A DNA stretch of 36,032 nt, taken from positions 1 through 36,032 of the IMG/VR virus record IMGVR_UViG_3300008267_000750; one strand, given 5' to 3'. This document shows positions 1-36,032 of this stretch, piece by piece. The translations under genes and the position numbers were made by a program. Position 1 is the first letter of the stretch. The number at the start of each line of letters is the position of its first letter. Under the pieces are notes generated by a model that made no database searches, was not told the DNA's origin, and saw only the letters and a list, made by a program, of their open reading frames with translations. The DNA comes from a virus.

Positions 1-47
1 TATATACTAATAAATAATTTGTTTTTTTAATTTTAATAAATTATAGA

Positions 48-55
48 TTATTTAT
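48..55 (+). promoter_or_regulatory. Putative phage promoter box (TTATTTAT)
   Basis: TTATTTAT ends 8 nt before the ATG at 64. It is one of eleven (A/C/T)TATTTAT boxes found just upstream of genes in this window. Promoter function is inferred from recurrence only. Confidence 0.3.
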
Positions 56-63
56 ATTTAACC

Positions 64-1236
64 ATGGAAATAAGAGAATTAATAAAAAAAGTAATTAAAG
101 AGTCTTTTTTAACAGAAAATGAAGTTAAAAGAATAGATTTTAGCTACCCTTTACCTGATGATTTAAATAAATTGAAGAATTATTTCGATGAGAATAATTT
201 TGAACTTTTTGTAGTAGGTGGAGCCGTGCGTGATATGATCTTAGGTAAGGAACCTAAAGACATAGATTTAGTATCTGATGCTACTCCTGATGACGTAAAA
301 AGGATTTTACCAGATGAATATAGAATAATTCCCAAAGGAGAAGCTTTTGGTATCCTTCAAATAATTACTCCAGAAGGTGGTGATTACGAGATTGCTCGTT
401 ATCGTGAGGATATTGGAAAAAAAGATGGAAGAAGACCAGATTCGGTCAAATTTTCTACTATTGATTCAGATGCTTTAAGAAGGGATTTAACAATTAATGC
501 TCTATATTACGATATAAATAAAAATCAAATTATAGATTTTGTTAATGGTTATGAAGATATTCTCAAAAGAAATATTAAAACTGTTGGTAAAGCAGAAGAT
601 AGATTTGAAGAGGATCGATTAAGAATATTGAGAGCATTTAGATTTGCAGCTAGATTTAATTCAAACTTAGATCAGGATATAATAGAGGCTTTAAGAAAAA
701 ATAATTCTCTAAAAGGGGTATCTGAAGAGAGAATTAGAGATGAATTCCTTAAAGGTATAAAAAGTGCTCAATCTGTTGTAAAATTCCTTACCGATTTAGA
801 AAATTATGGATTACTAAAACAAATTTTAGATGATTTGAATTATAGTCAATCTGAATTCGTAGAATCAAAAGATTATATCGTGTTATTGGCTAATTTACTT
901 AAAAATAATCCAGTTCATAAAATTCAAACTATTCTTAATAATCTTAAATATACAACTGATGAAATAAGAAAAATTATTTTCCTTGTTTTGTTTTTAAATT
1001 TCGATCCTGAATCTGTATATAATTTTAAAGTAAAAGAAAATGTTTCGAAAATATCTCCAGAAGAATTAAAGGAATTTGCCAGAATAAATTCTATAAATTC
1101 AAATATGGTAGATAAATTCATAGATTTTAAATTATCTGTTTCAGGGGATGAACTTTTACAGAAGGGATTCAAGGGAGCATCATTAGGAAAAGAAAAAGAA
1201 AGATTAGAGACTGTTAACTTCCTTGATACTCTTTAG
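64..1236 (+). CDS. cca: CCA-adding tRNA nucleotidyltransferase / poly(A) polymerase family
   Basis: 390 aa, close to the usual length of a bacterial class II CCA-adding enzyme, which adds or repairs the 3' CCA of tRNAs in the cytoplasm. Visible motifs in order: GGAVRD at residues 52-57, the metal-binding D66-x-D68, RRDLTINAL at 139-147, and the EEDRLRILRAFRFAARF block at 182-198 (neck/base recognition region). The C-terminal half is helical and poorly conserved. Residues 1-20 (MEIRELIKKVIKESFLTE) lie ahead of the catalytic fold and resemble amphipathic segments in neighbouring genes, possibly a packaging signal. None of the four tRNA genes at 7571-8678 encodes CCA, so the enzyme would be needed to mature them. 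The start is the first in-frame ATG, 8 nt after a putative promoter box. A poly(A) polymerase role cannot be excluded, but the tRNA context favours CCA addition. Confidence 0.9.
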   Translation: MEIRELIKKVIKESFLTENEVKRIDFSYPLPDDLNKLKNYFDENNFELFVVGGAVRDMILGKEPKDIDLVSDATPDDVKRILPDEYRIIPKGEAFGILQIITPEGGDYEIARYREDIGKKDGRRPDSVKFSTIDSDALRRDLTINALYYDINKNQIIDFVNGYEDILKRNIKTVGKAEDRFEEDRLRILRAFRFAARFNSNLDQDIIEALRKNNSLKGVSEERIRDEFLKGIKSAQSVVKFLTDLENYGLLKQILDDLNYSQSEFVESKDYIVLLANLLKNNPVHKIQTILNNLKYTTDEIRKIIFLVLFLNFDPESVYNFKVKENVSKISPEELKEFARINSINSNMVDKFIDFKLSVSGDELLQKGFKGASLGKEKERLETVNFLDTL

Positions 1237-1245
1237 TTTTTTCGA

Positions 1246-1253
1246 CTATTTAT
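1246..1253 (+). promoter_or_regulatory. Putative phage promoter box (CTATTTAT)
   Basis: CTATTTAT lies 4 nt before the ATG at 1258. If this is a -10-type element, the transcript would be nearly leaderless. The same 4-nt spacing occurs before the intron-encoded HNH gene at 8601. Confidence 0.3.
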
Positions 1254-1257
1254 TTAC

Positions 1258-2274
1258 ATGAAAAAGGATAAAATTCCCGGAGGCAAAGCAAAAGGCAAAT
1301 CTTTAAAAGATATTGCGATTATGCACTGTAAATCTGATTCAAAAAACAAATCAGATGAAAGAAAAATTGAAAAAATGTTAGACCATTTAAAGTTGGAATT
1401 AAAAAAAGGGATTAAAACTGAATTGGAACATACAACCAGTGAAGAATTTGCCAAAGAAATAGCTATGGATCATTTATATGAAGATCCAAAATATTATACA
1501 AAACTTTTAAAAATTGAAGAAATGAAAAAAACAAAAAAAATAAACATCAACGATATATCTGAAATGGTTAAGAAAGCTCTTAATGAAGAATTTGTTGGTG
1601 GTGTAAATTATGATAATGTTTTAGCAACTGAACTAAAAGAAAAAGTTGGTGATTTAAGCAAATTAACTCCTTATGTTTTAGAACTAGGTAATGAAATTCA
1701 ATCAGATTCATCTGGTAAAATTCATGTTTATGATGAGGGAAAAAAAGTTAAGATATTCAACAATATTGATGACTTTTTAAAAGGTATCAAATACGGTCCT
1801 GTTAGAATTACCGAAGAAGATTCTTCAATGCCACATAAAGATCATGAAGCTATGATGGCAAAAGGAGAAATCAGAGATATGGTTAAAAATGCAAAAGAAG
1901 TTTATAAAATGATTCAACCCGGTGATGAACTTCCCGGATGGATTTCTGCTTATATTACTTTAGCTTCAGATTATATGCATAGCATCGCTGAATACATGAC
2001 TGAAAAACATAGTGGTGGTGAAGAACTAACTGAAGATACAGAAGATGCACCAAAGAAATTAACAATGGATCAATTTTGTGAATGGTTAGGTTTGCCAACA
2101 GATAAAGTTCAATTAGGAATTGAAATTGCAAAGGTTTCAGACCCGGATGGAGCATACACTCACTTACAGGATATGGGTGAAGATGAAGCAGCGGAAGCAA
2201 TAGAAGCCATATATTTTGAACATGGTTCTCTTAAAGAAGCAATTGCTGCTTGTAAAGAAGATTTAGGCATTTAA
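1258..2274 (+). CDS. DUF5661-like phage protein
   Basis: 338 aa, function unknown. The N-terminal region has two recognisable blocks: IPGGKAKGKSLKDIA (6-20), and a segment around 51-84 with KKGIKTELEHTTS followed by AMDHLYEDPKYYTKL, which matches my memory of DUF5661, a small domain common in phage and virion-associated proteins. A linker then holds ININDISEMVKKALNEEF, an amphipathic segment like those at the termini of neighbouring genes. The C-terminal half has a helix-rich block (DELPGWISAYITLASDYMHS) seen in marine myovirus hypothetical proteins, then an acidic tail. It follows the CCA gene by 21 nt and ends at a strong terminator (2295-2330). The two-part architecture with the packaging-like peptide in the middle suggests a fusion or a proteolytically processed protein (inference). 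Confidence 0.6.
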   Translation: MKKDKIPGGKAKGKSLKDIAIMHCKSDSKNKSDERKIEKMLDHLKLELKKGIKTELEHTTSEEFAKEIAMDHLYEDPKYYTKLLKIEEMKKTKKININDISEMVKKALNEEFVGGVNYDNVLATELKEKVGDLSKLTPYVLELGNEIQSDSSGKIHVYDEGKKVKIFNNIDDFLKGIKYGPVRITEEDSSMPHKDHEAMMAKGEIRDMVKNAKEVYKMIQPGDELPGWISAYITLASDYMHSIAEYMTEKHSGGEELTEDTEDAPKKLTMDQFCEWLGLPTDKVQLGIEIAKVSDPDGAYTHLQDMGEDEAAEAIEAIYFEHGSLKEAIAACKEDLGI

Positions 2275-2294
2275 ATAAATTTATTTTTTTACAT

Positions 2295-2330
2295 AACCAT
2301 AGTTTTTTATTAAACTATGGTTTTTTTTAT
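2295..2330 (+). terminator. Rho-independent terminator
   Basis: An 11-bp perfect stem (AACCATAGTTT 2295-2305 with AAACTATGGTT 2312-2322), a 6-nt loop and a following T-run. It closes the CCA/DUF5661 transcription unit. Confidence 0.85.
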
Positions 2331-2351
2331 TTAAATAATATCTTTATATTA

Positions 2352-3041
2352 ATGAAAAAGGACATAATTATTTTTCACCACAGTTATTTAGTAAATAATT
2401 GGTTAGAAATTATGAGTGAACAACTAGACCTTTTAAAGAAAAGCGAACTTTATGAAAATGCTCAACAAATACATTTTTGTTGTTTTTCTGAAATAAAAGA
2501 AAATATTATTGATTTTGTTAAATTGATCCAAGAATTTGATTTAGATGAAAAATGTACAATTGTAGTTGAACCTTATAATGATAATGAAAGATTAACTCTT
2601 ACATATATGCAAACAATTTGTAAGAATTTATCTGATGAAAAAGTTCTTTATTTTCACACAAAAGGTGTTACATCATACTTAAGATACGGAGAATCTGGAG
2701 ATAGAAATATAAAATCTTGGCGAAATATAATGGAATTTTATTTAATTGAAAATTGGAGGAAATGTTTTGAATTGATGAATAATCATGATGTGGTAGGAGC
2801 ATTTTATGGCCCATGGCATCAATTAACAGGACAGATCATTAATTATTATTCAGGTAACTTTTGGTGGTCCAAGGTATCTCACATAAAAAACACTCCCGAT
2901 ATGAAGAAGAGAGATAATTGGTTAGGTTGTGAATCTTTGATCACCTCAATACCTCATGTTTGGTATAATTTCAGATTTGCCCCCCCTAATTCAAGTATGT
3001 ATGATGTTTATTTCGACCCAAATGAATATAGATTGAATTAA
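2352..3041 (+). CDS. Putative glycosyltransferase-like protein
   Basis: 229 aa. It resembles a family of short glycosyltransferase-like proteins found in marine viruses and bacteria. The features I rely on are a YFHTKGVT motif near residues 99-106, an SWRNIMEFYLIENW helix (about 118-131), a VVGAFYGPW strand, and a YYSGNFWWSKVSHIKNTP motif (about 163-180), where the family usually reads HFSGNFWWAK. There is no signal peptide or membrane segment, so it is probably cytoplasmic. Possible substrates are the phage DNA, a fibre protein or the host surface; the sequence does not decide. The gene follows a terminator and converges with the RNA ligase gene, overlapping it by 4 nt at the stop codons. 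No classical DxD was identified with confidence, so the catalytic assignment is tentative. Confidence 0.5.
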   Translation: MKKDIIIFHHSYLVNNWLEIMSEQLDLLKKSELYENAQQIHFCCFSEIKENIIDFVKLIQEFDLDEKCTIVVEPYNDNERLTLTYMQTICKNLSDEKVLYFHTKGVTSYLRYGESGDRNIKSWRNIMEFYLIENWRKCFELMNNHDVVGAFYGPWHQLTGQIINYYSGNFWWSKVSHIKNTPDMKKRDNWLGCESLITSIPHVWYNFRFAPPNSSMYDVYFDPNEYRLN

Positions 3042-4078
3042 ATTTCTATATTTTTTATAAATGGTTTTTCGTATTTAGGTTCAATTATTTTCCATATAAT
3101 ATTATCATAGCTTTTTTTATCTAACATTTTAAATAATATGGCTGGATATTTTTGTTTTTTTGCATACGCTGCAAATTCAGCTCTGGTGTCTCCCATTTTC
3201 CAATGGAAAAATCTATGGAATGATTTGTTAGATTCTTCTTCTACTAATCTATAATTTCTTTCTAAATTAATTCTGGTTTCCTTTACCCAATCATAAAATT
3301 CGTCTGGAACCCTCTCTAATATCTCAGCAAAGTCATTACCATCAACTAAATGTTGCCATATAGTCCTAGATGAAACATTAGTTAGAATCCTATGTAATCG
3401 AACATAATCGTCAAACTTTACTTTTAATCTAAAACCGTTTTGGAATTTAACAACAAAACCCTCTTTGTTATTCTCTTCCAATTTTTTTAGCTGTGAAATA
3501 TCTTGAATACCATCGTACCTTTTTACAATAGGAAAACCTATTGGTTCTAATTCACAATCCAATCCTGTAGCCTTATCTATTACAGCTAACAAAACCAAAT
3601 CATCAACATTACCATAATTTACAACTATTCTATTTTCCGGATAAATTATCTCGAACAAATATGTTTTTGATTTATCTAAATTAGGAATTACATACTTATA
3701 TCTGTTATGTAAAATGTTTGTTGCATAAATAGCTTGATCAGATTCAAAAGATCCTCTAGTGGCTATGTATGGCATGTCTCCAATCCAATATAAAATACCT
3801 AGTGAACCATCCATTTTTTCATATACTTCAAAAGATGTTTTAGGTATATCATCGTGTGTATGTTCTTCGAGGTTGAAAAACTTTCTAAATGGCCTTGCTA
3901 CTACATTGTAATTTGAATCAAGAATTAAACCTCGACACTGTAAAGTAATTTCGTTCCAAACCCTCTCATATTGAGCTTTTGGACCATAGTTATAAATAAA
4001 ATAATCAGCCTTTTTGTGCTTCTGCACAATGACTAATTTTTCATCTATCATTTTATTTAATTCGTTGATATCTAACAT
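3038..4078 (-). CDS. rnlA: T4 Rnl1-type RNA ligase
   Basis: 346 aa (T4 Rnl1 is 374). It is an ATP-dependent RNA ligase of the nucleotidyltransferase superfamily, which joins 5'-phosphate and 3'-OH RNA ends. All hallmark motifs are present: the lysine that becomes adenylylated in KMDGSLG (K88), motif III at YLFEIIYPENRIVV (E143), motif IV EGFVVKF (206-212) and motif V RLKVKF (217-222). The upstream CRGLILD...VARPFRKFFN block (48-69) is typical of the Rnl1 family. In T4 this enzyme repairs tRNA cut by the host anticodon nuclease PrrC. Here the phage has its own tRNAs and CCA-adding enzyme, so tRNA repair is a reasonable role. I see no polynucleotide kinase/phosphatase partner in this window. 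It is on the opposite strand to its neighbours and overlaps the 2352 gene by 4 nt. Confidence 0.92.
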   Translation of the reverse strand: MLDINELNKMIDEKLVIVQKHKKADYFIYNYGPKAQYERVWNEITLQCRGLILDSNYNVVARPFRKFFNLEEHTHDDIPKTSFEVYEKMDGSLGILYWIGDMPYIATRGSFESDQAIYATNILHNRYKYVIPNLDKSKTYLFEIIYPENRIVVNYGNVDDLVLLAVIDKATGLDCELEPIGFPIVKRYDGIQDISQLKKLEENNKEGFVVKFQNGFRLKVKFDDYVRLHRILTNVSSRTIWQHLVDGNDFAEILERVPDEFYDWVKETRINLERNYRLVEEESNKSFHRFFHWKMGDTRAEFAAYAKKQKYPAILFKMLDKKSYDNIIWKIIEPKYEKPFIKNIEI

Positions 4079-4137
4079 TTTGTATACTTACAAACAATTT
4101 AAACGTTAAATTAATTAAATTTGTTACAAAAATAAGG

Positions 4138-4145
4138 ATATTTAT
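4138..4145 (+). promoter_or_regulatory. Putative phage promoter box (ATATTTAT)
   Basis: ATATTTAT lies 15 nt before the ATG at 4161, in the divergent gap between the RNA ligase and that gene. The same 15-16-nt spacing is seen at 11028, 16349 and 30535. Confidence 0.35.
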
Positions 4146-4160
4146 AATAAAAATTATTTT

Positions 4161-4640
4161 ATGTTCGAAAGAAAACTAAGAAAGACTGTACGTTCAATCA
4201 TGGAGAGTGAATATGTGAAAGATCAGTCCATCTACAATATCGTAGGAAAAAAAATGGTAGATATATTCTCAAATAATCCCGGTATAAATAAAATTAGAAA
4301 TAAAATTATAACCTATGCGAAATTCTTTGAAGGTGGTGAAGAATTCAAGGGTTACTATTCAGCAAAAGAATATTTGCGTATGGAAGGATATGAATCAGGA
4401 TCAATGATGAGAGATTATCCTATACCATTTATGAAAATGGGTAAAACTACAGTAGATAATAGAGGTAATACAATTATAATTACAAAATACGAGGAAGAAA
4501 GACCATTGATAATTACCAAATATGATGCTCTGTCTCAAGAAAGTTTTGATGAATTAGATGGTGTAATAATTCCATCTCCTGATCAAAACAATATGAGAGA
4601 TGGAAACATTTATGTCGTTTTCTTTAATTTCCCAGATTGA
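4161..4640 (+). CDS. Phage protein of unknown function
   Basis: 159 aa, not recognised. The N-terminus MFERKLRKTVRSIMESEY is a basic amphipathic helix with an I-x-E tripeptide, resembling the ends of several neighbouring gene products (possible packaging peptide). The middle has a YYSAKEYLRMEGYESGSMM segment and the rest looks like a mixed alpha/beta domain with several beta-strand-like stretches (GNTIIITKY, PLIITKYD, GNIYVVFFNF). It has no cysteines, signal peptide or transmembrane stretch. It ends directly against the stop of the minus-strand gene at 4641, with no terminator visible between the two. The start is the first ATG of the frame, 15 nt after a putative promoter box. Confidence 0.7.
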   Translation: MFERKLRKTVRSIMESEYVKDQSIYNIVGKKMVDIFSNNPGINKIRNKIITYAKFFEGGEEFKGYYSAKEYLRMEGYESGSMMRDYPIPFMKMGKTTVDNRGNTIIITKYEEERPLIITKYDALSQESFDELDGVIIPSPDQNNMRDGNIYVVFFNFPD

Positions 4641-5024
4641 TTATTTTATCTCGTCAATAAATCCAAATAAATGTTTATTGACAATTCTATACCATAATTC
4701 TCTCTGCCACTCGAATCCTAAATTTCCATAGTGCTTTTCAAATTCTATTATCTCTTTAACTATCAAAGCTCTGTCATCTGGAGTAATTCTGTTCCATTCT
4801 TCTAAAACCCAATCTACTATTCGTTGAACTGATCCTGTTTTTCTTCCAAGTGCATACCTGAGTGCAAAAATCATTAAGGTAGAATCGCATACAAAACGTT
4901 CTTCTTTCCATAGAAATTGATTGTCACTTAAAATATTAAGGATATAATCCTTGTTTGATTTTAAATAATTTATGAATATTTTTTCACTGGAAAAGGTTTT
5001 AGGAAATTTGATTTTCTTTTTCAT
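4641..5024 (-). CDS. Small conserved phage protein of unknown function
   Basis: 127 aa, helical. The central ALRYALGRKTGSVQRIVDWV segment (about 55-74) is like a widespread short protein found in phages and plasmids (pattern F-A-x-R-Y-A-L-G-R, then a helix ending W-x-x-I-x-P-x-D). Its function is unknown to me. It is followed by a charged helical tail with ALIVKEIIEFEKHYGN. It is single on the minus strand, abutting the stop of the 4161 gene and diverging from the 5064 gene. The start ATG is the first in frame, preceded by A/T-rich sequence. Confidence 0.7.
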   Translation of the reverse strand: MKKKIKFPKTFSSEKIFINYLKSNKDYILNILSDNQFLWKEERFVCDSTLMIFALRYALGRKTGSVQRIVDWVLEEWNRITPDDRALIVKEIIEFEKHYGNLGFEWQRELWYRIVNKHLFGFIDEIK

Positions 5025-5032
5025 TTTTAAAA

Positions 5033-5040
5033 CTATTTAT
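5033..5040 (+). promoter_or_regulatory. Putative phage promoter box (CTATTTAT)
   Basis: CTATTTAT lies 23 nt before the ATG at 5064, in a divergent intergenic gap where a new plus-strand unit must begin. Confidence 0.4.
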
Positions 5041-5063
5041 TAATATAATAAAATTCTATAAAA

Positions 5064-5339
5064 ATGAAACTTACTAAAAAGGAATTTGAGAACCTTATTA
5101 AAGAAGAAGTGAAGAAAGCTATCGAGGAAATTAATATTCTTGGTGAAGGTAAATCTAAACCCTCGGCTGGTCTTTCTGCAAAACAAAAATCCAAAGTTGC
5201 TAAAAAAGCAAAAAAAGGTGGTGATATCGGTAAGCCCGGTAAAGGTTTCAAAGATGTTGAAGCTAAAGCAAAAGAATGGGGTGCTGATGATCCTAAAGCC
5301 GTAGCAGCAGCTGTATTATGGAAAAATGTGAAAAGATAG
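5064..5339 (+). CDS. Small lysine-rich phage protein
   Basis: 91 aa, strongly basic. The N-terminus MKLTKKEFENLIKEEVKKAI looks like the T4 internal-protein targeting peptide in layout (a short start ending in an I-x-E tripeptide). After a GEGKSKPSAG linker comes a Lys-rich core (KQKSKVAKKAKKGGDIG), a Gly-Lys stretch, and an Ala-rich C-terminus ending AAAVLWKNVKR. Similar small proteins with the ending AAAxxWKNxKR occur in many marine phages, with no function known to me. A DNA-associated internal virion protein is one possibility (inference from charge and N-terminus). Its 3' end overlaps the HNH gene by 22 nt. Confidence 0.7.
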   Translation: MKLTKKEFENLIKEEVKKAIEEINILGEGKSKPSAGLSAKQKSKVAKKAKKGGDIGKPGKGFKDVEAKAKEWGADDPKAVAAAVLWKNVKR

Positions 5340-5767
5340 ATCTTAAATGTAATGTTTGTTCTGATAAATTAAATAATTTTAATTGGTCTTCAGGAAAACA
5401 GAAAAAAGGATGGTTTATTTGTAATAATTGTCATACGGACAAATATAAAAAATACAGAAAAAAACATCCGTTCAAGGCTCGTCTTTCATATTTTAACAAA
5501 AGATACGATGGAAATTTGAAAGTTCAAGATCTTGAATTAATTTACGAAAATCAAAAAAAGAACTGTCCACTATGTGGTGATCCTATTGATATAAAAGATA
5601 AATTTTGTTTAGATCATGTCGTTGCTAGAAATAGTGAAGGTTTAACAACAAAAGAAAATATCCAAATATTATGTGAAAATTGTAATATTGGAAAATTTAA
5701 AATGAGTACAGAAGATTATATAAAACATTGTGAAAAAGTAGTAAATAATTATAAAAAAAATGATTGA
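5318..5767 (+). CDS. Free-standing HNH endonuclease
   Basis: 149 aa. A zinc-ribbon pair (C11/C14 and C35/C38) precedes a basic linker and an HNH core: C83-P-L-C86, the catalytic D99-H100-V-V, the asparagine N114 in KENIQIL, and C119-x-x-C122-N with a downstream lysine. It is a typical phage homing-type HNH nuclease that cuts DNA and promotes its own spread. It overlaps the 3' end of the lysine-rich gene by 22 nt and the start of the next gene by 8 nt, as expected for an endonuclease inserted tightly between genes. No intron splice elements are visible around it, so it is free-standing. There is no alternative ATG upstream of the zinc ribbon. Confidence 0.85.
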   Translation: MEKCEKIDLKCNVCSDKLNNFNWSSGKQKKGWFICNNCHTDKYKKYRKKHPFKARLSYFNKRYDGNLKVQDLELIYENQKKNCPLCGDPIDIKDKFCLDHVVARNSEGLTTKENIQILCENCNIGKFKMSTEDYIKHCEKVVNNYKKND

Positions 5768-6074
5768 CGTTTATGCTGAACCCGGCTCCTATATAGCTGG
5801 AGCTAATAATATCGCTTTGACTAATGCATTCAAAAAATTATTGAACGCAAGACCAAATACAACTATTCCTTTCTTTTTTGAAAAGGATGGAAGAAAACTC
5901 ATGGGAAGAGCTAAAACTTTTCAAGGCTCTCAAGGTGATTATCCAACTTACTATATCAATTTTTTTGATTTGGATAACGAAGAAGATGGTATGAAAATGT
6001 TAGAAGGTAAAGTTTTTGCCAAAGGAAGATTGCAATTAGAAGAAAGATTATTCGATTATTATAATTCAATTTAA
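5760..6074 (+). CDS. Small phage protein of unknown function
   Basis: 104 aa, not recognised. It is mixed alpha/beta with no signal peptide, membrane segment or cysteine. The middle holds PFFFEKDGRKLMGRAKTF and YPTYYINFFDLDNEEDG, which suggest a compact beta-rich domain, and the C-terminus is a charged helix. It overlaps the HNH gene by 8 nt and is followed 3 nt later by the next gene, so it is translated as part of a cluster. No function can be assigned. Confidence 0.65.
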   Translation: MIDVYAEPGSYIAGANNIALTNAFKKLLNARPNTTIPFFFEKDGRKLMGRAKTFQGSQGDYPTYYINFFDLDNEEDGMKMLEGKVFAKGRLQLEERLFDYYNSI

Positions 6075-6077
6075 AAA

Positions 6078-6308
6078 ATGAAGAATTTTATTAGAAAACC
6101 TTTTACTGTTTTTTTAATAATAATATCATTTTTGTTTATCTTCAACAACTCAAATAATAAAGTACCTGAAAAAAGTTCAATTTTGGACTTTGACCCAAAC
6201 TCAACAGTAATAGTCCCTAACTATAGACAGTTATTTTTAAGGCACTATGAATCAAAATATAAAGTAAATTATAGTAAAGATAATACTATAAACAGTCAGA
6301 GCAAGTAA
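6078..6308 (+). CDS. Small single-pass membrane protein
   Basis: 76 aa. The N-terminus is short and basic (MKNFIRK), followed by a hydrophobic stretch at about 9-23 (FTVFLIIISFLFIFN) with no obvious signal-peptidase site, so an N-in signal anchor with an exported, polar C-terminal 50 residues is likely. It sits 3 nt after the previous stop and 40 nt before the lipoprotein gene, so the two exported proteins may act together at the cell envelope (inference). No homology recognised. Confidence 0.6.
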   Translation: MKNFIRKPFTVFLIIISFLFIFNNSNNKVPEKSSILDFDPNSTVIVPNYRQLFLRHYESKYKVNYSKDNTINSQSK

Positions 6309-6348
6309 GTTTTTATTTGTTCTTAAAAACTTTTTAAAAAAAAATATC

Positions 6349-7449
6349 ATGAAAAATTTATTGAAAAATAAACTGCTATCTATTAAAGTAAGTGTAGTGT
6401 TATTATTAGTGTTTTTGACTACTATAACTTGTAGTAAAACCGATGAATCACCTAAAATTATTCAAGAAGAAATAAATTCTTCTGTTGTATATGATGATAC
6501 ACTAATGGATCCCGGACCAGATCCTGAATTTGTTTCAGTTGAAAATAGAATTAATGTTGAAAATCTTTCAGCAAGAGTAATTGGTGTTAATACAATTAAC
6601 ACTTGGGAAAGATATATGTATATAGATAAAACTGATACAATATATAATTCAATATCAGCTTCAAGAAGGTTATCAGGGTATCTTAAAAAATATGGCTTTA
6701 AAGGTGTTTATTTGTATAGTACCTCAGCAATTGTTTCCTCTACTTCAAACTATTCTAACTTTAGTAGATTTGTAAAAACACTTAGTGATAGTGGAATCGT
6801 ATATAGAGGAGTAGCAAGCGGTAGTGCCACAACTTTTAAATCTGGTGGAGGAATATCAAATTATAATAACTCCCAATCTGATGCAACTAAAAAAATTAAT
6901 AGAGCTAATTTGGAATTGGAATGGTGGAACAATGTAACAACTTGGGATAACTGGAACTCTATAAATCAACAAATATCTTTAGCAACCATAACCGATAATG
7001 ATTTCTATGAAGGTTGGTATAAAAATATGGGCTCCACCATAGATACTGTCGCAGCTAGAGATCAAGTTAGATTTTCTGATAGAGTACTTTTACATTGCTA
7101 TCAAAATGGTATCCCGACTTATTCATATGCAAATGCCCAAAGCACCGGTGCAACCGGAGGAAGATTGGATATAATTGCTAAAGGAGCAAGACAAGTTGGA
7201 AGAAAAATAGATTTGTATATTATAATCTCTTCAGAAAATACTGCTTGGGGAGCTAGTAATACTTTTACAGGGCCAGCACTTGCTAATGCCTATCTATCAG
7301 GTCAAGCTAATCCCTATCTTTTTATAGAAAATCAAGCCTATAATAATATTTTTAATAATATGACCACCTTTCAAAAACAATGGATCAACTTAAAAGGTTT
7401 CGTTTGGTTTACTAAACGATACTGCTACAAAGCTGTACCTCCAAGATAA
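6349..7449 (+). CDS. Phage-borne Bacteroidota-type lipoprotein
   Basis: 366 aa. It has an N-terminal signal with K-rich n-region, hydrophobic core VSVVLLLVFLTTITC and the lipidated cysteine at Cys28, followed by S-K-T-D-E. This is typical of Bacteroidota lipoproteins, which tolerate a relaxed lipobox (here T-I-T-C). The mature protein is Trp/Tyr/Ser-rich, with motifs GFKGVYLYST, SGIVYRGVASGSATTF, NLELEWWNN and SENTAWGAS. Alternating predicted helices and strands suggest a TIM-barrel-like extracellular domain, but no family is recognised. It is expected to be anchored in the inner or outer membrane of the infected cell. A surface-modifying or superinfection-exclusion role would fit (inference). 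It is probably horizontally acquired from the host lineage. A bidirectional terminator follows at 7536-7570. Confidence 0.75.
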   Translation: MKNLLKNKLLSIKVSVVLLLVFLTTITCSKTDESPKIIQEEINSSVVYDDTLMDPGPDPEFVSVENRINVENLSARVIGVNTINTWERYMYIDKTDTIYNSISASRRLSGYLKKYGFKGVYLYSTSAIVSSTSNYSNFSRFVKTLSDSGIVYRGVASGSATTFKSGGGISNYNNSQSDATKKINRANLELEWWNNVTTWDNWNSINQQISLATITDNDFYEGWYKNMGSTIDTVAARDQVRFSDRVLLHCYQNGIPTYSYANAQSTGATGGRLDIIAKGARQVGRKIDLYIIISSENTAWGASNTFTGPALANAYLSGQANPYLFIENQAYNNIFNNMTTFQKQWINLKGFVWFTKRYCYKAVPPR

Positions 7450-7451
7450 TC

Positions 7452-7492
7452 TTTTTGCGAAAAGTATTGAATTGTGATACTTTGTGCAAAAA
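7452..7492. other. Imperfect inverted repeat after the lipoprotein gene
   Basis: Two 7-bp arms in tandem (TTTTTGC 7452-7458 with GCAAAAA 7486-7492, and AAAGTAT 7461-7467 with ATACTTT 7477-7483) form a hairpin with a 2x2 internal loop and a 9-nt apical loop. It starts 3 nt after the stop codon. There is no T-run afterwards, so it may stabilise the mRNA end rather than terminate. Confidence 0.4.
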
Positions 7493-7535
7493 AATTCTGT
7501 TTCTGGAATTTGACATTTTTAGTAAAAAATAGAAA

Positions 7536-7570
7536 TAAAAAACCCTAGAGAATCTCTAGGGGTTTTTTTG
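7536..7570. terminator. Bidirectional terminator
   Basis: An 8-bp stem (CCCTAGAG 7543-7550 with CTCTAGGG 7554-7561), loop AAT, a T-run on the plus side and an A-run (T-run on the minus strand) on the other side. It lies between the convergent lipoprotein gene and tRNA cluster and probably serves both. Confidence 0.85.
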
Positions 7571-7644
7571 TAGTCCCGAGGCGATTCGAACGCCTGACCG
7601 TCTGCTTAGAAGGCAGATGCTCTATCCAGCTGAGCTACAGGACC
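7571..7644 (-). tRNA. tRNA-Arg (UCU)
   Basis: 74 nt cloverleaf read on the minus strand. The acceptor GGTCCTG pairs with CGGGACT with two G-U wobbles, and the anticodon stem TCTGC/GCAGA encloses loop CTTCTAA (anticodon TCT). The T-arm is GGCG/CGCC with loop TTCGAAT. CCA is not encoded. It reads AGA, a common codon in this AT-rich genome. Confidence 0.95.
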
Positions 7645-7650
7645 AATTAG

Positions 7651-7722
7651 TAGCGGGAAGAGGATTCGAACCTCTGACTTCCAGATTATGAGTCTGGTGA
7701 CCTACCTCTGGTCCATCCCGCA
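7651..7722 (-). tRNA. tRNA-Met (CAU), with some initiator-like features
   Basis: 72 nt cloverleaf on the minus strand, with anticodon stem CCAGA/TCTGG and loop CTCATAA (anticodon CAT). Positions 1 and 72 are T and T, so the first acceptor pair is mismatched, and the D-stem has A11:U24. Both are initiator-tRNA features. However the anticodon stem lacks the three G:C pairs of classical initiators. CCA is not encoded. An Ile2 (lysidine) identity cannot be excluded from sequence. Confidence 0.9.
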
Positions 7723-7794
7723 GTATTTTTTTCTTATTACAAAAATAGTAATAAAAAATTAAAAACAAATTTTATAATAAAATTATAAGATTTG

Positions 7795-7868
7795 CTCTCC
7801 TGACTGGGCTCGAACCAGTGACCCATTGATTAACAGTCAATTGCTCTGACCTACTGAGCTACAGGAGA
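7795..7868 (-). tRNA. tRNA-Asn (GUU)
   Basis: 74 nt cloverleaf on the minus strand. The acceptor TCTCCTG/CAGGAGA is perfect, the anticodon stem ATTGA/TCAAT encloses loop CTGTTAA (anticodon GTT), the T-loop is TTCGAGC and the discriminator is G. CCA is not encoded. Confidence 0.95.
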
Positions 7869-8121
7869 TTTTTTTAATTTATGTAGCCGGGGCGGGAATC
7901 GAACCCGCAAGACCTTTAGGGGTCAATGGATTTTCTTACTACTATAGTTTTCACTACCCTTTCGGTTTGTAGTCTGGACTATACCTTCACCATATTTATC
8001 AACTTAGGTGTTCCGTGTCTAGTCTCTACACACGCCCAGTTATAATTATTATAACTTGCTTGGCTCGGTATTCCCATTTTACAGGGTTCACCGAATTTAC
8101 GGAATTCTACTCTCGAAATTT

Positions 8122-8601
8122 CTAACGAGGCACTCTATTTTTATTTTTTCCACGATAAGTAAAAGTAAAAGCGTGACAGTTTGGACATAAAATTTTTAAA
8201 TTTTCTATTCTATTATCATCATTTATACCATTAATATGCTCTAATTCAAGTGGAATTTCTTTATTCATCCAATGAGTATTTAAACAAGATTCGCATTTTT
8301 TTTCTTTAATACCTTCTTTAAATAATCTCAATTTCAATTTATAAGTTTGAGTATAAGGAGAATTTTCTATTAGAATTTCTTCTATTTTAAATTCTTTACC
8401 AAACTTTCTAAATTTCTCTCCTTGATTCCAAGCAGATCCTGTAAAATGAGAAATATCAATATTAAATTTCTTGAATTTTAGTTTCAACGTTTTATAATTA
8501 CCACCAACTGGTAATATTTTTAGTTGCCTACAAACTTCAGCTATTGATAAACTATTTTTTACAATTACTTCTAATTCTTCTTTCGTATATTTATATTTCA
8601 T
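8122..8601 (-). CDS. HNH homing endonuclease encoded in the tRNA-Leu intron
   Basis: 159 aa, same strand as the tRNA and fully inside the intron. The N-terminal part contains a helix-turn-helix-like segment (SIAEVCRQLKILPVGG, 19-34). A C103-x-x-C106 zinc pair precedes the HNH core: LELEHINGINDDNRIENLKI with E121-H122, N130/N134 and C139-P-N-C142-H. This is the HNH type that recognises LELEHI(N/D)G...LCPNCHA. It probably cuts the intronless tRNA-Leu gene to spread the intron. The start ATG is 4 nt after a CTATTTAT box (8606-8613), so it may have its own promoter, as the T4 td intron endonuclease does. The coding region ends 24 nt before core element P. Confidence 0.88.
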   Translation of the reverse strand: MKYKYTKEELEVIVKNSLSIAEVCRQLKILPVGGNYKTLKLKFKKFNIDISHFTGSAWNQGEKFRKFGKEFKIEEILIENSPYTQTYKLKLRLFKEGIKEKKCESCLNTHWMNKEIPLELEHINGINDDNRIENLKILCPNCHAFTFTYRGKNKNRVPR

Positions 8602-8605
8602 GAAT

Positions 8606-8613
8606 ATAAATAG
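8606..8613 (-). promoter_or_regulatory. Putative phage promoter box (CTATTTAT) inside the intron
   Basis: On the minus strand CTATTTAT lies 4 nt before the HNH ATG. It is inside the intron, where an independent promoter for the endonuclease would be needed if transcript splicing or folding hides the reading frame. Confidence 0.35.
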
Positions 8614-8729
8614 TAAGAAAAAAGTTAAACGTGGTTATAGTCAAAGTCCATCGTGTTTGCCTATTTCACCACCCGGCCATTAATTCAAAGAACAACGATA
8701 CAAATATATATAAAATATATATAAAAACA

Positions 8730-8758
8730 AAAGAGCTGGAATTATCCAGCTCTTTTTC
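8730..8758 (-). terminator. Rho-independent terminator for the outer-membrane protein gene
   Basis: An 11-bp perfect stem AAAGAGCTGGA (8730-8740) with TCCAGCTCTTT (8745-8755), loop ATTA. On the minus strand a T-run (TTTTGTTTTT) follows. It lies about 30 nt downstream of the 8786 stop and just upstream of the tRNA-Leu 5' end; it could also work in the plus direction. Confidence 0.85.
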
Positions 8759-8785
8759 TAATTATTTATATTCTAAATTATTGAT

Positions 8786-9496
8786 TTAGAATGACATACT
8801 TACAATAAAATTTACGGGTGCTTGAGAGATACCGGGTGCATCCAAAACATTTTTATAAGAAGGATTTACATATAAACCTGTTTTAACTTTAGAAGTCCAA
8901 GAATCAGAAATTTTAAGATCTCTAGTTCCATTAATTCCGATATGAGTGATACCTGCATCAGTTCTCAAATTTACACCAGAAGCATCAGTAACATAACCTG
9001 CTGTTACTTCTAAGTTTTCTTTTACTTTATAACCTGCTTCGAAATAGATACCTGCTGCATTATCGGCACCTGCTTCACTTTGATAAGCGGTATAAGCTAC
9101 TAAACCATAAACATCTTCATTCTTATATTTAAGAGATGTTTCGATAAAGTGCGAAGTGTTTTTTCCATAGTCCCAATAATCATTGGAAACACCAGCGTAG
9201 TAGTAATCTTTAACAGTCAAAGACAAATTCTTTTTAGTAAAAGTCATATAACTATTAAGATTATTACCAAAACCTTCGGTTGCATTAAGTGCTACGGTAG
9301 CTTCAGTTCCGAGGGTAAACCAGTCACAGAATTTGTAGTGCATATCACCTTCTACAGTTGGTGCTACAGAGAAAGCTACACCACGATTCCAGTGTTGTGT
9401 TGCGAGTCCGAAACCAGTGTGTAAACCTTTTTCTTCTTGAGCATAAGCTCCGATAGCAGTAAATACTGCAAGACATAAGACAATTAGTTTTTTCAT
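8786..9496 (-). CDS. Outer-membrane beta-barrel (porin-like) protein
   Basis: 236 aa. A canonical signal peptide (MKKLIVLCLAVFTAIGAYA, cleavage after A-Y-A at residue 19) precedes a mature domain built of alternating aromatic/polar strands, ending in SMSF with a C-terminal Phe. That is the outer-membrane insertion signal of barrel proteins. The spacing of about ten amphipathic strands, Tyr/Trp-rich with short turns, fits a small porin; it looks like the TorF / Gcw_chp-type family in Bacteroidota and Proteobacteria (moderate confidence). The phage may use it to change the host surface, for example to block superinfection, but this is inference. It has its own terminators on both sides (8730-8758 and 9594-9634), so it is an independent monocistronic cargo gene. 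Confidence 0.8.
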   Translation of the reverse strand: MKKLIVLCLAVFTAIGAYAQEEKGLHTGFGLATQHWNRGVAFSVAPTVEGDMHYKFCDWFTLGTEATVALNATEGFGNNLNSYMTFTKKNLSLTVKDYYYAGVSNDYWDYGKNTSHFIETSLKYKNEDVYGLVAYTAYQSEAGADNAAGIYFEAGYKVKENLEVTAGYVTDASGVNLRTDAGITHIGINGTRDLKISDSWTSKVKTGLYVNPSYKNVLDAPGISQAPVNFIVSMSF

Positions 9497-9593
9497 TTTT
9501 TTTAATTTTTAATTTTTAATATTTGGATTAAGTTCCAAGTATATATAAATATTATAAAATATAAAGAATTGATTTACATAGTTATTAACAATA

Positions 9594-9634
9594 AAAAAAC
9601 GGCATAATTTTGAGTTTTTATGCCGTTTTTTAAA
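9594..9634 (-). terminator. Rho-independent terminator
   Basis: A 14-bp A/T-flanked stem (AAAAAACGGCATAA 9594-9607 with TTATGCCGTTTTTT 9618-9631), 10-nt loop. Read on the minus strand the T-run follows the 9654-9899 gene, 20 nt after its stop. Confidence 0.85.
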
Positions 9635-9653
9635 AGTTTTTAACTAAACTTTC

Positions 9654-9899
9654 TTATCGTCCCCACCATTTCATAAGGCGACGATGAGTAGCTTCAACTG
9701 TACGCATCATGCTACGAACTTGCTGACGCTCTTCGGTAGGCATACCATCAACTCCATAAGAGAGTTGAGTCATGTTACGACGCATTTCATTGAATTGTTT
9801 TCTCATTGCACGTTTGTAATCACGCACACGGGTAAAATTCTCGGATGAGATTGTGTTTACACGAGAATTTCTTTTTGTTTTTTGACTTACTGTTTTCAT
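9654..9899 (-). CDS. Small basic protein of unknown function
   Basis: 81 aa, rich in Arg, Lys, Met and Gln, almost certainly all-helical. There are few hydrophobic residues apart from a C-terminal LMKWWGR, and no cysteines or signal peptide. The charge suggests nucleic-acid or membrane-surface binding, but no motif is recognised. It has its own terminator downstream (9594-9634) and a purine-rich leader. It lies between the exported barrel gene and the plus-strand 59-aa gene. Confidence 0.6.
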   Translation of the reverse strand: MKTVSQKTKRNSRVNTISSENFTRVRDYKRAMRKQFNEMRRNMTQLSYGVDGMPTEERQQVRSMMRTVEATHRRLMKWWGR

Positions 9900-9949
9900 A
9901 ATTTTTTATTTTTGTAATTATTAATTATAAAACAAATATAATAATTATT

Positions 9950-10129
9950 ATGCAAAGTTCAAAGACATTTATTAGAACGCCAGAGGATTACCAGAAGGCT
10001 TTGGATTTATTTAGAACATTATGGTTAAATTCCAATAATTTCCCAACAATAAAAGCAAAGGTTGCTTTAATGGAAATGATAGAGGAATACGAGTTCAATA
10101 ATTTTGTAAAAAATAGAAATTTTAATTAA
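9950..10129 (+). CDS. Small protein (59 aa) of unknown function
   Basis: A 59-aa frame with ATG at 9950 and TAA at 10127-10129, on the plus strand between two minus-strand genes. It begins MQSSKTFIRTPEDYQKALDL, has a helix ending KVALMEMIEEYEFNNF, and reads as an amphipathic helical protein. It overlaps the 3' end of the PcfJ-like gene by 4 nt, a compact arrangement like other real gene ends here. Coding quality (balanced amino acids, no low-complexity repeats) makes it a likely gene, but no family is recognised. Confidence 0.5.
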   Translation: MQSSKTFIRTPEDYQKALDLFRTLWLNSNNFPTIKAKVALMEMIEEYEFNNFVKNRNFN

Positions 10130-10998
10130 GCTGGTTGATTAGCTCTTCTTCTGCCCCAGATATTGCCATAATTTTGATCAATTTCACCTTTTTTCATGAA
10201 AAAAAGTTCTCTTGGGGTATATAGTTGTTTTTGATCTTCTAAAGATAAGTCGGGTCCATTTACAGGATAGCTCCATTTGAAACCTTTGAATTTACCTTCG
10301 GTTTTCATTTGTTTCAGTAGATCGATAACATATTTCATGTATTTTTCTACTGGTTTTTTATTTTGTTTCCCTTTTACTTGGGTGATATTACCTGATCCTT
10401 CATTATAAGCTATTGTTACATGAGGTTCTTTAGTTTTGGAGTTTCTAAGTGAAAATAGAGTTGTAGCTTGACCATCTCTTCCGCAGTGACCCATAGCATT
10501 TCCTTCTTCTGGGGAATTGTTTGTTTTCAAATCAATCCAATAATATCCTTCTGGATATTGTTTGAATACTTCTCCGGATTCATCTTCAATAACTCCGGAA
10601 GCGGTAAGTGATTCGTGCCATTCGATAGCAGTATTAAGTGCTTCCTCTAAATTTTTAATTTGTTTAAGATCGACTTGTGGTCTATTAGGGAATTTAAGCC
10701 ATTCCATAATAGTATTTACTGTGGTTTCGTTATTTTTTAGATATTCGATAACTTTATTTTGGTCTAGTTGGGGTAAAATTTCTTTTAAATTAGAACTAGT
10801 TATACCATGATCTCCGGCATATTGTTTTGTTGACCAGTCTCCGAGAACCATTGCATATTTTCCACCTATTTCATTTAAAAAAGTAGCAAATTCTTCTGAG
10901 AAACCTAATTTAACAAGTTTTTCGTTTTTATTTTCAGATAAAATACCTGCTAATTCTTTAATTCTACTAGAATATTTTTCACTTAATAACATTACCAA
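10126..10998 (-). CDS. PcfJ-like phage protein
   Basis: 290 aa. The conserved core is at about 150-235: GYYWIDLKTNNSPEEGNAMG, then HCGRDGQATTLFSLRNSK, EPHVTIAYNEGSG and QVKGKQNKKPVEKYMKYV. The His-Cys pair followed by LFSLR and a VTIAY strand, then QVKGKQN, fits the PcfJ-like family found in conjugative elements and marine phages; its biochemical role is unknown. The N-terminus (MLLSEKYSSRIKELAGILSE) is another amphipathic start with an L-x-E, possibly a packaging peptide. There is an extra ATG 2 codons earlier than the MLLS start, so the true start may be MVMLLS or MLLS. It diverges from the ArdC-like gene. Confidence 0.6.
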   Translation of the reverse strand: MVMLLSEKYSSRIKELAGILSENKNEKLVKLGFSEEFATFLNEIGGKYAMVLGDWSTKQYAGDHGITSSNLKEILPQLDQNKVIEYLKNNETTVNTIMEWLKFPNRPQVDLKQIKNLEEALNTAIEWHESLTASGVIEDESGEVFKQYPEGYYWIDLKTNNSPEEGNAMGHCGRDGQATTLFSLRNSKTKEPHVTIAYNEGSGNITQVKGKQNKKPVEKYMKYVIDLLKQMKTEGKFKGFKWSYPVNGPDLSLEDQKQLYTPRELFFMKKGEIDQNYGNIWGRRRANQPA

Positions 10999-11027
10999 TC
11001 TTTATATTAAATATTTAGATTTTTATA

Positions 11028-11035
11028 ATATTTAT
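11028..11035 (+). promoter_or_regulatory. Putative phage promoter box (ATATTTAT)
   Basis: ATATTTAT lies 15 nt before the ATG at 11051, in the divergent gap with the PcfJ-like gene. Confidence 0.35.
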
Positions 11036-11050
11036 AAAAAAACTCTAATA

Positions 11051-12550
11051 ATGAACAAAAATAAATTTAAATTGAATTTTCACATAGTTAAATCAAAAGA
11101 CAAAAAATTAAGTGAAGACGTAAGTATTTTCAGAACCACCCCTACTGTAAATGGTTATTACTTATTATTAAGTTCAGATTTGAGGGGTGAAGATGGAACG
11201 AAAGAGACGGCAGTAATGGGTAATTTATTAAAAGTTACAAGTAAGCAGACTTATGATAAAACCATTCCAAAACCAACTTATTTTAAAGATAATCAAACTG
11301 GTCAGTTTGGATGGGGTTATTTTTTACCTATGAATGCGACTGAGGAAAAAACGAATCAAATATTAAATAATTTAAGAGAACTCAAAAAAGAGTATTACAA
11401 AGCAAAAAAAATGGAACCTGCTGAAGATACTGGTAATTTGAGTTTAAATGATGTAAAAGAACTAAGAAGTGTAGTTAATAATGTTCAAGAATTAGAGAAG
11501 GCTATTGAAAACGCTGCGGATAACACTGAAAATTCAGAAATTAAAAATAGACTCGAACAATATTTTCAAGATTTACAAAGAGCTATCGAGGATGATACTA
11601 TATTCTTATTTTTGATAGATAACTACGAAAGAGCGAAAAAATTCCAGACTAGAAATACTGCTTGGAATTATTCTTTATTAAATTCACTTATTATTACAGT
11701 TGCTGACCCTACTGCATCTTTGGCTGGACCAAAAGATTATTGGGAGGGAGTTGGTTATAAAATTAAGGATGAATTTACTAAAAATGGAATTGTAATTACT
11801 AAACCTAAATCTTCATTACAAACTAAAGGAAAATCTGATATTCCACAAAAGGTTAAATGGGCGAAAGAAAATCCGGATGTAATTAGGGATTTTTTACAAG
11901 ATCAAGGATATTCTATGAATGAACCGATTGAAGGTAAAGAATATCAATTAGCAAAATATATAACTTCAAAAGGTCTTTATGGTAGAAGAACTGGTGGCTT
12001 TGAAACTGCGATGGTTTATACTAATAACATGGTTGAGGCTATTCCGGGAAGAGAAATAATAGAACCGGAAGGAGATGCAGATTATAATGTTTTAGAAAAG
12101 GATTATGAACAAAATTTGACTCCCTTGTTTAATGCCATTCTTACTGTATGTGAAAAAACTGGCACATTTATACCTGAGCCTTTAAAGCAAAATAAAGAAG
12201 ATTTAAAAAATTTCAATAGAGTTGTTTCTGCGTTAGCAAAGAAAATGCTGGCAGAAAGTTATGGTGGTGAAGCTAAAGTAAAACCTGAAGATCGTGAGCA
12301 ATTAGAAGTTAGAACTGAAAGTGTTGCTCAAATCATTAAGAATCATTATGGAATTCAATCTGAGGCTAGTAAATACAATATTGCTGCTTTAGGTGCAGAC
12401 AGAGAATCTTTAGAAAGAAGTAAATCTAAAATATTGAACACAGCTGATAAACTAATCAATCAAATTGATTCTGAATTAAAAAATAATATTCAAGAGAGCA
12501 AGATTAGAAAGATTGTATCAAAATTAATACGAGAGAATTTCAGTAAATAA
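11051..12550 (+). CDS. ArdC-like (antirestriction-type) protein with a degenerate metallopeptidase domain
   Basis: 499 aa. Residues about 185-255 match the ArdC N-terminal ssDNA-binding domain: TAWNYSLLNSLIITVADP, then GPKDYWEGVGYKIKDE and NGIVITKPKS (pattern Y-S-x-x-N-x-L-I, W-x-x-x-G-x-x-x, G-I-x-I-x-x-P). Residues about 395-472 match the end of the ArdC zincin domain: EQLEVRTESVAQIIKNHYGI and KYNIAALGADRESLERSKSK. The HExxH zinc motif expected just before it is not there; the corresponding stretch reads ALAKKMLAESYGG. So peptidase activity is probably lost. ArdC proteins protect incoming DNA from restriction during conjugation. The C-terminus (ESKIRKIVSKLIRENFSK) resembles the packaging-like peptides of nearby genes. 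An injected anti-restriction protein is therefore a testable idea. Confidence 0.6.
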   Translation: MNKNKFKLNFHIVKSKDKKLSEDVSIFRTTPTVNGYYLLLSSDLRGEDGTKETAVMGNLLKVTSKQTYDKTIPKPTYFKDNQTGQFGWGYFLPMNATEEKTNQILNNLRELKKEYYKAKKMEPAEDTGNLSLNDVKELRSVVNNVQELEKAIENAADNTENSEIKNRLEQYFQDLQRAIEDDTIFLFLIDNYERAKKFQTRNTAWNYSLLNSLIITVADPTASLAGPKDYWEGVGYKIKDEFTKNGIVITKPKSSLQTKGKSDIPQKVKWAKENPDVIRDFLQDQGYSMNEPIEGKEYQLAKYITSKGLYGRRTGGFETAMVYTNNMVEAIPGREIIEPEGDADYNVLEKDYEQNLTPLFNAILTVCEKTGTFIPEPLKQNKEDLKNFNRVVSALAKKMLAESYGGEAKVKPEDREQLEVRTESVAQIIKNHYGIQSEASKYNIAALGADRESLERSKSKILNTADKLINQIDSELKNNIQESKIRKIVSKLIRENFSK

Positions 12551-12713
12551 AGAAATCATCATCATAATAAGTTCTAAATTTTTTCTTTCTTTTATAACCA
12601 CATCTTGCACAAATAGATTCTTCAGAATCTTTATGGAATCTTACGGTTCCAAATTTATGACCTTTGTACCAACAGAAAATAAGAAATTTTATTTGGTTAT
12701 ATATTTTACGCAT
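12540..12713 (-). CDS. Small C-x-x-C protein (57 aa), end of an overlapping minus-strand operon
   Basis: 57 aa, ATG at 12713, TGA at 12540-12542. It begins MRKIYNQIKFLIFCWYKGHK, contains a single C-x-x-C (ICARCGY) and a basic tail (KRKKKFRTYYDDDFFIY), so a small zinc-binding or nucleic-acid-binding protein is possible. Its ATG overlaps the TAA of the gene before it (ATGCGTAA), so translation is probably coupled. It overlaps the 3' end of the ArdC-like gene by 11 nt on the other strand. Function unknown. Confidence 0.5.
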   Translation of the reverse strand: MRKIYNQIKFLIFCWYKGHKFGTVRFHKDSEESICARCGYKRKKKFRTYYDDDFFIY

Positions 12714-12849
12714 TTATTTTCTGTTCTAAATATTTTAATAAAATTTTGAAGCTGAAATTATTCTCTATATAAACCATATAGAGATTAATTAAATCAAAAT
12801 GACTATTTGTATCAGGACATAATCCAACTAAATGAAGTAAAAAATCCAT
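12706..12849 (-). CDS. Small protein (47 aa) of unknown function
   Basis: 47 aa, starting MDFLLHLVGLCPDTNSHFDL and ending KYLEQKINA. It is mildly hydrophobic and helical. Its ATG shares a base with the TAA of the preceding gene (TAATG at 12847-12851), and its own TAA overlaps the ATG of the following gene. This chain of start-stop overlaps is strong evidence that the small frames are genuine and co-translated. No family recognised. Confidence 0.5.
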   Translation of the reverse strand: MDFLLHLVGLCPDTNSHFDLINLYMVYIENNFSFKILLKYLEQKINA

Positions 12850-12998
12850 TATTTTTTTTGTATTTCTAAATTTTTCTTATCTACTCGGATAAGTGAATTT
12901 TCATGAATAATTAGACAATAAGAATCAAATTCTTTTTGAATTTCAACAAATTCACCTTTTTTCAGTCCGAGAAGTGGGTATTTTACTTTTGCTTTCAT
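12849..12998 (-). CDS. Small basic protein (49 aa) of unknown function
   Basis: 49 aa from the ATG at 12998 (MKAKVKYPLLGLKKGEFVEI...), with an alternative start at 13037 adding 13 residues. I prefer 12998 because it gives a compact beta-rich protein (PLLGLKKGEFVEIQKEFDSY, SLIRVDKKNLEIQ) and a smaller overlap with the preceding frame (47 nt rather than 86). It has alternating strands and Gly/Lys turns, as in small SH3-like or OB-like folds, but the fold is only a guess. It sits in the overlapping minus-strand cluster. Confidence 0.5.
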   Translation of the reverse strand: MKAKVKYPLLGLKKGEFVEIQKEFDSYCLIIHENSLIRVDKKNLEIQKK

Positions 12999-13296
12999 TT
13001 TGTTTTGTTTTGTTTTTTGAATTAAAACGTTTTTCAACAGAATTAGTTACAAATTTAAACACTTTTTTTGAATTTAAAGTCAAAAACCCTGAATTTAACT
13101 GTAATTTTTTAAATTTAATAATTTCGCGGACAATTTCAACCCCTTTTTTGGAATTATGCTCATAAAAAAAATTATTTTTTTTTCCTAACCCAGTTCTAAC
13201 TTTTGGAACATAATCGTTATCAATATAATGTTCGACTAATTTTTTGCTGAATTCGTCCAAATTATTATAAAATTCTTTTATAACACTTTTCTGCAT
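12952..13296 (-). CDS. Basic phage protein (114 aa) of unknown function
   Basis: 114 aa, with helical N-terminus (MQKSVIKEFYNNLDEFSKKL), a VPKVRTGLGKKNNFFYEHNS loop, and a very basic, low-complexity C-terminus (KNKTKQNESKSKIPTSRTEKR region). The C-terminus overlaps the next gene in another frame, so its low complexity may reflect a shared coding region. No family recognised. It is the first gene of a minus-strand cluster and diverges from the neck module at 13365. Confidence 0.55.
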   Translation of the reverse strand: MQKSVIKEFYNNLDEFSKKLVEHYIDNDYVPKVRTGLGKKNNFFYEHNSKKGVEIVREIIKFKKLQLNSGFLTLNSKKVFKFVTNSVEKRFNSKNKTKQNESKSKIPTSRTEKR

Positions 13297-13331
13297 GTAT
13301 TAAAATTATAAAATAAAAAGTTTATTTCAAA

Positions 13332-13339
13332 CTATTTAT
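13332..13339 (+). promoter_or_regulatory. Putative phage promoter box (CTATTTAT) for the neck module
   Basis: CTATTTAT lies 25 nt before the ATG at 13365, in the divergent gap before the first structural gene of the neck region. On the opposite strand it reads ATAAATAG, 35 nt from the 13296 start. Confidence 0.4.
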
Positions 13340-13364
13340 AAATTAGAAATAATTAAAATTTATC

Positions 13365-13667
13365 ATGGGAAATACAGCAGCTAATTATCAAGCAATTCCA
13401 TTGTTAACCAACGGAAATTACAATTTTTATCCGTTCGATTCTACTGGCTATAGAACAGGAACTACTGTTCATCAGTTGTTTTGTTTGACCGCAGGATCTA
13501 TAGTCATTTATCCATTGAATGGTCCATCATTTACTTGGACTCCAACGGTTAATAGTACATCTATAGATATTTTAGTATCAGGGGTAACAGTTTCTTCTGG
13601 AACTTGGGTAGCTTTCAAATCAAAATATGACACAAATCCTTTCTATAGTAAAGGTGCTAATCAATAA
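13365..13667 (+). CDS. Small structural protein candidate (100 aa)
   Basis: 100 aa, beta-rich, with alternating hydrophobic and polar stretches (SIVIYPLNGPSFTWTPTVNS, SIDILVSGVTVSSGTWVAF) and a YRTGTTVHQL segment near the middle. It has no signal peptide or cysteine-rich pattern apart from one Cys. It is the first gene of the neck/connector module and precedes the likely gp13-like gene by 11 nt. A small head-decoration or neck protein fits the context, but no family match is certain. Confidence 0.55.
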   Translation: MGNTAANYQAIPLLTNGNYNFYPFDSTGYRTGTTVHQLFCLTAGSIVIYPLNGPSFTWTPTVNSTSIDILVSGVTVSSGTWVAFKSKYDTNPFYSKGANQ

Positions 13668-13678
13668 TTTAAATTTAA

Positions 13679-14854
13679 ATGTCTGATTGTGTATTTAATT
13701 GTCTGAGTGGAACTTCTGAAACTGATAAACAGGAGTTATTCTATATGATTCGTCAAGAACTTGGAGAACCAGTTGTCCAAGTTGAATTGGCTGATTCACA
13801 ATTAGAAGTTGCTTTTTGTAAATCCATCAGAGAATATTCTACTTTTATAAATAATTGGTCTTTAGAGAACAGAATGTCGCAGATGTTAGGTTTGCCAAAA
13901 GACATTGATTTTACATTAAAATACGTTTCAAATAATTTTTCTTTTGAAAGATCTTTTTCTAAAGCTTATTCTGAGCAAGCTGGAGCTGGTTCTGACTCAA
14001 TTAGAGAAATGAAAACAGCTTCAATTACTCTTTCTGCTGGCACACAAGATTATTTTATACCAGCTGGAAGAGAAATAAATGAAATTTTATGGTTTACGCC
14101 ATCAATGATTAATTTATTTGGTCTTGATGCGTTTTCGAATTCAAATATTGCATTTACAGAATTTGGTGCATCATTCGCTGGTCATAGTTTATATTATATT
14201 ATGCCAGTTTTTGATACTTTATTAACATCTACATCAGCAAAAGTTAGAAATAAAGTTAGATCTGCTGAATATTCTTATAGAATTACTGGTGCTGCTAATG
14301 GAACAAAAAGGTTAAGTTTATATCCAATACCAAATAATACGGGCAATACTGTTTATGGTATTACTGGTGGTGTTGGTGGTCAAACTCCCGGAACTGTATT
14401 TTATCGTTATTATGATGAAATAGGTCAAGCTGGTAACTGGTCTTACAGTGGTTATTCTGCTAATCCAAATTATACAGGAGGAACAGGATCTCAAGGAAAT
14501 GGGTTAGTATCCGGTCCTGCTGATGCAAGATTAGAATTTTTAACTTATGATGAATTAAATTCAAATGGTAAATATTGGGTTCAAAGGTATGCTCTAGCAA
14601 TATCGATGAGAATTTTAGGTTTATCAATTAGAGGTAAATTTGGAGGAAATTTACCAATTCCAGATGCCGAATTAACTTTAAACAGTTCCGATCTTTTATC
14701 AACTGCTAAAGATGATATGGCTAATTTGAAAGAAGAAATTAAAACTCAATTAGAAAAATTAAATTTCAAAGCATTGCTTGAAAATAATTCTTCTATGCAA
14801 GAAAATATAAATAAAACACTATCCTACAATATGTTAGGAATTTACATAGGTTAA
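13679..14854 (+). CDS. Neck / head-completion protein candidate (T4 gp13-like)
   Basis: 391 aa. The N-terminal part (residues 1-80) has a helical SETDKQELFYMIRQELGEPV segment common to phage connector/adaptor proteins. A beta-rich middle follows: DYFIPAGREINEILWFTPSM (about 122-141) and an Ala/Gly-rich segment RNKVRSAEYSYRITGAANGT. Then comes a long Gly/Thr-rich loop (TGGVGGQTPGTVFYRY) and a helical C-terminus. The AGREINEILWF pattern matches neck proteins in which (hydrophobic)-P-x-x-(I/V)-x-x-(I/V)-x-x-(V/I) marks the start of a conserved strand. The gene is followed 3 nt later by a head-closure-like gene, in the order of the T4 neck cluster (gp13/gp14). Confidence 0.6.
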   Translation: MSDCVFNCLSGTSETDKQELFYMIRQELGEPVVQVELADSQLEVAFCKSIREYSTFINNWSLENRMSQMLGLPKDIDFTLKYVSNNFSFERSFSKAYSEQAGAGSDSIREMKTASITLSAGTQDYFIPAGREINEILWFTPSMINLFGLDAFSNSNIAFTEFGASFAGHSLYYIMPVFDTLLTSTSAKVRNKVRSAEYSYRITGAANGTKRLSLYPIPNNTGNTVYGITGGVGGQTPGTVFYRYYDEIGQAGNWSYSGYSANPNYTGGTGSQGNGLVSGPADARLEFLTYDELNSNGKYWVQRYALAISMRILGLSIRGKFGGNLPIPDAELTLNSSDLLSTAKDDMANLKEEIKTQLEKLNFKALLENNSSMQENINKTLSYNMLGIYIG

Positions 14855-14857
14855 TAA

Positions 14858-15415
14858 ATGGCAGATTTACCATCAAATAATAACGAACTCAGAAACGAGA
14901 GGGTACCCAAACCAGAGGAGGCTAAGGAATTAGACGTAAACAAAAAAGGTATAAGATTATTTTTTGGAGAAAAAGAAAGACGTTTATTAGATGGGATGGG
15001 TAGGGAAATTGTAAATGATATTTTATTAGAAAGTTTTCTACTTTATAGAATTGATTATCGAACTACCAAAACACATAGAGTTTACGGTGAGGCAAAACAA
15101 AAAGTTTATGAAGCACCTATTGAAATTTTCGGAAGAGTAACAGTCGAAACAGATTCTCCAAGTTATTTTGCTCCGGGTGGATTAATTAGAGAAGGTTTAG
15201 GCAAGTTTACAGCACATGTGTATTTGACTCACTTAGAGGAAATTAACGCTACTATTCGTATGGGTGATTTTATATATCACAAAGGAAACTACTATGAGAT
15301 TATTGATAACGGTGCGTCAGATATTAATAATAAATACGCTTTTGGATCAGATAAATTCTTCTATATAACAATAAAAGGAGTCGAGGTTAACTCTGACGTA
15401 TTCCAAGCCCGTTAA
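14858..15415 (+). CDS. Head-closure / neck protein candidate (T4 gp14-like)
   Basis: 185 aa. The N-terminus is hydrophilic and disordered, then a helix (REIVNDILLESFLLYRIDY), and a beta-rich C-terminal half containing EIFGRVTVETDSPSYFAPGG, KFTAHVYLTHLEEINATIRM and DFIYHKGNYYEIIDNGAS. The pattern D-F-I-x-H-K-G-x-Y-Y-E-I resembles the beta-barrel of head-closure proteins of the SPP1 gp16/neck type, which seal the portal exit. It follows the gp13-like gene by 3 nt (TAATAAATG). The call is context-weighted. Confidence 0.55.
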   Translation: MADLPSNNNELRNERVPKPEEAKELDVNKKGIRLFFGEKERRLLDGMGREIVNDILLESFLLYRIDYRTTKTHRVYGEAKQKVYEAPIEIFGRVTVETDSPSYFAPGGLIREGLGKFTAHVYLTHLEEINATIRMGDFIYHKGNYYEIIDNGASDINNKYAFGSDKFFYITIKGVEVNSDVFQAR

Positions 15416-15452
15416 ACAATCACTTTGTTTTTTATAATTTTTTATAATAAAT

Positions 15453-15474
15453 TTGACAGTTTTCATACTGTCAG
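15453..15474. promoter_or_regulatory. Perfect inverted repeat (hairpin) at the start of the HTH gene
   Basis: TGACAGT (15454-15460) pairs with ACTGTCA (15467-15473), one more G-U pair outside, loop TTTCAT. It ends directly at the TTG start codon of the 15475 gene. It could be an operator for the encoded HTH protein or an mRNA hairpin that hides the start. Confidence 0.45.
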
Positions 15475-16299
15475 TTGGCAAATACTATTAAAATAAATAG
15501 AGGGCTAGTTACAATACTAGCTAAGGATAACCAATGGTTAAAAGCCATTAGTGTATTCTATTCTCTTAAATTTTTATATTCTGGAGGAATTATTTTAGAT
15601 ATTACTAAAAGATATAGTTTTTTTGCTAATAAATTAGGGATTTCTGAATCAAATTTAAGATCAAAAGTCAAATTCCTAATTAAAAACGGTTTAATTGAGA
15701 AAAAAAATAATAATTTATATTTCTCTAGTTTCAATAAAATTAAAGAAAAATTTAAGATTAAAACCCAAAAGGGGTATAAGTTAGCGTATAAAAATCCGAA
15801 AGAGCTGGAAGTTATTTTGAAAACTCTGGTTTTGGAAGAAAATTTACATACACAGGAATTTAAGTTAAAAGAGAAAATATTATCTGAAGAATTAAAGAAG
15901 TTCGGCAAAATTGAGGCAAAGTCCACACGGAAAAAAATTAAGAGGTATTTGAGAAAATATCTTAGTCATTTGACTGAAAAATATAAAAAGCGTGAACTTC
16001 AAAATTCTAATGATAATTTATTACGGAATAAAAGAATTAATACAGATCTGACTTTATCTAGAAATAAAATAGCTAATAGTTTTGGCAGGAAGTCTAAATC
16101 CACTGGAAGTCGGTTTATAGATAAAGCTAAATCACTAGGTTTAGTTTTAGAGGATAAAAAGAGAGTAGAGAAAGTTAGATCTAACGTTAGTTATAAAATT
16201 ATAAGATATATGGAATTAGACTCCTCCTATTTCATATTTAAAAATAATCTTTACAAAAGAATGTCAAATGAATTAACCTTTATCAATTTCATTGCCTAA
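15475..16299 (+). CDS. Winged-helix DNA-binding protein
   Basis: 274 aa from a TTG start (translated Met-Ala-Asn). The N-terminal 75 residues form a winged-helix-like region: KAISVFYSLKFLYSGGIILD, LGISESNLRSKVKFLIKNGL and IEKKNNNLYFSS. A second helix-turn-helix lies near residues 195-222 (LSRNKIANSFGRKSKSTGSR). The protein is Lys-rich, so a regulator or replication-type protein is likely. Lying inside the neck module, it might be a transcription regulator of the structural genes or a mobile insertion. A perfect inverted repeat ends at its start codon (15453-15474), consistent with autoregulation. There is no ATG near the fold start, so I keep TTG. Confidence 0.65.
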   Translation: MANTIKINRGLVTILAKDNQWLKAISVFYSLKFLYSGGIILDITKRYSFFANKLGISESNLRSKVKFLIKNGLIEKKNNNLYFSSFNKIKEKFKIKTQKGYKLAYKNPKELEVILKTLVLEENLHTQEFKLKEKILSEELKKFGKIEAKSTRKKIKRYLRKYLSHLTEKYKKRELQNSNDNLLRNKRINTDLTLSRNKIANSFGRKSKSTGSRFIDKAKSLGLVLEDKKRVEKVRSNVSYKIIRYMELDSSYFIFKNNLYKRMSNELTFINFIA

Positions 16300-16348
16300 A
16301 GTAGGTTGCATTTTTTAGAAATAGTGTTTTTTTATTAAATTATTTCTT

Positions 16349-16356
16349 CTATTTAT
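16349..16356 (+). promoter_or_regulatory. Putative phage promoter box (CTATTTAT)
   Basis: CTATTTAT lies 15 nt before the ATG at 16372, after the HTH gene. Confidence 0.35.
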
Positions 16357-16371
16357 AGATATAAAAATCAC

Positions 16372-17127
16372 ATGTCTATAACTAGAAATATTGATAATTT
16401 TTTAAATCAAAGCTTTAGAAATTTTGATTATCTTCCACAAAGGCTTCTTTTGGAAGATATGGATGATGGTCTAATATCTTTTATTCGTTCATTAGAAATT
16501 TCTGTTATTGATGAAAGGGCTAATACAAGAGCTGTTCCTGTCATATTTTTGACTCAAGAACGATGGGCTGAATTCAGGAATAATTTTAAATATCTTAGAG
16601 ATGAAGCTGGGCAGGAAATTACGATGCCTTTTATGACTTTAAGGAGAAAATCCGTTAAACCGGGTGAAAATCCTTTAAAACGTTCAACTATACCCAAAAA
16701 AAAGAAATTTACTTTTTTGAAGGTAGCGAACTTTGATGGTCTAATTAAGGGATATGATATTTATAAAGTTCCTCAACCTCCAAGGGTAGATATTGAATAT
16801 GAATTAAGATTTTTTTCTCATTACATGGAAGATACTAATGTATATTATGAGGAAATAATTGCGAATACATTTTCTGACAAAGAAGCATACATAAACATTA
16901 ATGGTTATCCTCTTTTCACCGAAATGAGTGATCCTTCGGAAGAAAATACTGTAGATGACATAGAAGCAGATAGAAGGTTTAGCGTTGTTGTTCCTATGAC
17001 TTTACATGGTAAAATTGTGGATCCTAGATTGTGGGAAAAAGTCCAAGCAATCAACAAGATTCGTATTGATATAAGTGAAAGTGGTGGTAGTTCTTCTTTG
17101 AATAATAAAAAAAATAAATGGGATTAG
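16372..17127 (+). CDS. Tail-completion/baseplate-type structural protein candidate
   Basis: 251 aa. Blocks that recur in marine myovirus structural proteins are visible: VPVIFLTQERWAEFRNNFKY (around 55-74), ITMPFMTLRRKSVKPGENPL (around 83-102), VPQPPRVDIEYELRFFSHYM (around 133-152), and a RRFSVVVPMTLHGKIVDP block near the C-terminus. The function is not certain; a tail-terminator or T4 gp15-like role fits its place between the neck module and the tail fibres. It ends in a low-complexity Ser/Asn/Lys tail and overlaps the fibre gene by 10 nt. Confidence 0.6.
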   Translation: MSITRNIDNFLNQSFRNFDYLPQRLLLEDMDDGLISFIRSLEISVIDERANTRAVPVIFLTQERWAEFRNNFKYLRDEAGQEITMPFMTLRRKSVKPGENPLKRSTIPKKKKFTFLKVANFDGLIKGYDIYKVPQPPRVDIEYELRFFSHYMEDTNVYYEEIIANTFSDKEAYININGYPLFTEMSDPSEENTVDDIEADRRFSVVVPMTLHGKIVDPRLWEKVQAINKIRIDISESGGSSSLNNKKNKWD

Positions 17128-19301
17128 TATTAAGATCAGTTAAAGGTTCAAAACTTACCATATCCGAAATGGATGGTAATTTGACATACTTACAATCGTT
17201 ATCAGGAGCAAGTTCTGGTGGAACAACAAATCCAGCAGGTAATAATTCAGAGGTTCAGTTCAATGATAATAATAGTTTTGGTGCAAGTTCAAATTTTACA
17301 TTTGATTCAATATCTAATATTTTAAACTTAAGTGGGGATGTTTATGCAAATTCATTCTATGGAGATGGAAGTAATTTGACTGGAATTATTTCTGTAGGTA
17401 GTATAGTTAGTGTTACATATGATGAATTATATAATTATTACACAGGTAGTACATTAAGTGCTGGAACTAATTATTTAATTACTGATTTCCAGACTTGTTA
17501 TGATCAACCAGATTTTGATAACATGGGAAATGCAATTACATCAGGAAATTATAAAACCGGAAATACTGAACCATTAATAGTGTTAGCTATTTCAGGAAAT
17601 GCAATTTCTTCAAATGTTTATTCTCCAACGTTTCCAAATCATACAATAAAGTATGATATAGATTTTACAACAACTGAAGTCACTAATAACTTAGCAAAGG
17701 GTAGAATTACAGAACGTATTGACGAGTATGGTAATAGAGCTGATTATGATTTTGTCGCAGTTCAATTTAAAAGATATAGTACATATTATTGCGAAAGATT
17801 TTATCAAGGTACAGTATCTATTGATAGTGGGAACGGATTGGTAACAGGTATAGGTACTACATTTAGTTCAGATTTTATAGAAGGAGATGTATTGGCAGTT
17901 TATACACCGTACAATTCTCCAATTGGTTGTTTTATGTATTATGAAATAATTGCTGTTAACGATAATACTAGTATGCAAGTTACAGGAACAACAATTGTAT
18001 CAATGACTAATGTTGGTTATTCTCGTGGAGAGTATATGGGACAATTGAATCCATTTCAGTGTAATTTGTTTACATCCTCAGGATATAGTGAATACTATAC
18101 TTTTAATAATAATCAAAATTATAATACTTATTTAGGAAATTATGCGTCTCTTTATAATAGTGATGAAAATACATTTTTATTATCAAACAACGTTTTTTTA
18201 AATGGGAACTATGAAAATAATGTATTCGGAGATGGAGTATTTAGTAATACTTTTGATGATGATATGGATTCTAATACTACAGGTACATATTTTCAATATA
18301 ATATTATAAACGATGATTTTGATAGAAATAAAGTAGGGGTTAGATTTAGAAATAATATTATAATTTGTGATATGGCAGATAATAGAATTGGAAATTATTT
18401 TGAATATAATATGTTGGGAGATGATGATGGACAAGATTTTGATAATAATTTTATTGGAGATGGATTCGCAAGAAATTTCTTGACTTTCAGCAATGGTGAT
18501 TTCTATAATAATAATATTGGAGATGATTTTTATGAAAATCTAATTGATAGAAGTTTTCAGAATAATTCGATGATAGGAACTGTATATCAGAATTCATTTA
18601 TAGGTAATTTTAATGAAAATAAAGTAGGTTACAACTTTTATCAAAATTCTATATATAATAATTTTTGGAAAAATAATATTGGCGACAGTTTCAATACTAA
18701 TACAATAGGAATAATTAATAATATAGGAGGATATTTGTTTGAGAATAATGAAATTATGAATAATTTCAAAGGAAATTTAATATTGACAAATTTTTGGAGT
18801 AATAGATTAAAAACAGATTTCAAAGGAAATCAGATATTTCAAGAATTTGGATATAACAATATAGGTTTCGGTTGTACGGTTAATAATTTTTCTGGTCAAA
18901 CTAATCAAAACACAATTGGTGATTATTGTTATTTAAATAATTTAGGTGATTTTTCTCATAATTCTATTGGTGTAAATTTTTCATCAAATGAAATACAGGA
19001 TGGATTTGGTTTTGGAGGAGGTCAATATAAAGGAAATATTATAGGAAATAATTTCTATGATAATACAATAGGAGAATATTTTTATGATAATTTTATAAGA
19101 GATAATTTTACAAACAATACTGTAGTAGATTATTTCCAACAAAATACTATTACAAACGATGTCGCTTTCATAGATTTTACAACTGCAACTACGGTTTATG
19201 GTTATTATAACTGTAATATATTCAGAAGATCGGATCAGGCTTTGAGACTTTCTTATTATGATGAAAATGATGTTTTAGTAATAACAGATATAACAAATTA
19301 A
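17118..19301 (+). CDS. Asn-rich beta-helix tail fibre protein (fibre A)
   Basis: 727 aa. It opens with MGLVLRSVKGSKLTISEMDG, the start type seen in marine phage fibres (L-R-S-x-K-G-S-x-L-T-x-x-E-M/L-D). Next is EVQFNDNNSFGASSNFTFD (45-63), another fibre-type motif. A globular region holds YDELYNYYTGSTLSAGTNYL (101-120), shared with fibre B. From about 320 to 680 the chain is a run of short Asn/Phe/Ile-rich repeats (pattern N-x-I-G-x-x-F-x-x-N), which is how a right-handed beta-helix looks. The last ~20 residues, ALRLSYYDENDVLVITDITN, form a C-terminal domain also shared with fibre B. It overlaps the preceding gene by 10 nt. It is probably a receptor-binding or shaft component. Confidence 0.8.
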   Translation: MGLVLRSVKGSKLTISEMDGNLTYLQSLSGASSGGTTNPAGNNSEVQFNDNNSFGASSNFTFDSISNILNLSGDVYANSFYGDGSNLTGIISVGSIVSVTYDELYNYYTGSTLSAGTNYLITDFQTCYDQPDFDNMGNAITSGNYKTGNTEPLIVLAISGNAISSNVYSPTFPNHTIKYDIDFTTTEVTNNLAKGRITERIDEYGNRADYDFVAVQFKRYSTYYCERFYQGTVSIDSGNGLVTGIGTTFSSDFIEGDVLAVYTPYNSPIGCFMYYEIIAVNDNTSMQVTGTTIVSMTNVGYSRGEYMGQLNPFQCNLFTSSGYSEYYTFNNNQNYNTYLGNYASLYNSDENTFLLSNNVFLNGNYENNVFGDGVFSNTFDDDMDSNTTGTYFQYNIINDDFDRNKVGVRFRNNIIICDMADNRIGNYFEYNMLGDDDGQDFDNNFIGDGFARNFLTFSNGDFYNNNIGDDFYENLIDRSFQNNSMIGTVYQNSFIGNFNENKVGYNFYQNSIYNNFWKNNIGDSFNTNTIGIINNIGGYLFENNEIMNNFKGNLILTNFWSNRLKTDFKGNQIFQEFGYNNIGFGCTVNNFSGQTNQNTIGDYCYLNNLGDFSHNSIGVNFSSNEIQDGFGFGGGQYKGNIIGNNFYDNTIGEYFYDNFIRDNFTNNTVVDYFQQNTITNDVAFIDFTTATTVYGYYNCNIFRRSDQALRLSYYDENDVLVITDITN

Positions 19302-19440
19302 AATAATGTTAACAAGATATATAATAAATAAGCTTATTATTAACAATACCGACAAATAAAGCAAATCAATTTTGTTCGAGTGGAATATTGTCATTTGAAG
19401 TTTATGCAGATTAAAACAAAAAATTTTAAAAAATATAAAA

Positions 19441-19677
19441 ATGATAAAATTAATAAAAAGGACTACGGATAATAAATTTTTAAAATCCATAGATAATGAT
19501 AATTGGGTTGATGATTCAAGAGATGGTTTCGAAATGACTTATTTAGAATGTGAAAATATTAAATCAATACTTTTAAACTCATATTCCGAAGAACAAATCA
19601 AAGAAATAGTAAATTTAACTAAGTCTAAATTCACTACAAAACAAGAAAGAAAGATTATTAAAAATTTACTTAAATAA
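19441..19677 (+). CDS. Small phage protein (78 aa) of unknown function
   Basis: 78 aa, helical, charged: MIKLIKRTTDNKFLKSIDND then LECENIKSILLNSYSEEQIK and KQERKIIKNLLK. No family recognised. It lies between the fibre genes and is separated from fibre A by a 139-nt gap, which contains a 12-bp palindrome (AATAAGCTTATT, 19327-19338) but no other clear feature. Confidence 0.55.
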   Translation: MIKLIKRTTDNKFLKSIDNDNWVDDSRDGFEMTYLECENIKSILLNSYSEEQIKEIVNLTKSKFTTKQERKIIKNLLK

Positions 19678-19683
19678 ATAAAA

Positions 19684-19935
19684 ATGAGAATAAATATATT
19701 AACTGAAAATTCAAAAGTTGAACAAGTTAGAGAAGCTTGGGTTAGCAAAGATATTATGAAGATACCTGTTTCTCCAACTGGTGAATATCCGGCAACCCAT
19801 TGGTTTTGCACTATGGCTGGAGAAGAGTCAAAAATGAATCAAATTTTAGCAAAACAAAATTTATCAATAATGGAAGCAAATATTGGTCCAAAAGAATTCT
19901 TAGATAAATGGGGTCTGAAACTTATAAAAAAATAG
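19684..19935 (+). CDS. Small phage protein (83 aa) of unknown function
   Basis: 83 aa. The segment PVSPTGEYPATHWFCTMAGE is the most distinctive part; the rest is helical with EESKMNQILAKQNLSIMEAN. No family recognised, but the block G-E-Y-P-A-T-H-W-F-C could be a small conserved phage family. It overlaps the oxygenase gene by 28 nt. Confidence 0.5.
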   Translation: MRINILTENSKVEQVREAWVSKDIMKIPVSPTGEYPATHWFCTMAGEESKMNQILAKQNLSIMEANIGPKEFLDKWGLKLIKK

Positions 19936-20540
19936 AGAATTTTATCAGTGATTCACAAGTTGAACAAATAATAGTTTGGACAAAATCTTTGAATCATTCC
20001 TATAAAAAACCAAATCATCATTTAAATGAAATATCTAAAACATTAAATGGTAATTCATTTATTTTTGATATATCTAACAACGAAATGACTAATTATATAA
20101 CTGAATACCAATCAATTGGAGAAATTTTTTATAATAAACCTCCAGAATTTATACTCGATTTACAAAAAAAAATAGCAGATCATTTTAACTTTGATTTGAA
20201 CAATACTTTTTTACAAGTTGTAAATATGGATAAAGGTGGTGAAGTTAGTCCTCACTACGATGCTTCAGTAGATGGTTTTATAAATTATAAATGTAATTTA
20301 TCTGTTTTGTCAGAAGACTATGATTTTTTTGTTGAGAAAGATAAATTTTTAGTAAAAAATAAAGATTTGTATTGTTTTGAAGCCTCTTTGTTCAAGCATA
20401 AAACTGGAAAATTTAATTCACAAAGAATAATGTTAAGTTTTGGTTTTATGATTCCTTATGAAAAAATGAACAGAAATGAAAATGATCCAAGAGTTAGATT
20501 AAGTAAAAGAATTAAAAAATATTTTCAAAATAATAAATAA
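19908..20540 (+). CDS. 2-oxoglutarate/Fe(II)-dependent oxygenase
   Basis: 210 aa. The metal-binding facial triad is visible: H116-Y-D118 in SPHYDAS, and distal H164 in LFKHKTGKF. The 2OG-binding arginine R173 lies in NSQRIMLSFGF, with the expected spacing. Such phage enzymes hydroxylate proteins, nucleic acids or small molecules; the substrate here is unknown. The gene sits between the two Asn-rich fibres, so fibre hydroxylation is an inference worth testing. The start ATG at 19908 begins MGSETYKKIENFISDSQVEQ, the usual first strand/helix of the fold, and overlaps the preceding gene by 28 nt. Confidence 0.8.
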   Translation: MGSETYKKIENFISDSQVEQIIVWTKSLNHSYKKPNHHLNEISKTLNGNSFIFDISNNEMTNYITEYQSIGEIFYNKPPEFILDLQKKIADHFNFDLNNTFLQVVNMDKGGEVSPHYDASVDGFINYKCNLSVLSEDYDFFVEKDKFLVKNKDLYCFEASLFKHKTGKFNSQRIMLSFGFMIPYEKMNRNENDPRVRLSKRIKKYFQNNK

Positions 20541-20552
20541 AAAAAATAAACT

Positions 20553-22397
20553 ATGGCTACAGTTACATATAACGTAAATATTGAAACTACATACGAGAAT
20601 TTAAAGAGTTTAATTACTGGCTCAACACTTTCTCCCGGTTCAACATATAAAATAACAGGATTTAATAAAAATAGATTAAGTGGTTCCACGGATAACCCAT
20701 TTGGTCACTTGCCAGAAATTTTATATGATGATGGTAATGATTTGGGAATTACAATCTATATGCAAGCTATTTCGACATCAGAAATATCTGATGCTGGTTT
20801 TGGGGAATTTTATAATCCAAAATACATAACTGATCCAAATAGTTACTTAAACAATGATGGTTCTGGTTTAATGGGAATATGGGACGGTGATAATCCAGAT
20901 TTATCAGCAATTCCTATTTACACTATTGGTCAAGTTGTTTACTGGGGTGGATATGCTTGGGAAAACATAAGCGGTAATACGGGTAGTTCAGTTGATGCTT
21001 TTGAATTGGATGGTACAGATTGGTTAAAATTGCCTTATTCAAATGTAACACATTACAACAAAATTATTGATGAAATAAAAGTAGATTGGACTAACGGAAT
21101 TTTAATAGAGAGATATAATGCTGATAATCAAATTTTAGCTAAATATGATCCATCACAATATTCATGGTGGATAAACGAAACACAGTTATATTTAAAATAT
21201 AATCCAATTGTTGGCATTCCATTTGGTCTATATTCTGATGTTTTATTTGCTGAAACTAATAATTATTTTTTAGGAATATCAAATTTGAAAATAGTAAACT
21301 CACGTTGCGAATTAATTAATTTTAAAGGAGATTTAGCAATTAATATAAGTTTAGATCATTCATATTTATATGATAACTATTTTGGTTTACAAACTAGATT
21401 AAATGCAATTGAATTGGATAGTTTTTGTTATTTTCAAAATAATAGCCTTAATAGTGGCAGTACTATTGAGTCTTGTAAATTATATTCATCATGTGATATA
21501 TATGGTAATTTTTTGACTGCTAGTACTATGAACCGCTTATTTATGAATGAAAGCTGCAATATAAATCAAAATATATTTCTAAATAATAATTTGTATAATA
21601 ATATTTTAAACTTCGAATCATCAATATATAGTAACAATGCTAGTAATTCAAACATAAGTTATAATAATATTAATAATAGTTCGCAGATATATAATAATAT
21701 TTTACAAAATTCTAGCAATATAGTTGAAAATTTTATTGATAATCACAGCAAAATTGCTGAGAATAATTTAACCTCAAGTCAAATAAATCAAAATTATTTA
21801 AAAAGTTTTTCAGAAATAACCTATAATCAATTTAGTAGTGTTTTTTGTAATTTTAATCATTGTCAAAATGCTTCTTTAATAAATTATAACATATTTGATG
21901 GGTCAAATATTTCTGAAAATACTTTGAAAAATAGTTGCAATATTAATTACAACACAGGTATTACTACATCACATATTTATAGAAACGAATTAAATGACAG
22001 TGTCATTTCATTTAATTATAATAGGACATATTCTCTTATAGCATCAAATATTTTAGCTGCTTCATCTATTAGTTATAATCAGTTATTAGATTCTGAAATA
22101 TTGTATAATAAAATAATGCCTGAATCCAGTATTGATCAATGTCTTTTGGATACAAGTGATATTGTTAGAAATTATTTAGAAAATTCTGATCTTAATACAA
22201 ACTCTTCTGGTATATTAACAGGTAAAATAATTCAAAATAATTATTGTGAAAATGCTACTGTGGTTGGAGATTTTACAAGTTCTACATACATATATGATTC
22301 TCAAACTAAAAAAATATTTACTAGAGAGGGTGGTGTATCGAAGTTAGGCTTTTATGACACTTCGAATAATTTTGTAGTATTTGATGTAAATGCTTGA
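20553..22397 (+). CDS. Asn-rich beta-helix tail fibre protein (fibre B)
   Basis: 614 aa, paralogous in architecture to fibre A. The N-terminal region shares the LKSLITGSTLSPGSTYKITG segment (about 17-36) with residues near 101-122 of fibre A, and the last 20 residues (SKLGFYDTSNNFVVFDVNA region) share the small C-terminal domain. From about 240 to 566 it is a run of Asn/Ser/Ile repeats such as SNISYNNINNSSQIYNNILQ, consistent with a beta-helix, but the repeat sequence is unlike fibre A's. It starts 12 nt after the oxygenase gene. The middle has an Asp/Tyr/Trp-rich region (LYDDGNDLG, IPIYTIGQVVYWGGYAW). It is probably a fibre or receptor-binding subunit. Confidence 0.75.
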   Translation: MATVTYNVNIETTYENLKSLITGSTLSPGSTYKITGFNKNRLSGSTDNPFGHLPEILYDDGNDLGITIYMQAISTSEISDAGFGEFYNPKYITDPNSYLNNDGSGLMGIWDGDNPDLSAIPIYTIGQVVYWGGYAWENISGNTGSSVDAFELDGTDWLKLPYSNVTHYNKIIDEIKVDWTNGILIERYNADNQILAKYDPSQYSWWINETQLYLKYNPIVGIPFGLYSDVLFAETNNYFLGISNLKIVNSRCELINFKGDLAINISLDHSYLYDNYFGLQTRLNAIELDSFCYFQNNSLNSGSTIESCKLYSSCDIYGNFLTASTMNRLFMNESCNINQNIFLNNNLYNNILNFESSIYSNNASNSNISYNNINNSSQIYNNILQNSSNIVENFIDNHSKIAENNLTSSQINQNYLKSFSEITYNQFSSVFCNFNHCQNASLINYNIFDGSNISENTLKNSCNINYNTGITTSHIYRNELNDSVISFNYNRTYSLIASNILAASSISYNQLLDSEILYNKIMPESSIDQCLLDTSDIVRNYLENSDLNTNSSGILTGKIIQNNYCENATVVGDFTSSTYIYDSQTKKIFTREGGVSKLGFYDTSNNFVVFDVNA

Positions 22398-22424
22398 TTA
22401 ATTTTTGAAAGTGTATTTAATCAA
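22394..22424. other. Weak hairpin overlapping the fibre B stop codon
   Basis: TTGATTAA (22394-22401) pairs with TTAATCAA (22417-22424), 15-nt loop. There is no T-run on the plus strand, so termination is not supported. A further 10-nt inverted repeat (TTTTGAAAGT near 22403 with ACTTTCAAAA near 22495) spans the rest of this gap. Confidence 0.25.
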
Positions 22425-22512
22425 AAAAGTTTAATATCATTATTGAATAATTGAAAATATCAATTTTTAAACAATTTTAATTTTTTTTCCTGCGACTTTC
22501 AAAATTTATTTA

Positions 22513-22520
22513 CTATTTAT
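22513..22520 (+). promoter_or_regulatory. Putative phage promoter box (CTATTTAT) for the sheath unit
   Basis: CTATTTAT lies 19 nt before the TTG start at 22540, at the head of the sheath gene cluster. Confidence 0.4.
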
Positions 22521-22539
22521 TTTAAATTGAATAGGAAAA

Positions 22540-22779
22540 TTGAAAGCTCAAAATATATCAGGAAGAAGGATCAAAGTTGAGTATGGGTTCAGAAATATCA
22601 GAAAAAGAGAACTTTTGGAGCCCGGACAAATCATCGAAATCGATGAATTTGATCAAGATTATCTGAATAAATTGGGTGTTTTTAGGATGGGAGAAATGAT
22701 AATAATTAATGAGGAACCAATCGATAAAATGGCTCAAGCAAAAAAAGATGCTGAACAATATATAAACCAAAATAAATAA
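22540..22779 (+). CDS. Small phage protein (79 aa), probable structural accessory
   Basis: 79 aa from a TTG start; there is an in-frame TGA at 22528 and no ATG in between, so TTG is the only plausible start (preceded by AGGA). It is beta-rich with SGRRIKVEYGFRNIRKRELL, EPGQIIEIDEFDQDYLNKLG and a charged helical end (MAQAKKDAEQYINQNK). No family recognised. It is located directly upstream of the first sheath gene, so a tail-assembly role is a guess. Confidence 0.55.
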   Translation: MKAQNISGRRIKVEYGFRNIRKRELLEPGQIIEIDEFDQDYLNKLGVFRMGEMIIINEEPIDKMAQAKKDAEQYINQNK

Positions 22780-22804
22780 ACAAAAAAATTAAATATAAAA
22801 ATAA

Positions 22805-25041
22805 ATGGCACAAACAGTATTCGTTTCACCGGGAGTATACACAAGAGAGCAAGATTTCACATTCTTCGCTTCAAGAATAGGTTTAACCAGACTTGGATTG
22901 GTCGGTTTAACGCCCAAAGGTCCTGCTTTTGAACCAATAAAAATTGCTTCATCAGAAGGGTTTTCTAATAGATTTGGTAATCCAAACTCTGATTATCCTT
23001 TAACATATGTTGCATACAGATTTTTATCACAATCATCTGAATTGACTCTTACAAGAGTACTTGGTAAGGTTGGTTATTCAGGTTCAAATGCATGGTTGAT
23101 AACTTCGGAGGCTTCTGCATATGAGTGGAGTGGTACTACGCTATCTGTTATCAAAAGTAAAAAAGATCCGAATACTGGAAATTTTTATTATACTGGTTCT
23201 ACAGATTTAACATTATTTGGAACAAGTACTTTATTAAATTCATTTGGAATTTCTGGAACAACAGGACCTATCACTGGATTTTCTAGTTCAGCTATAACTG
23301 TATCACTTAATGAAGCTGATGATACTTATATTTTGAAATTAGTGGGTCAAACCCCTAAAAGTTTTGATGGTGATACTGGTTTTTATGTAGATTCAATTTT
23401 CCCACACTTAATTGGTCAATGTGCTACATATACAGCATCAACAATTGCTGGTAACATAGGAACAGCATTGACAACTTCATTTGAATTTAAGTCAAATGAT
23501 GCATATAAGGATTATACAGAACAATTCAGGAATTCTATAACTCCAATGATTGTTGGTCAGGTTGTAGGAAGTACGGTTAGGGATTTGTTTAAAGTTGAAA
23601 CTATATCTGATGGTGATGCTTCTGCTGCAGAAATAAAAGTTTCTTTTGTAAACTTAGATCCTGCCAATAATACATTTGATTTAGTTGTAAGAAGATTTTT
23701 CGACACTGATGCAAGTACTTTGACTAGTGGTAGATTAGAATTGTTCCGTCAATGTACAATGGATAGAACTAAGCCAAACTTTGTTGGTAAAATGATAGGT
23801 ACAACGGATGAAATATATCCAAGACAATCAAATTACATAACAATAACTTTAGCAGATAATTTCCCACAAGATCAAGTTCCTGCTGGTTTCAGAGGTTATA
23901 CATTAAGAACTGGCACAACTGCTAATGTTCCTCAAATTCTTTATAAAACAAGTTACCTTTCTTCAGATACTGTTTCTAAAACATATTTAGGTTGTTCTGA
24001 ATTAGCATATACTGGTTTAACATCTGTTGTTGTAGGTGTAAAAAATGCAATACAAACTTTAGAAAAAGATATTTTTAAATTCCAAGGTTCTGATTCAACA
24101 GATGTAGCTACTGTTAAAGGTTTTCATATGGAAAGCACAGCTCCAACATCTACTTTCTATACTGGTATTGAAACAAGTTTGACTGATTATGAAAAACCAG
24201 AAAGAAAATTCACAGTAGCTCCTTTTGGTGGATTTGATGGATGGCAACCTTATACAATTCCAACCTTCACTAATGATGTTGCTGATGAAGACAATTTAGA
24301 CGCATTTAAACTTTGTGTTGATTTAATGGCACCACCTGAGTCTGTGGATATAAATGTATTTGCTGCTCCAGATGTAAATTATTCAGATAATTTGAATGCT
24401 GTTAATTATTGCTTGACTATGGTTGAAGATAGAGCAGACTCTATATATGTAATAGAAAGTCCAAGATTGTCTACTGATTCTGCAAAAGCAACCGCTTCAC
24501 AAGCTGCTGCTGCTGTAGAAGAATCTGGTATTGATTCTAGTTATGCAGCTACATATTGGCCTTGGATTCAAATTGAAGACCCAACAAGTAATAAATTCAT
24601 TTATATTTCTCCAACTTCAGAAGTTGTAAAAAATATAGCTTTAACTGATAATATTGCATATTCTTGGTACGCACCAGCAGGTCTAAATAGAGGTCAAGTG
24701 ACTTGTGTTAGAGCTGACATAAATCTCTCTAGAGATGATCGTGATACTTTGTATTTAGAAGATTAGTTGCAGCTGCTTCACAGACATTGTTATTCGAACC
24801 AAACGATCAAACAGTGCGTGACCAATTCTTAGCAAAAGTTGAGCCTATATTGTTACAAATACAAAATCAGAGAGGTATATTCGCATATAAAGTTACAGTA
24901 GATGATTTTAATACAGCTACTGAAGATTCTGATAGAAATACTTTAACTGGTAAAATAGCAATTAAACCTACACCGGCTCTTGAATTTATAGATCTTACAT
25001 TCCAAGTTCTTCCTACTGGAGCAAATTTTGAAGATTTCTAA
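22805..25041 (+). pseudogene. Tail sheath protein, copy 1, interrupted by a deletion/frameshift
   Basis: A contractile-tail sheath (T4 gp18-like). The N-terminal frame runs 22805-24766 (653 aa), beginning MAQTVFVSPGVYTREQDFTF with the conserved P-G-V-Y start. It ends ...DDRDTLYLED* just where copy 2 continues with the conserved sheath core (NINPINTTIQEGVTIQGQ, SALDRINVRRLL). Relative to copy 2 about 124 nt are missing near 24757, and the frame shifts. The C-terminal part continues in another frame to 25041 (LLFEPNDQTVRDQF ... PTGANFEDF), with FRRLVAAASQ just before it. The truncated product would lack the most conserved C-terminal region needed for sheath assembly. Either the gene is broken or the sequence has an error here. 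The residual C-terminal frame is intact, which suggests the lesion is recent. Confidence 0.85.
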
Positions 25042-25094
25042 AAAAATCAAAAAAATAAAAAATAATAACATAAAATATAAAAATATAAAAATAA

Positions 25095-27669
25095 ATGGCA
25101 CAAACAGTATTCGTTTCACCGGGAGTATATACAAGAGAGCAAGATTTCACGTTCTTCGCTTCAAGAATAGGTATAACTAGATTGGGAATGGTGGGATTAA
25201 CCTTAAAAGGTCCCGCATTTGAACCAGTAAAAGTTCCATCACAAGAGAATTTCTTGTTCAGATTTGGTGGTACCAATCCAGATTATCCTTTGCCTTACGT
25301 GGCAAATGCATTTTTGAATCAATCGTCTGAGTTGACGATGACAAGAGTGTTAGGAAAAGTTGGTTTCACAAATTCTCCTGCATGGATCATCTCTGCACCT
25401 ACTGGAGCTTTATATTCTGGTACAACATCTAGATCTGGAATAACTTTTAATGCAAATACCACATCAGTTATAAACTTTACAATTAATACAAAATATTCAC
25501 TTCAGTGGTTCTGTAACAACAGCTGTTTATTCTGCAGCATTCAATGTTGTAGCATCTTCGCTTGGTATTATATCTACTGGTGGTAATGGGACTGATTTGA
25601 TAATTCCAGATACTTTCTCATTGAACAGTAACGTAAGTATATCGAATGACTATTCTGGAGCAACTTTATGTGTTATTAGAAGTAAAAAAGATGGAAATGG
25701 TACTCCATATTATTCGGCAGAAACAGATTTGACTGTGTCTGGTTTAGGATCTCCTCTAGGTGTATTTAGTTTATCCGGTGGATCTAATACACCATTGACT
25801 GCTTTAACTAATTCAACTCTTAATGTTTCTTTAGATGAAACACAAAAAAGTTATATAGTAAATTCTTTAGGTACTAATCCAAAAAATGTAGCAGGCGATT
25901 ATGGTTTATTTGTTGATGTTGTGACACCTCATTTTATAAGACAAGCATTTTCGGCAGGAACTTTAAATCTACTTGAAGGTTTATCGTATTCCAATACGGT
26001 TAATTTTACAAATTTTGCAGATTCATATAAGAATTCTACAACACCGATGATTGTTTCAAAAGTTATAGGTTCATCAGTAAGAGATATGTTTTATTTTGAA
26101 ACAGTTTCTGATGGAGATGCCTCATCTAGAGAAATAAAAATTTCTATAGCTAATATAGACAACACAAATAAAGTATTTGATGTTGTTATTCGTAAATTCG
26201 AGGATACAGATGCTAATACTTTAACTAATGGAAGATTGGAATTATATAGGGGTCTTACAATGGATGACACTCAGCCGAATTTCATAGGTAAAGCAATAGG
26301 TACAACAGATGAAACATATCCAAGAGTTTCCCAATTCGTAACTGTGACTTTGGCTGATAATTTCCCAAGAAACACAGTTCCGGCAGGTTTTAAAGGTTAC
26401 AATTTGAGAACATTCGCAGATTCAGGTTTAACTTCTACTCAATTATTATACAAAACATCATATGCTGCTACTGATACTGTTTCTAAAACATATTTAGGAA
26501 TTTCTGAATTAGCTTATACTTTGTTTACTGCTAATTTAGTAGGTCAAAAGGCTTCAATAAAATCAATAGAAGCAGATTTATTTAAGTATCAAGGTGCTAT
26601 CACAACTGGTGTTACAACAATAAAAGGCTTCCACATGGAAAGTGGTGCAACAACAGATTTGTTTGTAACTGGTACAAAAGGCTCTATTTCAGATTATACA
26701 AAATCTCAGGCTAAATTCACTGTAGCTCCGGCTGGTGGTTTCGACGGATGGAATCAATTTAGAACAGTTACATTTACTGATGACGCTAATGATTTAGACA
26801 ACGTTCAAGCATTCAAAGATGCTGTAGATTTAATGGCAATCCCTGAAACAGTAGATGTTAATTTATTTGCCACTCCTGATTTAAATTGGTTTGATCATTA
26901 TAAATCAGTAGAACATTCATTGACAATGGTTGAAAATAGAGCTGATGCAGTTTATATTATAGATGCTCCTCGTTATGCATCTGATGGTTCTCAAGATAGT
27001 GCTGCAATAGCAACCGATTTACAAGGAGTAGGATTAGATTCAAATTATGCAGCAACATACTGGCCTTGGATTCAAATTTTCGACGCTACATATCAACAAT
27101 TTGTATTTACTTCTCCAACATCTCAAGTTGTTAAAAGCATAGCATTAACTGATAACATTGCTTATCCATGGTTTGCACCTGCTGGTTTAACAAGAGGTAA
27201 AGTTGATTGTGTGAAAGCTGATGTTAAATTAACTAGAGATGATAGAGATAATCTTTATGATGTAAATATCAACCCTATAAACACAACAATTCAAGAAGGT
27301 GTTACAATTCAAGGTCAAAAAACTCTTCAGGTTAAGCAATCTGCTCTTGATAGAATTAACGTAAGAAGACTCTTGTTGCAAGTTCGCAGATTGATTGCTG
27401 CAGCTTCTCAGACCTTGTTATTCGAACCTAACGATCAGACTGTACGTGACCAGTTCTTAGCTAAAGTTGAACCTTTGTTATTACAAATTCAAAACCAAAG
27501 AGGTCTTGCAGGATTCAGAGTAGTAGTTGACGATTTTAATAATGCTTCTGTAGATAGTGATAGAAATACCTTAACTGGTAAGATTCAAATCAAGCCTACT
27601 CCAGCTCTCGAATTCATTGACTTAACTTTCCAAGTTCTTCCTACTGGTGCTAATTTTGAAGACTTTTAA
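25095..27669 (+). CDS. Tail sheath protein, copy 2 (frame broken once near 25490)
   Basis: T4 gp18-like sheath. Frame 1 (25095-25586) starts MAQTVFVSPGVYTREQDFTF and the sense sequence is good to about INFTINTK; then it reads nonsense. The frame continues from HFSGSVTTAVYSAAFNVVAS in another frame to the stop at 27669. Dropping one A from the AAAA run at 25490-25493 joins the two parts into about 857 aa. The rest is complete: conserved core NINPINTTIQEGVTIQGQ, SALDRINVRRLLLQVRRLI, and C-terminus PTGANFEDF. It is larger than copy 1 by an extra Ser/Thr-rich loop around residues 110-175. This is the more nearly complete sheath in the window and probably the functional one if the extra A is a sequencing artefact. 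Confidence 0.85.
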
Positions 27670-27690
27670 TAAATAAAAGTTTTATAAAGA

Positions 27691-27719
27691 AAAGGGATCT
27701 GAAAAGGTCCCTTTTTTTA
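27691..27719 (+). terminator. Rho-independent terminator after the sheath genes
   Basis: A 9-bp stem (AAAGGGATC 27691-27699 with GGTCCCTTT 27706-27714, one G-U), 6-nt loop and T-run, 21 nt after the sheath stop. Confidence 0.85.
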
Positions 27720-27770
27720 TTTTATGTATGAAAGTATTCACTATTTTTTTATATAAATTATTTTTATTAT

Positions 27771-28112
27771 GTGTCAAATAAAAATAAAATTATTTATTTA
27801 TTTTTCATTCCTGAATTGAATATAAGTAAGATTGGAATAAGCAGAAATGCTACTAAAAGATTAAGTCAATTACAAACTGGTTGTCCTTATCAAATACAAT
27901 TAATTAAAACATATAGTTCAGAATTTTCTACTAAAATTGAAAGAGTATTACATAGGTCATTCAGAACAAAAAAAGTTGATTCGTTTGAATATGCCTTGTT
28001 AGGAGAATGGTTTAATTTAGAAATAGATTCAATATTAAAATTCGAGGAAATTTGCTCTGAAATAGAGAAAAATATTATCTATTTAAAGAAAGAAAACAAT
28101 CCTTTTCTATGA
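27771..28112 (+). CDS. T5orf172/GIY-YIG-like (Mug113-type) protein
   Basis: 113 aa from a GTG start. The pattern IIYLFFIPELNISKIGISRN, KRLSQLQTGCPYQIQLIKTY, an E-R-V-L-H helix and GEWFNLE near 84-90 is that of the T5orf172 / Mug113 domain, a relative of the GIY-YIG nuclease fold that is common in phages. The canonical GIY-YIG start is replaced by IYLF...KIGIS, as is usual for this family. It lies alone between the sheath terminator and the Vsr-like gene, overlapping it by 6 nt at their ends. It is probably a homing-type or DNA-processing nuclease; substrate unknown. The ATG at 27770 is out of frame with it, so GTG is used. Confidence 0.7.
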   Translation: MSNKNKIIYLFFIPELNISKIGISRNATKRLSQLQTGCPYQIQLIKTYSSEFSTKIERVLHRSFRTKKVDSFEYALLGEWFNLEIDSILKFEEICSEIEKNIIYLKKENNPFL

Positions 28113-29834
28113 TATGTGAAGTACAAATTTCATACTTCCGCAATCCCAAATTCTATCCATTCTATTTTTTTTTGCTATTTGCCATTCAGTCAATTCAGAA
28201 TTTTCATTGAATAATTTTATTAATTTTTGTTTATTATATTTGAAACGGTGATATCTTATAAAATAGTTACTTTTTTCGAAGTAAAAATAATTAGGTTTAG
28301 TTGTATTGATATATTCGAAATTGCATTTATGGTAAACAGTATTTTCCGGATTTAAACCACTCCAACGACAATCTGCATAAGTGAAAATCTCTTTAGTTTC
28401 AGGATTGTTTTTTAAAAAATGATTTAAAAGTTTTTCAAAACCCCCAATAATATTATAGTCAATTTTAGAGCAAAAACGAGATAATTCTACTGAATTTTCT
28501 TTGTCCTGATTATTTTTTAATTTGTTTCCAAGGGCTAGTCTAGGTTTACAAAAAGTCATTACTGAAACAATTTCATTTTTTAAAAATAAACCATAACTTT
28601 TGAAGTTCACATCATTTCCCTGTATATGATTTTCTTCTAAAAATAATTTCTTTTCCATAAATGTGATTTCTTTTATTTCACAATTTCTTGCATAAATTTT
28701 ATTAGGCGTTAAATTCAAATAATTCTTAATTCTACTTTTCACTATATCCTTTTTAAACATCCATTCATCTTCAAAAATATGTATCAATTTAATATTTTCA
28801 TTATTACATAATTGAGATTTTTTTAAATGATAATTGGGAAGTTTGTTTCCACCCATTTCAGAGTGAAAATAATTCCCATTCAATTCAAATGCTATTTTGT
28901 GATCTTGTAAGTAGAAATCTAACTCCAGAGGAGCAATAATTTTTTTTGTATTCTCAACATATTCTAGATTTAGTGAATCTAAAAAATCTTTGAATTCACC
29001 TTGTTGTTTTGAAATGCTAGTTAATGGATAACATCTTCTACAAATTGGTATAGAATCAAAAGACCATTCGAATATATTGTCACATAATTTACAAGTAAGT
29101 TGATATTTCAAATAGTGTAATTTGCCTTCATCTGTCTTTATTCTTAATTTATTGTATTGATTAATATCGAACTTCAAATCATTTTTAGCTAAAATTTCCT
29201 TTATTTTATTTGTTTTGTTTAGCTTTTGGATGCCCAAATAAAGATCAGAGCTAAAATAATAATCTGAATTAAATTTATTTTGGTTTGTTTTTTTTAAATT
29301 ATCTTTGCATTTATCAGTTTGTAAAGTATAATCAACTCCGTATTTATCTCTATTTGTTTGTTTGAGTTTGTCTAAGGACTCTTTAGTTTTGAGGTGATGA
29401 TCAACTTTATATTTATCTAAAGTTGTTTTTTTTGCTTTCTCTCTATTATTAAAATTTGGATCATTATATTTTAATAATTTTGTTTGATCAGATTTTTCTT
29501 TATAATCCTTTATTTTAGATGGGTGTTCTACATCATACTTCTCTTTCAAAGAGCTCTTTATTTTTTCATAATTATTATATTTCTCATCTCCGTATTTTTC
29601 CTTCTTGATTTGTTTTAAATTATCATAATAATTATCAGTTTCAAAAAAACTTTTTTTACCATATTTTTTTTCTATGGTATCAAAAATTTTTTTCATCCTT
29701 TCGTCTTTATGGTTTTTTCTATATAATTCAGTGCATTTTTCACTGCAATTTTTTTTGTTTTTCTTGTTACCAGCATCGAATTCCTTTTTGCATGTTTCAC
29801 AAACTTTAACTCGTTGAATTTTAGGTCTTCCCAT
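28107..29834 (-). CDS. Vsr-like (EDxHD) homing endonuclease
   Basis: 575 aa. An N-terminal zinc finger (C12, C15, C30, C34) is followed by a chain of short repeats with the pattern K-x-K-x-x-x-x-K-Y-G-V (for example KLKQTNRDKYGVDYTLQTDK), a zinc ribbon near 250-272 (CKLCDNIFEW ... CRRC), then the nuclease core: PLELDFYLQDHKIAFELNGN with YFHSE downstream, and HIFEDEWMFKKDIVKSRI. This combination matches the Vsr-like PD-(D/E)xK homing endonucleases (I-Bth0305I type), which cut DNA and spread by homing. It is on the minus strand between sheath and tube genes. The repeats probably make the DNA-recognition arm. Confidence 0.75.
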   Translation of the reverse strand: MGRPKIQRVKVCETCKKEFDAGNKKNKKNCSEKCTELYRKNHKDERMKKIFDTIEKKYGKKSFFETDNYYDNLKQIKKEKYGDEKYNNYEKIKSSLKEKYDVEHPSKIKDYKEKSDQTKLLKYNDPNFNNREKAKKTTLDKYKVDHHLKTKESLDKLKQTNRDKYGVDYTLQTDKCKDNLKKTNQNKFNSDYYFSSDLYLGIQKLNKTNKIKEILAKNDLKFDINQYNKLRIKTDEGKLHYLKYQLTCKLCDNIFEWSFDSIPICRRCYPLTSISKQQGEFKDFLDSLNLEYVENTKKIIAPLELDFYLQDHKIAFELNGNYFHSEMGGNKLPNYHLKKSQLCNNENIKLIHIFEDEWMFKKDIVKSRIKNYLNLTPNKIYARNCEIKEITFMEKKLFLEENHIQGNDVNFKSYGLFLKNEIVSVMTFCKPRLALGNKLKNNQDKENSVELSRFCSKIDYNIIGGFEKLLNHFLKNNPETKEIFTYADCRWSGLNPENTVYHKCNFEYINTTKPNYFYFEKSNYFIRYHRFKYNKQKLIKLFNENSELTEWQIAKKNRMDRIWDCGSMKFVLHIS

Positions 29835-29917
29835 TGTTTTTATATATGATATATAATATTGTGTTAATGTAAATATACATAAAAAAATAAAAAAAACTCA
29901 AATTTTTTTTTTTTACT

Positions 29918-29925
29918 TTATTTAT
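29918..29925 (+). promoter_or_regulatory. Putative phage promoter box (TTATTTAT) for the tube gene
   Basis: TTATTTAT lies 23 nt before the ATG at 29949, downstream of a homing endonuclease gene on the other strand. Confidence 0.35.
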
Positions 29926-29948
29926 TAATAAATAAAAACTTAAATATC

Positions 29949-30440
29949 ATGCCAACACTAATGTTTAGACCGGTTCCAATTGATCAGGAACCTAAAATGA
30001 AAAACAGATTCGTTCTTGAATTTCCTACGGAATTAGGTATTGAATCTTATCTAGTACAGACTTCCAAGAAGCCTTCGATATCAATAGATAAAGTAGATAT
30101 TCCTTACATGAATACTAAAACATACATTGCTGCGAAATACGCTTGGGATGAAATGGATGTTACGTTTATCGATGTTATCGGACCTTCTACGACTCAGAAA
30201 GTAATGGAGTGGGTTCGTTTACATGCTGAATCTACAACTGGTAAAATGGGTTACGCAGTAGGTTACAAGAAAAACCTTGTATTGAAAGCTCTTGATCCAG
30301 TAGGTGTAGAAGTCGAAAAATGGACTCTTGTTGGATGTCAAATAGTTAAAGCATCTTTTGATGATTACGATTATGGTGCAGCAGAACTTGCAAAAGTGAG
30401 CATCACAATCCAACCAGATAGATGTTTATTATCAGCATAA
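29949..30440 (+). CDS. Tail tube protein (T4 gp19-like)
   Basis: 163 aa, the same length as T4 gp19. It forms the inner tail tube through which DNA passes. Motifs of the family are seen: KNRFVLEFPTELGIESYLVQ at the start, SISIDKVDIPYMNTKTYIAA, WDEMDVTFIDVIGPSTTQKV, and a C-terminal LVGCQIVKASFDDYDYGAAE. In most contractile phages the tube gene follows the sheath gene directly; here they are separated by two nuclease genes. A clear terminator follows at 30475-30503. Confidence 0.92.
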   Translation: MPTLMFRPVPIDQEPKMKNRFVLEFPTELGIESYLVQTSKKPSISIDKVDIPYMNTKTYIAAKYAWDEMDVTFIDVIGPSTTQKVMEWVRLHAESTTGKMGYAVGYKKNLVLKALDPVGVEVEKWTLVGCQIVKASFDDYDYGAAELAKVSITIQPDRCLLSA

Positions 30441-30474
30441 TAACAAAATAAAATATTTTCGGTTTTTTATTGTG

Positions 30475-30503
30475 AGCGACACTGAAAAAGTGTCGCTTTT
30501 TTT
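30475..30503 (+). terminator. Rho-independent terminator after the tube gene
   Basis: An 8-bp stem (GCGACACT with AGTGTCGC, 30476-30496), loop GAAAA, T-run of seven. Confidence 0.88.
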
Positions 30504-30534
30504 ATAACTCATAGTCATCAAACCTTTTTTTATT

Positions 30535-30542
30535 CTATTTAT
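30535..30542 (+). promoter_or_regulatory. Putative phage promoter box (CTATTTAT) for the fibre unit
   Basis: CTATTTAT lies 16 nt before the ATG at 30559, directly after the tube terminator, so a promoter is required here. Confidence 0.45.
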
Positions 30543-30558
30543 TTGAAATGAGATATTA

Positions 30559-30960
30559 ATGTCAAAATTAAGAATTTATAAGGAATTTTACAGAATAGAT
30601 TATATAGACGGAGTAAATGATAATTATACATTAATTGACCCATTTTCATTAACCGCAGCAACGTATAATTTTAGTACAAGTCAAGTAGTTGAAAGTTTAA
30701 CAACTACTCAAGAAAGTTTGGGTAATTATTATATTGAATTAAACGGTTCTCTTTACACGTTTCCTACAGTTTATCAAATAATTTGGTATGTAGAATATTT
30801 GAATAATGGAATTGTAAAACAATTGAGAACTAAATTCTTATTTGATCCTGTTAAAAATTATATAATTTCTGAATTGGATATAGAATTTTCTAAATATGTA
30901 AATATAAATTATGAAATAAGCAATTCTGTTCCTTTAGATTATGAAATTAAAATAAATTAA
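30559..30960 (+). CDS. Small beta-rich structural protein (133 aa)
   Basis: 133 aa, beta-rich and Tyr/Asn-rich (IDYIDGVNDNYTLIDPF, NYYIELNGSLYTFPTVYQII, and a C-terminal VNINYEISNSVPLDYEIKIN). It has no signal peptide. Its position in front of the BppU-like gene suggests a baseplate or fibre attachment protein; no family is recognised. Confidence 0.5.
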   Translation: MSKLRIYKEFYRIDYIDGVNDNYTLIDPFSLTAATYNFSTSQVVESLTTTQESLGNYYIELNGSLYTFPTVYQIIWYVEYLNNGIVKQLRTKFLFDPVKNYIISELDIEFSKYVNINYEISNSVPLDYEIKIN

Positions 30961-30961
30961 G

Positions 30962-31315
30962 ATGAACCAAAAACCATTTATAATAAAAAGAAATGATACA
31001 TTGCCAGATTTGCAAATAAACATTAAAACAAGAAGTTGTATAAATGCCATTATACCTTTTGATTTGTCTAATGTAACAGGTTGCACATTTTCAATGATAG
31101 ATGAGTGTGGTTCTGTTGTAATAGCTTCTAATACGGCTCAAGTAATTAATGCATCAGCTGGAACAGTTCAATATACTTGGTTGGAAGGGGATACAAGTAT
31201 GAGTGGTAAATTTCAAGGAGAATTTGAATTGTTTTTTGACGATGGAAAAAAAATATCCATACCTAGCTTAGGGGGAATTGAAATATTCATAGATCAAGAT
31301 ATTAATAATTTATAA
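30962..31315 (+). CDS. Baseplate upper protein-type (BppU N-terminal domain-like) protein
   Basis: 117 aa. The start FIIKRNDTLPDLQINIKTRS and the later blocks FDLSNVTGCTFSMIDECGSV, AGTVQYTWLEGDTSMSGKF and QGEFELFFDDGKKISIPSLG fit the BppU / baseplate adaptor domain found at fibre bases (pattern N-D-T-x-P, V-x-Y-x-W, G-D-T, E-F, P). It probably joins fibres to the baseplate. It follows the previous gene by 1 nt and precedes a fibre gene by 9 nt. Confidence 0.6.
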   Translation: MNQKPFIIKRNDTLPDLQINIKTRSCINAIIPFDLSNVTGCTFSMIDECGSVVIASNTAQVINASAGTVQYTWLEGDTSMSGKFQGEFELFFDDGKKISIPSLGGIEIFIDQDINNL

Positions 31316-31324
31316 ATAGAATAG

Positions 31325-32269
31325 ATGTCCGGTTATTACATAATACCTGTTGTTGGTGGTTCACAATTTAGCGGAGGTACAGTATCTGGAGATACTAACT
31401 TTTTGTCTAATTTATCAGCTAATACTTTTTATTTAACCAATACACCCAATAACAATAATTCATCTAATTATGTACTTGTTTATAATAACACAACAAATGT
31501 AATTGAATACCGAGACGCATCCTCGATTGGAGTGTTGGGTAATTTCTTACCAATAAGTGGTGGGACTTTGACAGGTCAATTAAACGTACCTTCAATTTCT
31601 GGAAGTTCAATAACTGGATTTACTTTTTATTCAGGATCAACTCCTTTACAAAATATATTCCCTTACAGTGGAACAAATATAGGATCAGGATCAACTGGAA
31701 TTTTTGCTCAGAAAAATAATGATTTATTAGAATTTAAAACCTTATCTGCTGGAACAAAAGTTTCAATAACAGGAACCTCTGATACTGTAATTATTTCAAC
31801 ATCCGGAATAAATAACTATTATATCCAAACCATTGCACCATCTGGAACTACAAATTCTCCACTATACGATGGAGATAGATGGTTCAATACAGTTAACGGT
31901 TTAGAGTTTGTTTACATAGATGATGGTAATTCTTCCCAATGGGTTGAGATTTTTGCTGCGACACCACAGTATGAAAATTACGGAACTTATGAAATAAATG
32001 TAAACTCTTTTAATTTATCATTCGATTATTTTTATTATGGAATTATTTATGATGGGGCAGTAAATTTATACTTACCGTCTTGCACTGGTTTAGATGGTAA
32101 AAAATTAACTATAAAAGATGAATTAGGAAATTGTAATCAATTAGGAAAAAGAATAAGAATATCTGGAGCAACAGGAGAAAATATAGATGGAAATAATTAT
32201 GTGGATATGGCAATATCAAAAATGGCTTTACAAGTAATATCAAGATCAAATAACTGGTATATAATATAA
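31325..32269 (+). CDS. Tail fibre protein (314 aa)
   Basis: 314 aa. It is Gly/Ser/Thr-rich with SGGTLTGQLNVPSISGSSIT (about 78-97), the usual fibre repeat motif (S-G-G-T-L-T-G-x-L-x-V), then IAPSGTTNSPLYDGDRWFNT (fibre-type D-G-D-x-W-F-N) and a C-terminal beta-rich domain ending RISGATGENIDGNNYVDMAI. Such fibre proteins form trimers on the baseplate. It sits 9 nt after the BppU-like gene. Confidence 0.7.
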   Translation: MSGYYIIPVVGGSQFSGGTVSGDTNFLSNLSANTFYLTNTPNNNNSSNYVLVYNNTTNVIEYRDASSIGVLGNFLPISGGTLTGQLNVPSISGSSITGFTFYSGSTPLQNIFPYSGTNIGSGSTGIFAQKNNDLLEFKTLSAGTKVSITGTSDTVIISTSGINNYYIQTIAPSGTTNSPLYDGDRWFNTVNGLEFVYIDDGNSSQWVEIFAATPQYENYGTYEINVNSFNLSFDYFYYGIIYDGAVNLYLPSCTGLDGKKLTIKDELGNCNQLGKRIRISGATGENIDGNNYVDMAISKMALQVISRSNNWYII

Positions 32270-32276
32270 AAAATAA

Positions 32277-33494
32277 ATGAGTTACATATTCAATAGCAAT
32301 TCAACAGTTTCATTCGCAGATAATGCAACAATAGATGCATTCGGTAGACTTCGAGTTTCTGAAATTACTAGTTATTTAGAATTAAAATATTTATCTGATA
32401 AACAACCACTATTGGTAGATGAAATTATTAGTGGTTCTTCTACCTCTGCTTTTAATTCCAATAACTCAGAAATTAATATGAATGTTTTTGGTTCTGGAGA
32501 TCTTGTAATTAGACAATCGAAATATAGAGGAATATATCAACCCGGAAAGGGTCAATTGTTTGAAGCTAGTTTTTCTGATTTTAATATTGAATCTGACGTT
32601 ATAAAAAGGGTCGGATATTTTTCATCTTCTTTTGATATACCATATTCATCAACTCTAGATGGATTCTTTTTAGAATCAAATGGAGTTGATAATTCAATAT
32701 CATTTCAAATATGGAAGAAAGGTACTCAAATTTTTAGTGGTGGAACTGATTCTTGGAATAATAATGAATTTGACATTACAGCATTAGATTGGAGTAAAAC
32801 AAATCTTTGTTTAGTGGATTTTCAATGGCTTGGAGTAGGACGAGTTAGATTCGGATTAAATTTAAGTGGTATAACTTATTTCTTTGCTGAGCATTCTGGT
32901 ACTGGTCATTTGGATAATGTATATATGGTTTCTCCAAATCAGCCTATAAGATATGAAATAAGATCTTCTGGTGGTGCTGGACAATTCAATCAGATATGTT
33001 CTCAAGTAAGTATCGAAGGATCATTAAACTCACTAAATAAAACAGTTGGATTAAGTAATGCTACTGAGATAACATGTTCTACTTCAGGAGTTACATATCC
33101 TATAATAGGATATAGATTAAAAACTGGTTCTACATTTTCAAACGCTATAATTGATTATGTGGCTGTTTTACAAACAACAAACGATAATTATTTGGCAAGT
33201 ATACAGTTTAATCCAACTTTAAGTTCTCAACCTTCATATACTGATGTAAATAATTCATCAATACAATATGCTGTTGGTAATGGAACTATTACGGTTACTT
33301 CAGCTGGTCATATTATTTCTAACTATATAGGTAAAGCAGGAAGTTTAGGAACAGATAAATTTGATTATAAAGATAATTCAATAAAACCCGGAGTTGGAAT
33401 AAGTGGAAACCAAGATACTGTTTGGTTTTGTGTTACTCCACTTTCAAATAATAGCAAATTCAGAACTTCAATAAACATAAATTACTTTGATTAA
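32277..33494 (+). CDS. Marine-phage virion structural protein (DAFGRLRVS family)
   Basis: 405 aa. The stretch IDAFGRLRVSEITSYLELKY (about 20-39) is the signature of a large family of virion structural proteins seen mainly in marine phages, usually starting with D-A-F-G-R-L-R-V-S. The blocks YQPGKGQLFEASFSDFNI and RVGYFSSSFDIPYSSTLDGF follow. The C-terminal half is beta-rich with GVTYPIIGYRLKTGSTFSNA. Its function is unknown; fibre or decoration roles are suggested by its place among fibre genes. It begins 7 nt after the previous stop. Confidence 0.7.
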   Translation: MSYIFNSNSTVSFADNATIDAFGRLRVSEITSYLELKYLSDKQPLLVDEIISGSSTSAFNSNNSEINMNVFGSGDLVIRQSKYRGIYQPGKGQLFEASFSDFNIESDVIKRVGYFSSSFDIPYSSTLDGFFLESNGVDNSISFQIWKKGTQIFSGGTDSWNNNEFDITALDWSKTNLCLVDFQWLGVGRVRFGLNLSGITYFFAEHSGTGHLDNVYMVSPNQPIRYEIRSSGGAGQFNQICSQVSIEGSLNSLNKTVGLSNATEITCSTSGVTYPIIGYRLKTGSTFSNAIIDYVAVLQTTNDNYLASIQFNPTLSSQPSYTDVNNSSIQYAVGNGTITVTSAGHIISNYIGKAGSLGTDKFDYKDNSIKPGVGISGNQDTVWFCVTPLSNNSKFRTSININYFD

Positions 33495-33497
33495 AAA

Positions 33498-36032
33498 ATG
33501 CCAATAAATTTTCCAATAAATCCAACTATAGGTCAAACCTATACCTATGATTCGAAAACATGGGAATGGGAAGGTAGTTATTGGAAAGCATTGGGGATTG
33601 TTCCCGCAAATGGTTCTTCTGGAACAAGTGGTAGTGCAGGTAGTTCTGGTACAAGTGGTAGTTCGGGTAGTTCAGGAACTAGCGGTAGTTCGGGTAGTGC
33701 AGGTACATCAGGAAGTTCTGGTAGTGCAGGTACATCGGGTAGTTCAGGAAGTTCTGGTGAAAACGGAAGTTCTGGTTCATCTGGTAGTGCAGGTACATCG
33801 GGCAGTTCAGGAAGTTCTGGTGCAAACGGCAGTTCTGGCTCATCTGGTAGTGCAGGTACATCAGGTAGTGCAGGTTCTGCTGGTACAAGTGGTAGTGCAG
33901 GTACATCGGGTAGTGCAGGTACATCGGGCAGTTCAGGAAGTTCTGGTGCAAACGGCAGTTCTGGCTCATCTGGTAGTGCAGGTACATCGGGTAGTTCAGG
34001 AAGTTCTGGTTCATCTGGTAGTGCAGGTACATCGGGTAGTTCAGGAAGTTCTGGTGTAAACGGAAGCTCTGGTTCATCGGGTAGTGCAGGAAGTGCAGGC
34101 ACATCGGGTAGTTCAGGAAGTTCTGGTATAAACGGAAGTTCTGGTTCATCTGGTAGTGCAGGAAGTGCAGGCACATCGGGTAGTTCAGGAAGTTCTGGTG
34201 CAAACGGCAGTTCTGGTTCATCGGGTAGTGCAGGAAGTGCAGGCACATCGGGTTCATCTGGTAGTGCAGGTACATCGGGATCTTCTGGTAGTTCTGGAGT
34301 TAACGGAAGCTCTGGTTCAGCAGGTACATCTGGGGTAGATGGTGCTAGTGGAACTTCTGGAACAAGTGGAACTTCAGGATCATCTGGTAGTGCAGGTACA
34401 TCAGGTTCATCAGGAAGTTCTGGTGCAAATGGAAGCTCAGGCTCATCAGGAATAAATGGAAGTTCAGGTTCATCTGGGATAAATGGAAGTTCAGGTTCTT
34501 CTGGTAGTGCAGGTATATCGGGAAGTTCTGGTTCATCTGGGATTAATGGAAGTTCTGGTTCTTCTGGTGAAAATGGAAGTTCAGGCTCTTCTGGTAGTGC
34601 AGGTACATCAGGAAGTTCTGGTTCATCTGGAATAAATGGAAGTTCTGGTTCTTCTGGTAGTGCAGGTACATCGGGAAGTTCTGGTTCATCTGGTAGTGCA
34701 GGTACATCGGGTTCATCTGGTAGTGCAGGAACTAGTGGTAGTTCTGGCAGTGCGGGTACATCTGGTTCATCTGGTAGTTCTGGTATAAATGGTAGCTCAG
34801 GTTCATCTGGTAGTGCAGGTACATCGGGTTCATCTGGTAGTGCAGGAACTAGTGGTAGTTCTGGCAGTGCAGGTACATCAGGATCTTCTGGTAGTTCTGG
34901 TATAAATGGAAGTTCCGGTTCATCTGGAAGTTCTGGTACAAGTGGTAGTTCGGGTAGTGCAGGAACATCTGGTTCATCTGGTAGTTCTGGTACATCAGGA
35001 TCATCTGGTAGTGCAGGAACTAGCGGTAGTGCAGGTTCATCAGGCACAAGTGGTAGTGCAGGTAGTTCAGGAACTAGCGGTAGTGCAGGTTCATCTGGCA
35101 CAAGTGGTAGTGGAGGTAGTTCAGGTATAGATGGAAGTTCCGGTTCATCTGGAAGTTCTGGTACATCAGGATCATCTGGTAGTGCAGGAACATCTGGTTC
35201 TGCTGGTACATCCGGTTCATCAGGTAGTGCAGGTTCATCCGGCATTGATGGTGTGTCAGGCGGACAAAATTACTTTTTGAATTATTCGGTAACTCAAAGT
35301 CCTTTAACATATAAAGAATTAGGTCGTTTTACGACAGGTGCTGGTCAGCAAACGGTCGCAATTACTTTGACATCAAATCAACAAGATGTATTGTTTGGTG
35401 AGTTCATTACTGATGTTGGAGATCCAAATGTTTTGATTATACCAAATGGTATTTGGCACAGTTATGTTTATTGGACTAAACCTACAGACCTTTCTGATTG
35501 TGAATATTATTTCACAATAACAAAAAGAGAATCTGGTGGTACAGAAACTTTGTTATTCACATCAGATAGTGTTAAAATAGGTTGGAATGGAAATAACACA
35601 ACACCTGTTGAAACAAAAGCAAATGGTGTTGTTCCTACCAATATTTTGGACTTAACGGACAGATTAATAATTAGGGTTTATGTAAATAACAATGATCCTC
35701 TCAATAGGCTTGTAACTTTTTATACTGAAGATGCTACATATTCTTATGTGGTCACAACTTTATCCACGCCATCTGGAACATCAGGCAGTGCAGGTTCATC
35801 TGGTACTTCTGGTTCATCTGGTAGTGCAGGAACAAGTGGCAGTGCAGGTTCATCTGGTACATCAGGTAGTTCAGGATCATCTGGTACAAGCGGTAGTGCA
35901 GGTAGTTCTGGTATAGACGGAAGTTCCGGTTCATCTGGAAGTTCGGGCACAAGCGGTAGTTCGGGTAGTGCAGGAACAAGTGGTAGTTCGGGTAGTTCAG
36001 GAACTAGCGGTAGTGCAGGTAGTTCTGGTATA
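33498..36032 (+). CDS. Giant collagen-like tail fibre (3' end beyond the window)
   Basis: 845 codons visible, no stop. Residues 1-38 form a short N-terminal cap: MPINFPINPTIGQTYTYDSK and TWEWEGSYWKALG. From residue 39 (33612) to about 589 (35264) it is collagen-like with Gly at every third position (G-S-S, G-S-A, G-T-S), interrupted by occasional G-x-N-G / G-x-D-G triplets (GEN, GAN, GIN, GVN, GID, GVD). Residues about 590-759 (35265-35774) form a globular, beta-rich domain: YSVTQSPLTYKELGRFTTGA, SYVYWTKPTDLSDCEYYFTI. A second collagen-like stretch begins at 35775. It is probably a trimeric fibre shaft with an intermediate receptor-binding or spacer domain. The Pro-free repeats resemble bacterial and phage collagen-like proteins. 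The frame is open to the window's end. Confidence 0.85.
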   Translation, partial: MPINFPINPTIGQTYTYDSKTWEWEGSYWKALGIVPANGSSGTSGSAGSSGTSGSSGSSGTSGSSGSAGTSGSSGSAGTSGSSGSSGENGSSGSSGSAGTSGSSGSSGANGSSGSSGSAGTSGSAGSAGTSGSAGTSGSAGTSGSSGSSGANGSSGSSGSAGTSGSSGSSGSSGSAGTSGSSGSSGVNGSSGSSGSAGSAGTSGSSGSSGINGSSGSSGSAGSAGTSGSSGSSGANGSSGSSGSAGSAGTSGSSGSAGTSGSSGSSGVNGSSGSAGTSGVDGASGTSGTSGTSGSSGSAGTSGSSGSSGANGSSGSSGINGSSGSSGINGSSGSSGSAGISGSSGSSGINGSSGSSGENGSSGSSGSAGTSGSSGSSGINGSSGSSGSAGTSGSSGSSGSAGTSGSSGSAGTSGSSGSAGTSGSSGSSGINGSSGSSGSAGTSGSSGSAGTSGSSGSAGTSGSSGSSGINGSSGSSGSSGTSGSSGSAGTSGSSGSSGTSGSSGSAGTSGSAGSSGTSGSAGSSGTSGSAGSSGTSGSGGSSGIDGSSGSSGSSGTSGSSGSAGTSGSAGTSGSSGSAGSSGIDGVSGGQNYFLNYSVTQSPLTYKELGRFTTGAGQQTVAITLTSNQQDVLFGEFITDVGDPNVLIIPNGIWHSYVYWTKPTDLSDCEYYFTITKRESGGTETLLFTSDSVKIGWNGNNTTPVETKANGVVPTNILDLTDRLIIRVYVNNNDPLNRLVTFYTEDATYSYVVTTLSTPSGTSGSAGSSGTSGSSGSAGTSGSAGSSGTSGSSGSSGTSGSAGSSGIDGSSGSSGSSGTSGSSGSAGTSGSSGSSGTSGSAGSSGI
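33612..35264 (+). repeat. Collagen-like tandem repeat region
   Basis: 1653 bp of Gly-Ser/Ala/Thr-Ser/Gly codons, with near-identical DNA blocks repeated many times (for example GGTAGTGCAGGTACATCGGG). Such DNA can lengthen or shorten by recombination or slippage. Confidence 0.9.
35775..36032 (+). repeat. Second collagen-like repeat region (runs off the window)
   Basis: 258 bp of the same codon pattern, after the globular domain, continuing past the end of the window. Confidence 0.9.

Follow-up and report, generated by a model that had tools for sequence, protein, structure and literature searches.

The window (the whole stretch of DNA analysed here, 36,032 nt, positions 1 to 36,032 of the IMG/VR virus record IMGVR_UViG_3300008267_000750) carries on its minus strand a tRNA-Leu(UAA) gene that is interrupted in the anticodon loop by a group I intron with an HNH gene. 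The split gene lies in a cluster with three other tRNA genes. Its features are as follows.

7570..7868, minus strand: tRNA-Asn(GUU), tRNA-Met(CAU) and tRNA-Arg(UCU), co-directional, in a cluster with the split tRNA-Leu (ARAGORN)
7883..7934, minus strand: tRNA-Leu(UAA) 3′ exon, from A35 onward, with variable arm, T arm and acceptor 3′ strand (ARAGORN)
7935..8643, minus strand: group I intron, 709 nt, at U34|A35, terminal omega-G at 7935 (ARAGORN, Rfam, covariance model)
7945..7956, minus strand: P9-domain hairpin UAGU-GAAA-ACUA (4/4 pairs changed on both sides)
7976..7985, minus strand: S element with P7 3′ strand UAGUC at 7977-7981 (P7 covariation)
8011..8016, minus strand: P3 3′ strand ACGGAA (covariation)
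8017..8031, minus strand: R element with P7 5′ strand GACUA at 8020-8024 (core alignment, covariation)
8059..8069, minus strand: Q element / P4 3′ strand, ACCGAGCCAAG (core alignment, covariation)
8099..8104, minus strand: P3 5′ strand UUCCGU, partner ACGGAA (covariation)
8112..8129, minus strand: P2 hairpin with GAAA loop, two U-U mismatches in the window copy
8122..8601, minus strand: HNH ORF, 159 aa, with an N-terminal helical region and a CxxC / H / N / CPNCH domain, in the P1 loop between 5′ splice site and guide (phrog_10822)
8130..8135, minus strand: internal guide sequence GAGUGC, pairing with exon ACUU (P1, U.G at the splice site), in the last ORF codons
8644..8678, minus strand: tRNA-Leu(UAA) 5′ exon, with acceptor 5′ strand, D arm, anticodon stem 5′ strand and C32 U33 U34 (ARAGORN)
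8701..8731, minus strand: promoter-like TTTG-N19-TAnnTTTG just upstream of the tRNA-Leu gene (motif scan, weak)

The split gene and the ribozyme core

With introns allowed, ARAGORN called tRNA-Leu(taa) at c[7883,8678], with a 709-nt intron after position 35, which is the U34|A35 site; without introns the only tRNAs that it found in the window were Asn, Met and Arg. After excision the exons form an 87-nt class II tRNA-Leu in which every stem is paired. The joined anticodon loop reads CUU|AAAA, which places the cut between U34 and A35 and the intron at 7935-8643, preceded by an exon U and ending in G (7935). A pattern made of the S motif and the 3′ exon matched once in the window and in 0/100 shuffles. 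The split-gene structure is near certain. An earlier note on this DNA, made from the letters alone, had described two minus-strand tRNA halves, 709 nt apart, that join as a class II tRNA-Leu, and ARAGORN with introns agrees. Of the limits that it gave for the gene, 7884-8678, the 5′ end stood, as did the intron within them, but the tRNA 3′ end is 7883, one base off.

The elements expected of a group I intron are all present: P3, P4, P6 and P7, P/Q/R/S in order, a pseudoknotted P3/P7, the exon U paired with a guide G in P1, and the terminal intron G. The window copy deviates at two P2 pairs (the mismatches listed above) and has a non-standard third P6 pair, and its P10 appears weaker than that of ORF-less relatives. 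In those relatives the guide lies ~10-20 nt into the intron, against 508 nt in the window copy. Since the guide falls within the last HNH codons, the HNH gene fills the P1 loop, and the end of the gene doubles as P1 and P2. GC content is 24% in the ORF, 30% in the window and 39% in the core. The low value for the ORF could fit an added gene; the codon bias of an AT-rich phage is an alternative cause.

Rfam Intron_gpI, one of the checks that the earlier note had proposed, gave a mixed outcome. Searched on a 1.2-kb stretch it matched 7953-8173 with 50.3 bits against a cut-off of 50 (E 1.6e-11), and a repeat run was again above the cut-off, but the intron went unreported when the whole window was scanned with the default gathering setting. 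The same model at E 1e-5 did not report the intron of phage locus L030, although its core is 83% identical to that of the window. Because it misses close relatives such as this one, we regard Rfam as a poor test for these introns. We therefore give more weight to a covariance model (A4, R1) that was trained on 20 bacterial tRNA-Leu introns alone, 3 of them cyanobacterial. Model R1 matches the window at 7935-8135, from the guide to the terminal G, with 142.8 bits and E 5.5e-44 (R1 E-values are rough). It found no match at loci with intact tRNA-Leu genes, nor in two ribozyme-less loci described below (L005, L021).

For covariation we extracted 53 distinct introns at U34|A35 from phage and bacterial DNA, and aligned 37 cores from the guide to the 3′ end. 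The P2-P9 structure is paired in 96.7% of cells, as compared with 75.2% in shuffles and 26-41% when partners were slid; the structure was derived from the window sequence, and the sliding control is biased in its favour for that reason, while the double changes stem from other rows. Compensatory (both-side) changes occur in 31/42 core pairs. All six P3 pairs vary on both sides and are 100% paired; P7 is likewise 100% paired, and its fifth pair is seen as AU, UA, CG and GC. The guide GAG is invariant (37/37 cores). By covariation the ribozyme core of the window intron is intact, and the exons and core together suggest that the pre-tRNA very likely splices. The earlier note's central claim, a group I intron at U34|A35 of a phage tRNA-Leu(UAA) with an HNH gene, is thus upheld by ARAGORN, phrog_10822, covariation and the covariance model.

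IA2 is the typical subgroup of T4 and Twort phage introns. It was our first guess from the S element and was dropped, as the intron aligns with bacterial trnL introns. In the literature its relatives, the tRNA-Leu(UAA) introns, are classed as IC3 (PMC3984707).

The HNH gene and its recurrence

The window HNH ORF matches phrog_10822 with E 3.2e-49, while the match to Pfam HNH_3 is weak. Residues C103, C106, H122, N134, C139, C142 and H143 are unchanged in 24 homologs. The ORF is intact, with the catalytic His, Asn and His and the zinc-binding Cys pairs present. In the AlphaFold model (mean pLDDT 86) a flexible link joins a helical N-terminal part to an HNH fold; a PDB structure search with the HNH model gave weak McrA-type/HNH matches, none below 0.001. 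The protein is likely to be a homing endonuclease acting on tRNA-Leu(UAA), judging from the location of such genes in introns at one site and from the free-standing homologs beside tRNA-Leu.

HNH relatives were collected at 43 viral loci, many of them mutual copies, and the IMG/VR contigs among them may include non-viral ones. In at least 13 distinct phage loci the HNH ORF lies inside a tRNA-Leu(UAA) intron with both exons flanking (the window phage, L024, L026, L029, L030, L031, L032, L041, L043, L045, L046, L049 and L051). Its place in the intron varies. The ORF occupies the P1 loop in the window, L024, L026, L029 and L030, and, beyond the 13, in L390 and L274; the P6 region in L031, L041, L043, L045, L046, L049, L051, L003 and L069; and an antisense position in the intron of L032. 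In the HNH protein tree, where support is low, the P1, P6 and antisense positions are intermixed. ORFs in P1, in P6 or antisense make the pattern of an endonuclease gene that has invaded the intron repeatedly. Free-standing HNH homologs lie 4-148 nt from an intact tRNA-Leu(UAA) gene in L027, L035, L055 and L056, and another lies 69 nt from tRNA-Leu(CAA) in cyanophage S-CRM01, as expected if tRNA-Leu is the target. Four more loci with HNH beside a seemingly intact tRNA-Leu (L021-L023, L039) were not counted: in L021 the HNH gene follows a tRNA-Leu 5′ half, and the neighbouring 'Leu' tRNAs are unusually short.

Several loci depart from the common arrangement. In L069 (4541-5403) a tRNA-Leu(CAA) is split at the same site by an HNH-bearing intron, so that the site choice covers a second Leu isoacceptor. 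Dulem virus 42 (L005, 2395-3030) has a homologous HNH gene in the tRNA-Leu anticodon loop, with both halves kept and no group I core, and L021-L023 (2400-3040) have a tRNA-Leu 5′ half followed by HNH and no ribozyme (model R1 on L021). These four may be either ribozyme-deleted relics or direct insertions of the endonuclease gene at its target. The HNH homologs of L026, L027, L029 and L037 are broken by early stops under table 11, from decay or stop-codon reassignment. In L025 (IMGVR_UViG_3300008114_000242), an otherwise identical copy of the phage, the HNH ORF has a 103-nt gap. Endonuclease decay was set aside there: ~109 nt are missing elsewhere in L025 and ~136 nt in L016, and the gap is therefore likely an assembly error.

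Introns without an ORF also occupy U34|A35. Phage LR756501 (735 kb) and Agrobacterium phage Atu_ph07 have one, as do many IMG/VR contigs, not all of them necessarily viral, and in all the site is filled in at least dozens of viral contigs. The earlier note had called such introns seldom reported in phages. They are not rare, being found in many viral contigs and in genomes of 490 kb (Atu_ph07), 595 kb and 735 kb, but they are unannotated there. The published description of Atu_ph07 lists 33 tRNAs and says nothing of introns; the split tRNA-Leu(UAA) of this phage falls in a stretch without a tRNA feature. In large phage genomes, a tRNA that looks essential thus escapes standard annotation.

Phage group I introns were also seen outside tRNA-Leu. 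Pelagiphage HTVC120P (L001) and uvDeep1-GF2-KM23-C739 (L012) have unannotated group I introns of the tRNA-Leu intron family in the capsid region (R1 136 and 102 bits), which explain why the capsid gene is annotated as split in both; L012 has a second such intron at 3175-3337. Two more phage tRNA introns have a recognisable group I core, one in Arg-CCU of Microcoleus phage My-WqHQDG (L010, 2313-2598) and one in a tRNA of Lak-B1 that ARAGORN calls Ser-CGA (L013, 2336-2653), with R1 scores of 129 and 41 bits.

Kinship with bacterial introns

A tree was made from 102 introns and 193 columns, a short alignment that limits the reading of deep branches and of transfer direction. The window intron, with L030 as its sister (97/90), falls in a 25-row clade (94/99) whose members are 22 phage tRNA-Leu introns, 2 pelagiphage capsid-gene introns and 1 phage tRNA-Asn intron. 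Far from this clade, the three tRNA-Leu introns of cyanobacteria group by themselves (99/97), and in this 102-intron tree the window intron is neither nested among cyanobacterial trnL introns nor sister to them. That the insertion point equals that of the cyanobacterial and plastid tRNA-Leu(UAA) intron, as the earlier note had it, is correct (U34|A35, ARAGORN). The shared site does reflect a common family, as model R1 indicates, but not the close cyanobacterial link that it might be taken to signal, since the clade of the window intron is one of phages. On alignment and model match, the window ribozyme is, we conclude, homologous to bacterial and cyanobacterial trnL introns.

A genome scan and ARAGORN placed introns at the same tRNA-Leu site, among the matches listed, in Alphaproteobacteria, Bacteroidota, Cyanobacteria, Planctomycetota, Clostridia and others. 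One of these, in an uncultured Bacteroidales MAG (L274), is a 725-nt intron with an HNH ORF 51% identical to that of the window. Its neighbours, read from translations, are mreB, mreC, mreD, pbp2, rodA and a protease gene; this mreB-rodA neighbourhood indicates that the intron is chromosomal and not in a phage. Another Bacteroidales MAG (L254) has a nearly identical core and no ORF, and such a pair, with and without, is expected of an endonuclease gene that was gained or lost. In the tree the phage intron L003 groups with an Eremiobacterota intron (100/93), and L390 lies close to the two Bacteroidales introns. Five changes between phage and bacterial labels are needed on the Leu rows, which makes exchange likely. 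The earlier note's suggestion that a phage-borne intron could be a route into bacterial genomes, or the reverse, is strengthened by the mixed groups and the HNH-bearing Bacteroidales chromosomal copy, with transfer possible in either direction. Movement from phage to host is plausible.

IC3-like cores were also seen in tRNA-Asn(GUU) of two Candidatus Pacearchaeota MAG contigs (L192, L206), which are possibly mis-binned. Two archaeal IC3 matches were set aside as uncertain by Nawrocki 2018 (PMC6125680).

Proposed mobility of the intron and its alternatives

Our interpretation, which we hold with good confidence, is that a self-splicing intron and an HNH gene homing on tRNA-Leu(UAA) spread together among phages and sometimes to host chromosomes. 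In the folded pre-tRNA, exon ACUU would be paired with guide GAGU (P1); guanosine would attack after U34, and ligation of the exons would yield a normal tRNA-Leu(UAA). The HNH protein, expressed from the P1 loop, would recognise intronless tRNA-Leu(UAA) genes and cut them at the anticodon region, and repair from the intron copy would spread the element among co-infecting phages and sometimes to host chromosomes. We infer cutting and homing from the anatomy of the intron and its recurrence in many phages and one bacterial chromosome. Searches for an intronless allele of the window phage, including one with the neighbouring gene, returned none; every related contig carries the intron and is the same phage, so homing was not caught in the act. 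Two pattern matches considered as intronless alleles (L408, L409) were rejected, as their tRNAs differ outside the anticodon arm.

The HNH protein may instead be a passenger on an intron that splices, inactive or with its target elsewhere, the intron being inherited vertically and moving only with whole tRNA cassettes. The copies of the window phage are identical across samples and some homologs are broken, both of which agree with this, and recombination of the whole tRNA locus is an established alternative for the tRNA-Leu intron (Rudi 2002, in the part of PMC3984707 that cites it). We nevertheless think it unlikely, given that the window ORF is intact with all catalytic residues, that its homologs are found again at this tRNA site where the backgrounds are unrelated, and in more than one loop of the intron, and that free-standing homologs adjoin tRNA-Leu genes. 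A dead tRNA, with halves that stay unjoined in a phage that does without tRNA-Leu(UAA), has precedent in the ribozyme-less loci (L005 of Dulem virus 42, and L021-L023 with the 5′ half only). In the window, though, drift would have broken what is seen, namely perfect pairing of the exons, an intact core and a 3′ splice site with a terminal G, and we rate this possibility as very improbable. Slighter still is the chance of independent convergence, in which the phage intron would have no kinship with the bacterial and cyanobacterial tRNA-Leu intron and the two would have only an attractive insertion site in common. Phage introns described earlier sit in protein genes (PMC3984707), and the distance of the window intron from the cyanobacterial ones in the tree might speak for such convergence. 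It is largely refuted by the end-to-end match of the bacterial-intron model, and is further opposed by the unambiguous alignment of the guide, GAAA-capped P2, Q, R, S and P9 and by the interleaving of phage and bacterial rows in the tree.

Few old introns are as well known as the tRNA-Leu(UAA) intron, which is common to cyanobacteria and plastids and has long been treated as an immobile, ancient marker. Its horizontal transfer has been argued previously, without a mobility gene. The window intron has in common with the cyanobacterial and plastid trnL IC3 intron the gene, the U34|A35 site, the GAG guide and the core architecture; unlike it, the window intron is hosted by a phage, belongs to a separate clade and bears an HNH gene. 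Plastid trnL introns had an ORF in 0/242 entries, and the sole tRNA intron endonuclease listed by the same source is I-Ssp6803I in tRNA-fMet (PMC1995217; earlier reports elsewhere are possible). That Synechocystis intron resembles the one in the window as a tRNA group I intron encoding a homing endonuclease on the anticodon region (PMC1995217), and differs in its tRNA, in its enzyme (PD-(D/E)XK, not HNH) and in its bacterial host. Same-site introns in bacteria and plastids are known without such a gene, and the armed phage form points to a possible means of spread.

Among phages, a 2014 review placed all known group I introns in protein genes, despite the many phage tRNA genes (PMC3984707). 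The Lak megaphages gave the first reported phage tRNA introns, which were called enigmatic (Devoto 2019, PMC6784885). These are phage tRNA introns as in the window, and R1 matches the Lak-B1 one (41 bits, above), but they lie in other tRNAs, and the Lak-B1 one that was examined has no HNH gene. HNH-armed phage group I introns of the I-HmuI, I-BasI, I-PfoP3I and I-TwoI type are likewise similar, but lie in protein genes, whereas that of the window lies in a tRNA gene and has a tRNA-Leu-family ribozyme; the I-PfoP3I intron is group IA2 (PMC3428280).

More tentatively, and with somewhat more doubt than belief, we propose that large phages are a reservoir of still-mobile tRNA-Leu(UAA) introns, which an HNH gene targeting tRNA-Leu(UAA) genes may join repeatedly, in the P1 loop, in P6 or even antisense, and carry between phages and onto bacterial chromosomes, where the HNH gene would afterwards be lost. 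If this is true, phages would be the vector that has been lacking to account for the patchy distribution of the tRNA-Leu(UAA) intron. The HNH-armed phage intron and the armed and unarmed Bacteroidales copies make the question of movement directly testable.

Seven further IMG/VR contigs come from the window phage, among them a 222-kb one. A tail sheath and an Rnl1-like RNA ligase indicate a myovirus; the best relatives of two structural proteins are in a Microcystis phage (26%, full sheath), Flavobacterium phages and a further phage. The TTTG-N19-TAnnTTTG motif has 5 matches in the window as compared with 1.4 expected (5 were reached in 1/100 shuffles), and it has the spacing of a Bacteroidota-type promoter. 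A Bacteroidota host is a guess. A second, far larger homing-endonuclease-like gene (28107-29834, minus strand; phrog_3339, 7e-107; Pfam DUF7487) lies in the structural region on the strand opposite to its neighbours. Rnl1 is a tRNA-repair enzyme in T4, and the T4 Rnl1-like RNA ligase of the window (3038-4078, minus strand; phrog_562, 1.8e-66) belongs to a phage that has a tRNA cluster.
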